NCBI GenBank assembly: GCA_022578965.1
Contig: MU400613.1
Location: 80,523 to 144,522, forward strand
Length of the DNA: 64,000 bases
Direction of reading: 5' to 3'
Source of the DNA: Xylaria sp. FL1777
Taxonomy: Eukaryota > Ascomycota > Sordariomycetes > Xylariales > Xylariaceae
This document shows positions 1 to 64,000 of the stretch, one piece after another. Below the pieces are notes generated by a model. That model saw only the letters and a program-made list of their open reading frames with translations. It was not told the DNA's origin and ran no database searches. A program made the translations under genes and the position numbers. The stretch's first letter is position 1, and each line of letters opens with the position of its first letter.

Positions 1-3000
1 CTAAAAACTAAAGCTAGCAATTTAACTAATTGCTAAAAGTTATTACTATAATAAAACTATAATAAAAAACAATAATAATATTTTATGCTTAAAAAATTTA
101 AAACATAACGAAGTACTATAAAATTGCTATATAATATATTATTGCTACTAATACTTATTTAATAAATTAAAAAATAATTAGTTTTTTAAATAAATTGCAA
201 AAACAGAAATATAAAACTTTTACGAATTAAAATAGTTAGTTATAACTATAGTTCATTATAAAAATTTATAAAAATTTGCAACATTTAAAAAGAATTTTAA
301 CTGCACTTATAACACTAGTTCAAAAAAATATAAAAATAACTACTATAAATATTACTAGCTAATTAAAACATAATTGTATTAAAAAATAGTTGCTAAAAGC
401 AAAAAAGCTTAAAAACTGCGATTTAAAGCTTGCTTAAAAACAAAAACAAAACAAAGCGCAATAATATCTAAAGTACAAAATAAAACAAGTATTTAAACAT
501 TTAACAAAAAAAAGTTAAAAAACAAAATAAGCACTTGTTAAAAAAGCAGCAAATAGCTAAAAAAACTAAAGCTTTACATAAAGTTTAATATAATAACTAA
601 CAAAACTAATTTAAAGTTAAACTTATATATTAAAAAAGAAAATATAACACTTTAATTAACTTAAAAACATAAGCTAACATAATTTTACTTAAAGTAATAA
701 AACAAAATAAAATTTTTTAAAAATACAAGCAAAAATCCTAAAAAATTAAAAGATTTAATAAAAGCACTTTTAGCTATAATAACAGTTGCATACTTAAAAA
801 AACTAAACTTTTTAATATATTTATATAAAAATATAAAAAGCAAATTATATTAAATATTGCTAATATATTTAATTATAACATTATTTTAGAAATATTATAG
901 CTAAAAACTAGCAACCTTTTAATTTAATAAAAAGCAAAAACTATTAATTAAAAAAGCAAAAAATAAAGCAAAAAAATTAGAAAAATCGCAAAAGAAATCT
1001 TAAATAAAATACTAAAAGTATATTACAGATTTTATAAACTGTTTAAAAAAAAAAAAAAAAAGAACTTCTTAAATATAGCTTATAAAACTACTATATTTTT
1101 ATTAAAGAAAAATATTAACTAAAGCTTTATTAAGTATATTATATAAGCTTAAACAAAACAAACACTTTATAAAAATACATTTAAAAAAATCTAGCAAAAG
1201 GATTCCTAAGAAAATCTTAGTTGTTTGCTAAATACTTTATAGTACTCGTATTTAAAATAAAAAATAAAAAACAACTAATTAATAAAAAAAAAAAACCAGT
1301 ATAGCAAATAATAATTAACTATTAACTATTAAACATAATTACTATTATAAATAAATATTTTTTTATTTTGTTAGTAATTATAAAAAAAAACATTAGCTAA
1401 GCAAAATAGTTTATAATAGTTAATATTTTAAATAAATACTATACTATTAAAATAGCTAAAAAAAAAAAATAAAAAACTGCTATACAAATAATACATAAAT
1501 TATATAAGTATATAGTTATGCTATAAAAACTATAAAACGTACTAGCTAGCTTTTAACATATAATAATAATAATTTTATAGAAGTTTTTAAACAAGTTTAT
1601 ATTTATTTACTTAAATAATATTTTAATTTACTTTAAAACACTAAAAAAACACAAAAAACATATAACTTAAGTATTAAAAACACTTAAACAAGCAAAATTA
1701 CAACTTAACACAAAAAAATATATATAGCATATATAAAAAATTAACTTTTTAAAATTTACAATTACTTTAAAACAAATATAGATTTAATAGTTAAAAATTA
1801 ATATAGTACAAAACTAGAAAATATTTAACTTAGCTACTATTATAAACATATAACAAGCATTAGAATTTTTAAACTATATTTAAATATTAATTTAAAACTT
1901 TAAAAAAATAGCGTTCTATTTTACAAAGTATACAAAAAAGAAATATAAAAAAAAATCTTTTTTAATCTTAAAAAAAGCCCAAAAAGCTTTTAAAAAACTA
2001 AAACTAAAAGTTATTTTTAACCTTATAGTTAAACTACTTAATCTACAAAAAAAAAAAAAGCTAAAAATAAATGCTTTAAATAATATAATTACAAAAGTTT
2101 TAAAACAACTAAAAAACAACAAAAAATAGCACTTAGTAGTTTATTATTTTAAAGCACTATAAAATGCAGCATTATAATACCTTATTTATAATAAAAAACT
2201 GCTTGCAATTATTACAGCACTTAAAAAGTAAAAACTGTTCTTTATAAAAACTATAAAGCTAATTAAAATCTATTTAAATTATTAAAACCTAACAAAATTT
2301 ATAACTACGCAAGAAATTACTAAACAACATAAAAATTAAATAGTTTTTTTTTCTAAATTTAACTTTAAAATATGCTACATTAAGAAAAAAAAAAACATTT
2401 AAGCAAACATACTTAGTTAATAAAGTTAAAAAGGATTTAAAGTTCTAAAAAAAAACATTTAAGTATTACATCCCTAAAAAAATAAAAGCTTAAAAATTAA
2501 AATCATTTTTAAAAACCTTATAAATATATAGCTATAATAAGCTTATAACTTAGAAAAGTTAATAAAACTACAAAAACATAAAAAATCAAAAAAAAACAAG
2601 CTAATATATAAACGTAAAGTTTACTTACTAAAATCTTTATAAAACAAGTTTATTAAAAAGTTCTATAAACACTTATTATATAAACACTAAAAAGCAACAA
2701 AAATAGTTAAACAACTATAAAAAAAATACAATTTTTTAAAACTATAAAACATAGTTAAATCTATTATAAAAAAGTGCAATATTTGTAATAAAGCTAAAGT
2801 AGCTTAACATAAGCTTTATAAACTACTATAACTTATATAAATACTTAAATAAGCATAGCATACTATTATTTAAGATTTTATTATAATATTACCTTTATTA
2901 ACTAATTTAGTTATAAAAGTATAATATAATAAAATATAAGTTATTATTAATAAACTTATTAAGTATGCTTACTTTTTACCGTTTAAAAAAAATATAATAG

Positions 3001-4022
3001 CTAAATAACTTATATATGCTTTTATACGCTAATATTTAAATAAGCATAAACTACTAAAAAAAATTGTTTTAAATTAAAATAAATTGTTTATTTTTAAGTT
3101 TAAAACTAGTTTTTTTAAACTTATTAATATTAAACTAAAGTTTTTAACTGCTTACTACTTATAAACAAATAAACAAACAAAAAAACTAAACTAAATATTA
3201 AAACAATATTTATAAAATTATATTAATTATTAATAAAATAATTAAGTAAAATTATTATTAATAGTATAAATCTTATATAACATATTAACAAACAAAAATA
3301 TAAATATATTTTTGCATAAAGCTATTTATAAACAGCAAGCAACTATTAAAAAACAAAAAAAAACATTAATAAAAACATTTATTATTTTAACTATAGTACT
3401 TTAAGCAAAAACTATTGCAACAAAAATTAAAACATTATAAGCTAAACTATAATTACATTTTTAGTTTTTATAACAACAAATGTTAATATATTATAATAAA
3501 AAACGAACTAAAAAACTAACTTTTAAAAAAAAAAACAAAGTTTATTTGCTATAACAAAAACAAAATGCAAACATTAATATCTCTTAAATTAAAACAAAAC
3601 AACTAAGCAATAAATTAAAATTTAAAAAACTTAGCTTTTTTAAAATTAAAGAAATCATTTTACTTACTAATTATAAACTATTATTACTAAAAAATATATA
3701 AATCTACTTTATTTTTTACATTTTTTTATTAAAACTAGCACTTATTAAAATACTTATTAAAACATAACTAAAAATAAAAACAAATTAAAACGTTTATAAA
3801 GTTAAAAGTATACTAGATTTTCGTTAAAATAATAATAACTTAAAGTATTTTATTAAATAAAAAAAATACTTATATGCTAATAATACTTAAAAACTTAAAA
3901 AACACTTAAAAATTGCTAAAGTAGTTATAAATTAGTTCTACTGCTAATACTTTAACTGCTTAAAACTAAAAAAAAAAAGTTAACTTTAAAAAAAACGCCT
4001 AAAAAATTTTAATCAAACTTAA
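1..4022 (+). pseudogene. pol: Ty3/gypsy chromovirus pol relic (element A), 5' end outside window
   Basis: Decayed polyprotein that once encoded reverse transcriptase, RNase H, integrase and a chromodomain. Reading codons whose first base is at 1608, 1611 and so on (positions divisible by 3), and treating TAA/TAG as former Gln/Trp/Arg, the order is: RT catalytic motif YLNN at 1608-1619 (from Y-x-D-D, both Asp now Asn); RNase H motif YNKKLLAII from 2187; integrase zinc finger with CNIC at 2775-2786; first catalytic Asp kept (GAT 2874-2876, DFI); second changed to Asn (3072-3074); Glu changed to Lys (3180-3182) inside TAYYL*TNKQTKKLN, the decayed TAYHPQTDGQTERLN box; chromodomain about 3780-3955 with ILDFR and YFIK*KKY. 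The frame holds without an indel over these 2.4 kb. The strand is A-rich, as expected for retroelement sense strands. Gag and the 5' LTR lie before position 1. Family identity is secure; the exact end (stops near 3981 and 4020) is not. Confidence 0.9.
3780..3958 (+). pseudogene. Chromodomain relic at C-terminus of element A pol
   Basis: The segment reads Y-K-V-K-S-I-L-D-F-R, then N-L-K-Y-F-I-K-*-K-K-Y-L-Y-A-N-N-T-*-K-L, then H-L-x-x-A-x-x-V-I-N-*-F. This lines up with the chromodomain core (E-V-E-x-I-L-D-x-R ... Y-x-V-K-W-x-G-Y ... N-T-W-E-P ... A-x-x-L-x-x-F), with both Trp codons now stops and Glu now Lys. In chromoviruses this domain is thought to steer integration to heterochromatin. It is in frame with the integrase upstream. 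Confidence 0.8.
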
Positions 4023-4560
4023 ATAAAGCAGCTTATGCTGCTTTAGCTTGCTTTTTTTATTGTTTTTGCTCTTTTACTAGCGCTTTTTGTTCTTTTTTAA
4101 TGCGCTTTATTTTGTTTAGTTTATTTAAGAACTAAAGCTTTTACTAAACTATTTTAACACCTTTTGCTTTTAAAAAACGTTTTTATATATAAAGCTAAGC
4201 TAACTTGCTTAAAACAAAATTAAAGCTATTTTAAGCTTGTTTTAATTTCTTTTAAACTAAAAATAGCTATTGCTTTGCTTGCTTTTTTTCTTTTTTAAAA
4301 CAACAGTATTTAAAAACTATGTTATTAATTAAATTAATTAAAACTCTTGATTTATTGCAAGAATAACTAGCACGTACGCATTTAAAACAACAAAACATAT
4401 TATTTGTTATTTTGCATGTTAATAACCAATTAAAGCAGCAAAAATAAGGCATAACTTCATAGCTAATAAAATCAATAAAAAAAGCAAAAACAAATCTTTG
4501 CTTTGTTTTAAATAAACAGTTAGTTTTTTTAATACGCTTTAATATTATAACATATAGAAA
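4022..4560 (-). pseudogene. Antisense Cys-rich / coiled-coil gene relic between pol and 3' LTR of element A
   Basis: On the minus strand one frame can be followed from about 4560 to 4022, interrupted only by TAA/TAG. The N-terminal part (61-codon stop-free stretch 4452-4267) is Cys-rich: CCFNWLLTC, then CCFKCVRASYSCNKSR, i.e. a C-x2-C-x6-C pattern after an earlier Cys cluster. The C-terminal part is Lys/Glu/Gln/Ala-rich and helical (KKEKKQAKQ; RFLKAKG; IKKEQKALVKEQKQ; KKQAKAA), as in a coiled coil. The local base skew flips from A-rich to T-rich on the plus strand exactly here, supporting minus-strand coding. It is tail-to-tail with pol and reads away from the LTR at 4625-5094, so an antisense LTR promoter is plausible but unproven. 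Similar Cys-rich proteins with a basic coiled coil occur as hypothetical proteins in fungal genomes; that resemblance is from memory, not a search. Function unknown. Confidence 0.55.
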
Positions 4561-4608
4561 AAAAAAGAAAAAAAAATACTTATAAAAAATTATTAAAACA
4601 ATAATTCT

Positions 4609-4621
4609 AAAAAAAAAGAAA
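4609..4621 (+). other. Polypurine tract of element A
   Basis: A run of purines (nine A, G, three A) ends three bases (TAA) before the LTR that starts with TG at 4625. The same arrangement, purine run plus three bases plus LTR, is seen at 58282-58299 in element C. It fixes this LTR as a 3' LTR of a plus-strand element. Confidence 0.6.
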
Positions 4622-4624
4622 TAA

Positions 4625-5094
4625 TGTTATAAAATTAGCACTAAAGTAACTTTTAAAACAGCTTAATGCCTTTATATATATTTTGCACTTTTTTTTTTGC
4701 TAGCTAAAGCTAAAGTTATATAATAACTTACTTAGCTTATTAAGCTTACAGTAATTTAAAGCTTACTAAGCTTATAATAATTTAGTGCTTATTAAACTTG
4801 CAGTAATCCAAAAAGAATTATTACTTTTCTTACTTTTTTTTTGCTTATATAATTATGCATTTTTTATATTTAATTACTTACTTAGTTCTTAGCTCCTTAG
4901 CTATTAATTTCCTTATAACTACTAAGCACTAATATATTTATTACTTTTAATCCTTTAAAACCCTTATTAATGCATAGTAGTAAAAGTACCCTAAAAACCT
5001 CCTTAATGAACTACCGTTAAAAATCCTATTATTACTTGCAAATTAAAACTTTAAGAGCAAACCTGTTATATTAATGTATAACAAGTCCGTTACA
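4625..5094 (+). repeat. 3' LTR of element A (LTR family 1, copy 1)
   Basis: 470-bp repeat matching 62764-63257 from end to end. It starts TGTTATAAAATTAGCAC and ends CCGTTACA, i.e. TG...CA. It holds three units of a 26-bp internal repeat (GCTTAnTAAGCTTA...TAATTTA) where the other copy has four, which explains most of the 24-bp length difference. A terminal hairpin (AACCTGTTATA...TATAACA) lies just before the end. Compared with the other copy this one is heavily mutated: for example ACAGGGGTGGCC there reads ACTAAAGTAACT here. The flanking 5-mers (AATAA, CTTTT) do not match, as expected when the element's other end is far away, so a solo LTR is unlikely. Confidence 0.8.
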
Positions 5095-6500
5095 CTTTTG
5101 CTTTAATTTTTATTACTGTTTTTTTTAACGCTAAAATTACTATTATGTTTAGCAATAAGCAATAGCTGCTTTTTTTAGTTTTTACTAAAAATATGTACTT
5201 AACTAAAGAAAAAAAGCTATATTTTCTTAATTTTTTTGCGCTTTAGCAAAAAACTACGCTTGCTATTAAGCTTTTTTAGTTTAGCGCTATTAAGCTTGCT
5301 TGCTTAAACATTAACTATTAATTTATTAATAATATTTTTTAATTTACTTTTTAGATTTTTTATAACAACTAAATATATAAAACTTAGCAAATTTTTTAAA
5401 ACTGCTATAATATTTACTTTAATAGCATTATAGTTGCTTATATATGCAAATTTATATAAGCAGTAGCATTACAAAACATAAAAAGCTTTTTTTTTGTTTA
5501 TAATATATAAAGCAACAATAAGCGTATTATTAGCATAAGCTTTACTAATAATATTAATGTATGCTTAGCTTACGCATTTATGCTAAGCTTATTTAAGTTT
5601 AATATTTAAAGCACTTTTGTAAGCTATAGTAACTTTTTTAAAAAAGCATCTATTATTATTATTTTTTTATATAACGCATAAGTAAGCAATATTTGCAAGC
5701 ATATATAAAAGTTTTATTTTGCTAAGTAGTACTTAAAGCTAGTTTAAATACGTATAAGCTATAGTGTTTAAAAAGCAAAAGCTAATATTATTATTGTTAA
5801 TTTAATTTAAACTAGCTTTTATAGCTTTTTAAGCGATTTTTGCTTTAGCTTTACTTTTTGTATTTATGTTAAGCTTACTTAGTTTTTTCTTTGCTTGTTT
5901 TAAGCTTAAAATAGTTCTTAGTTTTATAAAGCATTAGTTAGTATTAAATAGCTTTTTAAGCTTGTTTTTTATTACTAAAAAAAAAGCGCTATTTATATGT
6001 ATAAAGCTAGCAAGTATTACTTTTAAAACTTTTATTGCTTAAAATGTTTTATTTATTATAACTAAAGCAGCTTATGTTTATAGTAAACATGTTTTAATTA
6101 TGCTTATAAGTATGCTACTTATAAATATTACGCTTTTATAAAGCTATTTTTTATTAATTTGCTTAGTATTTTATGCTTAATTAACATTTGCTATTAATTT
6201 ATAAATTATATATTTTTTAAAACAACTGTTTTTTTTTATAAAACCTTTAGAAAAATAGCTAGTAAAGCTAATACTACGTAGCTATATATGCAAGCTAGCA
6301 AGTTTTATTACAACATAAAAATCCTAAATTAAAAGGCCGTGGATTTTAAACAGCAAAATTAAGTAAAAAAGCAGTTTGCGCATAAGTTTAGCAAAGCGTT
6401 TAAAAAGCTAGTTCTGCGGTTTTTTGTTTAAAAAAGCGCGCTTTTATTTAACTTTAGTATATATTTTGCAAGATTTTTTGCTTTTGCTTTATTACTACTA
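5095..6500 (-). pseudogene. Non-LTR (LINE-type) reverse transcriptase relic
   Basis: The minus-strand frame with codons ending at 5526, 5529 and so on runs from about 6,500 down to 5,095 with TAA/TAG stops only. Two RT signatures fit LINE-type enzymes: AYANNTLIVA, with the Y-A-N-N codons at 5537-5526 (from YADD, both Asp mutated), and about 60 codons earlier LLYMLANIAYLCVI near 5700, resembling the P-L-S-x-L-L-Y-x-L-A-x-E-P-L-L-x-x-I box. The C-terminal side is Lys-rich. The plus strand is T-rich throughout, consistent with minus-strand sense. The relic stops at the element A LTR, so element A may have inserted into it or truncated it. The upstream limit is not resolved; no endonuclease domain was found by eye. 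Confidence 0.5.
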
Positions 6501-7163
6501 ATGCTTATTTTTAATTAACGCTTTAGCAAATATTTTTATTAAGAACTTTTTTTAGCGTTTTGTTATGTTTAATATTGTTGTTTGTGCTATATTTTTATTT
6601 AGTAAGCTGCTATTAAAAAAACATTTTTGTACTTTTAATTGCGTACTAATATTAGCAAACTTTAGCTTTAGCTAATTTAAACTTTATGCTTAGCTAAATT
6701 TAAATGTTCTAAGGTTTACTTTTGTAAACGTTCTTAAAAAAGATTTTCTTTTGTTTTTTTAAAATTACGCTAATTATATTATTTGCACTACTTCTTGTAA
6801 TAATAATTTTTCTGCTTGCTTTTTTATTAATAAATAGCTTTTTAGCATTATAACTTAAAATAATTTTACAACTATTTTAGTATTTTATAAGCACTATTTA
6901 GTTAAATGCTTTATTAATTCTATTATTAAATTTATTTATATTTTTAGTTCTAGCAGGTTTTATTATTTTTTTTTTATAATGCTTTAAATAATTATAAACA
7001 AATAAAAAAATATAACTTATTATAAAAATACTGCAAATATTCTTTAGCTAAAGTTAAATTAGTATGCTTATTTTGTTTTGCTAAATATAAAGCTAAAGTT
7101 TTTTAGTTTTTATTCTTTTTTTATTTTTTTTAGTCCGCTAAATAATAATAGTAATAATAAATT
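6501..7163. other. T-rich decayed sequence, no identified gene
   Basis: Plus strand T-rich, continuing the block that holds the minus-strand RT. It may include more of that element (minus frames contain stretches such as QLKVQKCFFNSSLLNKN near 6600), but I could not align it with a known domain. Confidence 0.3.
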
Positions 7164-7244
7164 CTTTTTTAGCAGTAAAAATAATTATAACTTTTTTAGT
7201 AGCAAAAGTAACTATAACTTTTTTAGCAGTAAAAGTAATTATAA
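7164..7244 (+). repeat. 27-bp minisatellite, three units
   Basis: Three head-to-tail 27-bp units (7164-7190, 7191-7217, 7218-7244) of the form CTTTTTTAGCAGTAAAAGTA plus ACTATAA. Being a multiple of three, it translates as a nine-residue repeat (FFSSKSNYN), but the surrounding frame is short and low-complexity. Confidence 0.85.
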
Positions 7245-9734
7245 TAATAATAACTATTAGTAGTTTTATAAGCGTGCATAAAATATATCTTTTGCTATAA
7301 TTGCTAATTAATAAATTCCTAATATATGCTTATTATTTTTGTATATTTTTACGATTATATAAGTAGTTTTTTTTTCGTAAGTACTTAGTACTACTATTTT
7401 TTATTTCTGCTTTTGCTATTTTTTTTCGTAAATTATTTATAATAAACGCTTATTTAACCGCTTTAATTTACTTTTTATTATTATATTTTAATAAGCTTAT
7501 ATAATGCTTAACTGCTTTAATTTATTTTTTACTTTTATATTTTACTAAACTTACTTATTATAAGTTCTTTTGCTTTTAATATTTTTAAAACTAGCAGCTT
7601 AACTAGTTTAAGACTTAAACCTGCCGAAATTATAGCTATTAAAACCTAGTTTAATATAATTTTATAAAATAAAACTACAGAAAAAAACAATTAGTAATAT
7701 ATAAACTACTAACTAATTGTTTTAAGCATTAAATTTAGTAATAGTAGTTTAATTGTTATATTATACTTTAAAAAGAACTTATTAAGTAAAGCTTATAACT
7801 AAAATTGTTTTAGTTAACTTATTTTTTACTGCAGTAATAAATATATATAAAATAACTTATTAAAAGCTACATTATTTAAAGAGTTAAAAAAGCATGCTAT
7901 AAAATTGCATTAATAAAAGTTTTTTATGTTTTATATGTTTTTTGCGATTTATAGTATAAAAGCGCTGCAGTATTTTTTATTTAATATACTAAAAGTTCTA
8001 ATGGGCTTTTTACATAATAACAAGCTAAAAGCTAAACTCCATTTTTGTTTGCTTTCTAATATATTTTATATTTGTTTTTTTGCCTTTTTGCAAAGTATAA
8101 AATCAAATATTTTAACTTATAGCTTTTTCTTTTATTTTATAAGTGTTTTTAATTAAAACGTTTATATTATTTTGCTAGTATATATTAATAGTTATTAGTG
8201 TTTAATTATTTATTACAATATATTTTATATAGCATTTTTTTTTAACTTTTTGTATAGCTTTATATAAGCTAACTTTATATAACATAACTTTGCTTATTTT
8301 ATGCATTTTATTAATAATATGCCAAATAAACTTTGCTAAATTATTTAAGTGCTTGTTTTTGCTTTTTAATAATGCTATTTTTAGTTTTATAGCTTTTAAG
8401 TTATTAAAAATGCCTAGGCTTTTATTTTAGAAAATAATTTTTTAAACTTTTTTTAATTTATACTATATTGCTATATTAAATTTTCTATTAAAGCTAAAAC
8501 TGTAGCTATTTTAAACATTGTTAAATAAGCTTGCATGCAAGTAAGTTATAGTAAATTTTAGCCTTGCAATTTCTTTTTGCTAGCTAAAAAAAAACAAAAA
8601 AATAAGTTAAATATTAATAGTAGCTGCTTAAAAAAAAGTTTTAAACCTTTTTATTAAATCTGCAAATGCTATTATTATGTTATAAGTTAATAAAATGCAA
8701 AGTTTTGCAAAATGCATAAAAACGTACTTAATTTTAAGCTACTTTTTAAAGTATATTTTTTATTATTAGTTTATTTTATTAGCTACTAATATATATATAC
8801 TAAAGTATTTAATCTTAATATATTAGTTTAATTGCTAATTTGTTTTTTATATTAATATATGCTTAATATTAATATATATACTAAAGTGCTTTTAATAATA
8901 GCTTTTTATTTATTTTACTTTGTTAGCTTTTTTTGTTTGTAATTTATTAGTAATTTTCTAGCTTTTTTTCTTAATTCTGCAAAAGTAACTTATTTGTAAT
9001 ATTTAAGGCTTAAACTAATATACTTGAAAAAATACTTGTGTTTTTTGTAGTTTTTATAAATAATCTTTTTAGTATGTGATTTTAATTAGATTTTGCTAGC
9101 ATATAGGAAATATTTCCTAAAATAATCTATAAAAAATATAGGTTTAAAATAATCTATAGAAATAACATTATGTATTTTAAAATAAGCTAAAAACTTAAGT
9201 TTATACGCTAATTGTCTAATTTTCTTAATAACTTTAAAAGGTTTAATAAATATAATGCTTTTTATAAAATACTTATTTAATTTGCTATATAAAATCTTTA
9301 TAGCTTGTTATGCTGCTTTATAGTTTTTTAACTTTTGTAATTATAAGTAAACTATATAAGCTAAATAAAAACTTTGCAATATTTCTATACTTATTAGTTT
9401 ATTAATAAAAAGTAAAGTTAAAATAAAAAAGCCTTTTTTTTGCTTAAAAGCGCAAAAAAAAAAACTTAGTATATTTTAATTACTTACTTTTAATTAAACT
9501 AGGTTTTATTTAATATAAAAAAGCATATTATAAAAACTAGGGCTAATAGCCTATTAACTATGCTAATTGCTATTTTTTATATGTATAAGTAAAAATTATG
9601 CTATGCTTAACTTGCTTTTTTTTTAGTAGCTAAATAAAAATATCCTATATTTACTTTTAGGTTATAAGTTTTGCTATGTTTTTATTAAGTGTTTTGCCTT
9701 TTATTTTTTTGCTCTTTAGTTGTTTACTAATTAT
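7245..9734. other. T-rich decayed sequence, no identified gene
   Basis: Dense TAA/TAG in all frames and T-rich plus strand. A 76-codon open stretch at 7926-8156 has no recognisable motif and is compatible with chance. A slightly less mutated patch lies at 7615-7640. No RNA gene or repeat array was seen. Confidence 0.4.
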
Positions 9735-10215
9735 ATTATATAGTTAGTATATACTTTTTTTATAGTTGCTTTTGCCTTTAGTTATTTATTGCATTATATA
9801 GTTAATATATACCTTTTTTATAGTTGCTTTTGCTTTTAGTTATTTATTTAATTGCATTATATAGTTAATATATACTTTTTTATAGTTACTTTTGCTTTTG
9901 GTTATTTATTGCATTATATAATTAATGTATATCCTTTTATAGTTATTTTTGCCCTTAGTTATTTATTACATTATATAGTTAGTATATACCTTTTTATAGT
10001 TGCTTTTGCTTTTAGTTATTTACTTAATTGCATTATATAATTAATATATAAGTATGCAAAATAGCTAAAGCTTTATACTTAACGTTAAAAAAAATCAATT
10101 AATTAATTAATTAATTAATTAATTAATTAATTAGTTAGTGTATATTGCTTTTGCTTTTAGTTATTTATTTAATTGTATTATATAGTTAATGTATACTTTT
10201 TTTATAGTTACTTTT
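9735..10215 (+). repeat. 57-63 bp tandem repeat, six units plus a displaced seventh
   Basis: Units begin at ATTATATAGTTA at 9735, 9793, 9856, 9913, 9970 and 10032, spacing 58, 63, 57, 57 and 62; a seventh (core at 10177) follows after an (AATT)n insertion. Each unit reads roughly ATTATATAGTTAATATATAC, TTTTTTATAGTTGCTTTTGC, TTTTAGTTATTTATTGC. The 62-codon open frame at 9852-10040 is a translation of this array, not a gene. Confidence 0.9.
10097..10132. repeat. (AATT)9 microsatellite
   Basis: Thirty-six bases of perfect AATT repeat, interrupting the tandem array. It is preceded by CTTTATACTTAACGTTAAAA, a phrase repeated with few changes at about 11676-11695, also just before an AATT run, so a short dispersed repeat carrying the microsatellite is likely. 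Confidence 0.9.
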
Positions 10216-13200
10216 TGTTTTTTTCTCTTTATATTTTTTATGTTTATAAATAGCTTGCTTTAGTATTGCTACTAAAGCTTCATAATTTATAACTTAAATT
10301 TATACAGAAATTTATGTATAAAAAAAGAATGTTTTATTTATTAATTTAGTTAGCGCTATTTTAGCAGCTTTTATATAACGGCTGCTTTTGTATAGCTTAT
10401 ATACGTTTAGTTTTTCTTATTTTACTTTTTAATTTTATAAAAGGGGTTACAAGGTTTTTAAGTTTTTTAAAACCTTTAGTGCTTAACTATTGCTTTTATG
10501 TACTTTTAATAGTGCACTAATGCACAAGATAATAAAATAACGCTTAGATTACAAACATAATAAAGAAACGTTATGTACTTTTTTAATTTTAAGTAGTTTT
10601 TTGAGTTTTAAAATATTAGTTTGTTTATTTAAAAAAAGATTATGCTTTCTTTAATATTTACGTTTATTTAACTTTGTTGTATAGCTATATTAAGTATTAA
10701 AGTAAAGTAAAGTGGTTAAGTAAGCTAATTAGCCTTTATAAGTTTAATTTTATGTAGTAAAAACAAAGGCGTAATATTGCTTTAAATTTTAAAGCATTAG
10801 TTTTAAAAATAAAACAGAACAGTATAAAAAATAGCTAAAGGCGTTTTATATAGCACTAAACAACTGTTTGCTTTAGTAAATAATATGCTTAACAAAAAGA
10901 AAAGCAAAAGCTTAACTTAATAAACCTTACTAAATAACTAGTATAATAACAAAGAACTAGTTAGTTAGTTAATTAAATTAACGCTATATAAAGACTTATA
11001 GTTTTTAAGCTTTTTTAGGGGCTTATAGTATATAAAGCTATTTTAAGCTATTTATTTTTAACTTTATAAAAAGAAACTATAATATATAAAGTATTTTGCA
11101 ACTTAAACTTAAAAGCGCATATAATAGTTAAACTGCATTTATTAGCTTTGCTTTTTAAGCTTTTGCTTAGTGTTATACATATATAGCTGTTTTTTGTACA
11201 AAAAAACAAGCTAAAGTTTAAATATAAAGAAAATATAATATAAATTATTGCTATATAAGCAGTAGTTTTAATAACAGTGTTTTTATAGTTAGTTAAGCCT
11301 TGGTTTAAGCTATGTTTTAGTAGCTAAGCTATGTTTTAATTTTGTATAATATTATATAGTTAAACAAATAAAAAAAAAAGAAAGAAAAAAAGAAAAGGTA
11401 AAACAAAGCAAAATAACAAAGGTAATTTTGCTTAGTGCTTATGTAATAAACGTTCTAGTATAATTACTAGAGTTATTAGCTCAAAGAATTAAAGCGTAAT
11501 AACTACAATTATTAAAATAATCTAAAAGCATTATATTTAGTAAAATTATAACATGCATCTTAATTAATTAATTTGTTAATTAATTAATTAAATTCTTTTT
11601 ATATTAACATATTTTATTATATATATATATCTTAATGTAAAGCTTGCTACGTTTAAAGTATATAAAGTAGTTAATGCTTTATATTTAACGTTAAAAATAA
11701 TTAATTAATTAATTAAGCTTTTTTTGCTGTTATATAATGCTATTTATTTTTTTATTTTCTGTTAATTATTTAATTTTAAACTATATATAAGAAATAGCAG
11801 CTATATTTAACATAATTAAATAAAGACATACTATACTTACTTTTAAGTATTTGCTTTTTTTTATTAAATCATTTACTTTAAGCAAGTAAATAAGTACTTA
11901 AGTACTTCTTTTTTCCTTTTTTTTTTCTTTTTTCTTTTTTTTTTTTTTTCTTTTTTTTTATATTATTATTTTTTTCTACTTTTTTACTTTTTTATTTAAG
12001 CTTAGCTGCTTTTTATTACCTTAATTTCTTTTTATTAAAATAACACCTTAGTTTTAGCATGCTTTTTGTACTACAAAACTTCTTTTTAAGCTATGATTTA
12101 AAAGGTAATATATTGCTACTTTATTACTAATAATTATTATTTTGTATAATAAATGCTAATTAAAAACATTTTATAACCTTTAGCTAGGTTTTTAAGTTTT
12201 TACTTAAAAAGCTAGCAGCTTTTAAAAGCAATACTAAAATCTTACTTATTATATTAATTATTTTTTATTAATATGTTTTGTTTTTTTTTATATATTATTT
12301 ATTATTATGTTGTTAAATATTTGCTATAGCTTTTTGTAAATCTAACTTGCTTTTTTATATACTTAGTGTTTATATAATTATTTTGTTTGCATACTTGCTA
12401 AAAATACTAAGTAAGGGCAATATATGCTTTTTTTTATAGTTGTGCTAACTTTTAGTAAGAATTACTTTTTTATTTACTTCTATGTTTTTTTCCCTGTTAT
12501 ACATTTTATTTTATATGCTTACTTAAGTAACTAAATATTTATAATACGTTAAAACGCATAGTTTTTTATTTTTTTTACATTTTCTTATAATATTACTAAC
12601 TTTAATATTTCTAAATAAGCTATATTAATTATAACTGTTTATTTATTTTTATGTTTTTGCTTTATACTATATACTGTTTAGTATTCTGTATTATTACTTG
12701 CATATGCGCAGTGCGTTATATTAAATAATCGCTTTTAGTTCTTTAACTAGTGGTTTTTTATTAAGCATAGCACTATTAGCAGCTTTTTTTTGTTGTTTTA
12801 TAACTAGTATTAAAAGATCTTTTGCTTAGTATAATTAGCAGTTTTAAATTATCTAAATAACTGCTATAAAAACGCAGCTGCTATTTATAAAGTAATTATG
12901 TAGCTAAAAAAAAATACATATTTTACATTAAATAAATTAATAACTATATTTACTGCATAGTTTTATAGTTTTAATATTAATAATAATTATAATTTATAGC
13001 TATGCTTATTCTTTTAAACTATTAAAAGTTATAAATGTTTTAAGTGCTACTACTTTATTATAAGCAAAAGCAGCATTTAATTTTACGTTAAGAAAAAGCA
13101 TTTTAGCTATAAGCGTTGCTATAAACCTGCTATTATATAGGCCTTTAAGTCTAGAAAAATAGTTAAGTATATATAGGTCTTAAAGCACGGCCTGCAAATA

Positions 13201-16200
13201 TAGTTGCTTAGCTTTATTTTTGCTTGCTCTTTAAAGCAAAACATATTATTACATATAAACAAGGTTATTAAGGCTTATAGTTTAGCTAAACTAAACAAAT
13301 TTCTTAAAGCTTTTAAGTTTAACGCTTATTTATAAAACTTTAAAGTAAAGACCTTTATTAACATAATAAAAGCAAACACTTATAACTATGTTATTAATAA
13401 TATAGTTGCTTACTTTTTATGTATTGTTTTTTGTATAAAAAGTTATTTTGCTATTAAAAGCCACTTAGTAGTTAAATAACTAAATTGTTGTAAAAACTAC
13501 AATTTTTTGTTTACTTTTTTTAACTATAATATTAAAAACGAAAGCATTTTAAACTATATATAAACATAAAAGCAACTTTTGTAATATTTAGCTTACTTAT
13601 TAAACTGGTTATTTTTTTTAAACAGTTTTTTTAAGCATAGCTTTTTTGCTTTTATAAATAATGCGCAAGCTATTGTGTTTAGCTATGCTATAAAAGCTAA
13701 TTAGCTTTAGTTAAGCTTTTGCAAAAAAAATAACATTGTTTTTAGCTTAGTTAACTTAGTTATGCATTATAAGCTTTGTAGCAACATTTTTAAAAGTATT
13801 TTTTTGTTTGCTTTAATAGCTATAGCTATTAAAAACAATAGCTTATAGTATATAAGCATTTTGTTCTTAAACTATTTTTTTATTATTATTAAAATCTTTT
13901 TTTATGTTTTATATAAAAACTTTAAAGCTATTAGTAATTATTAGTTTAGCTAAATAAATAGTAATATATTATACTTATTAATATATAAGTTAGTTAGGTT
14001 TTTAGCGCATTATTTTTAATATAGCTAACTTATTGTTGTAAGTTTTGTTAGTTAATCTTTTTATAATATTTTTTATGCTATTAAAGCAATAATAGCTAAG
14101 TTTATATATATAATTAAAACCTTAAGCAGCTAAACATTTATAATATAAATCGGCTTTACTAAAAGTATAGCTAATTAAATTAAAAAAACTACTATTTAGC
14201 TAGTAAACATAAAATAAATTAAAAATAGCGTAGTTTTACTTATTACTAATAGTATTAACATTAGCTGTAATAATATTTGCTAACTTATAAAGCTTTTTGT
14301 TAAACGCGCTACTAATGCTTTTAAAAACTTTTTTTTAAGCGTATTATTTGCTTTTTTTTTGATTTTTAACTTAAAAAACATTAAAAATAATTGCAGTAAT
14401 AAAGTTTTTAGCTATAGCTTTTTAAAGCATTTTTTTAACATTACATAAGTAAATAGCGCTAGCGTTTTGTTTATAAATTGCTTTGATTTTATTAGCAATC
14501 TTAGAAATAAATAGCAGTATAATATGTTTATTTTTTTTAAAGCCGCTTTTAACTATGCTAAGCAAAAGCTAGTTTTTTTAAAAAGGCTTAACGTTATTGT
14601 TTATTTTACTAGCAAATAGCTTGCTTGCTGTACTAAGTTTATAACAATTTATATAACAAACATAATAAATAACGCTTTTTGCAATATATTTATTTATAAT
14701 AAACAAGTTAGCATTTATACTATTTAGCAAAAAAGCTAATAAAAAGCAAACCGCAAGTTCTTAGTTTATTAATTTCTTTTTTTTTAAGTCTTTTGCTTAA
14801 TTATTACGTATGTTTTTGTTGTTTTTTTTTTTACCTAGTTAGTTAAATCTATTGCTTATAATAGCATTTCTTTTTTTTTTTTTTTTTTTTTTTAAGGCAG
14901 CGCTATGTAAAAACAACACAACTATTTTTGCAGACAAAGTTATAGCTAGCCTTACTAATATTACTTTAAGCAGCTTTAGCTAAAAAATTAACATTTAGAA
15001 GTAAAAGCATATTATTATTGCTTTTAGGCGCAAATTTCTTAACAGCAAACTTATTAATAAAGTTTTAAGCTTTAAAATTATAACTAAAGCTAACGCTTAT
15101 AACAAAAAAAATAACAAAAGTACTACTGCTATTAAAAATAACAACGTTTTTAACTGCTAAGCATTTTACTTTATTTGCACTGTTAAGCTTGTTTACTTAA
15201 TTAAACGCAATAGTAGCAACTTTTTTATTAAGTTCTTTAATATTTTTTTTTAGTAGTATATGCTATAATAGCTAAGCAATAATAATAGTAGCACTTTTGC
15301 AAAATTAGCAAAGTGCAAATGTAATTTAACTAATAATAATTTAACCCTTAAGCTTTAAGCTTGTTATAAAAGCTTCTTTAAGTTAGTTTTAACTTTAGTA
15401 GCTATAAAAACTATATTTAAGCATATTAACCTTAAGCTATAGTTCGCGCAAAAAAAAATACTTAATGCTATATGTAATTATGCTAGGATTATTTATGTTA
15501 TTAGCACTAAAAGCAGCAAGTTTATTGTTTATATACTGCTTGCTTATGTTTAGCTTAAGTTTTATATAATTATTGTTTAGCTTATATTATTGTTTATATT
15601 TAATACTAAAAAGCGTTTTAGTGCTTTTAATATTAATGTTATTATATAAAATAGCAATAATTTTAGCTTAGCTAAAAGCTTTATTATTTTTGTTATGCTT
15701 AAGGCTATAACTTAACGCAACTAAATTAACTTTATTATAAAGCAAAAAAACTAACACTTAATTAATTGCGTTGTTTTAAATAAAGCTTAAAAAGTATTAT
15801 TTATAAAGAACTAGTAATAAAAACTCATAAATATTTTTAAGTTACTAGCTAAAGTTTTTTTTAATTAGGTTTTTTTAACTAGAATACTTTTGCTTTTTAT
15901 AAAGCAACAGTTTATAAACGTTTTATATTTTAACCTAAATAAAACTTATGTTATTAAGGCTTTGTGTATATATAATAACTTTTGTTATTAATATATTAAT
16001 ACTAATAAAAAGGCTATATTGCTTTATTTAATAAAAATAGCTAACTAAATAAAGTTATACTTTAAGCAGCTAAATATAATTTATATTTTAACTTAAAACA
16101 AGTATTAAAGTTTAGCTTTATATTTTAATATTTTATTTTATTATGTTAAACTTATTAATAAATAAGCTAACTTAAATAAGTAGTTTAAATAAAGCAGGTT

Positions 16201-17636
16201 TATTATTATTACTATAGCTATAAGTTTTAGCGTAAACTTTAAGCGTATTAACTTTGTTGTTTATATAAGCGCTTTTAATTTTATTAATATGCTTTAGTAA
16301 TTTAGTTAAGCTAGTTATAATAGTTGCTTTAGCATAGAAATCTTGCTTGCTAAAACTAACAAGCTTAGAAGTTTTATATATAAATTTGCTATAGCTTTTT
16401 ATAAACGCTAATTTGCTAGCTGTTTTTTAAATAATAATGCTAAGCGCTGCAGCTTTAGTTATATTGCGTATAATAATTATGTTTTGCTTTTATATGCTTT
16501 CTTTTTTTTTGTTAATATTGTTATAATAAAAAGTAACCTATTAACTTTTTTCTTTAGCATTATACTTATAATTTTTACTTTAGTTTCTTTTTTACTTAGG
16601 CTTTAACTTTATTATTGTTTGCTTTTATTTTAAAACTTTTGTAGTTTTTATAATAATTTGTTTGCTAAAAACTTACTAGCGTAATTTATAGCTTTTTATG
16701 CCTTCCTTAGTTTAGTTTGTTTATATAACTTTTTATACGTATATAAAACTAAATTATATAATGCTTTTTTATTGCTTATTAAGCAAGCTTTGCTTTGCTA
16801 AGCTAAGCTTAATAGTTTTTATTACTTTGCTATTTACTGCTTAAGTTGCTTTAATAAACCTTAGAACTTTAGTTTTTATATTTATTCTCATGCTTTTATT
16901 TAATAAAAGCGTAAGCATAATAAAGCTATTAAGCAGAACAAAGTTTAAGTAGCAAATATTATTATTGTTATTAGAAAATTTAAAAATACAATAAATTATT
17001 TTTATAAGTTATACCTTTGTTTATAATATTACTTATTTAGCAAAAATAACTTGTTAGCAAAGCATTATTTAAAGAACTATAAATATTTCTAAAGTAAGTA
17101 TAATTTATTTAAAAAGATTTGCTAAAGTTTTAACCTTAACTTTAGTAGCAAAAGCTTAAACAATTATTCTAGCTATTTTAAATGTAGATTACTTTAAAAG
17201 TAGCACAAAATTAATTTAAACTTTAACTTTAACTTTAATAGCAATAGCAATAGTAACTAGCCTGTTTAATATAATTAAAAATATGCTTATAATTTACTAT
17301 TTTAGAAAACTGTTGCTTATATACTAAAGCATTAATATATAAACGTTAAAAAGGCAATTTGTTACTTAAGAAAACTTAATACCTTGCTAAATAAAAATAA
17401 TAATATATGCAGCATAAAAAGTACTAAAAAAAGTACTTTAAGTAAATAAGTTTATAAATATATTAAGTTAGTTAATATAACTAAGACTTTTAACTTTGTT
17501 ATTATAATCTTTTATGCTTTTTATGCAAACTTATAATATAGGTACTATTAAGCGTTTTTTTGTTATTTTATAATTAGCTATTTTATTGTTATATTATTAT
17601 AAGCGAGGTTTTATATTATTAGTAAAACGTGGCTAT
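10216..17636. other. 7.4 kb of T-rich decayed sequence with homopolymers
   Basis: No gene recognised. AATT runs recur near 11561-11592 and 11697-11715. Oligo-T tracts lie at about 11908-11960 and 14871-14893 (23 T). The plus strand stays T-rich through most of the stretch, suggesting minus-strand transposon relics, but I found no RT, RNase H or integrase motif here by eye. Confidence 0.4.
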
Positions 17637-17888
17637 AGTTTTTAAATGTTTTGCTAAATATAGTTATACTACAAAAATAGCTACTTTTATAAGAAATAAG
17701 TTTAGAAATGTTTTATTAAGTATAGTTATGTTATAAAAATAGCTACTTTTATAGAAAATAAGTTTAAAAATATTTTATTAAGTATAGTTATTTTAAAGAA
17801 AATAAGTTTAAAAATAATGCTAGGTTATTTTACGCAAAATAAGTTTAAAGATTTTATTAAGTATAATTATTTTAAAAGAAATAAGTAA
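17637..17888 (+). repeat. Shrinking tandem repeat, about four units
   Basis: Units start with TTTAAA/GAATGTTTTATTAAGT at 17641, 17701, 17763 and 17843, each followed by ATAGTTAT. Spacing is 60 and 62, then the later units lose the segment AAAAATAGCTACTTTTATA. Successive internal deletion within the array is the simplest reading. Confidence 0.75.
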
Positions 17889-18418
17889 GTTTATTTTTGC
17901 TTTAGTTATAATACTATTATGCTTTAATTTATTATATTATTTTAACATTTAATCTTTATTATATGCTGATTTATATTTAGCTTATGCACACATTTATATA
18001 TATACTTCTTAAGAAATTTTAACATGTTTTTTATTATTATTTATAGTAGTTTTTTTTACTTTAATATATGCACATATAATTGCAATTTTTTATTTAATAA
18101 CTTAAAATTTTATACTTGTTTAAATTTATATATATAATTATAATTTTTTATTTAGTAATTAAAAATCTTATATTTATTTAAACTTACGTATATAATTAAC
18201 TTAACTAAGTATTAATAATTATATACGCGCTTTTACTTATATATTTTAAAAGCTAGCTTAACTTTATAATAAAACCTTTAGTTAGCTTGCAATAAGTTAG
18301 TTTATATACTTATTTTATAACTTCTTTTTTTTTATTTATGTATTAATATATTTGTTAGTTTGCTAAATATGTTTAATACTTTTGCTTTTATTAATATTGC
18401 TTTTAATAAAGCTGCTTA
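17889..18418. other. A+T-rich spacer, nothing identified
   Basis: No gene, RNA or array recognised. It contains several TATATA runs and two near-copies of TTTTATTTAGTAATTAAAAA-like sequence around 18090-18180. Confidence 0.4.
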
Positions 18419-18527
18419 TAAAACAACTAAAATAACTAAAACAACTAAAATAACTAAAACAACTAAAACAGCTAAAATAACTAAAACAACTAAAACAACT
18501 AAAATAACTAAAACAAAAACTAAAAAA
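18419..18527 (+). repeat. 9-bp microsatellite-like array (AACTAAAAY)n
   Basis: About twelve units of ACTAAAACA/ACTAAAATA. A 68-codon open frame (18360-18566) reads through it as KTTKITK repeats; this is repeat translation and I do not call it a gene. Confidence 0.85.
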
Positions 18528-21500
18528 GCAAGTTATTTTGCTAACGTTTTTGCGTACTTTTATTAACTTTATTAGTAGGCCTTTTTATTTTTTTTATTTA
18601 ATTTTGCTTAGGTATACTAGCAGGTTTATCTTTTTTAACTTTAGTTTGTGCTAATTTTTAAAATTAAGTTTAAAGTGCGCTACTTTTTCGCTTTTTTTCC
18701 TTGCTTTTTTAAGCTTTAACTAATATTATCAAATCTTTTTCTATTAATATGCTTAAGTACTTCTGCAGCTAACTTATTGCTTTATATCTAATATTATAAG
18801 TTTTTTGTTAAAATAATACTAAGCTTTAAAAGCAATCTTATATAAAGAATTATTAAACCTAGATTGCTTCTTTTTAACAAAGCAAAATAAACATATTATT
18901 TATATATAATACAGCTATAAGCTAAACAACAAGTAAAAGTTTTTTTCTCTTTTAGTTTGTTATTTTTATAAGTAGCAACAATATGCAAAATTAATACTAC
19001 GTTGCTATATAGCAATCTTACAAGCTAAATTAAATAGCTAATGTTTGTTATATAAATATACGCAAAAAAAACAAGTATAAAAGTAATAAATAAATATTAT
19101 AAGAAAAAAAGAACATTTTTTTTAACCTGCGTAGCATAAACTATTATAAGTGCTTATATATTAAAAATACCATTACTGCTAAAAAGCTATTCGAGAAAGC
19201 TGCTAAGCAATTTGCTTATGCTATTAAAATTGTTTACAGCAAAAATAAAAGCACTAATTAAAAACCCAGCATAATAATTAATAGCAAATAGTATGTTTTG
19301 CTTAACTTTCTTTTTATAATTAATACTTCTAATTTTGCTATAGTATTAAATTAATATTATAGTACAACGTTTATAAATCATGTTTACGTTTAATAAAGGC
19401 TAAACTGCATAAGCGCTAGCTAAAATAAATAAAACAACTAAGCTGCTTAGCAATTTGCTAGTTAGCATATTACACGTAAAATATTAAAATCTACTAACAA
19501 GCAATAAAATAAAAATGTCTATAAAAATAAAATTGTTGCTAAAGCAAATCTTAATAACTTTTTTGCTTTTAAAGGCTAAGTATTCTTTTTTAGCTTTATG
19601 TTAAACTTTTTTAAGCTTACAAAAGTAAAAGCTTTAAACTTTAACAAAAACGCTACTATTATACTTAAGACGTTGCTTAGCATTTTATAATCTAGATTTA
19701 AAAAATTCCTTAAAAAAATACGAACTAATTTAATAAAAAGTAATAATTACTTATTATATTTAAGCATATAAGCAATAATTTTATATTAAACAATTAAATT
19801 TATTACTTTTTTGCATTATTTTTTGCTTTTTTGCTTTTAAGCAATTATTTTATATTAAACGTTTTTTAACTTAATAGTTGCTTTAATTTTAGTATAAATA
19901 GCTTAATAAACCTCTTAAAAATTCATATTCTATATATATGTATTCTTTTATAAATTTATATATACGCATTTATATACCTTGCATATATAACTTTTATATA
20001 TGTACTAAAGTATGTTTTTTTTTGCCTTTTTTTTGTTTTTTGCAAGTATTTCTTACTAAGATAATCTTTTATTTGCTATTTTATATATTTGCTTTTTGTA
20101 TATTTGCTGCTTATATATTTGCCTTTATATATTTATTTCTTTTGTTTTATTTGTTTCTTTTATTTTATTTGTTCTTTTTATATATTTTTTTATTATCTTT
20201 CTCTTTATAAATATATATTTATTATTAGTTATTTATTGCTTATATTTTTTTTAAACATTGTTTTTATTATATATTTATTTTTTGTTAACATTATTTTGCT
20301 AATAAGTTAGCGCTATTATATTTTTATAAAACTATATTTTGCTTTGCTTTGTTATACTAATAATTTATATGTAAATATAGCATGTAGCAACTTTAGCAAA
20401 AAGCAGCTATATAAAATCTTTAAAAGCCTTAATAATTTATTTAAGTCTTAAAGCAAAAGCATTAAAAAAACATATTTAGTAACACATAGAAAAGCTTTCG
20501 TAAAATAAAACAAGCTTTCTATAAGCAAAAAGATTAATAAAGTTCTTTGTGCTATTTAAGCTAACTAATATATTATAATTACTAATAGTACTAGGTTTAA
20601 TAAAACTACTGTTATTTTAGCTATTATTATTATTAATAACTTTTTTTTTTAACTTGTAGTTATTTATATATAGCTATGTATCTTTTTTGCTATTACTATT
20701 GCTAAACATGTTGCAAAGCAGCAAAATATCCGTTTTAGTAAAAAAATCTGTTCTATTGTTTGCTTTAAAAACTAAAGGTTTTTTAAAACTTGCTTAGTAT
20801 TTATAACAAACAGAATACTAGTTTGCAAATCTAATTCTAACCTTAATTTTAAAAGATATTTCTGCGTTATTTTAAACAAGGTTTACAAAAAAACGATAAA
20901 TATAAACCTTTTAATTGCTAGGCTTAAAGTTGCTATATTAAAGCAACTAAACTTTTATGTTATTATTAATATATAATAGCTGTTTTTTTATTAGTACTTT
21001 TTTTTTATTATTTACTTTTGTTATAGTGTTAGCTATAATAAACATTAATAAGTTTGTAACATATTTTACTTTAGCAAGTAATACTTCTTTTTATTTATAT
21101 ATTAAAAGCAATATTTTTTTTGTGTTAACTTACTAGCTTGCAACTATAGTTTTAAACTTTTGCAAAATGGCTTATATATAGTTCGTGTTTATTATTAACG
21201 TTAAACTTGCGTTTTTAAGCAATTGTTTAATTTTTATGCTAAGTAAAAAGAAAATTAAATAATTAACTGCTATTATTAAAACATATTATAAAACAGTTAA
21301 GGTTTTTACTTTATATGCTAGCTTATTAGCAAATTAATAGCAGTTAATCTATTTGCTTAAAGATTTTACCAAGTTTTAGCGTATTATTATTTTTTCGCTT
21401 ATTGCTAAAGCAAGCATTACTATTAATAGCGTTGTTTTTATTATTAATAGTAGGCTTTAGAAAACCATGTGTTAAAATCTTTAAGCCTGCATTTATTAAT

Positions 21501-23545
21501 TTTTGCTTGGCTTTATTTTAAAGAATTTTATAAAGCAGTATTATAGCTACTATAGTTAAATAAAGCCTAGTTATTACTTTTTATGCTTTACTAAAGACTT
21601 TGCTAATAACTTTATGCGTAAAACCGCTATTTTAGCTATTTTGCGAAAACTTATAGCTAATGTTTACTTTAAAATTAAAGCTATAGCTTAAGGCAACCTT
21701 TTATTAAGTAAGATGTTTTAGTTTAACTAGCTTAATTTTCTTAGTTTAAAGCAATATATAATAGCTTTTTAATATTTTATAGCTTTATATGTTATTACAT
21801 GTTATTTATTATTATTATTTATTTATAGCTTATATAATCTTTTGTTATAAGGCTTATATATTTTTATTAAGCAATAATACTAAAAAGCTTAGCAGTATTA
21901 TTACACTAAATAAACTTAAAGCTGCTTGGTTTTTTAGCTACTTTAAGTAGTACTATATTATTTTAGCTACTTATAACCTTAGCTATAGTAAAAAAGTAGC
22001 TGCTATTATAGCTTGTTTTAAGGTTAACAATTTTATTTTTGTTATACTTAGGTTAATTAAAATAGTTATAGCTAAAGTATAATAGCATTTTATTTTTTTA
22101 AGTTTAAATTATATATATATTCTTAACGTATATTTTGCTTATATGCGTTTTTGCTTTAATTTTAATGTTTTTAAAAACATAATTAAAGCATAGTGCTATT
22201 ATTATTTTATAAATTATATTGCCTTTATTAATGTAAATTAGCTTTATATACAGTTTAGCAACTTTTTTAAAAGATTATTTTGTTATATTAAAAGCTTGCT
22301 ATTAAATCTTTTTGTTAACTTTAATGTTAACTTTTGTAAAACATTTATTTGCAAAGCATTTGCTTGCGGTTTATATATTAATATTGCTATAACTATTTGC
22401 ATAAGCTATTAAAATGCCTTTATTACTATTAATTTTAACACTATTAAATTGTTTAACTTAAGCAGCAATTTAGTTAAATAGTATTATAAATAAGTTATAT
22501 ATAATATATTTGTTAAGTTTGCTAGCAAGTTATATTTTACTACTTATATTATTGTTAAATTAAAGTAAATAAAAGTATAAACTTTTTTAGTTTTTTGTAC
22601 TTTTTATGCTTACTTTAAAGTAGAATTTATTATATCTTTAACTTAATAACTTAGCTTGTAAGCTTAAATTTAATAATATTTTGCAGCTTAAAGTTGCTAA
22701 AGCTTTTTACTTTATAAGTTAAATATTTAGTATACTATTTTTAGCCTTTAAGCTATTTTTTTATAAAGGAAATCTACAACTATTATATTTAGTTATGTTA
22801 TTTATAAAGAAAATTTTATAACTTATATATATAGTATGTTATTTTTTGCCTTTAAGCAATTCTTTTATTTAAATAAAAAATAAAAAAATAACCTTTATGC
22901 GTAAATATTATGTTGCAACATTTTTTATATTGTAGTAATATTTTATTATAAGTGCTTTTAAGTAATATTTTTTTATGTAATATGTTTTAATTTTACTGTA
23001 GTAAAGTTATATTATTAGTATACTAAGTACTATTAAAACTATATTATTAAAATAATAAATATTGCGTTTTTAATTATTTTAAATATATTTATTTGTTACT
23101 GTACTTTTTTTTATATTTTATAAAGTAACGTTAAGTTAAAGTAAATATTTCTGCTAAAACAGTAAATGTAACTGCTAAGTTAAGTAATTTCTAAAAGTAT
23201 TAGTTAGCTATACATATAGTAAAGTGCACTAATGCAAGTAATATAGCAAAACTATATAATTAAAAATATAACATAAATTTTATTAAAAGTAACTTATAGT
23301 GCTTAAGTTACTTTATTAATAATGTTAAGTTTTTTTAAATTAGCAATAATTATTGTTTTATATTTGCATTTTTAAATATAAGGCTTTATGTTAATATATA
23401 TACTATACTACAAACTTAGTATAAAGTTATTTTGTATAGCTAAACATTACATATAAATTTCTATAAAGTAAACTTTTTTTCTTTTTTTATATTTTAACTT
23501 AAAATACTTTTATTTATTATAAATTATTTTATCACATTTTTTAAT

Positions 23546-23634
23546 TTTTTTTTTTTTCAATATTTTTTATTTATTTTTTTTTTTTTTTTTTTATTTTTTT
23601 TTTTTTTTTTTTTTTTTTTTGTTTTTTTTTTTAA
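23546..23634. repeat. Oligo-T tract
   Basis: Roughly 85 bases almost entirely T, broken by single A, C or G. Read on the minus strand it is a poly-A; it could be a decayed LINE or processed-transcript tail, but no element was linked to it. Confidence 0.85.
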
Positions 23635-24254
23635 TGCTTTATAGCTTTGCGTTAAGCTTGCTAAGTTAAACGTTATAATTTGTTACTTTTAAAAATATGT
23701 TTTGCTAAGCTGTTTTTTTCTGTAATATTTTTTTGCAAGTTATATAAAACGTTAAACACGCTTAAATAAGTTATAATGTTATTAGCTAAATTAGCAAACA
23801 TGCATTTTTGCTTTTTGTTTGCAAAAATATAGTTTTTGCATATACTTGTACTGCTAATAGTAAGAAAACAGCAAAAAAAAAACAAATAAACACTAAAGCG
23901 TTTAGTATACTTTGTGTCTTTTAGTAGCGTTTTGCATTTTTAGCAAAGCATAGCGTTTTAAGACCTAAAAAGCTAAGTAATAAACCCTATAGCATAATAC
24001 TTTTGCTGTATAATCTTTAAAAAATACTTTTTTTAAGAGCTACTTTAAAAGGCTTTAATATAAAAAGGCTTTGCTTTTTTTAGTAAATCTAGGTTTAATT
24101 TTTTTTTAATTGTTTTATTAATAAGCAAAAGATTAAAGCATTTTAGATTTAGCTTTTATTTAACGTATATATTAAAAGCTATGCTATTTAAAATCTTAAT
24201 TTTTATGTTAAATATAAACTAAAGTTTTTAAGTTAATATAATTATTTTAATATA

Positions 24255-24347
24255 TAAAAATAAAAGCAGAAGTAAAAGCAAAACAAAAAGCAAAAGCGAA
24301 ACAAAAAGCAAAAATAAAAGCAAAAAGCAAAAATAAAACAAAATACT
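24255..24347 (+). repeat. A-rich AAAAGC-type simple repeat
   Basis: Imperfect repeats of AAAAGC, ACAAAAAGC and AAATAAAAGC. It stands out as an A-rich island within a T-rich block. Confidence 0.75.
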
Positions 24348-26504
24348 AAAAAAACTCTTACATAATTCTAATTCACTGTAATAAGTAGTGTTTTTTTAGT
24401 ATATTCTTAAAAAAATTGCTAGATCGTTTTAATTTTGTTAAAAAAGTAATTTTGTGCTAGCTTAAAGAATTTGTTGGTTTTTTAAGGTTTTAATATAACG
24501 TTTTCTATAATTTTGTCTTTAATTTTTATAGCATAAATTTTATTAAAAAAATACTTAGGTATCTTGATTTTATGTTTAATGTTATTATTTTTATTATAAG
24601 TGTTATTTTTTTGATTTATTGCTATAGTAATGCTTATAAAAGTAAGCTTTAGGTGTAATTTTTGCGCAAGTATAAATATGTTATAAATATAAAGAACTAA
24701 TAGCTAAGTAGTTGCAAAAAAAAGTCTATAAATTTAGCATTATATTAAATACTTAAGTATTTTAGTTATTTATTATATATTTATTACTTATTTAAACCTT
24801 AGTACTTATATATTTATTATTTAAATTTAATATTTTAATACTTAAGTTTTTAAATAAATACTTTATATATATAAGTAATAAATATATTACTAAATATATT
24901 ATTGTTTTATATAATTATTGTACTTTTTTTAAAACATGTTAAACTTTGTGTTTTTTTTTAGTTATTTTGCTAGATTTTTTGGTAAGTATATATATTAAGC
25001 AATATAATAACTAATAATTACTTGTTAGCTAAAAGGTCTAAAGTAATATAGCTATAATTATTGTTTTTTTGCTATAAATTTCTAATAGTTTTTTTTTTTT
25101 TATTTTAATAAGCTTATAGCATTTTATAACATTATTGTTAAACTAATAATATATAGCTTAAAAAGGTTAAAACTAAGCTAGCTATTAATATTAAATGTTA
25201 AACAAGCTATTTTAAACTAAAAATACAACACTTATACCACTTATATAATAAAGTGACTTAAAATAGGCACTTTTTTATAAATAAGCAAAAAAAGGCATTT
25301 ATTTATATATATATGTTATATGCTAAGTAAGTGCTTACTATAATTTTTATTTCTATAAAACTTATTAATGTATTTTATATAGTTTTTTTAATTTTTTTTT
25401 TTATAGCTTTTCTTTTTTTACTTACTTTTAATATTTATATAGGTTTTATTTTATAAAACTTTTACAGGTATTAATATATACTATTTTTTTATTACTTATT
25501 ACTAAATTATAAATTTTTTAACGTTTTTATTTTTTTAATAGGCTTTTTTACACATTTTTTATATTAATTATAAAGTAAAGCTATTAAGCTTTATATAAAA
25601 AAGTTTAATAGCTTATGCATAAAAGTACTATTTAGCTAGCTAAAAATGTACTTTTGCTTTACTTTAAAATGCTTATTTTACACTTAAAGAGTTTTATAAA
25701 CAATATTATGTTTTTGCGTTTAATAAGCAGTAACTTAAGCAGCATATAGCTTTAAAAGCTTTTTAAAATTAATAATAGTAGCAAAAAAGCTAGTAAAGTT
25801 AAGGTTTTTTTGCTTAGTTTTCTTTTTTTTAACTTAGAAAATCTGCAACTTTAGCTAAATATTAGCTTGTATAAACTAGAATTTCTTTATATGTAGTTTG
25901 CAGATAATAATGCGTATTAAGCTTAATAAATGCTTCTTGCTTTTGTTAACGCAGTAGTTAAGTATAATACTTGCGAAGCGCTTAATACTTACAAAGTTAT
26001 TAAGCTTGTTTAATATGTTTTAAAGCTTATTAATACTGCAACGTTTAAGCTATGTTTTAGTGCTTTTTTTAACGGTATAAAACCTAGTACGTTTTTTTCT
26101 AACTGTATAGTAAACAATATTTAGCATTAAAATCTGCGTTATGTTGTTTTAAGCATACGTAAAATTGTTTAAAAATAAACATCCTAAGAATTAGTTATTT
26201 TAAACACTATTATTGCTTAAATGCTTTTGTTTAGCTTACTTTTCTATAAACAAGATTTAAATTTTAAAGCTACTATTGCTTTTTACTTTAAACTTGTTTA
26301 AAAGCTATAATTTATAAACTACTATTAATTATTTAAATATAGTTATATAAGTTATTTAATTCTTTAAAGCAATTAAAGCTTTAGCTTTGCTGCTGCTTGT
26401 GCGCTAGCAGCTATTTTTTATATTTTTGCTACGCATATAAAAGGTCCTTTATTGTTAAAATTTTTTAATAGCTTTATAAACAAGGTTTCTTAGTTTATAT
26501 AATA

Positions 26505-26640
26505 TTAACTTAGCTAAATCTTTAATAAGACTTAACTTAGCAACATTTTTAGTAAAACTTAGCTTAGCTATATTTTTAGTAAAACTTAACTTAGTTAAAT
26601 CTTTAATAAAACTTAACTTAGCTAAATCTTTAGTAAAACT
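26505..26640 (+). repeat. 27-bp minisatellite, five units
   Basis: Units begin at TTAACTTAG (or TTAGCTTAG) at 26505, 26532, 26559, 26586 and 26613, exactly 27 bp apart, consensus TTAACTTAGCTAAATCTTTA plus GTAAAAC. Differences between units are mostly C/T and A/G. Confidence 0.9.
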
Positions 26641-27487
26641 TTACTTTTAGCTTTTTTAAATCTTATAACAAACCTTTTAAGTTTTATTATTTTATAAAAT
26701 ATATATTTATAACAATTTTCCTTTTTTGATTTTATTCTTTAGCTTACTATAATTAAATAAGATTTAGCAAAAAAAGCAACTTTAAACTATGCAAAATATG
26801 CTTATATAAAAAACTCTAATTATATATTTAAACCTTAAAAATAAAAAGTTCTTATAAAGTATAAGCTTATTAATACTTTTTGTTATATATATTGCTATAT
26901 ATTACTAAAAAATACTTATTTAAATATAGCTATTAATGTTTTGCATTATTTATAGATTGCTAAATGTACTTTAGTTATAAACTTAAGCTTTAGTAACTTT
27001 ATTATGTTTAACCTAAATAGCAATTTTATAAAAAATAATTTTAAATCTAAAGAAACAATTAATAATGCTATTTTATTTCTTAATTAGATTAAGCAAGCTA
27101 AAATATTAAAAAGCAACTGTTAGCTTTTACTTAAGCATATTAAAAACTTTAATTATTAAACTGCTATTTTTATTGATTTATTCTATAATAAATTCTATTA
27201 TATTAACTCTTTATACTTTTTTGTTTATTATAACATTTATAATAAGGTATTTACTGCAGTTTAGCATAAATAGCTGCTTAACTTATTACTGCTTTATTTT
27301 CTAGTTTATATTTTTATTTCTTAATAGCAAAATAGTTATAGTTGTAGCTATATTTTTTTTTATACTTTGTACTTTATATTCTATAACTTAGTATGCATAA
27401 AAATGCTGCTTAAGTTGTTAAAAACGCTTGTTTACTAACGTACAAACTTTAACTAAATGCTTAAAGCATTTAGTAATTATATAGAGG

Positions 27488-27724
27488 TCCGTTTTTTAGA
27501 TGTTTTACTAAAGGTTCCTTTTTTGAATGTTTTGCTAGCATTTAGTTATTAAGCAAAAGTTTACTTTTTGGATGTTATTTTAAAGGTTTACTTTTTAGAT
27601 ATTAATAATTAAGCAAGGTTTTATTTTTTAAATGTTTTATTAAAGCTTTGCTTTTTAGATATTAATAATTAGAAATAAAACTGCTTTTTAGATGTTTTGC
27701 TAGGGGTTTACTTTTTAAATATGT
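27488..27724 (+). repeat. Irregular minisatellite built on CTTTTTAGATGTTTTGCTAA
   Basis: The core CTTTTTAGAT(G) occurs about eight times, spacing alternating between 27-28 bp and 31-45 bp; a composite unit of about 60 bp includes ATTAATAATTAAGCAAGG. One unit keeps a GGGG, so mutation is uneven. Confidence 0.75.
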
Positions 27725-28359
27725 TTTTTTTTTCCTATAATGCGCCTTTAATTCTAATAAATTAGTTTTTAATTCTTAAGCAAGTTTTTAACGAAGCTTT
27801 AACTGCATAGCAAGTTATGTTTTCTAAAATATTATATATTAAACTAAGCTATATTGAACTAGCTTAAGCTACTAGAAGCAAAAATAGATTTTGTTAAAGT
27901 ATTTTTTACAAAATTCCTAAAACTAAACTTGCTGCTACTTTACTTTTAAAGTTCTTGCAAGCCTTTTTACTACTTAATTGCGCAAAGCAATTTTATTAAA
28001 AGCAAATTAAGGTTTTTTATGCATAAAGAAATAATTCTTAGTATAAAGCAGCATATTGCTTACTATTTTAACACTTAAATATGTAGCAAGGTTAAAAGTG
28101 GTTTAATGCTTAGGTTTATAAATTTCTGTTTAAACCTAAAAAATCTTAAACTTAAAAAAAAAAAAAAAAAAAAAACAAGTAATCTTTAAGCATTTTTTTA
28201 GGTAAGTTTTCTTTACAAAAAGTTTATATATAAAATAAAGTTAAAAAAGTACACTAAAGATCTTTTAAGCACTTTAGTATATATATAAAATAAAATATTA
28301 GCTTACGCTTTATTAAGCAAAAAAGCAAAATACTTTACTATTTAATGTTTTAATATAAT

Positions 28360-28520
28360 GTTTATTGTTATATATAATTAATTTAAGCTTTGTAACCTTT
28401 AATGCTAATATATATTAAATTAGCAAAAGCTAAATAGCTTTACTTAAGTGCATAAAAGTGTAAAGTGCTTTATTTAAGTTTTTAGCATAAAAGTGCAAAG
28501 TATGTTATTATATGTTTTTT
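28360..28520 (+). repeat. Dispersed repeat fragment (family R), copy 0
   Basis: The phrase TTAGCAAAAGCTAAATAGCT plus TTACTT and the following sequence are shared with copies at about 29020, 30700 and 61745. Only part of the longer repeat is present. Confidence 0.55.
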
Positions 28521-28607
28521 TAAACGCTTTTTTTGTTTTGTGCATTAAGTATACTACAGTAATTAAAAGTAAAATAAAAGCTAATATTAAGCTTAAAACT
28601 AACTTTA

Positions 28608-28685
28608 TTTTATATATAATAATCTATTATAGCTGCAAAAGTATTGCTAATAATTGTTACGTTAAAATATTAGCTAAACTATAAG
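28608..28685 (+). repeat. Dispersed repeat fragment (family R), copy 1a
   Basis: TTATATATAATAATCTATTA plus TAGCTGCAAAAGT is found again at about 30549-30581 and, mutated, at about 61620-61652. Here it falls inside a 63-codon open frame with no recognised motif. Confidence 0.6.
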
Positions 28686-28813
28686 CTTTTTTAAAAAAGC
28701 AAATTATGCTTGTAGCTTAAAAGTAGCTAATAGTAGCTATTTATTACTTACTTTTAAAAAAGCAAATTATGCTTATAGCTTAAAAGTAGCTAATAATAGC
28801 TATTTATTATTTG
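28686..28813 (+). repeat. Tandem duplication of a 63-65 bp unit
   Basis: Two copies (28686-28750, 28751-28813) of CTTTTAAAAAAGCAAATTAT, GCTTATAGCTTAAAAGTAGC, TAATAATAGCTATTTATTA. Differences are mainly G/A. A third partial AGCTTTTTTAAAGCATAA follows. Confidence 0.85.
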
Positions 28814-28983
28814 CTTTTAGAGCTTTTTTAAAGCATAAACTTATTATATATAGCTGTTTATACATAGTTAATTTACTATTTATAACTATTATTACATTAA
28901 GCTAAAATAACATACATTTATTGCTTTTATACTAGTTAACTTTTATATAATAAGCGTTTATATACTTAAACATAATAATAATT

Positions 28984-29095
28984 AATTTAGGGCTTTTTAA
29001 CCTTTTGTTTGCTTATATGTCTTAAATTAGCAAAAATTAAATAGCTTTACTTCTGGTTTTAATTTAACGCAGTATAGTATACATTTAAAGCTTAT
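28984..29095 (+). repeat. Dispersed repeat fragment (family R), copy 1b
   Basis: TTTAGGGCTTTTTAACCTTT, then GTTTGCTTATATGTCTTAAA, matches about 30646-30720 and 61690-61770. The spacing from copy 1a differs from the other copies because of the tandem duplication between them. Confidence 0.6.
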
Positions 29096-29300
29096 GCTTT
29101 TTTAAGCTAAATAAATTCTGCTTTTTTATACTGCACACAAAATAAGCATACTTAATATTTGTATACTTATTTTTAGCTTATTAACTTAACACTTTAGCTT
29201 TTATTACTTTGTTATTTTAATTAGATTTAGCTTTACGTTTATGCTTAGCTTTGTTTACGTAAGCTTATAGGTTTAAAGTTATAAAATATAATAATATAAG

Positions 29301-29598
29301 ATAATAATATTTTTAGCAATAGTATAATATGTTATAATATTATGTTTAAAGAACGCAACAAAGGTAAACTTATTTTTATTTTTCCGTTTTATGTATAACT
29401 TAACTTTAATATCTTAATAAAATGAACATTAACTTTTGGCTATAAATATAAAACATAATAATAATGTTTTTAGCGATAGTATAATGCGTTATAGTATTAC
29501 GTTTAAAAAAAAATACAACAAAAATGCTTACTTTTATTTCTTTGTTTTAATTTAACTTTAATAGCCTAATAAAGTAAATAGTGACTTTTAGCTAATAG
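29301..29598 (+). repeat. Tandem duplication of a 157-bp unit
   Basis: The second copy begins at 29458. Both contain ATAATAATRTTTTTAGCRAT plus AGTATAATRYGTTATARTAT, then TTTAACTTTAAT and TAATAAARTRAA. Almost all differences are transitions. Confidence 0.8.
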
Positions 29599-29800
29599 CT
29601 TACTAATTGCTTAAAAAACCTAGTTAGCAGCAGGTTTTTCTTTATATAATTATAAATTATTAAAATAACGTACATAATTATAAACTAAATATAAAGAAAA
29701 AAGTTTATATATATAGTTTGCTTATTATGCTTTTTAGTGATTTAAAAATGCAAAAAGTCAAGGTTTAACAGTTATAATGTTTTAACGCTAATGTTTATAA

Positions 29801-30069
29801 TTTTGTAAGCTTTAATATATACGCTTATATATTTAAGCTTTTATAAGCTTTAACGTATATACTACAAACATTTAAACTTTTGTAAGCTTTTTATAAGCTT
29901 TTAATATAAAGTACTATATATATATAGACTTTTGTAAGCTTTAAACACTATATATACGTTTATATGCTTAAGCTTTTATGAGCTTTTTGTAAGCTTTAAC
30001 GTATATACTACATACGTTTAAGCTTTTATAAGCTTTTTGTAAGCTTTTAATATAAAATATTATATATAT
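29801..30069 (+). repeat. Two ~129-140 bp units rich in TAAGCTTTTATAAGC
   Basis: Units start at TTTTGTAAGCTTTAA at 29801 and 29930. Each contains palindromic AAGCTT motifs and ends in TTAATATAAARTAYTATATA. HindIII-type AAGCTT sites occur about every 20-25 bp. Confidence 0.8.
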
Positions 30070-30534
30070 ACGTATGCTATAAAGCACTTACTAAAATAAA
30101 GTAAAGCTATTAAATAAGCTAAAAATAAGTAAGCTTAAGCTTAATTACATAGTAAAAATAGGTTGTTCTAAATTATAAAACGCTTGCTTTGCAAAAAAAA
30201 AAACACTAATATAGAAAATAGCTATATTATATTTAACCTTTAAGACTTTATACCTTTTATAACTGCTAATTAATTAAAATTAGGCCTTATAAGTTAAAAG
30301 AAGTTGCAGAAAAGCTTTTAAAAAGCAATATTGCATAACTGTAAAAGTAATATAATAGTTTGAACTCTTTTAAATAATAGCTTAATTTTTGTTTAAAATA
30401 ACCTTTTTATTTTTATTTTTCTAAAGATTAAATAAATAAACAAACTAATCTAATAATTTATAAACGCGTATAACGTTAAAGTATAGCATAGCAAGTATAA
30501 TAAAAGTAATATGCTAAGATTTAAAACTAAATAG

Positions 30535-30850
30535 TTAATTTTTTATTTTATATATAATAATCTATTATAGCTGCAAAAGTCTATGCTTTTTATTTAAGCT
30601 ATTATTAAGCATAGTAGCTATTCTTAAGTTTATATATAATTAGTTTAGGGCTTTTTAACTTCTGTAGTTTGCTTATATATCTTAAATTAGCAAGATCTTA
30701 AATTAGCAAAAGCTAAATAGCTTTATTTTTAGTATGCAAAACAGTTTTAATAAGTTTTAATTTATTATAGTATAGTTTTAGTGTTTTACTAAACTATGCA
30801 TTTAAAAATAGCATAAAGTGTTTAGTTAGTTTAATACGTATAATAGCAAG
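30535..30850 (+). repeat. Dispersed repeat family R, copy 2 (longest in this cluster)
   Basis: Matches 61600-61895 over about 300 bp in the same orientation, including TTATAGCTGCAAAAGT, GTTTGCTTATAT, AGCAAAAGCTAAATAGCTTT, GTATGCAAAACAGTTTTAAT and TTTTAGTGTTTTACTAAACT. It contains an internal duplication of CTTAAATTAGCAA. No coding frame, terminal TG/CA or target duplication was found, so its class is open. Confidence 0.7.
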
Positions 30851-31029
30851 CAATTAAGCTATTAATAAAACTAATCTAAAATATATAAATACGAATTAAC
30901 TTGTAAGCTTACATAAAGTATAACTATTAATATAGCATTAATACAAAAAATAGCTACAGTTATTTTATAAGATTAAAATTAAAAGCAACTAAATGTTTTT
31001 AAATAATTTATTAAGTTTAATTGTTTAAA

Positions 31030-31230
31030 ATTTTTAACGTTTAATAGTTTTTTAACGTTTGATATTTTTTAACGTTTAATTGTTTTTTAACATTTAATAT
31101 TTTTTAACGTTTAATAGTTTTTTAACGTTTGATATTTTTTAACGTTTAATTGTTTTTTAACGTTTAATTGTTTTTTAACGTTTAATAGTTTTTTAACGTT
31201 TAATATTTTTTAATGTTTAATAAACGCTTA
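31030..31230 (+). repeat. 17/18-bp minisatellite with higher-order structure
   Basis: Eleven units, each with AACGTTTAAT or a variant, beginning at 31036, 31054, 31071, 31089, 31106, 31124, 31141, 31159, 31177, 31195 and 31212. Four variants in fixed order make a ~70-bp higher-order unit, which repeats once and then diverges. Confidence 0.9.
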
Positions 31231-32290
31231 ATAAACATAACGCTAAAAAGCTATAGTATAAAATCTATTTTATATTAGGTTTTGTTTAGCTAAAACTGCT
31301 ATAATATTACTTAGCTTTTATTTGTTTAGCTATTAATATTTAGCAGCTAATCTTTATATAAAATGATTTTATCTTTTCTTGCATTAAGGTTAGTTAAAAA
31401 AAAGTCAGCTTTTAATTACTTAGTTACTTAGTTTTATAAAGCAATTTAAACTATTATAAATTAAAAAGTTTTAGTTTAGCATGCATTTTTCTAACTTATA
31501 TTGCTTGCTAATATAAGTAATATTATAAGTATAAAATATAATTAAACTTTTAAAACTTTAATATTTTTTTGTTAATTAATTAATAACTTTAATTAAAGCA
31601 AATATATTAATAAAAAGCGTATATTAAGTTATAAATGCAGGTTAATTTTTTTTTTTAAATTTTGTTAAATAATAAGGTTTAAACAAAGTATAGCTGCTAA
31701 AAGTATATTATAGTACTTTATAATAATAGTTATTGCAGGCCTTTTACTTTTATTAATATTACTTAATTTTGTAGCTAAACTTTGCAAACAAACTATATTT
31801 TACTGCTTAATTACTTGCAAGCAAGCTATATTTTGTAAACATAATTTGCAAAGTAAAATATTAGGTTTAAATAAAATTATAATAAAAGCTTTACTAAAAG
31901 ATATACGCTTTTTTGCTAAAAACAAAATATACTTATTAAATATAAAAGCTAAATTAAGCTTTTTATTTACTTTGCTATAGCTAAACTATATTTATGTTAA
32001 TAAAAAAAAACGTTTAATATTTATTAACTTGCGTTTTACTATATATAAAAAAAAAACAAATAATATATTTTATTTTATTACTGCATAAAATTAGTTATAA
32101 CAATAATTATTGCAGTAATAGCTAGTATATATAAAATTAAGTAAAACTAGAAGCACTTTTAACTTTAGTAGTTTTTATTAGCTAAAATATGCCTGTTTAA
32201 TAAGCTTAGCATATATTATAGTTAAAATAGCTTTTAAAGATATAAAACTTTGCATAAGGCTTGCTATTTTGTTATTTTTTTAACTTACGT
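31231..32290. other. Decayed sequence, no identified gene
   Basis: Mixed skew. No array, RNA gene or domain recognised. It may contain the 5' part of the coding relic that follows. Confidence 0.35.
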
Positions 32291-32299
32291 AATATGCCT

Positions 32300-33760
32300 T
32301 TTTATTTAATACTTCTGTTGTAATGCTATTATTATGCTAAACATTTTTATAATTTATAGTTAAATCAAGTTTTTTAAGCTTATTAATAATATGCTAGCAT
32401 TTAACCTTTTAAGCCTTTTATATGCTTAACTTATTAAACATGCTTGTTATAACTATAATTATTTTATTTTTAATATGCTTAAGTACTGCTTTAACTTTAT
32501 TTATGATCTTTTTTTTTTAGAGGTTATATTGCAAATATTTTTAAAAACTGCTAACATGCAAATTTTCAGTATTAAAAGATATAAAGATAGTATTAATAAA
32601 AGTAGTAAGTTTAGAAATACTGTTGTTTTTAAGTTTTGTTTTTTTTTGTTTGCTTTAAAATTAACTTTAAGGCTACTAAGCTTTATAAAACTGCTTTTTA
32701 AAACTTTAGCTAACTTAGAATTGCTTAATAAGCTAGTTTTTAAACATAAAATTACTATAGAAAAAAATACAAAGGTAATTTTTTTAAATAACATTTAACC
32801 TTTTTACGTTATAATTAAGAACGCTATAATATATTAAAAAAAGATTATTTTAAAAAAAGTGCAAAGCTAGGTTTTATGCTTAGTAAAAAAAAACATAACG
32901 CGTTTAAGATTTTTTTAATTAGCTAAGTTAATTAAAAGCACTTTAGCTGCTAAAGCAATATTGTTAAAACTGCAATACATTATTAAGCAAGCCAAGTTAT
33001 TAGCAAAACAAAAGTGCTATAAAGCAGCATAAAACTACTTTGTTTATACGTTAATATTAAACTTAGCATTTAATAAAAATAGCTAGGTTAGTGTTAAGCT
33101 AGCTATAATTGCTACTATTGCAAAAAATTTAGTTTTAAAACTATAACGTAGCGTTAAAAGAAAATATAATATAGCGCTTTAGCTAGCCTAGTTTGCTTAT
33201 AATAGCAATAATATAGCATAGTTTAAAACTTTAAATAAATAACATTTTAACTAATAATATTAAAGCAGTAATAATTATAAAAAGGTAAACTATGTTTTAA
33301 TTGCTAACGTTGCAAGCTTAAAGTTAAAAGCTAGAATTTATAATATTATCTTAAATATAGATATTTTAAGCTGCAATACTTATTTTAATTAAACAAAGTA
33401 TTTACTTTTTTAGTATAAACTAATTATTATTACTATTAAAACAAAAATAAAGTTATTAATACGTGATTTTTTGTTATAGCTTAGTATTTAAATAGCTGCG
33501 TAACATAAATATATGTTGCAAGTTTAAACCTTTAGGTTTTAAGCTATTAAGCTTATAGCTAAAAAGCAAAAAAAGCTATTTAGCATAAAACTTGTTTTTG
33601 TTTTTTTAATTGTAGTTATGTTATATAAGTAAAAGCTTTACTTTATGTACAACTATTAATTTTTTATTAGGATATATAGCTTTATTAGCTTAAGGTTTAT
33701 AAGGAGCTTTTTAACTGTATATATATTGCTAGCATTACTTAAAGCTATTAAAACATAAAT
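32300..33760 (+). pseudogene. Unrecognised coding relic containing the longest stop-free frame
   Basis: A 107-codon open frame at 32475-32798 is the longest in the window. The same frame continues upstream to about 32300 and downstream to about 33760 with TAA/TAG as the only interruptions. The translation is rich in Lys, Leu, Ala and Ile, with helix-like stretches such as STLAAKAILLKLQYIIKQAK and AIIATIAKNLVLKL. The density of stops (about one in 15 codons) is lower than in most frames here. No catalytic motif was recognised; a transposon protein is likely from context only. The overlapping 97-codon minus-strand open frame (32794-32501) is probably its shadow, but the reverse cannot be excluded. 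Confidence 0.35.
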
Positions 33761-36005
33761 TAATATAAAGTATTTTACTAGTATTAAAAAATGGATTTTA
33801 TTTAATAAAAGCTAAAAAAAAATATAACTTATTATTTAACTTAATATATTTATTAGAAAACTTAGTTAATAAGTTTTTTGCTAATTTAACTTTACTAAGA
33901 TTTTATTTTACTGTTAAACTATTTTAATACTATTACTTGCAAATATATATTACGTTTGCTTTAAACGAAAGCTTTAGTTGCTGTTTTAATACTATGTACT
34001 AATTTAGCATAATTTTATAAGCGCATTTTATTATTAAATTTTTAAACCAAGTACTTAGGCTTGCTAGTTATTACTACTTTAAAAAAATAGCAGTTTTAAA
34101 GCGTTATATTGCAACTTTTAGTATTAAACAAGCATAATATAACTATGCTTAATTTAAGTTATTTATAAATAAGTTTAGTGCTTTGCTAATATTTTTTAAA
34201 GCTATTCTTTTTTTTGTACTTAAACTAATTATATTAGCATTTTTATTAATTTGTTTGTTTGTTTAAAGTTCTTTAACTTAAGAAAAGAGCTTGTTTTTGA
34301 TTTGTTATTTTAAACAAGCTTTTTAATTTTATAATACGTAATATTAGTATTAATTGCTTAAGCTCTTTGTTAAAAAAAAGCATTAAAGAATAAAGTTAAA
34401 AGTATAGCTATTATTAATAAAGCTTAAAAACACTATAAAAAGCTGTGTTTTATAAAGCTACCTTTAATTATTTACTTGTTAATGTTTTTAATAGCTTGCT
34501 GTTTTGTTTATTCTGTTAAATCTTTTGCAATTTAATAAACTAGTATTTCTTTTTTGTTGCTTTTTTTAAATATAAGGCCTAGCTTTTTAGTGTTTGTATT
34601 AAAAGTGCTAATTAGGCCTTTGTTTGCACTTAAGGTTTAATTTATGCTTAAGCTACCAGTTGCTTGCTTAATGTTTATAGCTTGCAACTTTTGTTGTTTT
34701 TAGTATAACTATAATTATAAGAAGCCTTTCTAAAAAAAAGAAAGTTAGTGTTTAGGTTAAAGTTAAGATTAAGGTTAATTTTTAATTGTAATAAAATAGT
34801 TAATATATGTATTATTGTTTTTATATAAAACAAAGCGCCTGCTTTAATATTAGCTATAATTAAGCAATAATGTTAGCTAAAACAAAATAGCATAAGTAGC
34901 ATAATTGCTTAAAAGCTTTATATAATAGCATTAAAACTATACTGTGTTATTATAGCTTATATTTTTTGCTTAGTATAATAGCTTGCATTTTATAACTAGG
35001 TATATTTGCTTAAGTTCTGCAAATTTGTGTAATAAACGTTAAAGCAAAAGAAGATTTCTTTATGTTAAGCATTTTGTTTGTTATTTATGTAAACAAAAAT
35101 AAATAAATAAAACATAACATAACGCAAGTAAGTTTAACTTTTGCAAAGGATTAATTTAATAAAGTTCTTTTTGAAATTTTATATTAAAACAATTATAAAA
35201 ACATATTAATACTAATTATAATACTTTAAAACAAAAGCTATAAAATTTAATACATTTATTAATAATTAATGTAATGCTAATTTTAAACTTTGTAGTATTT
35301 TTAGAATAAAACTTAGGTTTTATAGCGTAATAATAATGCTAGCATATAGAAAAATGTTTAAAAACGTTTATATAAGTTATAACTTGCGCTAAAAAAGAAA
35401 AGCAACAATAAATAAGTGTTTATTTTAGTTTATAACCTTTGCAGCCTTTAATAATAATTTATAAGCAGCAATTTTTAAATAAAGACTATATTTTTTTATT
35501 AAAACAATTTATATATACTGGATAATTTTATGCTTATAAATAATAAAAGCGTTGCTAGCAAGAAAACTTATTTATATATTATTGTAAATAGCTAGGTTTT
35601 ATATGTTATAACTATTTACTTAGGTATTTTTAAATATATTACGAGTTTTTTGCATGCTATAACTATATATGCAAGTAATAATTAGCTTTATATTAATGTT
35701 TTAGTTTTTATTTATTTAAATTACTTAGGCTATATAAAGCATAAAAATAACTTAAAGTAAAAAAAATATTACTTTTGCTGTTATTTTTTTTGTGGTTTAT
35801 ACATGATTTAAAATTTAAAATAATTAGTAAAAAACAATAATAGCTTTATATATATATAAGTTATTTATTTATTTTAAGCTAAGCTAAAATATAAGTAAAC
35901 AAGTTATTAATAAAATTACTAAACTAATTTATGCCTTAAGCATAATTAATAAAAAGCATTTATTAAACAGTTTAATTTAAAAGTAAATATAAGGTAATAT
36001 ATAAA
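33761..36005. other. Decayed sequence, no identified gene
   Basis: Mixed A/T skew with dense stops in all frames. No array or domain seen. GTTTAAAGTTCTTTAACTTAA near 34260 and similar phrases are not repeated elsewhere as far as I can see. Confidence 0.35.
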
Positions 36006-36242
36006 AGCGCTACTATAAAATCCCGTAACTGGAAAAAATAATAGGTAGCTATTTTACTGCATGTATATATATGTAGCTTTATTTTTTATAATACTTTATT
36101 TTTTAATAAAACGTCTGCTTTATAACTTTTAGAAGCAATAGATTATTTATTAAGAAACTTATGTTTATACTTAGTAAATAACTAATTATAGCTATAATTA
36201 ATTAAAAAACTTCTTTGCTTATAAAAACGGGATTATAGCGTT
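36006..36242. mobile_element. Possible 237-bp MITE-like element
   Basis: AGCGCTACTATAAAATCCCGT at the left end and the reverse complement of AACGCTATAATCCCGT at the right end form imperfect terminal inverted repeats (shared CGCTA, TAA, TCCCGT). CCCG is rare in this DNA, which makes chance less likely. The interior has no coding frame. No clear target-site duplication was found and no second copy was seen, so this is tentative. Confidence 0.35.
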
Positions 36243-39200
36243 AATTAGTAATAAGTTTGCTAAAAAAACCCTTAAATCCGACTTTTAAAATTACTTTAAA
36301 CTGCTTTATTTATAAAAACAAAGTAAAAAAAGCCGCAAAACTTAAAAAGAAGATTTATATTTTAAGCTCGAGCTAATTTAATAGAATCTTTTTAACTACT
36401 TTTTAACTTTTTTAAACTATTTTTTTTTTATTACGTTAAGTTTATATAATAACGGATTTTTAAGCATTTTTTGCTTTAAAGCTTTTAATTTTATTTATTT
36501 TAATTTTTTAGCGCTTATTAAACTTGTGCAATGTAGCAACTTTTTTTAAACTTTAAAATTTGCTGCTAAAGCAAAAAAAGACTAACTAGAACATATTAAA
36601 GAAGTGTTTAATTAGCTTGCAAAGAGCTAAACTTTATTTTATTATTAAGGCTTTTTTTATTACTTGCATTTAAGCTAAACAGGACAAAGAACACTATTTA
36701 AAAACAATTAGTACTTATTAATATTTAAGTTTTAACGTTTTAACTACAAATGTTCTTTTGAATTTAAACTTAATTTTTTTTATTACTATTTAAAAATTAA
36801 GAAAAATAGCTAGCTTATAACTAGGACAACAAATTAGTTTTAAAAGTACTTAAAGCAGGTTTAAATACTTTATTATTAAGCAATTTTGTAAAAAAACAAT
36901 TTTGCTTTTTTGCTTTAAGCAAAAATTCGATTAAAAAATTTAAACAGCATTACTACGGCTTTTTAGCGTTTATAAAAGCATGCTTTAAAAATAAATCCCT
37001 AAAAATAGTTTATGTTAAACTACGTAATTAATTAATAAAAACTTAATCTTTATAACAAGGTTTTATACTTTTGCTTTATTTGTTTTGTATTAATTTTAAA
37101 ATATGTACTTTATAAACCGTTTAGCTGTACTATTGTTTTAAAAGCTACAATTTTATATATAGCATATAATAATAAACTTTATATATGTATTTAACGCACG
37201 TATTAATATTTTTAGTTTTTATTTTTTTTTTTAATATAAAAGCGTTTATAACTAATTATATTTGCTGCTTTTGTTTTAATTATGCTTAAGCTAAAATTAA
37301 ACTTTTAGGCTTATATAATGATTTTTATTATAATATTTATATTAATATTATGTTTAAACTTTATTATAAAACTTCTAGTTTTAGTTAATAATGCTATTAT
37401 TATAAACAAAACTTTTAAGTTTTTTAAAATTATTATTAGTAAAACTTTTATAGCTAAAAATTAAGTATGCTTATATATATAATAAGTGGCATTTATATTT
37501 TATATTAACTAAAAGTTTGTTAGCAACTTTTAAATAAGCTTTTGTAAAGCTGTTAAAAAGTAGCACACTATTAAGCCGTAAACAAACAATTTAAATAAAC
37601 TATTTAAACCTTTATAACTAGCATAATTATATTTTTTAGTGCTTTAAACACTTAAAAAAACTTTGTTTTATATGTTATATATTGTTTTAACGTTTATTAT
37701 ATTATATGATTTCCGTACGAAATTTTATACGGACGTAAAGCTAAAACCTTTTTATTGGTTAATTAATCTTTAAAACAAAGTTTAAACTGTTTTAATAAAT
37801 ATTACGTTAAAAAGTAGCTAATATTATAGCTATAGCTTATATATAACTAAACTTATAAAAATTTTACTTTAACTAAAATAAACAAGTTATTACTTAAATT
37901 AATAGATTAAACTTAGCTTTTAGAAAGCAAAATAATAAAAATTATAGTATTAAACTTTTAAGCTAGCTAAAATAAAAGAAAAACATCTTTATTAATAATT
38001 TTATTTTAGTTTGCTTAAATATATACTAAGGACGAAAATTTATTATTAAACGGATTAAAAACCACGCTTAAATAAAAAAACCAGAAGATTAAACGTTTAA
38101 ATTATATTATAAAGTAAAGTGAATAAACTATAAAATTAAAACTTAAAAACTAGGCTTAATACTAAGGGCTAACGTACTTTGTTTTATTATGCTAAAACTA
38201 ATACTTTAGCTTTTTTTAACTTTTTATTTATTTATATTTTAGCTAACTTTTTTTTTGATATAGGTTTTTAAATATATTACTTTTTAAAACTTATGCTTTT
38301 TTAAGCAAATTATAACTTTATAAGTTATTTAGTACGTTAGTTTAAGCATAAGGCCATTTGTTTAATAAAATTGTTAAAATTTATAAGTTTGCACTTTTAT
38401 TTTTTTATATGTTTATTACTTAATATTAAACATACTTTGCATTTTTTTGTTATAAAACAATATATAATACTTTTGCTAATAATTATACTTAATGTACTTT
38501 ACTACTTGCATTATATTTTTATGTTTTTAACTTTTTATTTTAATTTTATTTTTTACTAAGTTATTTTATGTATTATTACTTTTAACTTGTATTATAATTT
38601 GTTTAGCTAGCTTTTATACTTTGTTTTATAATAAGCTATAATAATAAAAACAAAACAAACAAAATTTTAAACTTATTTTTTAACTAGCGGTTTAATTATG
38701 GAGGTTTATTTAGTACTACTGTTTAAATTAATACTTATTTAATAAACAAGGCTTTTTTTTAAATCTATATGCTACTAAATGTTAATTAAGCATTTTTAGC
38801 TATTAAAAAAAAGAAACGCTAATTTAGTTTTTTAAATAAGCTTAATATTAACAAAAAAGTTATTATAAAGAAATAGAACTCTAAGGAATTCTAAATTAAA
38901 GTGATTTAGAAAATCTTAATTTATAAATAGCTAAACTTTAACTAAGTTATTTGCTTTTTAGCAAAAATTAAGCTTAAATGTAAACTTTTTAACATTAGTA
39001 TTTAATTATAAACTAAAGAATTTTTTTTAATTATATAAAAAGAAGAATACTATAAATAGTGGAAAGATAATATAACTTTTATAGCTATAAAACTTAAACT
39101 AGAGTTTTAAGAAGCTTTTTAAATTATTAGCAATGCAAAGCATAGCATAAAAACTATGCTTATAAAAATCATAAACTAAATTATAGTAGCTAGTTTTACT

Positions 39201-39467
39201 TAGATCTTAGTTAATTTAAGAACTTATATTATTTTATAATGTTAAAAATCTTAAGCAGAACAATATTAAATTTTATATGCTAAATGTTATTTAATAAAAA
39301 ACAGGTTTTATAAGCGTAAAAAAACTAATAAATATTTAAACTTACTTTTTATATTAATAAGCTAATATATAACGTGAATTCTAGTTAATTTATTTTTTTT
39401 GCTTAGTATATTTGTTTTAGCTAGTACATTAGTTCTAGCTAGTATATTTGTTTTTTTTGGTTTACTT
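36243..39467. other. Decayed sequence with patches of higher G+C, no identified gene
   Basis: G+C-richer patches at about 36260-36380 and 37710-38060. An imperfect palindrome TCCGTACGAAATTTTATACG plus GA (37712-37733) has a related sequence at 38028-38054. A segment at about 38295-38350 resembles 40815-40870 (GTTAGTTTAAGCATAA core). Confidence 0.4.
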
Positions 39468-39577
39468 GTTTTGCTTGTTTTATTAGTTCTGCTTGTTTTA
39501 TTTGTTCTGTTTAGTTTATTTGTTCTGCTTGTTTTATTTGTTTTGTTTAGTTTATTTGTTCTGCTTATTTTATTTGT
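39468..39577 (+). repeat. 18-bp minisatellite with 36-bp dimer, six units
   Basis: Alternating units GTTCTGCTTGTTTTATTT and GTTCTGTTTAGTTTATTT begin at 39486, 39504, 39522, 39540 and 39558, with one weaker unit before. The 61-codon Leu/Val/Phe-rich open frame across it (39399-39584) is a repeat translation. Confidence 0.85.
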
Positions 39578-41099
39578 TTCTTAAATGCAGCTTTTCTAAA
39601 TAATATAGCTTTTATTGCATTTATAGCTAACAAAGGATTTAATATTTGCTTTGTGCTTTAAGCTGTTTATAAATATAACTTATAACTATTTTATATAAGC
39701 AAATATACTAAATAATATTTTATTTATTTATGTTTTAGTTAAAGGTGCAGCTTTATTAAATAAATTCTAAAATTAAGAGCTAAAGCTTACTTTAAACGAT
39801 ATTATTTATGTAAAAATTATTGGCTTGCTATAGCAAAATGAAAACAAAGCGAATTACGTTTTGTAAGCATGCTTTAATAACAATAAAAAATTTAATAAAA
39901 CAATTTTTTAATCTTTTAAAACAGTAGTATAATATTTTAGGGATATATTTTTTAATAGTTTAAAGGAAGCTATATTTACTAGCGCTTTAAATGCTTATAT
40001 TTGCAAAACTATTTTAGAAATTTTTAAAGATATATATATAAATACTTTAGCGCAATTAAAGGATACTATTATGGACTTAATTAAAACTAATATAAATAAA
40101 GCATTTTAATAATTTTACGCTATTTTTTAAAAGCAAACTAATATAGCTATTATTAAGCTGTTTAAAAAATATAAAGTTTGATTTTAATTATTAAACTAAT
40201 AAATTGTTAGCTTTTAGAAATTTGTTTACTAACTGTAGTTATAACTTAGTTTTAAAGACTTTTTTAAAAATAATAACTTTTGTTTAGTAAACAAAAATAA
40301 AAGACTACAAATTTTTAAACTTAGCAAAAAAGCTTAGCTAGCTATTATTTTAGGCTTTGTTAATATATTAATAGCTTTAGCTACTATATTAACTAATGTG
40401 CAATTTTCTTTTTTTGATTTTGCATTAGCTAAAATAAATCTTTTTACGTAATTAGTTAAAAGTGTTTAGTAAAACGTTAAATAATAAATATAGTAATTAA
40501 AAGCTAGCTAAGATTTTTAAAACAAGAATAATTATTGCTAATTATATATATACATATAAAAAAAAAATCCATTTTGTTTTAAATAATTATTTATATTTAC
40601 TTAAATAAGCAAGCATAAATTATAACAAGTACTTAAGTACTTATAGTATAAATAACATAAAACCTATTTTTTAATTTTAATTAATCTTATGTTATTTTTA
40701 ATATAATTTTATTTTTTGCTGCAATTATAATAACTTAACTATAACTTTGCTATTTTTATAGCTTATAAAAAGCTAACTGTTTTTTATTTTATGTACTACT
40801 AAACGTTTTTTTAAGCTTAATATAACTTTGTAAGTTGTTTAATATGTTAGTTTAAGCATAAAAAGTACTGCTTAATAAAAATATTAATACTTTATTTTAG
40901 CAAATATTGCTATATATAACATACTTAAGTTTATTTTTATTACTAAGTATTTAAATATTGCTACTTTACTAATAGACCTTTTTTTAGCAGCTAAATTAAT
41001 ACCTTTTAGTATAATTTTAGTTTTAATACATTTTTTATATTATTTTTTTTTTATTTTGCTTTTATAAGTTAAAATAAAAAACCTAAAACATTTTTAAGC
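39578..41099. other. Decayed sequence, no identified gene
   Basis: No recognisable domain. It contains the second copy (about 40815-40870) of the short repeat found near 38300. Confidence 0.35.
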
Positions 41100-43960
41100 T
41101 TTGTAAACTAAAACTGCTGCTTAAGTTAATAAAGAAAAACGCAAAAACTAGCAGTAGTATAAACGCAAGTTCGCAAAAAAATAATAATAACATAATATAA
41201 AAACATTTAATATAATATATACTAAAAACATTAATGCAGTTAATTTTAAAAAACAACAAAAATTTACTGCTTTAAAAACAAAAAGTATTGCAGCATTATA
41301 AGCTGTATTGCTAAATAGCAGTAACTGGAATAATTTGCTAAATATATTAGCACTTTTTAATTTAGCTTTTGTTATGTATTTTAACACAAAAATCCGTTTA
41401 ATTTTAGCTTAAAAACAAAAGTTAATTGCTTTTTGCAGAACTTTGCAAAATTTTCGCTAAAATTTTGCCGGTTTTTAATAAGTACTATTTATTTTTTAAG
41501 AACTATAGCTTAAATTTATAATATTTCTTTAATAGCTAACTATTAATAATAATAATTATATTACTAACTTATAGAGTTTATTTTTAGAAATAACTATTAA
41601 ATAGGTTTTTATTATACTAGCATTAAAAAAACAAGCGCTTACAAATATTTAGTTTTTTTATTAATAGTTTATAACTTATAGGAACAAATATAAAAAGAAC
41701 AAACTTTAACGAATTACTATAGCTATTTATAATAAAAGATTTAGAAATAACTTATTTAACGTTTTTATTAGCTTTAATAATTAAAACAACACTTTACTTT
41801 AAGTTATTATTTATAACAATTGCAAAGCAGCTTTAAGCATTTTTAACTAAAAAAATAGCAACATTAAATATATTGCTATTAATTTAACATATAACAAGTT
41901 TTCTTGCAAAGCTTACAAATTAATTAAACATAACGTTATATATTATTACTGCTATAATTTATATTAGTACTTTTATTATTACTGCAGTTTAAAGCACTTA
42001 AAAAACAATTGCAAAGTTTTGTTTTTTATTAAGTGCACTATTTGCGAAAAAAATAGCTATTAATGTTAAAATTGCCCTAATTTAGTTTATTTTACAAATA
42101 AATTATTTTAGCTATTTTAAAGCTAAGTTATTTGCAGACTTTGTAGCAATAGTAAACTAGTAAAAAACTTAGCTAAAATTAAAGTTTTTTTGCTTAAAAA
42201 AAATGTTTTTTTTAGTTAATAAAAGCACTAGCTAAACAAAGCTAGCATAATTAAAGCTTATTACGTTTTATTATTTTTTGTTGCTATTATTGCTGTTTTT
42301 ATTACGTTTTTATAAAGCAACTAAACTAGTATTGCTGCATAGTTAACTTTAACCTTAATTAGTAATTATATAAACAATTATATTATTTTGCTAGCTTAAC
42401 GCTAGTTTTTAGAACTACAAACTTAGATTAAAGTTAATAATGCTAACAAAAAAACAAAAGAACTTAAATTTATTTATTTTTTTTATTTATAAGCTAAAAG
42501 CTATAGAACTATTTTTGCTAAAACATACATCGATTTTTTAACAATAGTTAGTATTTTTACTATATATAAGCTAGATTTAAAAGCAATACTTAAGTTTATA
42601 AAACGCTATAGCTAATTTATTATAAAAGCTTTTATATTACTTGCATAGCTTTTTAAGATTATTTTCTAGGTTTTTAATAATAATAATAGCGTTTACTATG
42701 TTTATTAATTAAACAACGTTAATAAACTTTTTTAGGTATATAGCCCGTTTTTTGCTACAACAAAAAACCTTTTTAATTAAGCTTTTAACGCTTATAACTT
42801 AGCTATTAAACTTTAATTATGTTTTTTAGGCCTTTTAGCAAAACTATATAACGCTTAGCTATTTTTTGTAAAAAAGTATTAAATTTAATATATTAATTTT
42901 TACTGCTTTTGCTAAAATAAATGTTTAAAAAGCAGTTTATTTTTAAAGTTAAATAATGTTTCCTTTAATTATAAAGCTAGCATATTTCGCTAAAAAAAAC
43001 CTTAAATTTAGATAAATATACTTAAAAGGTTTATTAGATTAACTATTGCTATTTACTGCAAATTTAAGCGGACAAAAAAAATTGCAAATATTACAAAAAA
43101 ATTATAATACTTTGCTATTTATATTTTAGCGCTTCTTTAAAACAGCTAGTCCGCTTATTTTATAGAGTAGTTAATTATTATCTTTAGTAAACAAGATTTT
43201 CAGGTTATACTACAGCCGAAAAATAAACTAAAAATTAAGTTTTTTAATACTAAATAAATATTATATGCTAACATAGTTGTTAAAATAACTGTGAATAAAA
43301 AGATTACTGTTATTTTTAAACACTTGTTTAAAGCTAAATTATAAGCTAAAAATTACGAAGCTTTTAATGCTTGCTGCGCTTTAATGCACTAAGCGCTAAA
43401 AAACATATGTTAACAAAACGCAGAAATAAATTTATAACTTTAATATAAGTTTATTTTGTAGCGCTTAGAATTCTTTTTTTAAAAAAAATCCCGCAGAAAC
43501 TTTAAATTTATTTTTGCATAAAAGAACTGCATTTAATCTTTTATAACTAAGTATATTAATAAAGCCGCGTTACAATTGCTTTTATAGCATAAAATCCTGT
43601 TACGTTTATTTAACGCAACATATATAAGCCTTTTAGCTTTATAAAAATTGATTAAGTTTTAAGCTTTTTATGCTATTGTGCTTTTTACGCTAGGCTAAAA
43701 ACCTAACTATAGCAAAAATTCTTAAGTTAAAATCCTGCTTTTAGCAGTTCTAGTTTTAAAAAGGTTTTAAAAATAAGCTTATATTAACTAGCTAGCAAAC
43801 TACGTTAATAAATTAAAGCATATTATATACGTTGCTTTTTATTAAAGCATTTAAAAAAAAACAGCAAACGCATAAATTAAAGCTGTAGTAAACTTTATTA
43901 TTAAGCTAATAAATTAAACTAATTTTGCAAAACTAATAAAATAAATATTAAACTTTAATG
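41100..43960 (+). pseudogene. Unrecognised ~2.9 kb coding relic with CxxC pairs
   Basis: Reading codons from 41101 in steps of three, one plus-strand frame can be followed to about 43960 with TAA/TAG as the only interruptions and no indel, i.e. about 950 codons. The start is basic (KEKRKN, KRKFAKK). A Cys-rich segment has three CxxC pairs: 42034/42043 (CTIC), 42064/42073 (C*NC) and 42133/42142 (CRLC), with more Cys at 41821, 41905, 41950, 41983 and 42010, as in a zinc-binding domain. Later stretches include FFATTKNLFN, LAKLYNA, SAYFIE*LIIIFSKQDFQVI, EAFNACCALMH and SFITKYINKAALQ. Around 43140-43760 the DNA is less mutated. It does not match gypsy pol, LINE RT or the DUF3435-type recombinases I know. 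A large transposon protein is my best guess. The minus-strand 79-codon open frame (41387-41148) is a shadow. Confidence 0.45.
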
Positions 43961-46900
43961 CAAATAATTATATAATGCTAAATGCTATAGCATACTTAGC
44001 TTTATAGCATGCTATTAATAAACTTGCAAATAAACTGTTTATTAAATGTATAGTAGCATTAACTTATTTTATAAATAAAACTTTAATACGGGTTTATTTA
44101 AAAAACAATATTATAAAAGCTATAATAGTTTACTTAAAGAATAAATCTATTAATATTATAAAAGCTATAATAGTTTACTTAAAAAATAAATCTGTTAATA
44201 TTTTAAAGGCTGCAAAACAACAAGTTTAAAAGTTTGTTGCATAAAAAGCTTAGCAAAACAAAAGGCTTTTAATATAACGTTGCAGCATTATAAAATTATA
44301 ATCTAACAATATTATAAAATGCTTGTTTAAAGCAAACAATAATTAAAAAAAAGCTATTTTTTTTAATAATAAAGCGCTACTATATAGGTTTAAAGTTGTT
44401 TTTAGCTTTTTTAGCAGCAAAAAAATGCATGTAATAGCTATTTTATTAATTTTGCTATTATAAGATCTAACGTAAAAAAAAAAAAACAAAATAGTACTAT
44501 TGCTATTAGTTATTAAAGAACTAAAACTAATAAAAGAACTAAAACTGCTTAAAAAGCTAATACTGCTAAAAAAACAAAATCTTTAATTAAACGTATTTAA
44601 AACAAAAAAAAACTTTTTAAACTATTAAGTATTTAATAATTTAGCATTAATTATTGCAGCAAACAACAATTAATTTAATAATATTGCATAAAAAATACTA
44701 CTTATGTTTTAATAACTTGATTTTAATAAATAATATTTTGTTATTTGTGTAGCCTTTATTAATTATGTATTTAAATTTGTTTTTTAAAACGCACTTAATA
44801 CTTTAAAAAACAACAAAATTATAGATTTACTAAACCTTGAACGCATAATATTTAAAATTTCCGCAAGCGCTAAATAACGCTGCTATAATGTTTTTTTAGT
44901 GTTTAAGTTTTTATAGTTTTTATTTAGTTTTGTTACGTATAAACTTGCTACTAATATAAAAGATAATACTATTTAAACTATTTAGCAAAATTTAAACGCT
45001 TAAACTTAAAACTTAATTTATTAAGCAAAAATAGGCAAAAAGGCATATTAGCAAGCTATAATGTTTTTTATTAAAGGATTTTTATAAAACATTAAAGCAG
45101 TTATTTATATTTTTTTTGTAGTATATACTTTGTTTAGTTTTATTAACTCTAGATTTTTATAGGCAAACAAAGCTTTCTGCTTAATAAAAGCTGATTTTCT
45201 TTTTGTTTTAATGTTTTTTTGCAAAGTAACATTTAAGCTTTTCTTAAAAGATTTTTTTTAACTAGGCCTACAAATATTTTTCTTTAATATGCACTTAGCT
45301 AAAAAAAAAGACTTTTATTTTCTTAATGCTTTTGCTTTTTAGCTTAAAACATTATTAGTTTTCTAAATAGTTAAAGCATAAGCTGTTTTAAACTTTAAGC
45401 TATAAAAAAATTATTAAGCTATTAGTAACGTTTTTTAAATAGCATTAAAAACTTTTTATAACAAAAAGATAAAAAAAGCTGCTTTAATATTTAATAATTA
45501 ATATAACTAGCATTTAAACAGCATAAAGGTTTAAAAAACATAATAGTTTTTTTAAGGATTTACTATTAATAATGCTTGCGGCTTTTTTATTCTTTTTAAT
45601 ATTAGCAAAAATAACAAATCTATTGTTAGGACTAGTTTTTGCAACAATACTTATATACGTATTATTTTATATATAGTTATTTTTATTTTTTAATTAAACT
45701 TATATTAAGTTGCTTTGTTTAAAAACTAGCCTAGCAAACGTGCTTTTATTATTATAGTTATTTTTTATAATAGCTAAGTTTTGCATATTAAAAACATGCT
45801 TAACGTTTTATATTTAAACAAATAAGTTTCTAACTTTATAAAAGTTCAAATTAGTTAAAGCATATAAAAACATAAAGCTAACATTTGTATTATAAATCTA
45901 GTTTATATTTAGGCTTTAAGCTTTTTAAACAACTGTTGCTTAAGCATAATATTAATGTTTAAAGCTTAAATTACTAACATTTACTTGCTTAATTTTTAAG
46001 TATAAACCAAAATAAGTTTTCATTTTAATTTGCTTAAATATAAATAACTAGTTAAGCTAGTTTAATAATATAACAAGCAAGCTATAATATATTTATATAG
46101 CAGTAAAAATGTTTCTTTTTAAGAAATATACTGCTTTATATGTTATGCATTTTATAATTTTAGCAACTAATGCATTAAAACTACTTGCATTAACTGTTAA
46201 AAACATTATTACGTTTAAAAGTGCTATAAAGCTTTTATTTTGCTATTTTTTAAGCTGCACAACTTGCGTTCTGTAAACAAATAGCATAACTAAAATATTT
46301 AGCTTACATAAAAAGTAACTGCTAAGTATTATAAAACTTTAAAAGAATTAGCTAATAAAATTAACAATTTTATTTTATACAAATAAATCTTTACTTTTAA
46401 AAAAAATATTAAGTTTATAAAAAAAAAGTTAAAAAAGTATTAAAAAATAAAGCAAAAGAAAAAAAAAATCCAAAAAAAAATAAAAGCTAGACTAAAAAAA
46501 CAAAAAGTAATAGATTTTGTAATAAAAATGCTATGTGCTAGTAGCTAGCTTTTAAACAGCAACGTTAATTTATTGTTCGCTTAAACTGTTGTTATTTAAA
46601 CGCGCGCTGTTTTAAGTCTTAATTAAATAGATTTAACAAAGCTTTATAAATATTTAATTTCTGCTTTTTTTAAATTTAAAATGTTTAATCTTTAGACTGC
46701 TTTTTAGTTAGCTTTGCTTTATTAATGCGTAGTAAATTATTTTATCTAATAATACGTATAAACTATGCTTTTTTGTATTATTTCTTTTATAAATTACTAA
46801 AATGTTATTTTTTATGCGTTTAATTAAAACTAGCTGTTCTTTTTTAATTATGTTTTTTATATAGCTATTATTTTTTTTAATATGTTTTATAGCTTATATA

Positions 46901-49900
46901 CTATAATATATTTAATAACGTATAGCTTTTAATACGTGCTGCTTAAACAAATTTATTAGTTTTTTAAACAAAAGCTTTAAGAAATAAAATATGTATAAAA
47001 CATAGCTAATATTTTTTAGATTGATTTAATAGCCTTTTTTTTAATTAAATAAAAAAACAACCTAAAGAAAAAAACAAATATAACTACTAAAAAACAGAAA
47101 TTTTAAAATAAATATAGTTAAGTACTTAACTATATAATATTAAACAAACTAGTTTACTTAAATAACTTTACTAGTATTAATTCTAAGGATTATAATAACT
47201 TATGTATTTTTAATTAACTTAATGCGTTGATTTTTTAATTTTACGTAAAAAACATAAAACAAAAAAGACTAAACTTTGCTATAAAAGCCTAAAATATAAC
47301 TAATAAAGAAAACCTAGATTAAGAAAATGTTTAAGCATTATAAAAAAACAATACTACTACACTATAATAAACAATGTAGTAATAATGTTATAAGTGTTAT
47401 AAGTTATAAAAAGGGTTATAAAAAAAAGAAATAGTTTGCTATATAGCTTTATATTTAGTTTAATTGTATTATTATTGCATGTATGCTATAAGTAGCTACT
47501 ATAATATAAAACTAAGCAAAAGAAATATAATATTAACTAAATAAATTTAAGTTTATTAAGTTATATATTAATTATATAATATAAAATTATTCCTTAAATA
47601 ATTAAGGCAACTTTTAATTAAGCTTTTAGTATTAAACTTAAAATTATTAAAAGTTTAATATATAGTTTAACTTAATTAAAACTTTAAGTTATGTTTTATA
47701 AAAGTAATGTTATAAAATAACGCTATTATTACAAAATTAACAATAATAGTATATATTACTATATTATACCTAATATAACAAATAATTATTATAATAAGTC
47801 TATATATAATTATATAAGCTAACTTTTAAATAAGTTACAAAAAGTATGTTTATTATATATAATGCTTTTATTTAAACAAAGATATAACATTTTATTGCTA
47901 CTGCAGTACTATAATTATTGCTTATAATACTTAAGTATGTTTTGTTTAATCTAGTAAACTTTAGTAAATAATAGTTTATTATGTTAATTATTTTACTTAT
48001 TTGCGTAAACATAAACAAAAAGCAATAAAAGCGCTAATAAAATATGCTAAGCTAAGGGTTAAAATTATATTAGCACTAACCTTTAGCGCATATATTAAAT
48101 TTATTTTTATTTATTGTTTTTATTAAGTAATATAATTATATATAAACTTCTAGGGTTTATATAGTAAAATTAGTATATATATAAGCTATTTTTAATAACT
48201 ACTATTAAGAAAGCTAAAGGCTAATTAATTAACGTATTAGCTATTAACCTTTTTACTACTTATTTGTTATATAACTGCTAGAGCTACTTATTTACTCCGA
48301 AATAATAACCTTTAATAGTTTTAAGCAATATATATAAACTGTTTTAAGCAACACTTAATTATAACTAAATTTAATTATTTGCTATTTTTTATTATGTTAA
48401 GCTTTATAGCTTGCAATGTTATATTTAGGCCTAAAAGCTTAAATGTTTGTTAAGCTATTAAATTATATTTTAGCTGTATTAAGTAATGCGCTGCTGGTTT
48501 AATTTAAAGCTAAAAAATGCACAAAGTTAAAAAAAGAATTCTTTTTTATTAAATAGTGTTTTAGGACTGCATTTAAGCATAGCAAATATTATTAATACTA
48601 TGCATAATTAATATAGCTAATTAGCTTTTTAAAAAACTTTGCTAAAATAACCTTAATAACTTTAAAATATGCAGTATAGCTAGTAATAATTAGTTTATAT
48701 TTAAGTTAATTAAATTTAATAGCTTTATTAATAATAACCTGTTTTATTTAGTAATATTACTGCAATTATAACTAACTGACTAAAAGCTGTACTATTTTTT
48801 TTGCTTATTAAACTAGTTAAAATTAATATAGCTAGCTTTTATATTTTAAAAATTAAACAACTATAAATAATAAACATTTAGTTTAAGTTTTTATATTAAT
48901 TGCTTTTGCTTTAAAATCTTAGCTTAATAATAAGCTTAAACTTAATTAAAGCTATTTTTAAAATAGTTTATGTTAATTTATATAATGTAAACAGCGCAGT
49001 ATAGCATTTTGTAACTATTTATTATAAATCCTTAATGTATTAATAGGAAAAATAAATATATAGATATAATTATTACTGCAAAAAAAACTAAACTATATAT
49101 ATAAATAAACTATATTTACAAAACATAGCATAGTTTACGCATTAAACTAAATTAAACTTAAGAAAAAGCTTATTGTTAATAATACTTAAGGTGCGCTTTA
49201 TAAAATAATTTAAGCTAAGTTAGTTTTATATACTATATATGTTTTTTAATAGCTAAAAAAATTAAGCAATAATGTTTAAGCAGTTTTTATATATATCTAA
49301 AATATATATTGCTTTTTTTATAAAACATTTAAAAAATAAACAAGCTATTTAGCATTTTTAAACCTATAACGTATTTTTTGTTAATAATAATAAAGTATTT
49401 AAGCTTTTTAAATTTAAGTGTACGTATAGTATATTTATTTAATAAACTAGTGTTATTAATATTTAGTTTAATTATTAAAGATTTAACTATTATACTAAAA
49501 AAAAATAACGCAAATAAAGTAAACCATTTTAATAGCTTAAGTATTACATTAGTTAAAGTAGTTAAAACAAAGATTGCTTAAAGTTCTTAAAACGCTAATA
49601 TATAAAAAAAAACAAAAATTAAAAACAAACAAAAAACAATATTATATAGCATTTAATATTGATGTATTACTAAAGAAAACTATGTTAAGCTAAAACATCG
49701 TTAAATTAAAAACTAAATAATAAAGGACATATAAAAGAAGTTAAAGCGCAAAGTAGCAATTTTATAAAAAAAACAATTAAAAACGTTAGATTAAAAGTAT
49801 TTCTAAGTATTTATAGACATTATTTTATATATAAGTATAGAACAAAAATAGTTAGTAGTTAACTATTAAAGATGTTTTTCTTTAAAGTAAAGTTAAGTTA

Positions 49901-50970
49901 CGAAAAAGTAGCTATTAAGTTATAGTTATAAATAAAGGCTTAATTTTATTAATTCTTAAGTTCTTTAAGAAGTTTTATATAATAAATATTAGATTATTTT
50001 TTTATAATTAAGCTTTTTTTACTTTGCTATAATTTTAGTTCTTAATATTAATAGGTCTTTTTAAATGCTATAAGCAATTATAAGTAGTTTACTAAAATAA
50101 TTTATTTGTTTTATAAAAAAACTAAGGTTTGCTGTTTTTAAATAAAAAAAAAAGCTAGTTTTAACTATATTTGCTTATGCTTTATTTTATGCATAGCTAA
50201 CCACTAAGTTTATAAAACTTAGAAATATTAATTAGCTTAGTAAAGCTATTTAATAATTAAAAACAAAATAAACTAAAGTAGTACGTATAAAATCTTTAAA
50301 ACTAGCATAAAAGTTAAGCTATATTATAAATATAAACATCTATAAAACAAACAGTAAACATTAGTAAAATCTTTTATAACTTTGTTTTAAATTATAAGTA
50401 TAATTTATCTACTTTTAAATTAATTATTTTAGTTGCTATATTTAAGAAAACTTATAAGCGCTATAATAAAAACTAAGCTATAGCATAGTTTATAAAGCAA
50501 ATTATAAGCTTTAAACATACTATTAATAGTAAATAACCTGCAAATTTAACGCATATTTATTAATAAGCATATTATTTTTATTAAAAAATAAAACATATTA
50601 AAATTGCCTTAATACTTAAACAAAAAAAAATGCCGTTTTAGAAATAAGGTTAACTAAAGCAAAATAGCAAATCTTATAGTACGTAGTTATTTAATGTATA
50701 CTAAAGTTTTATTAGCTTTTTTCGATGTTTAGGTTGCTACTTATACTTAATTTAACTTAGTAGCTACACTTAGTAATAAGTTTTAGCTTATAATTTACAT
50801 CTTTAGTTTTATAGTATAAATTAAAATTTCCTTTAATATAACCTTTAATTTTTTATAAACCTTATTTTTTAACTTAACTTTAAGCTTTTAGCTATTACTA
50901 TTTTTATTTTATATATATAATATAGAAAAGCACTTAATAATAGCTACTATTAGTATAACTATACTTATTA
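43961..50970. other. 7 kb of decayed sequence, mostly A-rich, no identified gene
   Basis: The plus strand turns A-rich from about 44 kb, hinting at plus-strand element relics. A Lys-rich translation occurs near 46390-46520 (KKKVKKVLKNKAKEKKNPKK). An imperfect CTAAAACTAATAAAAGAA-type repeat is at about 44515-44560. No RT, RNase H or integrase motif was found by eye. Confidence 0.35.
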
Positions 50971-51690
50971 TATTTAACTTAACTGCAATATAAATTAACT
51001 AATAATAATAAGCTTTAAACTGTTTTTCTTGATCTTAAAAGTGCTATTATAGCTACATTTTAATTAAAGCCTAAGTTAAGTAAACACAATTAGTTAAAAA
51101 AACAATTGTACTTCTTGCTATATTTAACTTAATTACAACATAAATTAGCTAATAATAAGCTTTAATACTATTAATAAATAAGCTTTAAACTATTTTTTTT
51201 AGTTTTAAAAGTGTTATTATAGCTAAGCTTTAATTAAAGCCTAAGTTAAATAAACATAATTAATTAAAAAACAACTATACTTTTTGCTATATTTGACTTA
51301 ATTACAACATAGATTAATTAATAACAAGCTTTAATACTATTAATAAACAAGCTTTGAATTGCTTTTTTTGATTAATTGCGATATAGATTAGCTAATAATA
51401 ATAAGCTTTAATACTATTAATAAACAAGCTTTGAACTGCTTTTTTTAATTTTAAAAGTGCTATTGCAACTAAGCTTGCACTTTAATTAAAGCTTAAATTA
51501 AATAAACACAATTAATTAACAAATAACTATACCTTTTGCTATATTTAATATAGATTAGCTAATAATAATAAGCTTTAATATTATAACAAACAAACTTTGA
51601 ACTGCTTTTTTTAATTTTAAAAGTGCTATTATAACTAAGTATGCACTTTAATTAAAGCCTAAGTTAAGTAAACATAATTAGTTAAAAATT
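50971..51690 (+). repeat. Four-unit satellite, 149-252 bp units
   Basis: Units begin at TATTTAACTT or a variant at 50971, 51121, 51290 and 51542. Each carries AATAATAAGCTTTAATACTA, a segment near AAAAGTGCTATTATAGCTAA, and TTTAATTAAAGCCTAAGTTA with AAACATAATTAGTTAAA. The third unit has an internal ~85-bp duplication. The array stops a few bases before the 5' LTR of element C. Confidence 0.85.
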
Positions 51691-51698
51691 ATATATAT

Positions 51699-51703
51699 AT
51701 AAA
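51699..51703 (+). other. Target-site duplication, left copy (ATAAA)
   Basis: Five bases before the 5' LTR. The matching five bases after the 3' LTR are ACGAA (58594-58598). They differ by C to T and G to A at one CpG, exactly what the mutator acting on both strands would do to an originally identical pair. Confidence 0.6.
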
Positions 51704-51997
51704 TATTAAACAAACATTAGCTTATAAATTAAGCTTAAGCTATTATTACTTAAGCTAGCGCATATAAAGTTAAACTATTAGTTTATATTAGTTATTTGTA
51801 ATATAGTTGCATATACAACAAACTTAATAGCTAAAAAAATCTTAGATTATATAGTAGCTTAATAGGCATAAATAAGCTAAAATATTCCTACGTACAAAAA
51901 ACAAAAAAAAACTATGGCCTTAAAACCTTTAAAGAATTATTAGTTAAATAAAGCAATATAACTAAGTTTTAAGCCTTTTATTAAAGCTTTTATTATA
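51704..51997 (+). repeat. 5' LTR of element C
   Basis: 294 bp, from TATTAAACAAAC to TTTTATTATA. The ends are TA...TA, as expected from TG...CA after G to A and C to T changes. Contains the palindrome CTTAAGCTTAAG-like motif (TTAAGCTTAAGC). By hand alignment it differs from the 3' LTR at 23 positions, all transitions and in both directions, with no gap. Confidence 0.92.
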
Positions 51998-52249
51998 AAT
52001 AATTCTTTATTTTTTTAAGGATATTATTTACTTATAATAAACCTAAGTTATATATTTATTTTTATATTTAGCTATATATAAATATACACTTTTTTTTACT
52101 AATTAGCTATACGTTTAGTTTAGGTTAATAAGCTTGTTTAGCTTTTAGTAAAAATTTCTACTATTTAGCTTTAAAACAAAGACTTAAAAAAAAAGAACTT
52201 TAATAAAAAAGATTTAAAAAAATTAAGTAGCAAAAAAAGAAGCAAACTT

Positions 52250-52800
52250 AGCATTTTATAAAAAAAACTAAAAAACGCTAATTATAATTTTAAGCTTACT
52301 GCGGAAAAACTTAATAAGCTATATTTTTTTTGCATAATTATATAATCTTTTAGCTACTTTAAAACTTATGTGTAATAAACAGTTGCTTAGTTTTTTTAAA
52401 GATTTTTTTTTTATTAAATAAATATTTAACTTTATTGATTTTTTTGCAGAAAAAGCAAAAAAAGCTAAAAAAGAAACATAAAACAATATAACTAGGTTAA
52501 TTACTTAAAAAAAAAAAGTAAACCTTAATAACATTTTTATATTTTATAACCTTTTTATGTTTAATAACGTAAATAATAAAGACTTTATAATATTAAACAC
52601 TGCAATTATAAACTTACTTAAATAATTAACAAAAATCTACAAGCAAATATAATTTGTTTATAGTAATACATAAGCTTTTATAAAATATATAAAATTTATA
52701 AGCTAAATGTAGCATTATAAACTGTTTGTAATATATAAAGCAATTTAAACTATATATAACTTTATTGTAAAACTTTTTTAAATTTAAGCTAAAGCAATAT
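52250..52800 (+). pseudogene. gag: Gag relic of element C
   Basis: Codons in phase with 52446 give a frame with IFNFIDFFAEKAKKAKKE and, before it, LYNLLATLKLM. This resembles the retroelement gag region around the sequence F-x-x-x-I-F-G-D-x-x-x-x-x-x-A-x-x-x-L. Its phase is one base behind that of pol, which would fit a -1 frameshift between gag and pol, but the gag call is weaker than the pol call. The stretch from here to about 55200 should hold the rest of gag and the protease; I could not place their motifs. Confidence 0.45.
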
Positions 52801-55199
52801 AAAACTAAATTAAAAAGTTCTAGCAAAAAATAATCTAAAAAAGTATTACTTTTTTTAAAAAAGTATAAAAAACTGTTGCTTAACTAGCTATTAATGCTTA
52901 AGCTAAAAAACAAGCTATTATTTAACTAAAAAAAATAGCTAACTATTATTACTATATTTTTAATGTTTTTTAAAAAAAAATAGCTAAACAAAAACAAGCT
53001 TGCTAAAAAAACCAAAGAATAATTAATAGCTAAATAGTTATAAAAAACAAATAAATTAATTAATTACTTAACTGTTTTTATGTTAACTTATTTTAACTAA
53101 AGAAGCTTTATATATATATATAAGCTACTTTTACTAAATTTTATAACTAGCTAAACAACTATTAATAGCTAAATATAAATTCAATTATAAAAAAGCTTTA
53201 ATTATAAAATATTACTATTAGCTTTATAAGTTAACTTTTTATAAAGCAATTAACCTTCAAAAAAAAGCTTTAAAAGCAAATTATAAATAAAGCATTATAA
53301 GCTACTTAAGCTTGCTTTATTACTAAAGCTTTAAAGGCCTAATATATAGCTACCTGTATTATACTAAAGGTTATTATAAAGCTAGCTTTTAATAAAGATT
53401 TTAGATTTATTGCAAAGTTTGCTCTAAGGAAAAACCTTAATAACTTTAATAAAAATAATAACTTTTTTGCAGAAAAACTACTTTATAGTTTTTTTAAAAA
53501 ACTGCTTAAAAGCTTATAAAAGCTAACTAAAAAAAACAGTAATTTAAACAACAGATTATTTTTTAAAACGCATAATTACTTTATAAAAGCTATTTTAAAA
53601 GCAATTAATAATTTTATGCTTAGCATAACTATTTTTAACTTTGTTTAACTAAATAAGCTATAAACTTATAATAGCAAAAACCTTGCTAAGTTTTTATTAT
53701 AGTAGCAAAAAGTATAAAACTATATAAAAACATATATAAAAAGCTTTCTTTTAAATAAGCACTAAATTAATTAAATCGGATCTTTTTTAACAAATAAAGC
53801 TTTACTATAGCATTAGTTATGCTAAAAGTAGGTTTGTTAAGTTAGCATTACTAACAATTAAATAGCTTATTAAGTAGCTATAAAAGCTTGCTTTAAAAAC
53901 TTATTAGCTGTTTTTTAATTAGTAAATAAACTAATAAAAATAACGTATAAAGGCAATATAGCTTAGTTTTTTACTAAAGTTTTTAACTTTAATAACTTCG
54001 TAAAATAGTTTAAACTTATGTTTTAAACTTTTATTACAAAACGCTTATTAAAAGAATTAACTAAAATAATATATTATATATGTAAAACAATATTATAAAA
54101 TAATAGTAATTTTTTAAACGTTATTTAAAAAGCTGGCATAACTTATAAAAACATGTTAGTATACTTAGGTTTTTTTTTAAAAAGTAAGCTTAGTTTAAAG
54201 AAAAAACTTTTAAAACTAAGCTAACTTAACTATAGTAAAAAAAATTGCTTTTACTTAAGCTAAAATTTATTTTTAAAAAATAAGTTAAGCAATAATAAAA
54301 AATCTAATAAATTTACTTAAGTAATATTAAACTTAAAAAATAAAAAGTAAGCTAATACTATTATAGCTTTTAAAAGTATAAACTAAGCTATAATTAATTA
54401 ACAAAAAAAAAATAAGATTAACTGTTAATAGTGCAGTTAAAATAACTATTATATTTTAGCTTGCTATGCAAAAAAAAATATTGCTAAAAAAGAACTATTT
54501 TTAGCTTTTAAAAAAACTTCTGCTGCTAAACAAAAAACTACTAAAAAAAAGCCTGCTTTAAGCGCAACTAAAAAAGCTAAAATTAATGCAATTATAATAA
54601 ATGTGCTTATATTTTAGTTTATAAAGCTAAATAATTCTGATTTAAATTTTTAATAAGCTTTTATAAAGCATTGCGTAAAAATAATTAGCTTATAAAAAGT
54701 AACTCTGCTTATATATATAACTTAAAGCGTAATAAAAACTAGCTAAATAATTTAGCTAAACAAAAAAACAATAAGCTTTAATTAAGTTATTAGCTTATTA
54801 TTTTTATAACTTTTATATATAATAATTAAGAACATTTTATATAAGTACTTTTAAATACTAAAAGTATAGTTCTAGTAATATTATTTAGTAAAGCAAAACA
54901 ATAAAAATTACCTTTTATTAAATAGTTGTAGCTTTAACTTATAATTACATTTAATGCATTATATATATAAAAAGCTAAAAAGTATTATATAAAAAAAATA
55001 GTTTTTTGCTACTAAAAAAACTATTTTACTTGCTTTAGTTTTAAACTTAGCAAGCTTAATAGCAATTATAATATGCTATTTTTTTAATAATAGCTTAAAT
55101 AGCACTTTTTTGCTTGCTTTTTTAAAAAGGCAAACAAGATTATTTTCTTTTTTAAGCACTGCTAAAAATATTATACAAATTAAGCCATGCTTAACTTAA

Positions 55200-58100
55200 A
55201 AATAGCCAAAATTATAGCAACTTTGTTAAATAAAGCAGTAAAAAATGCGCTAAACTAAGTTCTAAAAGAATTTAAGAAATTTTTACTAATTATAGCAAAA
55301 GCAGTAGTATAAAAGCTACTAAACTACTGGCTATAAAACTATACAATTAATATAATTAAAAGCAAAACAGCTTTTTAAGGACTTTTTTATGCTATAAGCA
55401 ATTAAAAGCTTAATACTTTAAAACTATAGTTAAAAAATATACTAAAAATATAACGTATTAAGAAATTTACTTTATTATATAGCGCTTTTTTTATATTTAT
55501 AAAAAAAAAAAACCTTAATGATTTTTTTAAACTAGTTATAAACTATTAAAAACTTAATGCAGTTATAATACTTATTTAATATTTTATTTTTTTAATTTTA
55601 AAATTATAAGCTTGCTTTAAAACAGCTAAATAGTTCTTAAAAATAAACCTTAAGTTAGGATTTTATTTTATAAAAATTAAAAAAGAACACAAATAAAAAA
55701 CAACCTTTTGCTATAAATATAAATTATTTAAATATATAGTTATATTAATAAGACTAATTAATGCTTTTATAACCTTTTAATTAATAATAAACTACATTTT
55801 TTACAACTTTATTAATGTTAAATTACTAGTATATTTTAACGATCTTTTTATATACGTTAATACTTAAAAAAAACATAACTAACTAGTTAAAAAAGTACTA
55901 TAATGATTTACTAAGCATAACTTAGCTATTACGCTATAAAAGTACAAATAATAAGTATAAAAAGTTAAGTTTTTAAGCTACGTTATAAGCATAAAAAGCA
56001 TTTTTATAGTATAAAACAAAGTAAACTATATTACTTAATAAGAACTTTTAAGCATTTTAAAAAAGTTGCAGTAGTTTGTTAGCTTTGCTAATTTTTACTA
56101 GAAATTTATTTAAAAGTTTTTTTTAATTGTAAAACTATTAATAAATGTTAATAAAATAAACTAAAAGTAATAAAAGTAAACAAACGCTATAAATAAAGCT
56201 TTTTTTAAACTAAAATATAGATTTATTACTGCTTTTATTTTAGTTTACTTTGACTTATTTTAGGTAGCTTACATAAAAATTAACGCTTTTAATTTTGCTT
56301 TTAGTGCAATATTATTTTAAAAAAACAATAACAAAAAACTACACTTTATAGCCTTTTATTTTTAAAAGCTTATGCTTATAAAAATAAACTATAAAATATA
56401 TAATAAAGAACTACTTGCTATAATAAACTTACTTAATTAATAGCAATAATACTTTAAAAGCGCTAAATATTAAATTAAAATTTACTTAAACTATTAAAAC
56501 TTGTTATATTTTATAATTATTAAAGTGCTAAATTAACAATAAGCTAAATAAGCATAATAACTAGCAATATATTAGTTTATTATTAATTATAAGCTAAAGT
56601 AGCTTAATAAAAAAGCAAACATTATGTTATGCTTTTTTTAATATTGCTTTAAAAAAAAAAGAAATAAAAACTAGCTTATTAAGTTAGTTTTGCAAAACAA
56701 GCATTTTTTATATAACAAAAAAACTATATTTAATATAGCAGCATTAGTACTGCTTATCTTAAAATAATTTTGCAGTTTTTTTATACTAAACTAGCTGTTA
56801 GAATTTATTAAAAGGATTAAAAAAGTAACTAAAAATAACCTAGAATACATAATTTAAAAAAAAAAACCCTTTAAAAACGTAAAACTCTAGAACAACCTTT
56901 TATATAAAAAAGAACGCCTATAAGTATTTACTACTATTTAATAAAATATAATAAAATTTAAACATAACATAAAGATTATAAAACATATAAGCATAAATAA
57001 AACATTAGAACTTATTACTTAAAACTTTTAGTAGTTAAACATTAAAAAAACTATATAAAAATTTGTTTATAAATGCTTTAGTTATTAATAAAACAAAGCA
57101 TTATATTATATACTTTATAAACTTTTATAACTTATAAAACTATATTATAGTTTATAGCAGTTAATTATAATAAACTTTATTATAAACTTAACTTTTTTTA
57201 ATAAATGTAACTTTATATAAATAATAGTAGATCTTTTTATAAAAATAAAATACTTTATTTTGTTAAAAGTTAATAAAAAAAAAACTAAAAATTTAATTAA
57301 AATATTTGCAAAATTTTATTAGAAATTATATAGTATACCTTTTAATATTATTTTTAATAAAAATTCTAAGTTTATAAGCTATTTTTAAAAAAACTTTTTA
57401 AAGCTTATTAAAGTTAAACTTTAAATAAGTACTGCATTTTATCTTTAAACTAATAGTTAAATAAAATAATTTAACTAAATCTTCAAAATATATTTAAAAG
57501 CGTTTATAAATTATAAAATAACTAACTAAAAAAATTTTTTATTTACTGCAAAGTTTACATATAATAATGCTACATTAGCTTTAATTTATGTGTTTTTGTT
57601 TTATGCTAATTATAGTTTTTATTTAGTAGTACATAACTTATTTTTAAGTGCGCTACGTAACTTAACTAGCAATTTATATGCTTACTAAATAACTAAAGTT
57701 TATAAAAAAGCTAAGCTATAACTAAACAAGTTTAAGCAGCAAATAAAAAAATAAGCAAATAAAAAACAATAGAAAATATTGCTTTACAAACTTAACTAGC
57801 TAGTTATATTAAATGCTTGTTATATTAAAACTAAAAAACCTACTAAAAAATTAAACAAAAAAATGTTAAAACTTTTTAAAATCTAAAAAATAATTTTTTT
57901 TACTATTGTTAAGCTATTATTACTTAAAAGTTAAAAAATTTATAATTTATTTTACGTTTTACTTATTAAGCTTTATTGCGCTAATAATTAAGCTTTATTT
58001 AATTTTAACTAAGTTTTATAAAAAGCACTTTTAATTAAAGCAGAAAACTATTAAGTAAAAAAAATTAAAAACTTTATAAAAACCTAAAAAAACATTAAGT

Positions 58101-58237
58101 ATTTAGTTAAATAAAAAGATTAGCTAGCTAAATAGCATTAAACTTAAAAACTTTTTAATTATATATTTACTAATAGCGCTAAAACTTTTATACGAAATTT
58201 TTATTAATATAACTTAAGTAAACTAGTAGATTTTTAA
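55200..58237 (+). pseudogene. pol: Pol relic of element C: RT, RNase H, integrase, chromodomain
   Basis: One frame (phase of 55829) holds from at least 55200 to the stop at 58235-58237 without an indel. RT: KLVINY*KLNAV from 55529, TTFCYKYKLFKYIVI near 55720, and VYFNDLFIY at 55829-55855 (Y-x-D-D, first Asp now Asn). RNase H: KINAFNFAFSAIL from 56276 (ETDASDFAxGAxL), AFYF*KL, then NYKIYNKELLAII from 56387. Integrase: His at 56963 and 56984, KC-x2-Y at 57071-57085 (second Cys now Tyr); catalytic Asp1 to Asn (57173), Asp2 to Asn (57356), Glu to Lys (57464). Followed by FINYK and NNATLA, then LYVL-type linker and a chromodomain from about 58055 (IKYLVK*K; AKTFIRNFY). Original start is not located. 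Identification is secure. Confidence 0.93.
58055..58237 (+). pseudogene. Chromodomain relic of element C
   Basis: Reads V-K-K-I-K-N ... I-K-Y-L-V-K-*-K-D-* ... *-K-L-F-N-Y-I-F-T-N-S-A-K-T-F-I-R-N-F-Y, matching V-E-x-I-L-x ... Y-L-V-K-W-x-G-Y ... W-E-P-x-x-x-L-x-N-A-x-x-L-I-x-x-F. Trp codons have become stops. It lies 45 bp before the polypurine tract, leaving no room for an extra gene as in element A. Confidence 0.8.
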
Positions 58238-58281
58238 AGTTTAACTAATTAAAAACTTTAATACTGCTTAAAGTTAAGCTT

Positions 58282-58296
58282 AAAAAAAAAAAAAAA
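58282..58296 (+). other. Polypurine tract of element C
   Basis: Fifteen A, then TAG, then the 3' LTR. Probably an A/G tract whose G's became A. Same three-base spacing as in element A. Confidence 0.7.
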
Positions 58297-58299
58297 TAG

Positions 58300-58593
58300 T
58301 ATTAAACAAATATTAGCTTATAAATTAAGCTTAAGCTATTATTACTTAAGCTAGCACATATAAAGTTAAACTATTAGTTTATATTAGTTACTTATAATAT
58401 AGTTGCATATATAACAAACTTAATAGCTAAGGAAGTTCTAAATTATATAGCGGCTTAATAGGCATAAATAAGCCAGAATATTTTTGCGTACAAAAAACGG
58501 GAAAAAACTATAGCCTTAAAACCTCTAAAGAATTATTAGTTAAATAAAGCAATATAACTAAGTTTTAAGCCTTTTATTAAAGCTTTTATTATA
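58300..58593 (+). repeat. 3' LTR of element C
   Basis: 294 bp, matching 51704-51997 without gaps. It keeps some G/C lost in the 5' LTR (for example ACGGGAAAA where the other has ACAAAAAAA) and has lost others, so the two LTRs were hit independently. Confidence 0.92.
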
Positions 58594-58598
58594 ACGAA
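58594..58598 (+). other. Target-site duplication, right copy (ACGAA)
   Basis: Partner of ATAAA at 51699-51703; see there. It keeps the CpG and is probably the original sequence. Confidence 0.6.
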
Positions 58599-60999
58599 CA
58601 AGCAGGCAAAAAATATTAAACGTGCTATATAAAGTAAAAACTTTGTATAAAAAAACCTTCTTTTTATTAATAAGCGTTTTGCAGCATAAATTAGTAGCTT
58701 TAATAGCTTAATGCTTTGCTTTATAAAAAAGCAACAGCAATTAATACTATTATTGCTTATAGTACAATAAACAAGTTTATATAGCTTAAAATAATTAAAG
58801 TTGCTAAGCTGCTACTATTTCTAGAGTTAAAAAAGGCAAACTTGTTAAAAAATCTAATAAACGCTTATTATGCTGCTTTGTTTATATAAGCAAAAGCTAT
58901 TTTATATTAATTTAAACTTATTTGCTTTTTGTTGCTATTTTAATTTGCCTAAAAAAATTACTAAGCATTTTAATAAGTTACATTTAGCTAATTTGCTTAA
59001 TTACTTAATAGTTATGCTATAAAACAAACAGTATTTATAAAATTATCTTTATGTTGTTTAATATTATAAAATTAAAAAGTAGTAATTGTTATTTATAAGT
59101 ACTTTTAGCAATTAATTTATATATATTTAAAAATAGCTATATATATATAATAATGTTTATTTATAAGTAATACTATTATTATTATTAAAACTAAACTAAA
59201 AAGCTATATTAGCAAAAAACTGCGTTTTTATTTATAATTTTATAGCTTTTAGCAACGTAAACAATGCATATATAGCTATTAAACTTTCTGTAAACCTAAG
59301 GCTTATAAGTTTATACATTTTAATAAAACTGCTTAAATTGCACGCAAAATATATATGCTAGTAATAACTAATAACTTGAATTAATAGCAGTAAAACTAAT
59401 TATAATATTTTGTTTTAAGTAAACTATTTTATTTAACTATAAAGGTATAATATTTGCTTGTGCTATATAATAGTTTATAACTTAAGCTAAATTAAGGGGT
59501 TTTTAAACAAAAATTATGCTTTAGTTTTAATAAAAACAGCAATTAGCGTATATATAATAAGTAAATACGTAGTTTAATTAATATATAGTGCTAACTTTTG
59601 GTTTTATATTGCAATATTTTCTATAAAGCTGCATATATGTTTAAATAGCGCTAAGTTATTAAAAGCGTAAAAAATTAAAGCATAGTTAACCTTTTTACTA
59701 TTGCTATTATTATAAACCTAGGTTACGTTAATACTAGCGTTTTTTAAACAGTTTTTTATGCTACTAGCAAAAATAAAGCATGTTAAACTAGCTTTAAAAA
59801 GCAAAAAAATTAAATTTTTTGCAATTATAGCTGCTATTATTAGCTTATAACTTATAACGTTATGCTAGTAAGCTTTTTTTATATTTGTTTTATTGTTTAA
59901 TTAAAAAATAAGCTTTAATAATAGCATATGTACTATATTGTTTTAGCTTTATTTGTAATGTTAATACTGCGCTAATTTTATAGCTGCTTTTTAAATGCAA
60001 CATAGCATAATATATATTATTTTTGCTTTAGAACTTGCGTTAATATTTAGGTTAAGCTTACAAAAGCAGTAAAGCAGTAGTTATTGCTTTAGCTATACTA
60101 TTACATTTAGTACTTTTTTAGGAAGAATTTTTTGTTTAAACTTAACTGCGTTTTAAATAAAAAAATATAAAATTTCAATATTAAAAAGTAATTAACATGT
60201 AACGTTAACAAGATTTACTAGTTTTTCAAAAAAGTAAAAACTTATTTTTAACTTAGTAAAGCTTTAAAATTATAAACGTTTTATTAAAGCAAAAAAAAAG
60301 ATTTTGCATAGCTTTAAGGTTTTTTTAATATTTAATACATTAGCTAAAAAAGATTAAAATAGCAAAATAAATAACGAACTATAGTTTTATTTTAAAAAGC
60401 GCTGTTTATACTGTTTATACTTTATAAGTTCTTTATAGTCTTTTTATTAACTGCTATATAAGATATAATTTTGTTTTTAGTTAGCAAAAGTATAGTAAGC
60501 GTATTGCTAAATTAAGAAATAATATAATTAAAATTGCAAAATTATAAACGTTTAATAGGACGTACTATTTTAGGATTGCTATTGTTATTACTATTGCTAT
60601 ATTATATAAATTATAGGTGGCTTTAAATCTTAAGGCTGCTAATTATAATAAGGTGTTAAATATATATAATAATGTTATAAAGGTTTATAAAAAGAGTTAA
60701 AAAGTAAAGCAAACTGCATAAAAAATATATTAAGTAAGTTATATAAAGCGCTAAAAAACTATATAGCAAATTAAGCTTATTTAAACTATAAACTTTACTT
60801 AGTATAAAGCTTTTTTTATACTGTTTAAATTCTTTGTTTGTAAAGTTACTTATTAACTATATATAAATCTACATGTTAAGTTATTAAAATTAAGAACTAG
60901 TATAGTTTAAGTTTATTAAGAAATTTAGCATTTGTTTTTTAAAATGCTTTAATAGCTAAAAGTTAGTTTAGTTTTTTTTTTGCTTTAGCTAAATTTAGG
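58599..60999. other. Decayed sequence, no identified gene
   Basis: Flank of element C. It does not resume the satellite found on the other side, so the insertion was at or near the satellite edge. No domain or array recognised. Confidence 0.35.
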
Positions 61000-61580
61000 T
61001 TTTTTAAAATGTATAACATTATAATATAAAGATTTCTTTGTATTAATTGTTGCTTAAAGCTAGAATTTGCTAATAGCTAAGTTTATAAAGTGAAAAAACT
61101 ATTGCAAGGAAAAATTATAAACATTATAATATAAAGATTTTTTTGCATTAATTTTTACTTAAAGCTAAAATTTGCTAATAGCTAAGTTTATAAAGTGAAA
61201 CTATTATAATATAATATATAAGCTTTCTTTAGCATTAAAGTTAGCTATATTAGTTTTAGCTTATTACTACTAAGTAGTTATATTAATAGCTAAGTTTTTA
61301 AAAAGACTATAGCAAAGGAAAATCGCAAATAAAATTATTAAAGATTAAATAACATTATATAAACCTTTTTTAGCATTATAGTTAACTATATTAGTTTTAG
61401 CTTATTACTATTAAGTGCTTACGTTTATAAAACAATACTACTACTATTAAAACAGTTAAAACATAATAAAATAAATTTATGCTTATTATAAAGCAATACT
61501 ATAAATATTATATTTTTTTTAACGTTAAAGTTAGTTGCACTAGTTTTAGCTTACTATTATTAAGTGCTTATATAATAAAG
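61000..61580 (+). repeat. Two nested tandem repeats
   Basis: First, two units of about 115 bp share CATTATAATATAAAGATTTY, TTTGCTAATAGCTAAGTTTA and TAAAGTGAAA. Second, three looser units share TTAGCATTAWAGTTARCTAT plus ATTAGTTTTAGCTTA and CTATTAAGTRCTTA (about 61230, 61370 and 61520). Borders are approximate. Confidence 0.7.
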
Positions 61581-61599
61581 GCTAATATTAAGGCTTAAA

Positions 61600-61895
61600 A
61601 CTAAGTTATTAACTTTTTATTCTGCATATAATAATTTATTATAGCTATAAAAGTTCATATTTTTTATTAAGGCTATTTTTAAATCTATATATAATTGGTT
61701 TAAGGCTTTTAAATCTTTATAGTTTGCTTATATGTTTTAAATAAGCAAAAGCTAAATAGCTTTACTTTTTGTATGCAAAACAGTTTTAATAGGTTTTAAT
61801 TTAGCGCAGTATAGTTTTAGTGTTTTATTAAACTATACGTTTAAAGATAACATAAGGTGTTTAGCTAGTTTAACGTATATAATAGCTAACTTATT
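61600..61895 (+). repeat. Dispersed repeat family R, copy 3
   Basis: About 300 bp matching 30535-30850 in the same orientation; differences are mainly transitions. It keeps GCGCAGTATAG where copy 2 reads ATTATAGTATAG, so it is less mutated at that point. Flanked on both sides by tandem arrays, as is copy 2. Confidence 0.7.
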
Positions 61896-61926
61896 AGCAC
61901 TTACTGTTTTAAAGGCTAAAGTAACT

Positions 61927-62181
61927 ATATTTATACTTGTTAGCAAAAGCAAATAAAGTATTTTATGTTTTGGATTTTTAATAAGATTGTTTATTAATAG
62001 GCATGCTTAAACTGTATTTATACCTGTTAGTAAAAGTAAATAAAGTATTTTATGTTTTAGATTTTTAATAAGATTTTCTATTAATAAAAATGCTTAAACT
62101 GTATTAATACCTGTTAGCAAAAGTAAATAAAATATTCTATGTTTTAAATTCTTAATAAGATTTTCTATTAATAAGCATGCT
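61927..62181 (+). repeat. 87/88-bp tandem repeat, three units
   Basis: Units begin with TATTTATACYTGTTAGCAAA at 61927, 62015 and (TATTAATACC) 62102. Each contains AAATAAAGTATTTTATGTTT and TTAATAAGATTTTCTATTAA. Mostly transition differences. Confidence 0.9.
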
Positions 62182-62195
62182 AGCTTTTCTGTTGT

Positions 62196-62763
62196 TAATA
62201 GTGCTTTTATTAATAATTATATAACATCGAATTTTTTTAGACCTGCTTTTAAAGCAACTAGTAATTTATTGCGTAAATAAAAAAAAGGCGTAACTAATAG
62301 TGCTTTTATTATTAATAATTATATAACATTAAATTTTCTTAAACTTACTTTTAAAGCAACTAGTAATTTATTGCGTAAATAAAAAAAAAGTGCAGCTAAT
62401 TGTACGTTTAAATAGCAAGCATTACTATAGGTATTTTTTTACATTTAACTTTATAAGTTATAAGCAATATTATTAAAGAATTTATTAGCTTAATGCTTTT
62501 AATACTTACAAGGTTTAACTAGAACTTTTAGCTAATTGTATATTTAAGTAGCATTGCTATAAGCATTTAATAATTATATAACATCGAATTTTTTTGAACC
62601 TGCTTTTAAAGCAACTAGTAATTTATTGCGTAAATTAAAAAAAAATGCAGCTAATTATATGTTTAAATAGCATTACTATAAGCATTGCTTTATATTTAAC
62701 CTTGCAGGTTATAAGTAATGCTATTAAAGAACTTATTGCTTTAATGCTTTTAGTATTAATAAG
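62196..62763 (+). repeat. Compound tandem repeat ending at the LTR
   Basis: A ~98-bp unit (TTTTAAAGCAACTAGTAATT plus TATTGCGTAAAT) occurs from 62196, 62294 and, after a gap, about 62569. A second unit (GCAGCTAATTRTAYGTTTAA ... TTATAAGYAATRYTATTAAA ... GCTTTAATGCTTTTA) occurs from 62391 and 62648. The second copy stops at the LTR start at 62764. The 65-codon open frame at 62645-62842 spans this repeat and the LTR and is not a gene. Confidence 0.8.
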
Positions 62764-63257
62764 TGTTATGAAATTAGCACAGGGGTGGCCTTTAAAGTGG
62801 CTTAATGCTTTTATATATACTTTGTACCTTTTTTTTTGCTAGCTAAAGCCAAAGTTACGTGACGATTTACTTAGCTTACTAAGCTTACGGTAATTTAGGG
62901 CTTACTAAGCTTATAGTAATTTAAGGCTTACTAGGCTTACGGTGATTTAGTGCTTACTAAACTTGCAGTAATTTAAAAAAGGTTATTACTTTTTTTACTT
63001 TTTTTTTGTTTATATAATTATATACTTTTTATATTTAGTTATTTATTTAGTTTTAGTTCTTTAGCTATTAATTTTTTATAACTGCTAAGCACTAATATAC
63101 TTATTATTTTTAATCCTTTAAGACTTTTATTAATGCATAATAATAGAAATACTCTAAAAACTTTTTTAATGAACTACCGTTAAAAATTCTATTGTTACCT
63201 ATAAATTAAAACCTTAAAAGCAAACCTGTTATATTAATATATAATAGGTTTGTTATA
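62764..63257 (+). repeat. 5' LTR of a second element A family member (LTR family 1, copy 2)
   Basis: 494 bp matching 4625-5094. Starts TGTTATGAAATTAGCACAGG, ends TTTGTTATA (CA now TA). Holds four 26-bp GCTTACTAAGCTTACGGTAA-type units. Its left half is much less mutated than copy 1 (GGGGTGGCC and ACGTGACGA are kept). The perfect-but-one terminal hairpin AAACCTGTTATAT ... ATATAATAGGTTT is at about 63222-63252. The sequence after it is A-rich, the sense-strand skew of the family, so this is read as a 5' LTR. Confidence 0.8.
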
Positions 63258-64000
63258 CTTTAATAGCTTTTTAATTAATAGGACTTAATATACAAAAACA
63301 AATATTAATATAAAAAGTTAAATAACAAACGATTTATAAAATAAACTCTTAAAGGTATACTAAAAAGATATTTAAAAAACAAAAATGCTAAATAGCATTA
63401 TATAAGTAAACTTTACTTAATAATTAATAAACTAGATTTAAGTTATGCTACTAAAAATAAAAAGTTAAGAATTAAGTTTAAAGATTTTAAAGATTTTTAG
63501 AACTAATAATATATTAAAATAACAAACTTTAATACTTTTATTAGTTACTTTTATTAAAAAAAAAGCAGTAATAAAAAAAAAAAAGTTAAGCAGCAGTAAT
63601 AAAAAAAAACTAACATTAATGCTAACGCTACAAAATAAACTAGTTGCTTTAACTTAAAAGATAGCTTAAATATTAAACGTTATAACTTTTAAACTAGCGT
63701 AAATATTAGCTATAATAATTAAAGTAGCAATAATAATAGCTATTATAACAATAAGTTAAAGCTTTAAACAAGTAATTATACTACAATTAATATTAATACT
63801 ACTACTAGTAAACTTAATGCTTATTTTTATTATTGCTATACTTAAAGTAATAACTTAAAATAAAAAACTTAATTTTTTACTACTATTACTACTTTTATTA
63901 TTAAGATTATTTATAATGTTAAAAATGCTAAACATTAAAAGTTTTAAACTTATTGCTTTAAAGCTTTATAATAAATCTATAAATATAAAAGCCTTTTTAA
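63258..64000 (+). pseudogene. gag: Start of internal region (probable gag) of the second element A copy
   Basis: A-rich sequence with dense stops directly after the LTR. One frame has KFKDFKDF*N, another is Asn/Ser/Thr-rich (NNNSYYNNKLKL; NTTTSKLNAYFYYC) with TAA in place of likely Gln. This is compatible with a gag region and its low-complexity linker, but no diagnostic motif is clear. The element continues past the window. Confidence 0.45.

What the first reader, a model, noticed from the sequence alone, without database searches (positions are those of the whole stretch)
4022..5094. Antisense Cys-rich gene carried between pol and the 3' LTR of a fungal chromovirus
Element A has about 590 bp between its chromodomain and 3' LTR, whereas element C has 45 bp. 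That extra segment reads as a continuous minus-strand frame with a C-x2-C-x6-C cluster followed by a basic coiled-coil tail, and the base skew flips there. A retrotransposon carrying a gene in opposite orientation, facing out of its own 3' LTR, would imply antisense LTR transcription and an accessory factor (RNA-binding, silencing suppressor or regulator are all guesses). Rejecting C-terminal pol: pol clearly ends at about 4022.
Basis: partly seen in the sequence, partly recalled or inferred. Interest (0 to 1): 0.78.

Follow-up and report, generated by a model that had tools for sequence, protein, structure and literature searches.

The report
Antisense gene in a fungal retrotransposon
A mutated fungal retrotransposon carries, in reverse orientation just before its end, the remains of a small cysteine-rich gene; a sister family has a very different version of the same gene in the same place, so it looks like a real, exchangeable accessory gene of a kind already reported in fungi.

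Summary
The segment after pol belongs to the element: 40 of 40 scored copies (404 first-look candidates) carry pol end, segment and LTR in one stretch. All 40 are RIP-mutated and none is open. Read on the minus strand from an ATG at 4452, the frame keeps six Cys-or-Tyr-only codon columns spaced C-x2-C-x6-C-x8-C-x2-C-x6-C, a Zn(II)2Cys6-like spacing absent from the other five frames. A sister family B with nearly the same pol has a diverged antisense frame in the same place, spaced C-x2-C-x6-C-x9-C-x2-C-x7-C. Fixed transversions between A and B are absent or rare in pol and R-U5 but dense from about 4003 to 4834: antisense gene, spacer and U3 differ as one block. So this is a genuine antisense accessory gene, not chance and not an independent insertion. 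The kind is known: Boty of Botrytis carries antisense brtn. Homology to BRTN, antisense transcription and function are untested; no database homologue was found. Best guess: a nuclear DNA-binding regulator, possibly of the element's own U3.

The parts
1..4022 (+). Remainder of RIP-mutated pol; integrase zinc-binding domain at 2631-2801, chromodomain by homology at about 3795-3938; probable end 4020-4022
   Evidence: PF17921 match in the window copy with 4 TAA (C108:83153-83323); PF00385 match in a family B copy with near-identical pol, C230:26816-26959; the window copy itself is not among the 16 PF00385 matches; stop codon tally
4009..4452 (-). Antisense accessory ORF remnant (family A): ATG at 4452-4450, 147 codons, stop at 4011-4009; overlaps the pol end tail to tail
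   Evidence: Codon tallies and stop columns over 40 copies; homologous frame in family B
4357..4446 (-). Codons 3-32: Zn(II)2Cys6-like double Cys cluster
   Evidence: Cys/Tyr-only columns 3, 6, 13, 22, 25, 32; chance 0.0002-0.006 by different nulls; absent from the other five frames
4012..4296 (-). Codons 53-147: basic, Lys-rich, probably coiled-coil tail (lysine content inflated by RIP)
   Evidence: Translations; weak coiled-coil-type matches of family B or of the joint profile only
4453..4605 (.). Spacer between antisense ATG and polypurine tract; upstream region of the antisense gene
   Evidence: Sequence; differs from family B
4606..4624 (+). A-rich polypurine-tract-like stretch before the 3' LTR
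   Evidence: Read from the sequence; inferred
4625..5094 (+). 3' LTR (TG...CA); U3 about 4625-4834, R-U5 about 4835-5094 (border inferred from where A and B become alike again)
   Evidence: Ends of similarity among copies, most often 5092-5094; A/B comparison
4707..4807 (+). Tandem repeats in U3 (35 bp x 2.0 and 26 bp x 2.8)
   Evidence: Tandem Repeats Finder
4003..4834 (.). Block that differs between families A and B (antisense gene + spacer + U3) while pol and R-U5 are nearly identical
   Evidence: Fixed transversion differences, 7 A rows against 8 B rows; pairwise counts

Best explanation
The segment is the remnant of an antisense accessory gene of a fungal chromovirus, of the kind called aORF-3R (brtn in Boty). 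It coded on the minus strand for a protein of about 147 residues with an N-terminal double Cys cluster of Zn(II)2Cys6-like spacing and a basic, probably coiled-coil tail. Shown: it belongs to the element; its frame has a diverged counterpart in a sister family; gene, spacer and U3 differ between the families as one block. Inferred: the block was exchanged during reverse transcription, by first-strand transfer onto a co-packaged RNA of another family and a template switch near the pol end. Inferred, less sure (about 0.35): the gene was transcribed from the spacer or the U3 of the 3' LTR, and its product acted in the nucleus as a DNA-binding regulator of its own family. RIP then destroyed the copies seen here.
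For: 40 of 40 scored copies carry it contiguously. The window differs from the 39 others in the segment by 8.55% transitions and 0.04% transversions. 11 of 12 variable stop columns have the CAA, CAG or CGA expected under RIP. 38 of 40 copies have no net frameshift. Zn2Cys6-like spacing in A and, separately, in B; A's other five frames lack it. All six Cys columns pair in the alignment of 40 A and 14 B rows; 52 shared columns against 36.6 +- 4.8, maximum 50, in 100 realigned shuffles. Highest A-B score of six frames. Both frames end in the same Lys-Phe-Asn-stop. Mosaic. Precedent brtn.
Against: No open copy: 0 of 40 A, 0 of 14 B. No homologue among proteins, although that collection holds fungi. 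No Pfam zinc-cluster match. The six-frame test separates weakly: z 5.9 against 5.1 and 4.9 for the other minus frames. In the 8+8 alignment only 4 of 6 Cys pair, shuffles at most 2. A plus frame has slightly fewer stops per copy. No expression data; the DNA-binding and U3 steps rest on inference, and the U3 motif that looked shared is at chance level.
Confidence: 0.75

Rival explanations
1. A real antisense gene whose product is not a DNA-binding regulator: for example RNA-binding, silencing suppressor, or a case where the antisense RNA itself does the work.
For: Function untested; basic tail; canonical zinc-cluster residues not recognised by Pfam; a review considers antisense RNA itself as possible regulator.
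Against: Cys spacing of Zn2Cys6 type in two families.
Confidence: 0.4
2. A chance or dead frame in a non-coding 3' region (or a captured host fragment), without coding function.
For: No intact copy; no database hit; RIP biases codons; stops per copy not lowest in this frame.
Against: Same cysteine spacing in two strongly diverged families, alignment above 100 shuffles, common stop.
Confidence: 0.1
3. A sense-strand product: env-like ORF or C-terminal pol extension over the segment.
For: One of 40 copies has CAA at the supposed pol stop and fixed A/B transversions occur near it, at 4005 and 4024, so pol may run a little further.
Against: Plus frames have 7, 10 and 13 near-universal stops over 4022-4452, lower A-B scores, z 2.1-3.2, and no six-Cys pattern.
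Confidence: 0.03
4. An independent insertion between pol and LTR with its own ends.
For: Weak A/T-rich direct and inverted repeats exist in 3960-4640.
Against: In 40 of 40 scored copies; family B has a counterpart at the same place; limits of the A/B block fall near the pol end and within the LTR rather than at insertion ends.
Confidence: 0.02
5. A and B did not exchange a block; the gene and U3 simply evolved very fast.
For: The two genes are homologous by spacing and alignment.
Against: 0 fixed transversions in 3300-3839 and after 4834 but about 7-18 per 50 bases between, apart from gap-rich bins; such a step is easier by recombination.
Confidence: 0.05

Closest known systems
brtn of Boty-like retrotransposons of Botrytis cinerea (Zhao et al. 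2011, seen only through citing papers)
   Same: Fungal chromodomain gypsy element; additional antisense gene between pol and 3' LTR
   Different: Protein sequence of BRTN not held, so homology and Cys spacing could not be compared; copies here are all RIP-mutated
Antisense aORF-3R of plant elements: Grande gene23, RIRE2, Retand (passages of PMC7264820 and PMC11963269)
   Same: [quoted passage not shown] proposed nuclear or DNA-binding role; [quoted passage not shown]
   Different: Retand ORFs encode a TRP28 domain; no zinc-cluster-like spacing mentioned in the passages seen; here the repeats lie in U3
Zn(II)2Cys6 (Gal4-type) zinc cluster (pattern recalled)
   Same: Spacing C-x2-C-x6-C-x(5-12)-C-x2-C-x(6-8)-C
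   Different: Pfam finds no such domain; several basic residues and the loop proline expected of the canonical domain are not seen in the tallies
Antisense retroviral proteins such as HBZ of HTLV-1 (named in the passages)
   Same: Antisense gene near the 3' LTR with a nuclear regulatory role, as a working analogy
   Different: No claim of homology; not compared here

Membership tests
Antisense aORF-3R of LTR retrotransposons (brtn-like) | Lies between pol and 3' LTR | tested here: met
   40 of 40 scored copies contiguous
Antisense aORF-3R of LTR retrotransposons (brtn-like) | Reading frame antisense to gag-pol | tested here: met
   Frame, Cys pattern and A/B homology on the minus strand; six-frame score separates weakly
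Antisense aORF-3R of LTR retrotransposons (brtn-like) | Intact ORF in at least some copies | tested here: not met
   0 of 40 A and 0 of 14 B copies open; A copies beyond the 40 scored and B copies beyond the 14 fetched were not read; RIP explains it
Antisense aORF-3R of LTR retrotransposons (brtn-like) | Antisense transcript | not testable with these tools
   No expression data
BRTN protein family | Sequence homology to BRTN | not testable with these tools
   Paper not held; no database hit
Zn(II)2Cys6 zinc cluster | Six Cys with the family's spacing | tested here: met
   Families A and B
Zn(II)2Cys6 zinc cluster | Match to the curated domain profile | tested here: not met
   No such match at E up to 10 for one A and three B translations; RIP damage may hide it, so it is called only Zn2Cys6-like
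Chromovirus (chromodomain Ty3/gypsy) | Integrase plus C-terminal chromodomain | tested here: met
   PF17921 in the window copy; PF00385 in a family B copy with near-identical pol, not in the window copy itself

The most novel reading that the evidence does not exclude
The antisense gene and the U3 form an exchangeable regulatory cassette: a Zn2Cys6-like DNA-binding protein encoded against the element controls the U3 next to it, and families swap protein and target together while pol and R-U5 stay the same, perhaps to escape silencing or cross-control. Against it: physical neighbourhood alone would make them move together, and no shared U3 motif above chance was found.
Probability: 0.25. Interest if true: 0.75.

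Novelty: new member of a known kind. Interest (0 to 1): 0.48.

Why it matters
Antisense genes at the 3' end of LTR elements have been reported in plants and in Boty, with unknown function. Two sister families that share pol but carry very different versions of the gene together with different U3s give a natural comparison for asking what the gene recognises. The cysteine spacing gives a concrete hypothesis, a nuclear zinc-cluster-like DNA binder, that can be tested with intact homologues from other fungi.

Tried and rejected
Led nowhere: protein searches with alignments A1 (12 of 40 A copies) and A2 (7 of 14 B, 4 of 40 A copies) gave no hit at E up to 1 and 10, although the collection holds fungi (1460 matches to an intact fungal pol). 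Pfam gave no zinc cluster; PDB gave weak matches only, best E 0.12. Viral contigs gave no relatives; prokaryote contigs gave three gypsy pol fragments (28, 29 and 25% identity) in which I saw, reading the listed ORFs by eye, no antisense gene of this type. An unmutated copy was sought through PF17921: of 105 matches two lie in open frames without stops, one a host gene on C310 and one an intact element on C234, whose minus ATG ORFs of 35 aa or more after the chromodomain region are only 36 and 40 aa. Another pol family at C64 (L095) and the element on C62 (L080) were inconclusive. A motif that looked shared by the A and B U3s was dropped: longest common stretch 11, reached by 47 of 100 shuffles. 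A shuffle test without realignment was replaced by a realigned one. Transversions per codon position (47, 26 and 48 of 130) agree with coding but are biased by the protein alignment and not used. Literature: nine searches ran; two searches found nothing. Zhao et al. 2011 was not seen. PMC8365987, PMC5987419, PMC4227169, PMC11963269 and PMC3248453 were seen as passages; PMC7264820 as passages and one section.

Full report
Setting. The window is G000:C108:80523-144522 of an unnamed 58.7-Mb genome in 588 contigs. It has 19% G+C. The element starts before the window, so its 5' LTR and gag were not examined.

The segment belongs to the element. A search of the own genome with 4022-4600 gave 404 first-look candidates, of which 40 were scored; all 40 matched at 91-100% identity, the window itself included. 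The 39 others were fetched, and in each the pol end, the segment and at least part of the LTR align in one stretch. Lengths over 4025-4602 are 576-579 bases in all 40. The window differs from the others in the segment by 4.38% C/T, 4.17% A/G and 0.04% transversions, so the copies were nearly identical before RIP (inference). G+C of the segment is 16.5-21.5%. Since these copies were found with the segment as query, they cannot show how many elements lack it.

The antisense frame. On the minus strand an ATG lies at 4452-4450 (ATG in 37 of 40, ATA in 3), and the frame runs 147 codons to a TAA or TAG at 4011-4009 in 40 of 40. 38 of 40 copies have no net frameshift. Each copy has 7-14 stops. Over codons 1-143, 17 columns hold a stop in some copy: 12 variable, of which 11 have CAA, CAG or CGA in other copies, as RIP would produce, and one is a single odd copy; 5 near-universal. 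The claimed frame has the fewest near-universal stops of the six, but a plus frame has slightly fewer stops per copy (9.8 against 10.2), so stop counts alone prove little. As a control, the pol frame fixed by the chromodomain has 9 universal and 2 variable stop columns in 106 codons; universal stops therefore do not exclude coding here.

Cysteines. Columns that hold only Cys or Tyr codons, as RIP of a Cys codon gives, are 3, 5, 6, 13, 21, 22, 25, 30, 32, 50, 51 and 88. They contain C3-x2-C6-x6-C13-x8-C22-x2-C25-x6-C32. Random placement of as many columns gives a Zn2Cys6-like spacing with frequency 0.0037-0.0059, 0.0049 in the first 40 codons, or 0.00021 over the whole frame. None of the other five frames has it. 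The pattern was looked for after the columns were seen, in family A; family B is the independent test.

A sister family. Of the 30 loci taken from the PF17921 search (105 matches), eight share the window's pol over more than 1.3 kb. Three continue into the same segment; five (L050, L056, L061, L062, L074) do not. A search with the tail of L061 gave 188 candidates, 40 scored, 14 loci taken. Their minus strand has a frame of 133 codons ending in the same Lys-Phe-Asn-stop as A. Its Cys/Tyr-only columns are 4, 7, 10, 14, 24, 27, 35, 93 and 110, containing C4-x2-C7-x6-C14-x9-C24-x2-C27-x7-C35 (chance 0.00035 in the first 40 codons, 0.00005 over the frame). Its first codon is ATG in 1 of 14 and ATA in 13. 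An alignment of 40 A and 14 B rows pairs all six cysteines. With 8 and 8 rows, 52 columns share a residue against 36.6 +- 4.8 (maximum 50) in 100 realigned shuffles; there 4 of 6 cysteines pair, shuffles at most 2. Of six frames the claimed one has the highest A-B score (z 5.9); the others range from 2.1 to 5.1, so this test separates weakly. B copies have 5-9 stops each, none open.

Mosaic. Transversions are untouched by RIP. Between the window and one B copy there are 7 in 1380 bases of pol, 107 in 380 of the antisense ORF, 33 in 171 of the spacer, 42 in 170 of U3 and 4 in 263 of R-U5. Counting only differences fixed between 7 A rows (the window and six of the 39 others) and 8 of the 14 B rows: none in 3300-3839, four from 3840 to 3991, many from 4003 to 4834, none after. 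Antisense gene, spacer and U3 thus differ as one block. Its right limit is probably the U3/R border, as expected if first-strand transfer went to another RNA; its left limit needs one template switch near the pol end. This mechanism is inferred from known LTR biology. Both U3s have tandem repeats (26 bp x 2.8 in A; 38 bp x 2.9 in B); a motif that looked shared is at chance level.

What is known. Boty elements of Botrytis carry the antisense gene brtn; I saw this in papers citing Zhao et al. 2011, not in that paper. A Monilinia transcript resembles Boty Pol and BRTN. Plant Grande, RIRE2 and Retand have antisense ORFs in the same place. A 2020 review says that no clear similarities with other database proteins had been described for these proteins, yet names an SMC and a transposase 28 domain. 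In the listings and the passages read, I met no zinc-cluster-like antisense gene and no joint exchange with U3; most subscription papers are not held, so this does not prove novelty.

Verdict. A real antisense accessory gene remnant (0.85 for that core claim, 0.75 for the explanation as stated, about 0.35 for a role as regulator of the element). I file it as a new member of a known kind. The Zn2Cys6-like spacing and the cassette exchange are the parts that may be new.

Noticed in passing
4020-4022: The supposed pol stop is CAA in 1 of 40 copies, so pol may run on and overlap the antisense gene further.
   Followed up: partly
L079 (G000:C234:33000-37500), 3-1820 +: An open, unmutated chromodomain gypsy pol (1789-aa open frame) of another family in the same genome; no antisense ORF of comparable size after it.
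   Followed up: partly
L078 (G000:C310:4500-11000), 4692-6500 -: G+C-normal host-like gene with an integrase zinc-binding (PF17921) match inside a 729-aa open frame; it resembles an Spt10-type acetyltransferase (recalled, not tested).
   Followed up: no
62764-63261: A second LTR with family A-type U3 (82-85%) and R-U5 (86%), possibly solo.
   Followed up: partly
30996-31259 and 39426-39596: Tandem arrays with a period of about 18 bp.
   Followed up: no
L096, L097, L098: Three contigs filed under bacterial genomes carry eukaryote-like gypsy pol, probably contamination.
   Followed up: no
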